A stretch of DNA of 64,000 nt from Macrocystis pyrifera (lineage: Eukaryota > Sar > Phaeophyceae > Laminariales > Laminariaceae). The first letter of the stretch is position 1. Each line of letters starts with the position of its first letter. Shown here in pieces: positions 1 through 64,000 of this stretch. The stretch lies in contig JASSKH010000001.1 in assembly GCA_031763025.1 (NCBI GenBank), positions 25,488,539 through 25,552,538 of the forward strand. Reading direction: 5' to 3'. Both the position numbers and the translations under genes were made by a program. The notes under the pieces were generated by a model that saw only the letters and a program-made list of their open reading frames with translations, was not told the origin of the DNA and searched no databases.

Positions 1-2879
1 CGGCATATCACGCGGCTTGCATCTAGGTGAGAACCCTACAGCATGAACCAGGTACCAGGCATCAATCAATGAGAGTTTGAGGTCGGGAATGCATGCTGGC
101 AGTTGAGCCAAGAGAAAGGTAGTAAAAAGACTGTTAGAACCAATATTTCGAAGCATGGAGCGTTTGTAGTCCACGCTACGGCAGTAAAACTTGTGGAGTG
201 CCAGACATACAGCAGTAACCGCAATCGGAGACTGCGATAGAAGAAGAATATTACGATTGGCCCGGAATAGTTGGAAGAATAGCGCTGACCAGTTTACAGA
301 CCGTGGGAGTTGCTGCGACTAATCGTGGATAGAAGTTGCTGCAACAATGCATCACTATGAGAGGAATTGGAGTTTCGGGATAGTTAGAGGGAGGAACTTG
401 GGCTTACGGATCCTGGAAGTTGCAGCGACAAACCATAGCGAGACATTCCTGGGAGAAGATATGTAGTCGTCAGGGGACATTCTGGGTAAATCCCCGTGTT
501 TCCTATGTGGATAAGGATGTTGCGGGTAAAACGGAAAGTTCTGCTTGCTGCCGTAGACATCGCGCAAAATAGTACCGAGGTGTGTGACGCCGTTACCTGG
601 ATTCAACACTCATCATGGTCTACTACTATTACACAGTCCATAGCTGTAACTGATATATGTCTTCCGCCATGAGTGTGTCACACGGTGATCATCTCGTTCG
701 GGTGCTTCAGCGATGCTGGCCCTGAGCTCAGTGAAGCCAACCACCTACTGTAGACCATAACTCTGGTAGTCGTGTGATGTTACTTGGAAGCTTAAATCAG
801 TCGCTTTTGTGGATGCCCTCGCCTGCTGCTGTACAGTACCAGCATGGCGCAAACGTAGCTCTGCGTTGAGGGCCGGACAGACCTCGCGCACAAGTTGTAC
901 TTAAGGGCGGGGGAATACGATAAGTGCCTTTGCGTCGTTTGTAGAGGAACGCAATTTTTTTCGTTTCGGTTCGAGAAAACCTCTGTTAATAACGACGCGA
1001 TTTCCGTACTGGTGTAAAAAAGCATATTTAAAACAAGGAAACGGATCTTCGACACATGAAAAATATCTACCGACCCTCTTTTCGATGTACCTGGTATATA
1101 GATGCGAGTACTCGTACTCGTACCGATACACCACTTTACGTACAAACTGTAGCCATTAGAGTGTTTTGGGTCATTTCTCAAGTACATCAGGTACACGAAG
1201 CCGGCGCGTTCGTCAAGTGACGCACCACCGATCCATCCAATGTGCTGAATCAGGACCACAGCCAGCTTTTAGGCCAGCCTCGGAGGAGTTGCACGCTCGG
1301 CATGGCGTCCGCTACGAAGAAGGGGTACCCTTGTGTCGAAGCGGGGGGGGGGGGAACTGGACCGCAAGATCGCACTCACAACCGAACATCCAACAGCGTG
1401 TGATCAGCTTATACAACCACACTACACGGCGCTGATTTCATATTTCAGCACCACGCCCCCTCCCACACAGCATACATATGAGCGCGGGCGGTGTCGCGGT
1501 GTCGCGGAGACCTGCAGCTCAATTCCAAGGTGTGGGGGCTGTGGCGGGATTGGCTGGCATTCTCCACGATGGTCGTACGGGTATTTTACCAGTACGTCTA
1601 TTTTTTTTACTGTTCATTACGAAACGCCATCCAACACGCGGACCGCGCGGTCGCCATGACATCTATGATACGAGCCTACGAGAGGAGAGATGCCTCGGCG
1701 GTACCTCACTCGTCGAGCGCGCCGACTTCTTCACGGTACCCTGCTCTATTCTGGAGGCTGGAGACGGACAAAAGTTGGCTGGTCGAACTCGATTCGAACT
1801 CGGTTCAAGATGGCAAAAACGCTTGCGTGCAGACGTCAAGGCTACGTGTACACGATGTACTTTTACTGTATGTATAGTTCGTGGGGAAGCAAGAGCTGTA
1901 ATTCTCTTCGTCGGGTTTCGAGGTGCTTGTCTGTGTAGCGATAGTTCTGCATGGGGCGTCGGGTTATTTCTGCACACAGGTTGTCTAGCTGTACATACTT
2001 CAAGCAGTACATCACGAGTACGACCTCTCAAAGATGCAGTAAGTCCTGGGGGGGGGGGGGGTGGGGGGGAAGAAGGGCTGCACCTCTCTTCGCAAACAAC
2101 TATTTTTGCAACGTGCAGACTCACCCCATCCTTCGATTCAAGCACTGAGGTGCTGACAAAACCAATGTGCGCCATGGTACTCCTCTTGAGTGGGTTCCAG
2201 CTGTTGCTGGCTGGTGTCGTCGCGGCTTGGTTACGGGCACGAAGCGCTGGGCGCTAGGTTTAGCACCCCCGCAACCTAGTCGCCTTCCCATTGTGAGGAA
2301 ACCCCCGCTTCTAAATTGAAGATTTCTCGGTTTTTCCCTCGCGACTTGTGAATTCAAATTCTTGCTCGTTTAGATCAAGGGCTGGAGAGCGAGGAGGGTG
2401 GGAGGGAGGGTGCTCCTTGGCGGTTGCCGTGTCCTAAGTTTTGCGGTTGAAAGAACATATAACGCCAGCACTTCTACGGCTTCCCCTCGTGCTGTGGGTG
2501 CAGTTCAAAAGCTGGAGGTACGACGAAGCTCGAGGCGCACTCTAATACTTGTTGAATGCTGTCATGATGGTATTTGCTGCTGCTACTGCTGCTGCTGGTG
2601 CTGCTGCTGTCCTGACCTTGCCGTGGGCTGATGGTGGACGATTCGAACATCTTCGTAAGATGACTGTTGCTCCTTTGCAGGTACCTCAACAATCTCGCAA
2701 AAAAAAATCGTGTCATACCTAAAAAGCATGTTGTACTTTTGGCCTACTGCTGTAGAGCTCCCTTGTGAGATACCCTCTTGTACGACACAAAACTGCCGCT
2801 GTTCGTATCCACCTACAGCAGTACCAGGTACCTGGTATGTACGAGCAGCACCGATATCGGTCAGATTGCCATTTGGTGA
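1..2879. other. No recognised gene; non-coding or unassigned DNA
   Basis: I see no conserved protein, RNA gene or complete mobile element here. Open frames are short, overlap on both strands and lack family motifs. The stretch holds C/G homopolymers (about 1344-1355 and 2048-2070), an interrupted CTG microsatellite at about 2575-2612, and copies of the short palindromic motif TACCAGGTA/TACCTGGTA (1088, 2822, 2829) that recurs through the window. Confidence 0.5.
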
Positions 2880-3390
2880 ACAACCTCGGACAGACAGATC
2901 ATTATCTCTCTGTCTACGGATCGATCGTCTAGCAGCTCCCCGCCTGCCGTTGTGAGAGGTTGTGCAGGATCTGTATTATCACAGATCCAACCCAGGAAAC
3001 ATGTGCTATTGCAGACCATGATCTATCTGATCTATCTGTAGATAGATCAGATAGCAGTTCCTCACCTGCCGTTGTGAGAGGTTGTGCAGGATCTATCTGC
3101 CTTATAGGACAGACCCAATCAAGGAAACATGTGCTACAGCAGTAGATCATGCAGATTATATGGCTCCCACCGGTAACATGAGCTAATATTTACGGGGGAC
3201 CATAGTAAATAGGACCTACGGTACACACACAAAAACCTATATATTTCCCTACTTTTACTTAACCATGTTTGGTCCTTTTTACTACAAGGTCCCCCGTCAA
3301 CAATAGCTCCCGCAGATCACACAGATCAAGAGTCTATCTGCCCTAAAAGATCTGTTGGATGATTCAAATGGGAATCGATGATCTGTCCGA
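2880..3390 (+). repeat. GATCTATCT-rich dispersed repeat, internally duplicated and split by a MITE
   Basis: This is one of five copies in the window; the others are at about 11380-11500, 18165-18380, 22850-23100 and 34045-34305. Shared blocks in order are TGTGAGAGGTTGTGCAGGATC, CCCAGGAAACATGTGCT, GGCTCCCACC and GGGAATCGATGATCTGTC. Here the first two blocks occur twice with a period of 122 bp (starting 2945 and 3067). The copy is interrupted by the hairpin element at 3191-3298, because blocks contiguous in the other copies lie on either side of it. No coding potential is recognised. Confidence 0.7.
3191..3298. mobile_element. MITE-like hairpin element, copy a
   Basis: The ends form an imperfect inverted repeat: TACGGGGGACCATAGTAAAT on the left, and its complement ending in CCCCCGT on the right. 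The centre is A+T rich. It is inserted in the GATC-rich dispersed repeat. No protein is encoded, so transposition would need a transposase supplied in trans. Confidence 0.8.
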
Positions 3391-5314
3391 GGTGTGCTTG
3401 TTCATCGTGTATATATGCGCAATGCGCAAGCATCCCCCAGCCATTTCCTCATCGTCAGCGGCGTTTCAATCGGCCGCCGGCCACAACCAAGCTCTCCTCG
3501 TTACCTGGTAGACTTTGGCTGAGGAAAGAGACTTCCGGTACAAAGTATGAGTTTATGGGAGAGTTGTGTGGTTTGCTTCTGTGAGAACACGACTCATGGA
3601 CTATTGCAGTACCCTTTTAGACTGCGGCCAGTCCCGTTTTGAGGACAAACCGCTCAGATTTTTTACCGGGTTTGTCCCCAAAACGGGAGAGCATACAGCC
3701 CCTCCGACAGATTTCCGAGCCGAGTTTTTCCAAGCATGCCTTAAGGGCCTAGGGCGCACACAACGCAAATGATGGCTCTAGGGGAAATATGTAGACGAGA
3801 GAGTTTCACAGACGCTTCGCTCGGCGTTTGCACCTTCTTCCCCCCTTGTCGAGACAAATCAGCCTCCAAGATCGTCCGCGGGGGTGTGTTTTTATCACGC
3901 GTGTTATGTACCAGGTATACGGTACAGCAGCTATTAATGGGTTCGAGCGGTTTTATTTCGCGATGACGTCGTTCGTCTTCGTCCGTTCCTCGTGTGTTCT
4001 GTCGATTTGGCGGTGTCTACCAAGCGGACTGCCTGTGGCGGGCCCTATCCGTCGTTCCTCTTGCATCTACCTACTACGGAGAACACAGAACACAGAGGCT
4101 GCAAGCCTGCAAGCTTCGGACAGCCCTGCACTTGGCGGTAACACTCGTCCACTACGCAGCTACGAGCAGACGACACTGCAATCTGGTATATATATATACC
4201 TGGTATACGTATATGTTCTGCTGTAGACAGCCGCAAGTCTCCCTCCCCCTGCCCCGCCTCCCCGCCCCCAACCCTCCGACCCGTGCCCGGTACAGTAGTA
4301 GACAGGCATGCACCGAGCGGACTCCCAAGGTCGGCCTCACGATGCCGACGATGGCGACAGTTCTCTCGATGAGGTATCTTCTCCCGTGGCTGGCGCTGGC
4401 GGTGGTGGGGGCAGTGGCGGCAGCGGCGGTGACGGTGGAAGAAGCCGCGGCGATGGCAACGACGGAGTCAGTGACGGGGCCGGCCGGCGCGGAAGCAGTG
4501 GAGGCCCGGAGGATTCTCGAGGGGATCGGCGGAACTCGGGGGGGTCGCAGGCGTCCGCGGCATCGCGCTGCCGTGGGCCACCGCGCGGAGGATCTCAAGA
4601 CGTACGATCCGAAGTCGATAGGTGGGTGGGCTTGGTTCTCTCTGCTGCCGCAGCTGCGGTAGCCGCGGTGGTCGCGGGGTCCGCGGAGGTTGATGTCGCT
4701 GCTGTCGTTGATGCGTCTTGCTTGGGGTATGACCGCGGTACCCGATTGGTTCAACTGGTGCACCTGCAATGCACCAGGTGTACCGTATGATGCGACGGTA
4801 TGTGGGCGGTGCGCCAAGTATGGCTCGGCAGGTACGGGAAAAGGTGCGTGTGTGTCAGCTTGCTTTCTCGCTCTAAGGTTCGATTTGGGCACAGCAAGGG
4901 CGCAGGGCGTGGCGTGACCCTGGTAACCCACCTTTGATTTTATTTCACGGTGAAGGAAGCTTCAAGTTTTTACCAGGTACACAGGTACAGTGTTGAGAAG
5001 AGCCCGCGCCTTTTGGCCAACGCTTTGGTCGAGGTCGTAATTGTTCTTGCGTCGGTACACTGGACCTGACATGAGAAAAAAAACGTTTTTTTTTTTTTTT
5101 GTATCTTACAACACTCTCCATGCGTTATTTTGCGTTGTCGACGGGTTGATCACCTTACTACAGTAACGAACCTTGCATGTTTTTGTTGGCAAGGCTGGTT
5201 CGTCACGATGGCAGTGTCTCAACATGCGACCTTCTTCCCGCGCGAAACATTTAGCTGATCGTTCGGCAACGCTATTTGTGCCAATGTAAATACCTTCCCC
5301 TCCTCCCTATATAT
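3391..5314. other. Unassigned stretch around a candidate exon
   Basis: Apart from the candidate signal-peptide exon at 4342-4621 I recognise nothing. The stretch holds three TACCAGGTA/TACCTGGTA motifs (3909, 4197, 4971), a GC-rich segment with GGC/GCG repeats at 4380-4700, and T-runs near 5085-5100. Confidence 0.4.
4342..4621 (+). CDS. Candidate first exon with signal peptide, function unknown
   Basis: The frame from ATG 4342 begins MPTMATVLSMRYLLPWLALA, followed by VVGAVAAAAV. That is an N-terminal stretch with one Arg, a hydrophobic core and small residues suitable for signal-peptidase cleavage. Next come an acidic/alanine-rich part and a basic part (GGTRGGRRRPRHR). Codons favour G/C in third position, as in the MCM9 exons. 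A donor-like GTGGGT follows at 4622, leaving phase 1. I could not find the next exon, and the composition alone could produce such a frame, so this is a weak call: either the start of a secreted or membrane protein or chance. Confidence 0.28.
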
Positions 5315-5420
5315 CTGCCTAGTCGGTGAAAACCCGACGTGCTCCGTCTCGGCATTGTAGGGATGCGAGGGTCTATGGTCATACGACTACGGCCATGCAT
5401 GATAATGAGTACCCCCCCCC
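5315..5420 (+). mobile_element. Poly(C)-tailed SINE, 5'-truncated
   Basis: It contains the 3' block shared by all copies: CCTAGTCGGTGAAAACCCGA, then GTGCTCCGTC, GGGATGCGAGGGTC, TATGGTCATACGAC, CATGCATGATAATGAGTAC and a C-run of nine. The 5' part is missing, as expected when target-primed reverse transcription stops early. Confidence 0.85.
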
Positions 5421-5907
5421 TATGTATTTTGGTTGGCGTCGGTTGGCCACAACACTGTAAAACATGCCGCTCACTACCTGAGCTAGACAACCAGAGTACC
5501 GTTTTTGTTTTGTTTTTTGCCGGTCGATCACAGCTGGAGATCGAGGTATAGATCACTAGTGCGGGGTGGAGAACATTTACTCCGCACAAAGGGGATGATC
5601 GTATCAAGTCGTGTTTATGATAAGGCACCCGCGAGGCAGCTATATAGTACCCTCATTGCCGTCTCTGGAAATGGCCACACCGGAAAATAATTCAACTCAT
5701 TGAAGCTGTCATTCGTGTGCAATCCGCCTCAAAAGCGATTCTCGGTTGAACACCTCACGGCGCTTCGCGCTTGGTGCAGGCCATGTCTGCCTGGTCGGTG
5801 AAAACCCGACGTGCTACGCCCCCGGCATTTGTAGGGGTGCGAGGCTCTATGGTCATACGACTACGGCCATGCATGATATCGAGTACACCCCCCCCCCCCC
5901 CCCCCCC
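5421..5907 (+). mobile_element. Poly(C)-tailed SINE, near full length
   Basis: It begins directly after the C-tail of the preceding copy with GGTTGGCGTCGGTTGG and runs through CTGAGCTAGACAACCAG, GGTGGAGAACATTTACTCCG and GGAAATGGCCACACCGG to the common 3' block. It ends in GAGTACA plus a C-run of about 20. There is no open reading frame of note. The antisense strand of the head has a tRNA D-arm-like stretch (TAGCTCAGGTAGTGAGC), too weak to prove tRNA ancestry. Confidence 0.85.
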
Positions 5908-6790
5908 GCCGATGTGTGAATAAGATTTTGTGTTGTGCAATGTCGCACGTGAAGCTTTCACGGTAAAAATGACCCGCCAAACTAACCAGTACAGCAGCGG
6001 GGCAAGAAGATAGAAGATACCTTCGTGGGACACCAGAACGGTTTACCATGCAGATCGCCTGACGCAAACGTGGGGTACACGTGTTAAGGGTGTTGAACTT
6101 GGCTCTGGGCTACGAGCCCGTGTTGGAGGCGTTATTTAGCGTGGCCCGCCGGCAGAAAAACCGAAAGACACCAGACCTCAACAAGTACCAGGCTTGGGAA
6201 GTCCCAGTAACTTGAACACTTTCCACTGCAAAGATGAACACAAGGCAAGCTGGAGATATTCTTCGGAAGAGATTAGGAGAGGGGCGGTGCGGCAGGGTGA
6301 GTGGGGGGAAAAAAGGTCGGCAGGGTAAAGCACTACTGTAGTAGTGCTGATATTTGGAGTTCCTAGCGACACGACGAGGATCGAGTTCAAGAGGAAGTGC
6401 GACGACGTAGGACTGTACTGCTTTGCATTATGAAAAGTAGAACGGGAGGGAGAACACTTTCGAGTCACGCAAAAGCCGAGAGCGGGCATGGAGTGGCAGA
6501 GGATGATAAGAGACAGAAAAAGTGTCGGCATGGGTTAGAAGACTAGGATGGAGAATCTGTATAGCTATTGGAAAATAGCGAAATCGAGGCGTAGTCCTAG
6601 GGTGGACGAAGGTAAGGAGAGGCAGGAAATAGGAAGTGGTTCAAAGGAATGGGGGAGAAGCATAGGGGCGCAGAGCAAGCAGACAAAACCATAAACGGAA
6701 ACGGAAAGAAAACCCAAAGACGAGAGGGATAGAAATACTCGAAGCGACAACGGAAAAGGAACAATAGACAATACTAGAGTGGACAGTGAA
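5908..6790. other. Unassigned, possibly the LINE 5' region
   Basis: No domain is recognised. The A/G-rich plus strand from about 6180 resembles the LINE body that follows in composition and could be its 5' UTR or ORF1, but no motif supports this. Confidence 0.35.
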
Positions 6791-6799
6791 ACGAAAAAG

Positions 6800-7270
6800 A
6801 AGCTGATAATAGGATCATGGAACGTACGCGGATGCGCAACGGTAGAGCGCGAAAAGATAGAAATGCCGAACAAGTAAGTAAGCGCGACCTAGACATGGCG
6901 GGAGTTCAAGAGTCGTGCGAGAAAAGAGGGAGGGGAATTAGGATGCCAAGGTGGAGAGTACGCAAGGATAGGGAACAAGAGGGAGGGACAGAATAGCAAG
7001 AACAGGACGGCGGGGGGGGGGAGTAGGGTTCCCAGTCGTAGAATACCTGTGTGACAGAGTAGAGGTGATCAAAGACACCAAATCCGACGGAAGCATAAGG
7101 ATAAAGATACCAGGGGATCGGGGAGCGAAATGCTACTTCTCAGGAAACATCTGTGTGCCCCCAAAGTCGAAGAGATGCACAGAGGAATTTCGGAGAAGTA
7201 GCAGTAGATGTACGAAAGCATTGTTAATAAAAGCAGGGATAAGTAGTACCAGGATTAGAGAAAAATAAAG
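6800..7270 (+). pseudogene. LINE endonuclease domain remnant
   Basis: The frame at 6800 reads KLIIGSWNVRGCATVEREK, the typical first strand of the APE-type endonuclease of LINEs (WNVRG with the metal-site Asn). It hits TAA at 6875, and related frames continue with DLDMAGVQES and, at 7065-7268, a block beginning IKDTKSDGSIRIKI. In an active element this enzyme nicks the target DNA. The copy is broken by stops and frameshifts. Confidence 0.65.
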
Positions 7271-7455
7271 GGATATGACAAGACGTAGTAAATGAAAACG
7301 AATGAAGACTTTGAGGGCGGGATGAAGCAGGTGTGGGCAGTAGGGATAACAGGATGCTGGGCAAACAAGCGGGGGAGGCAGACACGCGAATAGCTACCAT
7401 AAGAATTCGGAACGGTAAAATGGTCAGTAGTTCGAAGAGGAAAAGAGAAGTACTA

Positions 7456-7560
7456 TTACGGGGGTCCATAGTTAACAGGACCAAATATTGTTAGTAAAAA
7501 TACCTAAATATATAGGTTTTTATGTATGCCATAGGTCCTGTTAGCTATGGACCCCCGTAA
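7456..7560. mobile_element. MITE-like hairpin element, copy b (GTCCATAGTTAACAGG subfamily)
   Basis: TTACGGGGGTCCATAGTTAA on the left and TTAGCTATGGACCCCCGTAA on the right form the inverted repeat. Both arms differ from the common type in matching positions, so pairing is kept. It is inserted inside the LINE. Confidence 0.85.
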
Positions 7561-7898
7561 TAGTAGAGCATTACCGTAAGCTAGGAACGCCCACAGCCAA
7601 CGAAACCTTCGACGCAGAATTCGAGAAGGAAATCAACGCGTGGGCAGAGGCGAACGCAGATGCATCAGCAAGGGAAGCCAGTAGTTCAGAAGGGTTCCGA
7701 GAGAGAGTTCACAAGGGAAGAAGCAAACAAGTGTGTAACTAAACTTGGAGAATAGAAAGGCAGCAGGCAGCAGGGGCAGACCGAATACCGACTTGACGTG
7801 TGAAGCACGAGGGAGAAGGAATGCTTGCCGCGATGGTTATGCTGTAGATACTGGATAAGGAAAAACGAGTACGCACCTCGGAGGTGGAAAGAAGGAGT

Positions 7899-8011
7899 AT
7901 TACGGGGGACCATAGTAAATAGGACCACATATTGTTAGTAAAAAGAGGGAAATGTATATGTAGGTTTTCGTGTGTACCGTAGGTCCTATCTACTACGGTC
8001 CCCCGTGGTAA
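7899..8011. mobile_element. MITE-like hairpin element, copy c
   Basis: TACGGGGGACCATAGTAAAT and its complement near GGTCCCCCGT enclose an A+T-rich core. It sits inside the LINE reverse transcriptase between codons for RWKEG and a block reading GKAHPANYRGL, so the LINE was already there. Confidence 0.85.
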
Positions 8012-8028
8012 TAGAAAACTCATTTGAG

Positions 8029-9006
8029 ATAGGAGGCAAGGCTCACCCGGCCAACTATAGAGGGCTAGCGCTATTGGGAACAGTAGGCAAAACGTCGTGA
8101 AATATTTTGTTTTACGATAGAATGCTAACAATGGTGGAGAAAGAAGACGAAAGAAGCCAAGGGCAAGCAGGTTTTAGGCCAAACCGTAGCTTCATACGAA
8201 CGTAGACCATGTGTACACGCTGGGTTAAGATAATCCAAGGTAGGACAGACGCGGGGCCAACAACGTACATACTGTTTCTTTTTTATAGGTGTACAGAAGG
8301 CCTACGACACAGGATGGAGAACTAGATTGTGGAAAAAGATGTAGGATCAGGGATCAGAGCAAAGATGCGGAGAATTATTAAAAACATGACGGAATGTGCG
8401 AGAAGTGCTGTGATGCTGGACGGGGAAATATCGAAGTATGTTGATATTTTACAAGGAGTTTCGCGCAGGCATGGACGTCATCACCCATTATATTCAAGAT
8501 GCGCATCAACGACCTGATAGTAGCAGTCGAAGCAGCAAAATCAGGGAGTCACTGTGGGGGAAGATACGGCGTCGAGATTGATGTCTGCGGATGACCTCGT
8601 GAGGATATCAGAAACACCCGAAGGATTGGAGAAACAAAGAGAGAAGGCGCTGGAATACACTAGGAAATGGAGGGTGACGGCGAGCGTAAATAATTACGAA
8701 GCAGTTGTTTGCAACGAAGATAAGGTGAAAGCGGCAAATTTCAGTTGGAAGTGGGGAGAAGATGAACTACCGATGGTAGACCAGTATACGTACCTTGGCG
8801 TAGAGATCTCTATAGACTGCTCTTGGGATACACATATAGCAAAAGTAATAGGAAAGGGTAAAGCACACGTAGACAAGATGGATGCGATCCTAACAGACTC
8901 GCACCTTGACACTAGGGCTAAGATATTTGTCCTGATGAAGGTGATAATACCGAAGCTAGAATATGCAGGAGAAGTATGGGAAGGGAACGCGAAGTTAGTG
9001 AAATAG
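8029..9006 (+). pseudogene. LINE reverse transcriptase remnant
   Basis: The order of motifs is that of a LINE RT: HPANYRGLALLGTVGK (about 8045), GQAGFRPNRS (about 8161), KAYD (about 8300), then an open frame 8554-9006 with MSADDLVRISETPEGL and QYTYLGVEIS. The catalytic box is S-A-D-D where Y/F-A-D-D is usual. An active enzyme would copy the element RNA at a nicked target. Stops between 8100 and 8550 show that this copy is dead. Confidence 0.8.
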
Positions 9007-9971
9007 TTGGAAGCAGTATAGGTGACAGCAGCTTAAAAAAATCCTAAGATACTCAAGTACGACGAGTAATACAGTATTCAGAGCAGAACTGGGAATGCAC
9101 CCACTCAAGACATAAGAAAGTTGAAATGGCAATACAAAGCAAGGAACTTGCTTTAAAGAGATGTTGCCAGCTATAGTTGATAGAGCTGTATGGGAGAAAG
9201 GAACAAAAGGGCGTGGAATAAAGTGGGACGGCGCAGTTGAGAAAGTGTGGAAGGATATAGGGAGAAACCAAGAAGAGATGATGTCCGCCGGGAAGTTTTG
9301 GAGGTACAAGGCAGAAGTAGAAGAAAGGATAGAAAGAAGGGAAAGGCTAGCACTAAGAAACGAGGTGAAAACAGAGAAACCCTTAGAGATATACGGCGGG
9401 TTGAGGGAAGGGATAAAAATGAAAACGTATTTGCACGGCCCAATGGACTTTGTGAAAACGCTGAAACTGAGATTTCGTGCGGGGGACCTGGACCTGCCAG
9501 AAAGAAGAAAGAGGTACACCAGTAGCCGGGAGGAGAGGAAGTAGATGCACAGATGTGCCCGTGTGGCAAAGCAATAGAGTAGAGCTCACATAGTAGGAGA
9601 ATGTAAAATGTGCAAGGAGGAACGGGATGCGTTAGAAGAGGAGATGAGGGAAACAGACGAATGCAACATGAAGGGGTTTGGTACACTAGATAGCAGCAGC
9701 GAGAAAACGATCGCTATCCTAGTAGATAGATTGGTGGCCACAGGCGACGAATCAGGAAGGGCACAAAATTAGCAAAACATGTCTTATGTAATATATGGGA
9801 ACAACGTATCCAGCGCCCAACTGTTGGAGGTGTCTCTATTATTATAGGAGTAGGAACGGTGCTGAGTCTCGAAAGCGATCCGTGGTCCATTGTCAAACAA
9901 CAATTTTTTTGGACTTCGCGACCTGCGTCGCTCCTCCAACTCAAGTGCTAAGGCGAGCAACAAATGAGTAC
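9007..9971 (+). pseudogene. LINE C-terminal region remnant
   Basis: Frames at 9161-9544 and 9541-9700 encode the basic C-terminal part, including ERRKRYTSSREE and a broken form of the CPCG...ESRTHIVGECEMC Cys/His motif seen more completely in the copy at 36.7 kb. It ends at CAAATGAGTAC just before the C-run. Confidence 0.7.
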
Positions 9972-9972
9972 G

Positions 9973-10006
<34 letters not shown>

Positions 10007-10247
10007 CCGGCCCCTCTTTGTTACCGCCTGCTCGTTATCTGGTGGTACGTAGGCCTTTATCTTCGTGCTCCGCTCCCATATTTGATGTATCGTGTGTGCT
10101 GTAACATGGGGAGGAAACCCCGAAGTATCCAAGCTAACCGTACCTCGGCCCGCTTTCCCCCCACTACCTGTCTCTCTCGCTCTCTCTCATGATCCTCTGT
10201 CCGTCTTTCTCTCCTCCCTCCGTCTCCTTTCGCCGGAAAATGCGCAG

Positions 10248-41317
<31,070 letters not shown>

Positions 41318-41761
41318 AGACCGCCAGGGGGATCATGGCGGGCGTGCACTTAATCCGAGAGGGTCTAGGGGCAATAGCGGCGGTGGCGACGGTGGCGGTG
41401 GAAGCGATAGCAGCGGTAGCGGCGGTGGCGGCGGGGGTGGGGGGCGTGGCGGGGGGGGGGGGCGAGCGGGCGTGAAGAGGCGGCATCTGCTCCTTTTAGC
41501 TGTGCACGACGGGAACAGGGGGGGTCCCGTTGTGACCAAGATGACCGTCGGCGGGAGTTTGATGGGGAACCAGGCATTGGTAGGGCTGGGGATCTGCTCA
41601 GTGCTAGCGGAACAGGGGAAGGAGAGAGCGGGGTGGGTGGGTGGGTGGGTGGGTGGGTGGGTGGGGCTGTAGCTGTACGCGGCTTACCTTGTAGTGTAAT
41701 TTGTAGATACGGCAGTAGAGTTACTGCCGATAGGGCTTACTGCGTGGATGTCTTGTGTATT

Positions 41762-41867
41762 ATTACGGGAGACCATTGTAAATAGGACCAAGTATTGTTA
41801 GTAATAATAGGTAAACATACAGGTTATTGTGTGTACCGTAGGTCCTATTTACTATGGTCCCCCGTAG
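41762..41867. mobile_element. MITE-like hairpin element, copy f
   Basis: ATTACGGGAGACCATTGTAA and TTACTATGGTCCCCCGTAGT form the inverted repeat around TATTGTTAGTAATAATAGG. Confidence 0.82.
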
Positions 41868-43252
41868 TAGCAGCTTTTGATCAGTTTATGCTGTATCGAT
41901 CCGTGCCGTCGGGAATCTGGTGGAAGCGCAGGCTCTGCCTTGAGCTGTTCAGTTTTTTTTTTCCGTCTCCGCTTGCGACGACCGCACCGCCCCCCACCGT
42001 CATTCAGACATGCACCTGAACCGTCGAAGCCAAATTGGCCAGGGCGCAATGGTTTGGTTGCCACGTGTTCTTCTTTTCATCTTCCCTCTCTCCCGCCCTC
42101 CCTGTCTCCCTCTTCCCACCCTTCCTGCTCGGTATTACGGCCGCTGCTGTTGTAAAGTTCCTTTTTTTTTTTGCTTCGCTCAACAAGAAAAGCCAGCCAG
42201 AACCCACGACAAGTTGCCACGCTGTGTCTCGGCTCTCGCATCAGCCACCCTCAAGTAAAACGTCAAAAGTGCCGCTTCACCAAATTTGCTTCGAAGATGG
42301 AAAGCCGATCGAACCATAAGACCCCCCTCCCCTTCCCCCTCTTCCCCGCCTATCCCCTTCCGCCCCTCCCGGCCTCCTCTCCTTGCACCCCCCAACCCGG
42401 GCTATCTGTCGTTATACCCCGGTCGGTTTTTCATTTACGCAGGTGGATAGGGTTCGATGGGACCCCAGGGTCGGGCTCAGGCTCGGGCCCAAGGTCAGGG
42501 TCCCAAAAGCGTCGCCGTGATGAGGGGCAGGATGAAGAAGAGGGGGGGGGGTGCGGCTGGGGTGACGTGCTCCTTATGAGCCAGCGGCCGGTTACTCCTG
42601 TCCCCCGGCGATGACACGGAGATGAGATGACAACCGATGCATGCAAGGAATTGCGATACACGCATGGTTTGTAGAAGTGTACTTATATACCTGGTACATA
42701 TTTATGAAAACATCAGCTGTGAGTGAGATCGAGGATTTCGTCCAAACTCATCTTGCAAGCTGCGTATGATACCCCGATCGCGCGTATCTCGAGTTTTTGT
42801 ATACAGTAGGCATGAACCGAGAGGGTGAGAGGAGTTGACACCTGTGACCCACGGCTTCTGTCCGGAAGGTTGCTGAGTGGATGGAAAAGCTCCCGCGGGT
42901 TGAGCTGGAAAGCAGAAGTGACCAAAAACTACTTGTACGTATAGTCTACCAGCGCGTTATATCATAGTATATCGAAGTCGACGGTGGTTTCACATCACCC
43001 TTGATGGCATGTTTCCGTCGGAACAGAAGTGGGAGTTGTGGTGTATGTTGGCGATCTTGTTTGTTGTGTGGACGGTGGTTGTGGGTGGGTTTGGTGCCCT
43101 TGCTTTCCAGTGCGACAACATGATACGTTAAACCCGCACACGTAGAGGGCAAAGGGTAGGCCGGTCGACAGGGCCTTATCGTGGCAGCGGCGTGTTTTAC
43201 ACACACACCGTATGTATCTCCGGTGGGGAACCTCGAAGAAATGCGAGATCTA

Positions 43253-43361
43253 TTTCGGGGGACCATAGTAAATAGGACCTACGATACACACAAAAAACTA
43301 TATATATACGTATTTTTACTAACAATATTTGGTCCTGTTTACTATGGCCCCCCGTAATAGA
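43253..43361. mobile_element. MITE-like hairpin element, copy g
   Basis: TTTCGGGGGACCATAGTAAA and TTACTATGGCCCCCCGTAAT flank a core with TATATATACGTATTTTTAC. The core is in the opposite orientation to copies c, d and h. Confidence 0.83.
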
Positions 43362-43748
43362 GCACCGGCCAGACATATATTGAAAAAACATACCAGGTAT
43401 ACGGTAAACATCAGCTGTGAGACGATGGATTTCGTCGAGCTAATTTTTGCAAGCTGCATACTGCAGTTGTATGATACTCCAAGACAAAAAGTATCAAACT
43501 CGACTTGTCGCTACTGCAGTTCCTTTTTTTTCAAGTGTTCCCTCGATGTCCTGTTCCTACGTTGATGGGCGAAGCGGCATGTCGCGCACCGACCGTGCCA
43601 TGGGGACACTACAACTGTATTACGTAGTTACGGCGCAAGCGAACAACTCGCCGCGTGTAACGGTTTTCTGCTTGACTTTTTTTTGTCCTCGACATTCGGT
43701 GGCTTGTGGCTTGACATTTTTTTGTTCTCAACATTCGGTACGTACGTA

Positions 43749-43858
43749 TTTACGGGGGACCATAGTAAATAGGACCAACTATTGTTTGTAAAAAATAGGT
43801 AAATATATAGTTTTTTGTGTGTATCATAGGTCCTAGTTACTATGGTCCCCCGTAATAG
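43749..43858. mobile_element. MITE-like hairpin element, copy h, well preserved
   Basis: ATTTACGGGGGACCATAGTA and GTTACTATGGTCCCCCGTAA; core TATTGTTTGTAAAAAATAGG. It is only 390 bp from copy g. Confidence 0.86.
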
Positions 43859-45559
43859 TGTGATTGACGTTGCCACCGTGGGCAGGGTGGGGCCCAGCGG
43901 TCTGTGTGTGCCTAGATTATTATCAAAAACGAGTGGTACGACCTCTGCTGTGCCAGCGGGGCCGGTACGGCCATGGCTCTTACATGATTCGGCCACCTAC
44001 CCCACTACCAATCCACCCGTCCATCCACTCACCCACCCACCCACCCACCCACCCACCCATATCAACAACGGCGTCCAAGATCCAGATCCACCACCGGCTA
44101 GATATCACGACAACACAAATTGCGGCAGTCAGTCGCTACGCTGTGGACGTGCCGTATACCGGTATACTCGTACCAGTGTTGAGGCCTTTGTCGGCACACT
44201 TTGTACGTATCCCTGGACAGGTTTGCCTATTAAGTCGGTACTCGTCGGTACTCACGTGTGTTGTTTGCTTAGAAATTGAAGAAGAGCAGCTTTATTCCTT
44301 TCGAGCACGCGGAGACTGGGAGCCAAGCGCGTGCCTCGCTGGGAAACCCCCTGGTTTTCCATCTAAGTACGCCTCCCAAGTACTACAAATACGATGCCAG
44401 TACTTGAACCCAGGTAATTACCGGGCTTTCAGCCTCATTCCAAGCAGTACCATAGCACTACTGTAGCCCACTCTGATGAGCCGCATATGCAGAATTATGG
44501 GAAATGCGTGGAAACCCCGATTCCACGAGCTAGAACATCAGTCGAAGATGCGGCTCCTCAAAACCCGCTACCACACCTCTGAACGGCAAGGCAACGAAGC
44601 CGGCAAGGTACGTCAAAAAAAGAAAGAAAGGAAGGAAAGCCTCTAGCCTAAAGGGGCAGGAGTAAATGGTCAACGAAAGCCATCGCCATGCTACCTGCAA
44701 CGTGGGTAGGGCGAGAAAGTGGCTACTGAAAAGCGAAATGTTGACACACGAAAAAAACGAGACGGTCCTGTTCCCCAGTAGGTGTTATCAATGTTGTCCA
44801 GATCGTCCCCAGCTCCCGAGCGGCGGGGGGGGAATCGGTAGGACGAGAAGAAAAATAACACGGAAGACGCCAAAAACCACCTAAACCCAGCCCGCAACTC
44901 CGGAAACGTCTCCTGTGCCACAAATGAGTGGCCCGATCACCCAGATAAGCCCCGACACTGAGCGGGGGGGGTAGGCAGGACAAAATACGCAAAAACCATC
45001 CCCAAACCAGCCCAAGCGAAACAAACCAGGAACATACCGAGCAGAAAAAAATCCCGACCCGAAAACTCGGAAAACGTCAAAATGTAGAAAAAAAAAACTA
45101 AAGTCAAGGAAAACGGCAAGAAAAAAAATGTCGAGTGCAGCCGAGAAGCGAAAATCAGCTATCCACGGCGGCGCCTCGAGATTCATCTACGTTTAGCTGG
45201 ACCCCCCGTGCAAACGCGCTACGAGTAGTCAAGTGTATTTACAGATACCATGAACCTCGTACAGCTCTCGTCGAAGTCGTGTAGCGGGCCGGAGAAAGAG
45301 GAAGCTTGATCGGTCACGGGTCGTCCAAAAATCGAACCAAATACACCCCATCGGTTAGTGTAATCGCGCTGATTGTCCCGATGATGGAGCGCGCATGCAT
45401 GTGCTGTGTAAGTAAGAAGTACTCATCAAAAACACCGACCGCAGGAGGAACAGATAGATGGTACGATCACAAGGAATGGCAAGTAGAGGTTGCAACACTA
45501 TCGCTAGTCTTCGTGAGAGGTAACAGCACTATACATCGTCAGTCAGTCGTAGTTGCAGG

Positions 45560-45674
45560 TATTACTGGGGACCATTAGTAATCAGGACCCATCATATGAA
45601 CACAAACCTATATATTCTATTATTTTTCTCAAGCGTATTTGGTCCTGATTACTGCTGTATGTTCCCCCGTAATA
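45560..45674. mobile_element. MITE-like hairpin element, copy i (TAGTAATCAGGACC subfamily)
   Basis: TATTACTGGGGACCATTAGT and TTGGTCCTGATTACTGCTGT ... CCCCCGTAATA. The inner arm AGTAATCAGGACC is matched by GGTCCTGATTACT, a third subfamily with paired changes. Confidence 0.8.
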
Positions 45675-45777
45675 TTGTTACGTAGTCGAACATTTCACAC
45701 CTCGGACCGGTCATTGATTCCAACGGAATACGATCTAGATATTTCCAGGCAGATCTATTCCTGATCGGTACTTATGT

Positions 45778-45880
45778 GTGTTCTTCACATTAAACCGTTC
45801 TTTCTACCCGTCGACATCCAGCACAACCAGTCCGTGCCGATTCTTCAATCCTAGAAGAGATACAAGTTACCAGTATGTGG
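45778..45880 (+). repeat. Dispersed 130-bp repeat, left arm of an inverted pair
   Basis: GTTCTTCACATTAAACCGTT, CGACATCCAGCACAACC, CCGTGCCGATTCTTCA. The same family occurs inverted at 47010-47125, so the 1.35 kb between is flanked by inverted repeats. Confidence 0.75.
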
Positions 45881-45887
45881 TAACAAA

Positions 45888-46530
45888 GTTACGCCATCGA
45901 GCAGCCCACCACGAAGTCCTTCTGCGAGTCATTGGCTTCCAGCGCCGACTACGCACCGACCACACCACCCTCTCGTACGCGAAGGCGCTCAGGATAACAC
46001 GATGCGAAAGTATCGAAACGACCATCCGTAAACGGCGACTCTTCTTTGCGGGGGCTCTGGTGCGGCAACACGAGGAGCGATTGCCCAGTCGGTTGATGTT
46101 CGGGACGATCGCTGGTGGGGAGAGCCCGAAACCAGGCGGGCAGCCCAAGACTTGGCCTAGGGCCATTGCTGAGGACCTTAGAGCTTATTGGGACACTTTG
46201 GCGTCTTTGGAGTTGGGACCGCACTGTGGCCCACTGCAGCAAAACAGACGGGAAAGTGGTACCGGGGAATCCTCGAAGCAGCTGAACAGTTCATGGGCAG
46301 GTACGAGGCTGAGGCAAAGCTGAGTAGACAGCGCCGTGCATCCGCTGCGGGTAGTGTTAGAGGGAACGGGGGGAGGGGTAACAGCAGGGGGAGGGGTAGA
46401 AGGAACACCGTACAAGTGTATGGGGGCAGGGGGGGGGAACGGGACGAGTAGAAGGGAAACCGCGGTAGAAGAGAGTAGCAAAGAGATCGCAGATAGGGTA
46501 GCAAGGTACCAGGCCGACTAATGGGTTGGA
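45888..46530 (+). pseudogene. LINE family 2 fragment, copy B (C-terminal part of RT protein)
   Basis: The plus-strand frame reads HHEVLLRVIGFQRRLRTDHT, TLSYAKALRITRCESIETTI and RKRRLFFAGALVRQHEERLP. It is the region downstream of the reverse transcriptase and matches the minus-strand copy at 48.1-48.9 kb at most positions. Near 46200 the frame shifts and continues with FGVGTALWPTAAKQTGKWYR. The copy lacks the whole RT core and is dead. The 3' UTR follows to about 46600 (GGGTAGCAAGGTACCAGG). Confidence 0.8.
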
Positions 46531-47009
46531 CTTTTCTTTGCTACTCGTGCCGCCAACTGCTGCGGCCGTTCGGTATGTATTGACTTGGTGCTTTAATTTT
46601 TTTCCATGGCTTAACTTTTTCCTATATTTTTCCCTTCTTATCCTTATGAAAGAAGTACTACGTAGTGGGTGGGTGACGAGCGTATCTTGGCCCACTCATT
46701 CTTTCTCTTTTTACTTGGTTAAGTGTTCCCCGGGATGTATATTTCCCTTTTTCCTTCCCGTTTCTTCCCCCTTTCACGTCCCTTTTGGCTCATGCTCGGG
46801 GTAAGTATGTGTCTGAGCTTTGGCTTCCCATTTTATTCATTTATTTATTAAGGATTCTTCTCCTTTTCTCTTTCGGTTTGGTTCTTCGTCGCTTCTCTTT
46901 CTTTATGGTGTATTTTGGTTGCTGGCGTATGTATGTATGTTGTGTCGGCCGCACCTAGTGCGAAGGCATGGTATTGCGTAGGCTATTAATGCATTACGGT
47001 GTGTTATCT

Positions 47010-47125
47010 CTGTGTCGTAGTCTGTGACCACAGAGCTCGTATCTTCCTAGGGTGAAGAATCAGCACGAACACTGGGCTTGCTGGATGTCGGTGAGTAGAA
47101 GAACGGTTTAATGTGAAGAACACAC
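47010..47125 (-). repeat. Dispersed 130-bp repeat, right arm of an inverted pair
   Basis: On the minus strand: TGTGTTCTTCACATTAAACC, GACATCCAGCAAGCCCAGTG, TGCTGATTCTTCACCCTAGG, CTCTGTGGTCACAGACTACG. It is the complement of 45778-45880 and close to the copy at 52812. Confidence 0.75.
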
Positions 47126-47872
47126 ACATAGAGATACTACTTTGCCACGTACCAGGTATGCGGTAAGCACAGTGGGCAATGCCATGTCATGTCATCATAC
47201 TGGATACGACAGGCACGACATACACACTCCATGAAATAGAGAAACGAAACGAAACAAAGAAAAAAAAAAAACTAAGGAGACAAGTCGAAAGAGAAAGAGA
47301 AACAAGAAATAATATATAAGAAACAAACTGTCGTGCCCCCCCCGCAGGGGATGTAGCAGACACTTGAAAAAAATGAGCTGGAAAAAAAAAGGAAAAAGGA
47401 GAATAACACCACTACTCGTAGTAAACAGAGCAAGACTAAGAACAAAGGGAAAATAACAGGCAAACCGAAGCACAAAGCATCCTCCAAGTAGCGGCAGCAG
47501 TTTGTGGTACGAGTAGCGTAGCCAGGTTCTCCTTGCTAGTCCGCCTGGTACCTTGCTACCCTGTCTGCCGCCTCCGTCCTGCGTTCGTCAACTATGCCCA
47601 GCCCCTCGGCGTCAGACAATACGAAACAAGCAAAGCAGGCTCGTCATCCACCCACGCCACACGACTCCTTCAATATCAGTAGAAGAAGGGAAGAGGAAGA
47701 AATAAACTGAAAATCACAGAGGATCAGCCCAAGAAATAAAATAAAAAACTGAAGACAAAGGAAGACCACGTTCGAACCAGCTGCACCAGTTGGTGGCACG
47801 AGTAGTATAGGCATGTTCTGCTTCCTAGTCTGCCCGGTGCCTTGCTACCCTGTCTGCCATCTCCTAACTACT

Positions 47873-48892
47873 TTAATCCACCGCAGTTTCCCTTCTACTC
47901 CTGTCCCCCCCCCTCTCCGCATTCTCTTGGTCGGGTTTTCTGCCACTCCTCCTGTTCCCCCCCCTCCCTCCATTCCCTTGGACACCACCCACGGCGGATG
48001 CGCGGCGCTGCCTACTCAGCTCAACCTCAGCCTCGTGCCACCTCACCATGAACCGTTCGGCTGCTTCGAGGAACCCCCGGTACCACTTCCCCGCCTTTTT
48101 TGCAGCAGTGGACCACAGCGCGGTCTCAACTCGAAACACCTAGGGGGCAAGTTCCGTTGACCCTTCGGTGGCTCGGAATTCTCTAAGGTCTTCGACTATG
48201 CATCTATGCCAAGTCTTGAACTGTCCGCCAGGTCTCGGGTTCTCCCCGCCAGCTATCGTCCCGAAGATTAGCCGACTGGGTATTCGCTCCTTGCTTTGCC
48301 GTGCCACTCCCCCCGCAAAGAAGAGCCGCCGTTTGCGAATGGTCGTTTCGATGCTCTCGCAACGTGTCATCTTGAGGGCCTTCGCGTACGAGAGGGTGGT
48401 ATGGTTAGTACGAAGTCGGCGCTGGAAGCCAATGACTCGCAACAGGACTTGGTGGTGAGCCGTTCGAAGCTTGGCAAAGTGTTCCGCTCTGAGGGTCCAC
48501 GTCACACACCCGTACAGCAGGGTCTCAACCACCTCGGCCTTCAGCACTCGGACTTTCAGGCTAAGGGGGGCGGCGGTCGTCCTATCATACAGCAAAGGAC
48601 CGAACCGTTTGAGGCATGCTCGGATGAGACGGATCCGTCGGTCGATTTCGAGCGAGAGGTCAGCGTTTTCGTGGACGATGCCGCCTAGGTATAAAAACTG
48701 GGCCGTCTGCTTATACTTCTGGCCTGCTGCTTCGATGACGAGCGGTGGTGCGAGGGTTTTCCGGTCTGTTCTGGTGTTTGTCTCTGTCTTCTTTTCCGAC
48801 ACCGTGAGGTCTGCTGCTTTCACGACAACCATGACGACTGTCCTCATTTTCGCGAGCCCTTCAGCCACCTTCCGAGACAATTCCTGCGTCAT
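47873..48892 (-). pseudogene. LINE family 2 C-terminal RT region, copy A
   Basis: A frame of 250 codons with FLYLGGIVHENADLSLEIDR, LKAEVVETLLYGCVTWTLRA and TTIRKRRLFFAGGVARQSKE, the usual thumb and C-terminal region of such LINEs. A single TAG at 48140-48142 interrupts it; the same frame then continues VFRVETALWSTAAKKAGKWY. The upstream RT palm is in another frame. Confidence 0.82.
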
Positions 48893-49810
48893 CGGCGTTC
48901 AACATGCCCCATACAGCCCTTCGCACGCACGCCAACGGCTCCTGCCCCTCCGTCCCAACTATTCCAGCATCACTGAGTTGGACCAAATCCCTTAGGATGG
49001 CTTCGTCTTGGCTGAAGCGTACTATTACAGGGGTCCATAGTTAACAGGACCAAATATTGTTAGTAAAAATACCTAAATATATAGTTTTTTATGTATGCCA
49101 TAGGTCCTGTTAACTATAGACCCCCGTAATAGTACGACGTGTAACGCAGCAGCGAATAACGCGTTGAACAGTAACGGTGATAGCACACAGCCTTGCCGCA
49201 GCCCCTGCGTGACATCAAACCATTCCGAGTGCTCGCCGTCATCCGTACGCACGCGAGCTCCGCCATCGTGGAAATTACGGATAATTCTCAGCATCTTGGT
49301 TGGCACGCCAAAGCGTGTGAGTGCCTCCTATAACAGCTCTCGGTCGACAGAGTCGTACGCTTTCTGCAGATCGATGAAGCACACAAGTACAGGGGTATTT
49401 TCCTCTGTCGTCCAAGCTCTTGCAACCAGCGCACGACGAACAACACATCAATCGTTGATCGTACGGGGCGGAAGCCGCACTGTTCCTCCGGGAGTAATTC
49501 CTCGGTCTCGCAGTACTGAGTAGTTGCTGAGGCGGGACGCGACGATTTTCAACAAAACTTTGTTGCCTGCGTGGGCAGCAAGCGAAATCCCTCTGTAGTT
49601 GTCACAATTAGTTCGGTCCTTATTCTTTTTGTGAAGGACCTTGATGATCGCATCTTTCCATTGTTGGGGGACTTCTCCTGTTACCCAAACATTGACAAGG
49701 ATGCTGTGAAAGCACTGGGCGAATGCGGGGTGGTTTTGCATGACCTGATCATATCGCCAGGTGTTAGAGCGCCGTATAATGTGCATGATCTCGTGGTAGT
49801 GCACGTTTTC
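48893..49810 (-). pseudogene. LINE family 2 reverse transcriptase core, MITE-disrupted
   Basis: Minus-strand frames show [56 protein letters not shown] (motif A, with a stop soon after) and [20 protein letters not shown]. The MITE follows. Past it lies LNADDAGIVS, the catalytic box with N for Y. The enzyme would prime on nicked DNA in an active copy; stops and the MITE rule that out here. Confidence 0.82.
49024..49132. mobile_element. MITE-like hairpin element, copy j (GTCCATAGTTAACAGG subfamily)
   Basis: ATTACAGGGGTCCATAGTTA and TTAACTATAGACCCCCGTAA, core AAATATTGTTAGTAAAAATA. Same subfamily as copy b at 7456. Inserted in the LINE family 2 RT. Confidence 0.86.
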
Positions 49811-50452
49811 TGGTTTCGAGTCCGTTATTTATTATACAAGCCCTGCACAGAATATCTATATCACACAACGGCAGTTTAGGATATTATAAATGATTCACAA
49901 ATATTTGTGAACTCACAGCTGACGTATTTCAAAATTTATAAGATATTTGTGAAATGAAAAGGTTTCAACATGTTGCAACATCATATCATTATCCCTTGTT
50001 CGGGTTATAAAGTATCAGTGCGCAGCATGATTATTTAAAATTGTCCTGTTGACCCGGGCAGCATCCAGGGGAGCCGCTGGCCTACATCTTTGACAAGGAA
50101 TTACATATAGAATACGCGCGTTCGGTTTATCTCAATACTTGTAAAATTCGGTAAAAATGGAATATAAACGAGATGACGTATCACGCAGCTTGCAAAGTTG
50201 AGTATCGCCTCTGCTTTGAGTTCTGTGTATCTCTCTCCTTTAGTCTCCCTTTCAGTGGTTGTTCTCAGCGAACACCCCCTCTTCGTAGTGTTTGGGTTTT
50301 ATTACGAGGTGTGGGGGGATCTATAGCCTCATTTCTTTTGTTTCGAATAGCCGCATCTTCGACCACCTTTTTCCTGGCCGTTTGGGATGAACTTTGTCAC
50401 CACCTTCCGACCATCTTGTGGTCTGCATATACGACTATTCAGGGTGGGCTAA
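49811..50452. other. Unassigned
   Basis: A+T-rich sequence with a partial dispersed repeat (ACTCACAGCTGACGTATTT at about 49911, also seen near 31100). No gene or complete element is recognised. Confidence 0.5.
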
Positions 50453-50956
50453 TGTGATATGAGTAGAGTACTCATGGGCTATAGATATATATAATACGTT
50501 GCAGTCTTATAGTCTCACGAATACGAGAATAATCCAAAGAATGGATTAACCCGGCGGCTATTCCGTTAGTCGAGAGTAACGTTCTTTTAGGAATGTTCCC
50601 TAGGGCGGATAACCCCCTAGACGAGAGTAATATTCCTTAACGCAGATAGGACCACGAAGTGAGAAGTTCTTATATTAGCAGAAGAAAGATCGGTAGCCAT
50701 AGGAAAGTTCTGTAGGAGTACATCAGATAAGAGGAATTTAGGAGAGCTTGTGGCATGGGGTGGGACGAGTATATCTGGGCGTCGAGTCCCGCCCCCCTAC
50801 CTCTCACTTCTCTACCAGAACACCTCCTGCTCAGCTCTCGCCATCAATAAGAAGATCTAAATCAGAAGAAGCGAAGCACTGCTTTCCAGCTGCCAGAACA
50901 ACCTGCGTCCCTTACCACTACCCTTACCACCACCCTAGAGCGGTCCCCGCTTCACA
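50453..50956 (+). mobile_element. LTR-like repeat, copy 1
   Basis: 504 bp starting TGTGATATGAGTAGAG and ending CCGCTTCACA, so it has TG...CA ends with a short terminal inverted repeat. It contains a TATA-like stretch (ATAGATATATATAATA, about 50480) and small hairpins (GAGTAGAGTACTC). No protein is encoded. Orientation is assigned from the TATA-like stretch. Confidence 0.7.
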
Positions 50957-50962
50957 GTATCA

Positions 50963-51465
50963 TGTGATATGAGTAGAGCACTCATGGGCTATAGATGTAG
51001 ATACTACGTTGCAGTCTTATAGTCTCACGAATACGAGAATAATCCAAGAATGGATTAACCCGGCAGATATCCCGTTAGTCGAGAGTATCGTTATTTTAGG
51101 AATGTTCCCTAGGGCGGATAGCCCGTTAGACGAGAGTAATGTTCCTTAGCGCAGATAGGACCACGAAGTGAGATATTCTTATATTAGCAGAAGAACGATT
51201 GGTAGCCATAGGAAAGTTCTGTAGGCGTACATCAGATAAGAGGAATTTAGGAGAGCTTGTGGCGTGGGGTGGGACGAGTATATCTGGGCGTCGAGTCCCG
51301 CCCCCCTACCTCTCACTTCTCTACCAGAGCACCTCCTGCTCAGCTCTCGCCATCAATAAGAAGATCTAAATCAGAAGAAGCGAAGCACTGCTTTCCAGCT
51401 GCCAGAACAACCTGCGTCCCTTACCACTACCCTTACCACTACCCTAGAGCGGTCTCCGCATCACA
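50963..51465 (+). mobile_element. LTR-like repeat, copy 2
   Basis: 503 bp, nearly identical to copy 1 (roughly 15-20 differences by eye), TGTGATATGAG ... CCGCATCACA with a 6-bp inverted terminus TGTGAT/ATCACA. Only GTATCA separates it from copy 1. Confidence 0.7.
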
Positions 51466-54408
51466 TCTGACGTCGTCGCATTCAACGAATGTTCTGGCCA
51501 AGCTTGGGACTGCAGCGCTCCTTCTAGACCTTCTCACGATCATGTGAGCCATCCCTATCCGGGAGGCATCTGGTTTTGAAGTCACCTTTTTATTTATTTA
51601 TTTTTGTTTATGTTCCCTGTTTCTCGTTTCTTTCGTTCTTCTTCTTGCTCTCTCTTTTCTTTCGTTTTTTCTTCTTTTTATTTTACGAACCAGCGTTACT
51701 GAGTGCCTTTATAGTGTAGAGCGTGACAAGCTGCCTAGTGGCATAAGTAGACGCTTCTCCCCTCCGAGTATAAGTGAGTTGACGCTTCTCCCCTCTTAGT
51801 AGGCACCGTCAAATCGCACGTGCAAGTACGTACAACAAGCTCTGTTGTTCTTTCTTAGTAAGTACTTGATGTATAAGTACTGGTGCTATTAGCAGTATGA
51901 TGATCGAGGTTTGTTTTTCCGCCCCTTATACCCCGTCTCCGCCGTGGAATGACGAGGTCGATGACCTCCACGATACGATTCCACGTGGTTGAATGCACCT
52001 GGAGACCCCCCAAATGACCTCGTGCTCATCGCACAAACCAAGCAGCGTTTTCCTTTGTACCCCTCCGCCTCGATATGCCCGCCCTTTCACAGGAAATGCA
52101 CGTAGTAAGTACTACTGTGTGTGGAACTACTGGCACATTCTTGCCCGCAGACATTTTGTCTGCATCTTCCGGTTTATACCCATGTTCTATGGGATTTGAC
52201 CCTTACCACGACTACAAAGAAGCTGCTATCGTACTGATAGGACAACCACGCAGCAGTACGTACCGACACCTTATTCTTTGGCACGTGATATGTATGCCGG
52301 TGGTGTGACCTACTACGCCATCGTTAGTATACGCATCTGTATGCAGCGTACAAACGGCTTGACCATAATTGCGAATTGTATCCGCTTGTATCCATCGCAT
52401 GGAATATTCGCCTGCGAGTTCTTGAGAGGCCATTATTATTTATTTATTTATTTTTACCTGATACGAGCAATGGTGTACGTATTGACTGACCTCACTTGCG
52501 ACCCCCTGATAGCGAGAAGAATCATAAATATATATTTTTATTATTATTTTTTTTTCCATGCCCTTTGGTTACCGGATTTCAAACCATATACGTACTGGCC
52601 TACAGAGACTGGTATACGAGCGAGGTACAAATATTGAATAGTGGTACCATGGTACGTAGTAATAATATTACGTATGTAGTAGCGAAAATTCCCGTGAACC
52701 CCCCCTCGTTCCCTGCCATATATTTAGGTAGCCAAACGATGCACAATTAGGTCGGTCCCCCCGTCTCGATGTGATGGAGTCGCACATCCATCGTATGTGT
52801 GTGTGTGTGTGTGTTCTTCACATTAAACCGTTCTTCTACTCGTCGACATCCAGCAAGCCCAGTGTCCGTGCTGATTCTTCACCCTAGAAAGATACGAGCT
52901 CTGTGGTCACAGACTACGACACAGAGATAACACACATCGTATAGGAACGCATATACTCACAGACGAATCTTCTATGGTTGCACGTAGCTCTTTTGGGACC
53001 AGCGTACGTATGTACACCCCTCTTCAGATTGGCCCATCCTTAGGCTGCTTCTACCCTACGAGATACAGAACAAGCGGCATGATGCACCTCCTGCGGCGCC
53101 TTCACTATAAAAACAGGGCGCATGTTGCCGAAATTGACCAGATTTCTGCTACCTTTTTTGCCCCACCCCCACAGCCTATAGGATACAAACAACGGTCATT
53201 ATTTTCATTATTTTTTTTTTTATTTTTATTTTTTTTGCTGCTGCTCTTTACGTGCACGTTTTCCAGCGTTGACGACATAATAAGACGGCTTTATGTTGCT
53301 GAACCTCGGCCCACGGCTGCCTGTGTATGCCTAAATTTCCCAGTTTGACGCCAGAAATAAGGTATATGCCGCACAAATAAGTCCGGCTACAGCTCCCCAC
53401 GTGCACGATCTTCCGCGTTAACGACACAACGAGGCTTCATGGCGCCCACAACCTTGTCTGACTACTGCTGTTTACGTCTACCCCCCCCAGCTGTACTACA
53501 TTAACAGAATGTACGACACCTGATCTGGTCCGAATATTCTGTTTGGTCGTGCTGTTGTTTTCCCTCCCTTTCCCGTTTCGCTTTCGACTTTTGTTTTTTG
53601 TTTTTTCTTTTTTTTCCCGACTATTAAGCCAAAGCAGGGTAGACACTGTTCGAGTTTGTAACAAGTGTTATTTTCCAGCGTATCCCATCCCCACCCGCTT
53701 TTACAAATATGCAGGGTACAGGCTGCCTAGAACTGTAACACTACAAAGGAGTAACATATCATCTGTTTATCCCTTGTTTGTCCAGCTTCTCACAAAAACA
53801 GCAGCTGCCTGCTGCTCATATATGGAACATAATAACTGTGGCCCGGGCAGTGACCAGTTCCAAAGAGATGAACTAAATGCTGGCCAAATTAAACAAAATA
53901 ATATACAATTTTTCGCGGCGGATTAGAGTATTGGACCTCCCCACAGGAGCCGAATGATACCCTTTTCCACATTTTTACGTACCGGGGTCTATTTATTTAT
54001 TTTTTGTTTTCCACTTGTGTTACCTCTACGATACCCTACGTATCTCACATCGTGTCGGACCTCGCGACGCCCCGAAATTCACCGGTTGCTGTCTGTTTTG
54101 CCACGGAACGACAAGCTGCCCACCGTTTAGGGAATCGCCCGATATTCTGTGCAGCTACTAAATAGTGCCGGCATGCTGCATTTTTTTTTTCCCCGACTCG
54201 ACCTTCACATTTTCTTTACGGGTACTCTTATTTGTATCCCAACGAAAGGTCTTGCACTAGTAAGCGTCACGCCCTGTTATCATTACGAACATTGGGCATT
54301 TCAGACGGAGTTATGTTCAATTCTGTTCAACTGATATCACTTGAGTGACCCCGGCGCGACTACCGTCAATCAAACGCGAGGCGCCTGGCGCTAGTTAGAT
54401 GCCCTCAA
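51466..54408. other. Unassigned
   Basis: Apart from a dispersed-repeat copy at 52812-52935 (GTTCTTCACATTAAACCGTT to GACACAGAGATAACACAC, preceded by a GT microsatellite) I see only T-rich and A+T-rich sequence without recognised coding regions. The segment next to the gag gene could include the 5' LTR of the Ty3/gypsy element, but no match to the sequence after 63080 is visible. Confidence 0.45.
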
Positions 54409-54419
54409 CTATAAAAATA
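54409..54419 (+). promoter_or_regulatory. TATA-like box upstream of gag
   Basis: CTATAAAAATA lies about 200 bp before the gag ATG, where the promoter of a 5' LTR would be. A possible tRNA primer-binding site, TGGTATTGTAGCC, follows at 54517. Both are guesses by position. Confidence 0.25.
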
Positions 54420-54621
54420 TCCTTCGACGGGCACTAAAATCGTGGCACGCACAACCTCAACACTCCCTATCGTACGTCCTTACCGTCACTCCTTTCTCTC
54501 TCCTAGATCGGTTTGTTGGTATTGTAGCCGCCTACCCTGATCCAAGCCTGGATCCACCCGCCCTCTCCATCTTCCACCAAAACTTTTCCCGCCCCAGTAC
54601 AAGCGTTCCACCCGCCTAAAC

Positions 54622-57240
54622 ATGGCCGAGGAAGCTTCCTCCACCAACATTCCCGGCGCCCACTCCCCCGACGCCACCAACCCCCGCGAGGCGAGGTATG
54701 CCGCAAGGGCCTCTCGCGCTACGGACGACGACACCCGCGGCTTCGAAACCATTCTGAGCGACCTCACGCTACACCCCACCACACCGGGATCCTCTCCACT
54801 AGGAGCAGGTACGACCAGTGCCGTGCCTACCATAAAACCGGAGGTCTCCGCACAGGAAGCCTCCACCCTTGCTCTCCATCCGGGGCGTTACCAAGGCGAT
54901 CCCACGGCCCTCCGTGAGCGCCGTGCGGCCCTCAAAGCCCACCACGAGCAGCTCCTCCTTCTCGCGAAAGAGAGCGCTGACCTCCTACTCGTGCTACCGC
55001 CATCCCCCACTCCTTCTTCGAACCCTTTCGACCCCACCTACGAGACTACAGCTGTGACCGCGACCACCACAACGCAATCGCAGCCGCTCGCTCCGCACCC
55101 GGACCCACCCTTTACGTCCGCCGCGATGTCTAGGACCACCACCCACCAGCCTCCCCAAAACCAAACTGGGACCACAATGTCCCAGGCACCAATTCCGACC
55201 CAACCCTCGCCAGCCCCCATGCCCACTGGGCACAGGCAACCGCAGACGTTCGGAATCGAGTCCAATGACTGGGTCTTCCTGGACGCCAAGCTCCGCTGGA
55301 TGCAGAGTACACGCGACCCGATAGCCTCGGATGTCTCGATAGCGGCACACCGCGTCTGGCGCCTGTTCACACCCGACTGCGACCCGTCGATCACCTTCGT
55401 TCTGGCCCGCGCCGCCACCGAGGGTGCCTCGTCCGAGTTCATCGGGGCCGCCCACACCCTTTTACTCGAGCTACGGTATTTCCACTCCAACGCCGGCCGC
55501 GGCTACGTGTGGAACTCAACCGAGCCTCGACCCACTCTCCCGACACCCCCAACCACCCGCCCCACGACGGACACGCCGCCGGCGATACCGCCCCACTCCA
55601 CCTCGACAACTCCCACGACGGCGACAGCGCCCCCCCACGCACGAGCACTTAGCCTGAGGACAGAAGCCACTACGGAGCCCATGACGGAGGCGGAACGTCG
55701 TAGTGTCCGGCGCCTCTACGCCGGGGTCGATATGCGCAAGTTCACTGCGCTCGTGCGGTTTCCATGCCCGGACAATGTGGAACCCGCCGTCTACCTGGGC
55801 ATGCTCCTCGCCAGCGTGAAACTCGTCCTCGGCGAGATCCTGATAGTGTGCGACGACTCGGAGAAGCAGTCGTTTGAAACACCTCCGTGGGTAGTGGGAT
55901 GGGATGCTCCACTTCAAAGGTGTTTCCGCAAGGCGCTCTCGTCCCCCCAGGTCATGACATCGCCACTGCCTCGCCTCATCGACGATTTCTTCGTCCAGGT
56001 GCGCCAGGAGCTCACCGTCGACAACACCGGACCGTTGGCATTCAAGAAGCTCCTACGTCTACTCACGAACCACTTCGACGACGGCGACCAGGGCCGCGCC
56101 TTCGAGCAGCTCCACACCTTCGGCGTCCCAAATCTGACGGACTTCGCGACCTTCGTCCGTGCCTTTAAAGAACGTGTGTCCATCGCACAAGGCACGGAAC
56201 GGGTCTTCAAGCCGAGCGATGCCATGGTCATCGAGATTGTACGCGGCACTACGGGCAGCCAATACCCGTCCCTCATGCCCACGCTTTATCCGGGGCGCCT
56301 CATGACCACCCCGCAGCCCTTCTCCTCGGTTGCCGACATGTGGGCAGCTTTCGAGTGCTGGCGACCAACAAGACGCCAGCAATCAACGGGCACCGCTTCC
56401 ACGCGACTTCCTCCGGCGGATTCGTCACGTACTCCTCCTCTCCACCGACCCCAGCGCGGCAGCAAACTCCGCGTGGCCCAGGTACCAACACAAGGGGGTC
56501 TTCCTCCAACCCGTTCGTCATGAACGTGGCCGAACAGGGGCGCGACCCGTTCTGCGAGGACGAGGCGGACTGGCCGCTGCGACACTACGAGGAGGTATAC
56601 ATGGTCACGACCACATTCGACCCTCAGACCCCACCGCTCCTGACACCGCTCCTGACGAGCTCGGCCCGTGCCCAAGCCCTACGCGCTCACGGTGGGCATT
56701 GCCTCAACTGCAATGGTACGGACCACAGTATGAAGACCTGCCCCGAGGGCTTCCTCAACACGTCCGGCATCCTGAACCCGGCACTCGGACAGTTGAACGA
56801 TGGTGGACACGCTTACCGCCAATGGCAACGAAGGATGCTCTCCTACCGCCGTGGACAATACGAGCGCAACCTGGAGCGAAACTCCAACCGCTACGACAAC
56901 AACAACCGTCGAGGCAACAACAACAACAACCGCAGCGGAAACTACAACAGCAACCGCTCCAACCAGAACCACTCCTGCAACTACCGTGGCAACAACGGGC
57001 GCTCCGACAACTGGCGCCACAACAACGGCCGGTCATACGACAACGGCAACCGACAGTCGCCAGGGCAACAGTTCCAACAACAACGCATCGAGCCTGCCCC
57101 CCTCGTCTTCCGCGTTGACGGTGCATACCCCTGCGACCAATACTTCCGCACCTGCCGCCCCCGCGAACATGCGGATGGGCAGCACCAACTCGGGCACCCA
57201 CCCGAACCAACGGCAGCCGGGAACCTTCCGCACCAACTGA
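54622..57240 (+). pseudogene. Gag polyprotein with CCHC zinc knuckle (two frame changes)
   Basis: The start ATG 54622 is preceded by stop-rich sequence and opens a 1.7-kb frame. A low-complexity Thr/Pro N-terminal part is followed by a helical capsid-like part (AFKKLLRLLTNHFDDGDQGR, TDFATFVRAFKERVSIAQGT). Around 56350 the coding signal moves to another frame, which carries the zinc knuckle CLNCNGTDHSMKTC (56700-56741, C-x2-C-x4-H-x4-C) and an Asn/Arg/Gly-rich tail. Near 57075 it returns to the first frame and ends at TGA 57238. Gag would package the RNA in cytoplasmic particles. Confidence 0.75.
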
Positions 57241-58134
57241 CAAGCCGATGGTGGAGCAACTGCCGCATCTCCACCAACAGCATCTCCTGCGAGCACCCGA
57301 GGCTCCCAGGACGCACGAGTAAATCACGTGCATCACGCCTCCCCGACCCCTGCCCTCCAATGCCCCCCCCCTACCCCAGCCCATTTCACAGCCACTTGTT
57401 CAAGCACTGATCATCTTGCCCAAGTGATTGCCTTGAGGTGTGGGCGGGAGGAGGCCAAGACGCCGAGCCCCACCGGGATGCTCCACTCGACGTCTTCTGG
57501 CGGTGAGCAACGCTGCTTGCCGACTATTGCCGAGACCCCAGACATTGCTACCCTGGGAAACGTCTCGACGATTACGGCTACCAGCGGTTCCGGTTCACAC
57601 GAAACTAGTGTTTCGTCTACCGGGCCATCGCCCCCTGAGCCTGCCTCAAATTGGCCGCTCCATACGCGCTTGTTCCAGCATGCGCGCATTTCTTGTGACA
57701 GCGTTGAACCCGCGAACGACGGGCTTCCTCCAGCTGCCACGGTGTTGACACCACCGCTGTCCCTGAGCCTCGAGGGACAGTCCCGTTTTAAATACGGAAG
57801 ACTCGCGATCAACGTCGACCAGGGTCTGCCCTGAGCCCCCTGACCCGTCCTCCTCGCCTGCTTCGCGCAAAGCGTGGACACGGACCCCAGGTGTGGCATC
57901 CCCTAGCGAGTATACCCCTGTTCTCCAAAAGTTGGACGATAGGGCGCTTGAGGGTCGTCCCGCCCGGCTTATAAGCCCCGGCGAGGACCGCCCCGGTACC
58001 TCGGCTTTGCCGAGCAATTCCCCCCCGCGAACACGAGGGTTCCGGTCAGCACCGCTCGATCGTTGCTGACTCTACCTCCGTCGACGCCAGGCGGCGATAG
58101 GAATAATGATCGTCGCCCTCCACCCCCAACATAA
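57241..58134 (+). pseudogene. Pol leader or linker region
   Basis: After the gag TGA the same frame stays open for 197 codons (to 57834), rich in Ser, Thr and Pro with no recognised domain. The coding signal then appears in the next frame (57836-58070: SPASRKAWTRTPGVASPSEY and following). This part joins gag to NADAR. Whether it belongs to pol or is an extension of gag is unknown. Confidence 0.5.
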
Positions 58135-58640
58135 AAGACGCCATCAACTGCACACGTCACCGCAGAGGCAGCCTCATCTTTCCACTTCTTTTGGGACTCC
58201 TCTTCGGTCTTTTCGCAGTGGTACCTGTGCGACATCGAACACGATGGCGTCACATACAACTGCGCTGAGCAGATGATGATGGCGCAGAAGGCCGCGCTCT
58301 TCGGGGACATCACAACTGAGCGCCGCATCAAAGCGACCCGCGACCCGGCCCGCCAAAAAGCACTTGGGCGAACCGTTTCCGACTTCGACGAAATGGTCTG
58401 GGAGCGACACCGCTACACCATCGTCCTCTACATTAACTTCTCCAAGTTCCGCCAACACCCGGAGCTACGGGAGGAGCTAATAGCAACCGGCGACAAGCAC
58501 ATCGCCGAGGCCAGCCCCACACGACCTCATCTGGGGCATAGGCTTCAAGGCCGACCATCCGGACGCCTGTGACCCGACGCGTTGGCGTGGTCGGAATCTG
58601 CTGGGCAGGATACTGATGGACGTTCGAGAAAGCCTCGGCG
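58135..58640 (+). pseudogene. NADAR (YbiA-like, DUF1768) domain inside a retrotransposon polyprotein
   Basis: One frame gives FHFFWDSSSVFSQWYLCDIE, DGVTYNCAEQMMMAQKAALF, LGRTVSDFDEMVWERHRYTI and KFRQHPELREELIATGDKHI. After a frame change near 58516-58523 the next gives IWGIGFKADHPDACDPTRWR and GRNLLGRILMDVRESLG. These are the NADAR hallmarks in order: N-C-A-E-Q, the G-R-x-V...F-D-x-x-x-W segment, W-G-I-G and the closing N-L-L-G...L-M-x-V-R. The family acts on ADP-ribose-type N-glycosides, including removal of ADP-ribose from guanine in some DarT-linked systems and riboflavin-intermediate hydrolysis in plants. Its role here is unknown. About 145 residues, the usual size; one indel breaks this copy. 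It reads on into the protease linker, so it is part of pol. Confidence 0.88.
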
Positions 58641-59395
58641 CCAATTGCTCCGCCCAGCCTCCATTTCCTCCCCATCTTCACGACCCGGAGCCAACACCCG
58701 CCCCCACCGACTCCACCCGGGTCTCCCCCACAGCCGACGGCATCCACGAAACAAGCCGGACCCCTCCATGGCAACCGCCTACCTCTCCACTTGGGCCACT
58801 CCTACCGCCGTCTACCCCCGACGCCTACCCCAGCAGCCACTTTGCCCAAGTGTCCACCATCAACACCGCAACTCACAGCCACCTCCCTACCCGCCGCCCG
58901 CCGATACCGGAACACGGACCATCCCTTACACGCGGCATCATTACCGTCGACGACGCGTCGTTCACGACGAAAGTACTCGTGCACAGCGGCCCCACCGCCA
59001 CTACGCGCCGCGAACTCGTGGCACTGCTCGATACCGGCTCGCCCCAGTCGTTTATCCCCGCAACCGCGGTGGAACAACTGAAGGCTTCCCAGGCAGCCAC
59101 CGATGCGTGCGAACGGCACAGTTCCCCCCGTTCATGGGGAGGTTTCGGCACTTCGGCCCCCCTCTCCACCTCCGTCTCCATCCGCTTAAGCATCCAGTTT
59201 ATGCGCCTCCAGTCCCCCACTGCTGCCCTGGCAGTATGGGCCTGCGTAGTTCCTGCAGGAACCATGCAGCCCCCCATCCTTCTGGGACGAGACAGCTGGA
59301 TGCGCTTCGAGCAACGCTCGTATACCACGCTCCAGCAACAGCCCCCACCCCCCCCCACCAACCTCCCCGGCGAACCCGCGGTGAGCTCTCCTTGA
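58641..59395 (+). pseudogene. Retrotransposon aspartic protease
   Basis: After a Pro-rich linker comes GIITVDDASFTTKVLVHSGP, then ALLDTGSPQSFIP with the catalytic D-T-G-S (59030-59041), and ILLGRDSW near the end, the usual C-terminal element. It would cut the polyprotein in the particle. The frame is open from 58616 to TGA 59393 and continuous with the second half of NADAR. The core is intact, but the downstream frame is broken. Confidence 0.85.
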
Positions 59396-60110
59396 ACCAC
59401 CATGACCCCAACGGAGCCTCTGCATTCATTTCCAACGATCTTTCCACTGACGACGTCTACCCCCTCCGATTCGCCGGCAACAAAGCTATTTCGCTTTCCT
59501 CTAACCCCCAAGCTCGTCAAGGTCAACCTGGCGCGTCAGTCAGGCGCTCCAGCATTTACCGGGAACTACATGGTGAACATGCTCCCCCGCGAGAACCCCC
59601 AGTCCGACCCGGCCATTTTCGTCTCCGACGAATACCTAACGGTCCCACTATCTGGATCTACCGACCTCGAGCCGGGCGACCTCCTCGGAACCTCCTGCTC
59701 CCCACTGGTATAGGTACCACTTTCCACCCTTGGACACCCTTCCTTGGCCCCTCCCCATCCCCCTCCGATTCCGGATGCACATGCTCTCCACGACAACATC
59801 CCCGTGGCCGACCAGAGCCCATCGACAGACGACTCTCCTACCGCACCAAAAGCCCCGTGCCCACAACTTCTTGCACGCCTCAACGCCGACCAACGGAAAA
59901 GCTTCCTCGACCTCTGGGAACGTCTGCCGTTACACCTACGCGACGTCAACTTCGACCTGCACGGTTCTAGATGAACCCCGTCGGTGATCAACAACCTGGG
60001 AGACGTCCTCTGCGAATTCCAGGACGTCTTCTCCACCACCAAGACTGACTTCGGCTCGTGCCCGCTCATGCCGTTCAAGATCACCGTACCCCCGGACAGC
60101 CCAACGGCTC
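59396..60110 (+). pseudogene. Pol region between protease and RT, broken
   Basis: Fragments in alternating frames: LSLNHHDPNGASAFISNDLS, VKVNLARQSGAPAFTGNYMV, LLARLNADQRKSFLDLWERL (59860 on), TGA at 59972, then LGDVLCEFQDVFSTTKTDFG and SCPLMPFKITVPPDSP, the typical entry to a Ty3/gypsy RT. No RT catalytic motif follows. Confidence 0.75.
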
Positions 60111-60125
60111 GAGCTCCTTTCAGCG
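60105..60125 (+). other. Internal deletion junction removing RT and most of RNase H
   Basis: The N-terminal edge of RT (ITVPPDSPTARAPF) is followed within a few codons by AYTYTLEYRKGTAKGNADFL, the C-terminal end of RNase H. Related elements have about 400 residues between these points, so over 1 kb is lost, including the catalytic Y-x-D-D box. Confidence 0.85.
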
Positions 60126-62369
60126 TACACCTACACGCTGGAGTACCGGAAGGGCACGGCCAAAGGAAACGCCGACTTCCTCTCCCGGCTTCCCCAACCA
60201 GCCACCGACGCCGACCGCACCGGACGTAACCGCCGCACTGGCCCCGACACCGTCGGCATCTACCTCATCCGCCCCTGCGGCTTCGCGCCGAACGACCCTT
60301 CCACCCCGGGTATCGGCTTGGGTGGGCTCGTGTCCCCCCCTTCCAGACCCATCCCAACCGTCCAGCCGCTCCCCTTCACCGACGACGACTTCCGCGACTT
60401 TCGCCTACTCGGACCACGTATGGAGCACCCCACCCTTTCCCCCGCAACCCACACCTTCATCGGGCCTATTGCGACCCGCGACTCCACCACCGGACAGCTT
60501 ACCGGCACCGAGAATGCCGCCGTGAACACCGGAGCTCCTCCAGGCTCGGCTTCAATGCCGTCCGTCGTCTCTCCGCCGCCCACCATTGGCGCCACGACAC
60601 CAGCCCTTCCAGGTCTGATATCTTCTCGGACCCGCCATCGCGTCGCCGCTGCCGCGGGAACCCCTCGGCCTACAGCCGACTACCGGTTTGGACGCCGACC
60701 GCCACCCAAGCCATTGGCGCCCACTACGCAAAGAACGATCCCCTCAACAACGCCCTCTCCGCCGGCACCAACACCACCGGTAGTGCCCCTTCTGGAGCCC
60801 GTCGGTGAACCCGATGACGATCCCTACCTCCTCGCCTACGTCGAGCACTACACCTACAAAGACTGGGCGCGAGAAAAAGGCGCGGAGCCCCTGTGCTGCG
60901 CCACCATCCGCTTCCTGTCGTTGGACTCCCCCAGCCCCACGCCGCACGACCTCCTGGACTTCATCCCCCCGGCCCGGCGCCCACAACTTTCGGACGTCCT
61001 CACTCTTGCATCCAAAAGCAAGCTACACCGTACCGACGACGAAACCACCCTCCTGGTCCAACGACCACCCACAACCTCATCCGGGAACAGCCTACCACCA
61101 CCCGCCCCCTCTACCCCACGCGTCTACGTGCCAATGTTAATGCGCCCTTGGGTGCTGAACACATGCCACGCCACCACCTCTCTACACCTGGGAGTCACCC
61201 GAACGGTCCGCATGTTGGCACGTTTCTTTTGGTGGATTGGCATGGACGATTCCGTCCGCAGGTGGATCCGCGGTTGCCTTCAATGCCAGGCGCGGAAGAC
61301 CTCCCGGCACACCATTCGTTGGCCCATCCTTTCTCTTCCTTTGCCCAACGGGCCTGGCATCACCGTCAACGTCGACTACTTCGGGCCCCTGCCGCTCACA
61401 CCGCGCGGGAACGTCCACATCCTCCTCTTCACAGACCGCTTCAGTCGCCGCGCCGATATGTATGCCGTTTCAGCGGCGCAGTTCACGGCCGCCGGCACTG
61501 CCGACATCTTCCTGAACGAGTACATCCCTCTCTGGGGGTGCCCGGTTACACTTCTCTCCGACAACGGACTACACTTCACCTCCAAGCTTGCGAACATCGT
61601 CTACGAACGCCTTGGCATCCACGAGGTCAACACCAGCTCCTACCACCCCTGCACCAACGGCCGCGTCGAGCGCGTCAACCACGTACTGGCCCAAATGCTC
61701 TCTATGGTTGGCAACGAACAGCAGACCGACTGGGACGTGCTGCTCCCACACGTGTCGTCGGCCTACAACAATTCCGTGAACGCCGCCACAGGGCTTGCAC
61801 CTAACGAAATCCACATGGGCCGCCTTCCTCGCCTCCTGCTCTCGGTCTTCGAACCCGACAATATTGGCGGTCACCAAAGCCTGGACCGCGATCACCTGGT
61901 TTACATCAAACTCGCCACCGACCGACAACGACGCGCCTATTCCCTCGTCCGCGAACTACACCGACTCACCGTCTCGCGTCTTCAGCGCCGCAATGCGCCC
62001 ATCATGGCCGCCCTCCTAGCATCTCCCCCCTTCACCGTAGGCGGCTGGGTTTGGGTCTACAACTCCGCCTCAACCATCCGCCAAGGCGTCAAAAAGGGCA
62101 CCGACGCAACCGTCCTCAAGACGAAGCTTTCCCTGAACTGGAATGGCCTCTTCAAGGTCCTCGCCGTAGGGCCGACGCCCGCCTCAAACACCCCCGACAA
62201 TCGCCCCCTTCACGTCAAGCTACTTTTCCTCGACCTTCCATCCGACCTCCCGGGACGGGACTCCAAGCCACGCGTCTCCGTCCAACGATGCAAACCTTGC
62301 CGGAACCCCGACGACACCAGCGACATCCCCAAGCATCTGCCCGGGACCTTACTACATACGTGCTCATAG
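60126..62369 (+). pseudogene. RNase H end plus integrase
   Basis: One open frame of about 750 codons. It starts with the last RNase H strand (TLEYRKGTAKGNADFLSRLP) and then a Pro-rich spacer. The integrase HHCC zinc site follows (H 61166, H 61184, C-x2-C 61275-61286 in RGCLQCQARK). The catalytic core has Asp in VNVDYFGPL (61374), Asp in LLSDNGLHF (61560) and Glu in GRVERVNHVL (61668), a D-x61-D-x35-E arrangement. An SH3-like part follows (GGWVWVYNSASTIRQGVKKG, LKTKLSLNWNGLFKVLAVGP). It would insert the cDNA in the nucleus. The integrase itself looks intact. Confidence 0.9.
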
Positions 62370-63079
62370 CTTCTGCCGCCAAGTCCCCCCCTTACCACGT
62401 CACCGTCGACAACGTCACTCCTCCACCGGAACGCCTCGAGGTCGAGCAGATCACTGGCCATCAACTCGTACGCGGCCGCGGCGGGGTCATCGCCGTTCTG
62501 TACGAGACTCACTGGACTGGACTTCTCAGCCCCTCTTGGGAACGCGAGCTGGACCTTCAACACTTCCGGCGCCACATCCTACTGTACTGGTCACGATCAC
62601 CAACCCAGCACCGCCAGACGAACCGCCTCTACCGCCAGATGCGCATCGGCGCCGCTCACCGCGAACTGGCCCGATCTCAAGGACAAATCTTCCTCGCCCC
62701 AGGCTACGCCTTGGTCTCCCGCAGCCTTTGGCTCCACAACTTCAGCACCACCATCCTACCCTCCGGAGCACACATATGGTACAAGGCGCGCGACGGCCTT
62801 TGGTGGCTGGGCAAGGTCGCTCACAGCTCACCCCCTGACGCCTCTTCGGGAACTCCGCCGGAGTCTTCACCGGGAAGCTCCTACATCGTCCGGTTCCTGG
62901 ACGACCCCGGCCCGATCAAGATCGACCTCCAACCCGCCCGCTACACTACAGCACGGAACGCCGTATACGGATCGTGGTGTCTTCAACGCCATGGGAATGG
63001 GAGCCTAGCACGTGGGGTGCCGCGGAACTCCGATGTGTCCCGCGGAACCCCCACCGTTTCCACTCCCCCCCCTGGTTAG
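62370..63079 (+). pseudogene. Integrase C-terminal extension with chromodomain-like segment
   Basis: After a frameshift near 62350, the adjacent frame reads YHVTVDNVTPPPERLEVEQI, TGHQLVRGRGGVIAVLYETH and WTGLLSPSWERELDLQHFRR. The spacing of the aromatic residues and the W-x-G...W-E pattern recall the chromodomain that targets chromoviral integrases to chromatin. A further conserved-looking part (SGAHIWYKARDGLWWLGKVA) runs to the TAG at 63077. Assignment as a chromodomain is tentative. Confidence 0.6.
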
Positions 63080-64000
63080 CTTTAGTTTAGTATTTTGTTA
63101 GTTCTGGGTATTTGGTTCTGGTTAGTCTACAATATCTTCAGAGTAGTTCTTCAGGGTTAGTCTTCAATAGTCATCAGCAGTCATCTTCTTGGGAATGTTT
63201 GTTTCCATCTACCGCCACCGGTATCGCTTGACCCACCCCGTGTTGGCTACCGATCCGAGGCCGTGTATGTTTCCTTTTTGGGTGTGTTTGGGAGTATCAT
63301 CGTCCCCCCCCCCCCCGCCGTTTGTTTTTCTTCTTATCTCCTACGGCTCCGTGTAACCTCCTTACGTTCAGGCCACCGACTCGTAGCAATACCTTCATTT
63401 GCATTTGTGTTCGTACTCCAATAGCCTACAGCCAATTATCGGCGATATCACGCCGAGGTAAAATCGTGTTGTAGCCTGAGCTGTACTCTGACCTTAGTCG
63501 ACTTCCGCCGACCTGTGTTTCAGACGGTCCTCGAGCTAAGACTATATCGAGCTTCCAGCTCACCCGTGTTCCTTCCATGTTTGACAAGTAGGGTCCCGAT
63601 AGCATTGCCGCCCCGGAAGGCCGCTGAGTTATCGGCCATACATAAGCGGTTCGGACATGATCGATTTCTCCTGACCTGTGTCCAGCTTTTTGTCTGTTTT
63701 CTGGTCCCGATGGTATTTCGTTTTCTGTTTCCCTTTTCTTCTTCATTCTTTCTTGTCCGGTATTCCGCACACCCCTCTGTCCTCTGGCAAACGACACCAC
63801 GTTTGATGTCGCCCCGGTTGACCGAGTTGCACACGCTAGTGTTTGGGCCCCGCGCTATCTACAACTTCGAACTGCACGCATTAGGCCTATTTTCTTGCGG
63901 ATTTTCTTGCCGCCACCGTCTTTGAGTTTGGTTTTGTTGAGTTGGCTACCTTGCTACGTTTGCTAGTTTTGTTCACACCACGAACAGGTCTCCCAGACGC
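63080..64000. other. Downstream flank, possibly the 3' LTR
   Basis: T-rich sequence directly after the last pol codon (GTTAGTTCTGGGTATTTGG and on) is where a 3' LTR should start. No TG start with matching sequence upstream of gag was found. A C-run lies at 63306-63317. No gene is recognised. Confidence 0.4.

What the first reader, a model, noticed from the sequence alone, without database searches (positions are those of the whole stretch)
58135..58640. NADAR (YbiA-like) domain built into an LTR retrotransposon polyprotein
Seen: all NADAR hallmark segments lie in order between the gag/linker region and the aspartic protease, on the same strand and with the same C-rich codon use. The frame of the second half runs without a stop into the protease. 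Known: NADAR proteins bind or hydrolyse ADP-ribose-type N-glycosides and can reverse ADP-ribosylation of guanine in some anti-toxin systems. Inference: the element may carry it to undo ADP-ribosylation of its RNA, cDNA or proteins by the host, a counter-defence, or to process NAD-derived nucleotides in particles. I know of no established NADAR-bearing Ty3/gypsy lineage.
Basis: partly seen in the sequence, partly recalled or inferred. Interest (0 to 1): 0.92.

Follow-up and report, generated by a model that had tools for sequence, protein, structure and literature searches.

The report
Kelp retrotransposon carrying ADP-ribose-removing domain
A jumping gene with many copies in what appears to be a kelp genome carries, inside its own polyprotein, an enzyme domain whose relatives strip ADP-ribose from DNA and RNA; such elements are already reported from another brown alga, but this family seems to carry a different version of the domain, perhaps from a second capture.

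Summary
The NADAR domain is real: PF08719, E 1e-32, at 58186-58636, split by a frameshift near 58514-58524. It sits in pol, between gag and the aspartic protease, of a 14.2-kb Ty3/Gypsy element. The LTRs (50963-51465 and 64638-65138) have 2 mismatches in 500 aligned bases. This copy is young but broken: NADAR is frameshifted, stops interrupt pol, RT plus RNase H are deleted, so it was probably mobilised in trans. It is not a one-off: the same genome (statistics match Macrocystis pyrifera) holds at least 150 NADAR places; all 62 copies read fall in two families, A and B.

The architecture is in print: Genome Biol 2025 reports an Ectocarpus Gypsy lineage with NADAR at the N-terminus of Pol. Our RT tree places the window's element in that lineage.

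What looks new: family B (the window's) has RT firmly inside this lineage, but its NADAR does not group with the other element NADARs and shows no clear excess similarity to them. That suggests a domain swap or second capture at the same slot. AU tests are mixed, so about 60%.

Main ADP-ribose-contacting residues are conserved, so an active enzyme is likely. Counter-defence is plausible but untested.

The parts
50963..51465 (+). 5' LTR (503 bp, TGTGAT...ATCACA)
   Evidence: 2 mismatches and 4 gap columns over 500 aligned bases against the 3' LTR at 64638-65138. The 3' LTR lies beyond the window end and was read in L081. ATCA on both outer sides.
50963..64000 (+). The retrotransposon insertion as far as the window reaches (it ends at 65138; 14,176 bp in all)
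   Evidence: LTR pair and target duplication; shared with other copies of family B.
54541..57237 (+). gag region, broken into several frames in this copy; CCHC zinc-knuckle pattern at 56700-56741
   Evidence: No Pfam hit to the two gag-region ORFs given. Zinc-knuckle and gag readings are by pattern and position, recalled.
57238..57240 (+). TGA between gag end and pol start, same frame
   Evidence: TGA also in L034 and L035; GGA in L037 and L040 (4 of 5 of the 10-kb B loci gave a readable site).
58186..58636 (+). NADAR domain (YbiA type), frameshifted at about 58514-58524 in this copy
58261..58281 (+). NADAR motif with the glutamate equivalent to E43 of the P. nicotianae enzyme
   Evidence: residue mapping by me from the alignment and PMC11543638 (passages).
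58501..58518 (+). NADAR motif with the YbiA-subfamily glutamate equivalent to E125
   Evidence: PMC11543638 (passages).
58637..59395 (+). Linker and retropepsin-like aspartic protease (DTG at 59024-59041)
   Evidence: (Asp_protease_2, E 0.026, below cut-off).
60106..60107 (+). Junction of a deletion of about 1.17 kb that removes RT and RNase H
   Evidence: same junction in 12 of 15 family-B copies examined, the window included.
61128..61649 (+). Integrase: H2C2 zinc-binding part and rve core
   Evidence: H2C2 7.4e-16; rve 1.4e-5, 25.7 bits, under Pfam's 32.6 cut-off.
62438..62593 (+). Chromodomain-like stretch after the integrase (weak)
   Evidence: PF00385 E 0.093, below cut-off.

Best explanation
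This is a recent but defective copy of an LTR retrotransposon of the Ty3/Gypsy type. In its lineage Pol begins with a NADAR ADP-ribosyl hydrolase, followed by protease, RT, RNase H and integrase. Shown: architecture, copy number, conserved active-site residues, LTRs, shared RT deletion. Inferred: the domain is made as part of Gag-Pol past a single in-frame UGA, is packaged with the element's RNA and removes ADP-ribose from bases of the RNA or of single-stranded cDNA, so that host modification cannot block reverse transcription. Also inferred: in the window's family the domain was exchanged for a different free-standing-type NADAR. Defective copies such as this one move with proteins supplied by intact relatives. 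My rough split: NADAR-Gypsy element 0.98; domain swap 0.6; nucleic-acid de-ADP-ribosylation as the role 0.45.
For: Domain and order: (L033: one 1696-aa frame with NADAR, RT, RNase H; L035: 1231 aa likewise). Copies: one search scored 150 of 1264 candidates, all 150 over cut-off; the control search over 14 well-known genomes rang in 3. Active site: five contacts (E43, K50, W89, E125, W133) are all kept without a stop in 22 of 26 family-A and 34 of 36 family-B copies, and in 24 of 25 (4 more rows have a gap), 28, 29, 29 and 29 of 29 element rows. Purifying selection: shared variants in family A, N 12 S 14 against 18.8 N expected, p 0.004, no depletion in wrong frames. Swap: RT puts B inside the lineage (100/99 support; AU against B outside, p 0.012). 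B's NADAR lies apart from the other element NADARs in 4 of 4 trees shown. A-B identity exceeds the mean of A-to-others in protease, RT and RNase H but not in NADAR. The excess similarity to element NADARs is 0.005 for B against 0.059-0.139 for 10 others, and 0.018 against 0.048-0.122 with 80 bacterial NADARs ranked by likeness to family A. B's similarity to outsiders lies within the range of the other elements, so plain acceleration does not explain it well. Trans mobilisation: LTRs 2 mismatches in 500 although pol is broken.
Against: AU tests of the NADAR tree are not stable. All element NADARs as one clade: p 0.002, 0.057, 0.22 and 0.26 in four row sets, and 0.10 when free-standing P0043 is let in. 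A plus B as sisters: p 0.0006, 0.29 and 0.028, and RT supports that sisterhood only at 85 in the quick tree and not in the careful one. In one search the other element NADARs are not one clade either: the P0140 group stands apart, weakly. B is slightly less similar to the 125 free-standing NADARs than family A is (mean -0.012; closer in 42 of 125). The domain has only about 150 columns. No donor is close (best about 56% identity). Selection in family B alone is not significant (N 16, S 13, p 0.08), nor in the 11 family-A copies used for RT (N 6, S 3, p 0.36); copies were picked by NADAR score, which favours intact ones. R93, also an ADP-ribose contact, is not conserved (20 R, 9 C of 29); Y84 and D86 were not examined. 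No activity, substrate, packaging or host ADP-ribosyltransferase was shown.
Confidence: 0.55

Rival explanations
1. One single capture of NADAR in the ancestor of the lineage; family B's domain simply diverged in an unusual way, perhaps under changing selection.
For: AU tests do not reject all element NADARs as one clade in 2 of 4 row sets clearly and in a third marginally (p 0.22, 0.26, 0.057). Same position in Pol in both families. NADAR and RT identities correlate among the other lineages (r 0.77).
Against: B's mean residual from that correlation is -0.099, while the 13 other lineages range from -0.063 to +0.033. B is not unusually far from outside NADARs.
Confidence: 0.35
2. The domain does not act on nucleic acid but on soluble NAD- or ADP-ribose-derived signals or on riboflavin-type N-glycosides in the cell.
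For: PMC9503650 (passages) favours soluble ADP-ribose derivatives for phage NADARs. E. coli YbiA cleaves riboflavin intermediates (PMC11543638, passages). The NCBIfam hit is the riboflavin-intermediate glycosidase model.
Against: The same review favours macromolecular ADP-ribose for NADARs inside polyproteins of eukaryotic RNA viruses, which resemble this case. A eukaryotic YbiA-type NADAR acts on guanine-ADP-ribose DNA, and NADARs act on guanosine-ADP-ribose RNA (PMC11833690, passages).
Confidence: 0.3
3. A structural or RNA-binding part of the particle that has lost enzyme activity.
For: Function is untested. The R93 equivalent is not conserved (20 R, 9 C of 29 element rows), though it varies in free-standing NADARs too (36 R of 125).
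Against: The E43, K50 and E125 equivalents are nearly invariant across lineages that differ at about half of their positions.
Confidence: 0.1
4. A chance insertion of a host or bacterial NADAR gene into one element copy.
For: None beyond the window copy being broken.
Against: At least 150 places in this genome; NADAR with RT in Ectocarpus and other records.
Confidence: 0.01

Closest known systems
NADAR-bearing Gypsy lineage of Ectocarpus (e.g. Gypsy-12_Ec32), PMC12477816, passages seen
   Same: Ty3/Gypsy; YbiA-type NADAR at the N-terminal part of Pol; our RT trees join the window's family with Ectocarpus proteins P0149, P0151 and P0166.
   Different: Different host (statistics of giant kelp). 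Family B's NADAR does not group with the Ectocarpus-type NADARs. An RT-less form makes up 12 of 15 B copies sampled.
Tx1 LINEs of Pacific oyster with NADAR in ORF1 (reported in PMC12477816)
   Same: Retrotransposon carrying a NADAR domain.
   Different: A LINE with NADAR in ORF1; not examined here.
Phytophthora nicotianae YbiA-type NADAR (8BAU) and E. coli YbiA (2B3W)
   Same: Same fold: a model of P0001, a family-B relative, matches 8BAU (E 5e-9) and YbiA (E 6e-7), the only two PDB hits under 0.001. Same E43, K50 and E125 equivalents.
   Different: Not described as part of a retroelement polyprotein in the passages seen.
NADAR domains in polyproteins of invertebrate RNA viruses (PMC9503650, passages)
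   Same: NADAR embedded in a replicative polyprotein; proposed to remove host ADP-ribosylation.
   Different: RNA viruses, no reverse transcription; not compared by sequence here.
Retrotransposons with captured cytosine methyltransferases (PMC5890265, search listing only)
   Same: Repeated capture of a host-interaction enzyme by retrotransposons.
   Different: A different enzyme and different lineages.

Membership tests
NADAR / YbiA subfamily | PF08719 above curated cut-off | tested here: met
   113.9 and 43.3 bits against 35.1; 150 of 150 scored places over cut-off
NADAR / YbiA subfamily | NADAR fold | tested here: met
   Model of family-B relative P0001 (mean pLDDT 82.5) matches 8BAU and 2B3W; the window copy itself was not folded
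NADAR / YbiA subfamily | Glutamate at the E125 position (aspartate in BC4488 type, histidine in phage type, per PMC11543638) | tested here: met
   E in 62 of 62 fetched copies and 29 of 29 element rows
NADAR / YbiA subfamily | Hydrolysis of ADP-ribosyl or related N-glycosidic bonds | not testable with these tools
   Needs an enzyme assay
Ty3/Gypsy LTR retrotransposon | LTR pair with TG...CA ends and short target duplication | tested here: met
Ty3/Gypsy LTR retrotransposon | Order protease, RT, RNase H, integrase | tested here: met
   Met in relatives: L034 and L035 (protease by DTG motif only), P0132 (RT, RNase H, integrase). In the window copy RT and RNase H are deleted
Published Ectocarpus NADAR-Gypsy lineage | Common descent by RT | tested here: met
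   RT+RNase H trees with Ectocarpus proteins; the Repbase sequence of Gypsy-12_Ec32 itself was not compared
Published Ectocarpus NADAR-Gypsy lineage | NADAR of the same descent | tested here: inconclusive
   B apart from the other element NADARs in 4 of 4 trees shown; AU p from 0.002 to 0.26
Published Ectocarpus NADAR-Gypsy lineage | C-terminal chromodomain | tested here: inconclusive
   PF00385 E 0.093, below cut-off

The most novel reading that the evidence does not exclude
One Gypsy lineage of brown algae took up a NADAR enzyme at least twice at the same place in Pol, replacing the first with a different bacterial-type version in the ancestor of family B. Such convergence would mean that brown-algal cells ADP-ribosylate retroelement nucleic acid as a defence and that the element must carry an eraser whose specificity is renewed in an arms race.
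Probability: 0.3. Interest if true: 0.8.

Novelty: new variant of a known kind. Interest (0 to 1): 0.52.

Why it matters
If elements keep and even replace an ADP-ribose eraser in Pol, reversible ADP-ribosylation of RNA or cDNA is probably a real pressure on retroelements. Brown algae would then be a place to look for the writer enzyme. The many intact domains here are ready material for enzyme assays. The find also extends the Ectocarpus observation to a second genome and gives a testable case of exchange of an accessory domain.

Tried and rejected
One-off insertion: rejected. Spliced transcript as the source of the RT deletion: rejected, since the printed deletion edges in L035 and L034 do not read GT...AG. 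Element end near 52984: rejected when L037 and L039 proved to share sequence further upstream; the LTRs were found. Locus C194:4902149 as a host NADAR gene: rejected, it is 90% identical to family A. Viral (IMG/VR) contigs as donor: 505 relatives found, the 80 best kept, 32-47% identity over the best segment to P0001; 20 of those 80, plus L001 and L002, were put in a tree. L001 and L002 fell into a weakly supported group (40/67) with B; none joined B with support (the bootstrap had not settled). First reading of loci L003-L032 took some on the wrong strand, corrected. First selection run for family B gave a ratio near 1 because two copies were misaligned; corrected, and two copies missed at first were added.

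Rows dropped before counts: 16 loci that repeat copies already held. In NADAR trees, rows with under about 100 aligned residues and eight named fragments were left out, ten element rows were left out, and of the 125 free-standing rows 69, 26 or 25 and 31 were used. In one search, 36 of 80 bacterial loci and 10 free-standing rows were used; all 80. RT trees: proteins with under about 300 aligned residues left out and 14 outgroup rows kept (60 rows); 31 of those 60 rows, which warned that the long outgroup branch meets the rest.

Full report
What is there. The two halves of the finding match the Pfam NADAR profile at 113.9 bits (profile 1-126) and 43.3 bits (profile 123-162), that is window 58186-58524 and 58514-58636 in neighbouring frames. 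NCBIfam gives the riboflavin-intermediate N-glycosidase model TIGR02464 at 104.3 bits over a cut-off of 73.7 for the first half, and the closest solved chain is 8BAU, E 7e-12. The second frame continues into a protease with a DTG motif (59024-59041). Upstream lies gag with a CCHC pattern (56700-56741) whose last frame ends in a TGA (57238-57240), after which pol starts in the same frame. Downstream are an integrase zinc-binding part and core, the core below Pfam's cut-off, and a very weak chromodomain-like stretch (E 0.093).

The element. The LTRs are 50963-51465 and 64638-65138 (TGTGAT...ATCACA), with 2 mismatches and 4 gap columns over 500 aligned bases and ATCA on both outer sides. The second LTR lies beyond the window and was read from L081. 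The copy is 14.2 kb and young, yet broken: in the NADAR frame there are stops at 57832, 57841, 57904, 57940, 57949 and 58132, the domain is frameshifted, and about 1.17 kb with RT and RNase H is missing at 60106/60107. The same junction was seen in 12 of 15 family-B copies whose downstream part I had, the window included; L034, L035 and L060 keep RT and RNase H, in L034 with a shift inside RT. A young copy without its own RT and with a broken NADAR was most likely moved by proteins from elsewhere (inference).

The genome. The window lies in an assembly of 537,376,219 bases in 223 contigs whose longest contig seen is 26.5 Mb. These match the published giant kelp assembly, 537 Mb, 223 sequences, largest 26 Mb (PMC10498591, passages). 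The name is therefore inferred. A search for PF08719 scored 150 of 1264 candidates; all 150 passed the cut-off, and by my count by eye of the table 126 of 150 have no stop inside; the control search rang in 3 of 14 known genomes. A second search with a free-standing NADAR (150 of 1268 scored) gave largely the same places. Two families, A and B, account for all 62 different copies that I read (26 and 36); two more short loci are A and B as well.

Architecture in relatives. L033 (family A) has one open frame of 1696 aa with NADAR 233-382, RT 886-1043 and RNase H 1140-1242. L035 (family B) has one of 1231 aa with NADAR 30-179, RT 712-870 and RNase H 964-1068. In L034 the frame is open from the codon after the gag TGA through NADAR into RT. 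In L037 and L040 that codon is GGA. Gag-Pol by passage through one stop is thus the simple reading, not shown.

Outside this genome. A search with the NADAR-to-RNase H part of L033 listed 120 of 123 proteins (only the 7989 candidates sharing most words were scored). Many carry NADAR together with RT by their precomputed Pfam domains, and these include Ectocarpus sp. CCAP 1310/34 proteins P0149, P0151, P0163 and P0166. NADAR starts about 650-730 residues before RT in P0132-P0135, P0137, P0138 and P0140-P0144; it is 255-385 in P0149, P0151 and P0166, which are gene models of Ectocarpus. A more distant relative, P0158, has about 690 residues before RT and no NADAR hit, which hints that the domain was gained after that branch.

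Prior art. PMC12477816 (Genome Biol, 29 Sep 2025; [quoted passage not shown] it suggests RNA processing. My searches for NADAR with retrotransposon (20 of 104 papers listed), with brown algae (10 of 65), NADAR domain with transpos (4 of 4), and YbiA with Gypsy (1 of 1) showed, by title and start of abstract, no other paper on NADAR in retrotransposons. I did not read that paper in full or its supplements, so I cannot say that it does not discuss exchange of the domain.

A different NADAR in family B. By RT and RNase H, family B sits with P0139 and P0150 (100/100) inside an 18-row clade (100/99) that holds family A and the Ectocarpus proteins; a tree with B outside the other NADAR-lineage rows is rejected, AU p 0.012. 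Whether A is B's nearest sister is open: 85 in the quick tree, unresolved in the careful one. By NADAR, B (with P0001, and also P0002 and P0004) lies apart from the other element NADARs in each of four trees. In the first three the others form a clade (98; 96/98; 95/97) that also takes in free-standing P0043 and, P0114; the P0140 group stands apart from the rest with weak support. B's neighbour is free-standing P0003 (80) and P0106 in the other three (93/87, 93/70, 99/82). Identity by region tells the same: A-B against the mean of A-to-others is 0.585 against 0.513 in protease, 0.778 against 0.645 in RT, 0.806 against 0.693 in RNase H, but 0.513 against 0.569 in NADAR; in the poorly conserved linker it is 0.203 against 0.217. 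Similarity to main element NADARs minus similarity to 125 free-standing ones is 0.005 (-0.034 to 0.048) for B and 0.059 to 0.139 for ten others, all with intervals above zero. With 80 bacterial loci ranked by likeness to family A, a choice that works against the idea, B's value is 0.018 (-0.016 to 0.056) and the ten others' 0.048 to 0.122, again all above zero, the lowest just so (P0140, from 0.006). B's identity to these bacteria (0.467-0.477) lies within the range of the others (0.445-0.515), so B does not look simply faster.

Results against the swap. AU tests of the NADAR data alone are unstable. All element rows as one clade: p 0.002, 0.057 (P0043 removed), 0.22, 0.26, and 0.10 with P0043 inside. 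A and B as sisters: 0.0006, 0.29, 0.028. B is on average 0.012 less similar to the 125 free-standing NADARs than family A is, and closer than A to 42 of 125. The 125 were found with a profile that held both A and B type rows. I therefore hold the swap at about 60%. The four loci that rank best for family A among named bacterial genomes are myxobacterial (56-60%; a Prevotellaceae genome has 57%); no donor of B's domain is close (best about 56%).

Is the enzyme likely active? In the P. nicotianae enzyme E43, K50, W89, E125 and W133 contact ADP-ribose, and E125 marks the YbiA subfamily (PMC11543638, passages); the mapping to these sequences is mine, from the alignment. These five are kept, without a stop, in 22 of 26 family-A and 34 of 36 family-B copies, and nearly always in element rows across records. 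R93, another contact, is not (20 R, 9 C of 29), as also in free-standing NADARs (36 R of 125); Y84 and D86 were not examined. A model of P0001, a family-B relative, matches 8BAU and YbiA and no other chain under E 0.001. Within families, variants shared by two or more copies are depleted in amino-acid changes in A (12 N, 14 S, expected N 18.8, p 0.004) and in the RT of 11 A copies (3 N, 8 S, p 0.012), but not significantly in the NADAR of those same 11 copies (6 N, 3 S, p 0.36), in B (16 N, 13 S, p 0.08) or in the 11 known RT-less copies (4 N, 4 S, p 0.25); wrong reading frames show no depletion of shared variants. Copies were chosen by NADAR score, which flatters these numbers.

Mechanism. 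NADARs reverse guanine ADP-ribosylation of DNA and of RNA (PMC11833690, passages), and in RNA-virus polyproteins they are thought to undo host marks (PMC9503650, passages). Placed in Pol next to protease and RT, the domain would enter the particle with the template. Removing ADP-ribose from RNA or cDNA bases is the reading I favour. Small NAD-derived substrates remain possible. Presence of a host writer could not be tested, since the genome search for PF00644 did not complete. Whether NADAR is kept more than other parts could not be tested either, since every copy was found through NADAR.

Noticed in passing
window 50205-50956: The 3' end (internal stretch plus LTR) of another copy of the same family lies directly upstream of this element's 5' LTR.
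   Followed up: partly
window 55709-56669; L034, L037, L039, L040: About 960 bp of gag present in the window and in L035 is missing in 4 of 5 other 10-kb family-B loci with the same or nearly the same edges: a second internal deletion, found with and without the RT deletion.
   Followed up: partly
L034:3302-3304, L035, window 57238-57240; L037, L040: Gag and pol share a frame and are parted by a TGA; two RT-less copies have GGA there.
   Followed up: partly
P0247: A 2848-aa predicted protein with NADAR (38-189) and a C5 cytosine DNA methylase domain (569-938); nature unknown.
   Followed up: no
P0241: A 2861-aa Gypsy-type polyprotein with precomputed C5 DNA methylase and PHD domains.
   Followed up: no
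P0246: A 1051-aa protein that joins NADAR with PF03747, PF01661 (Macro) and PF10021 domains by its precomputed Pfam list; the names of the domains are recalled.
   Followed up: no
L165-L168: The four best-ranked named bacterial relatives of the family-A NADAR are myxobacterial (56-60%); together with free-standing P0043 they form a 99/98 group that falls near the main element NADARs with weak support.
   Followed up: partly
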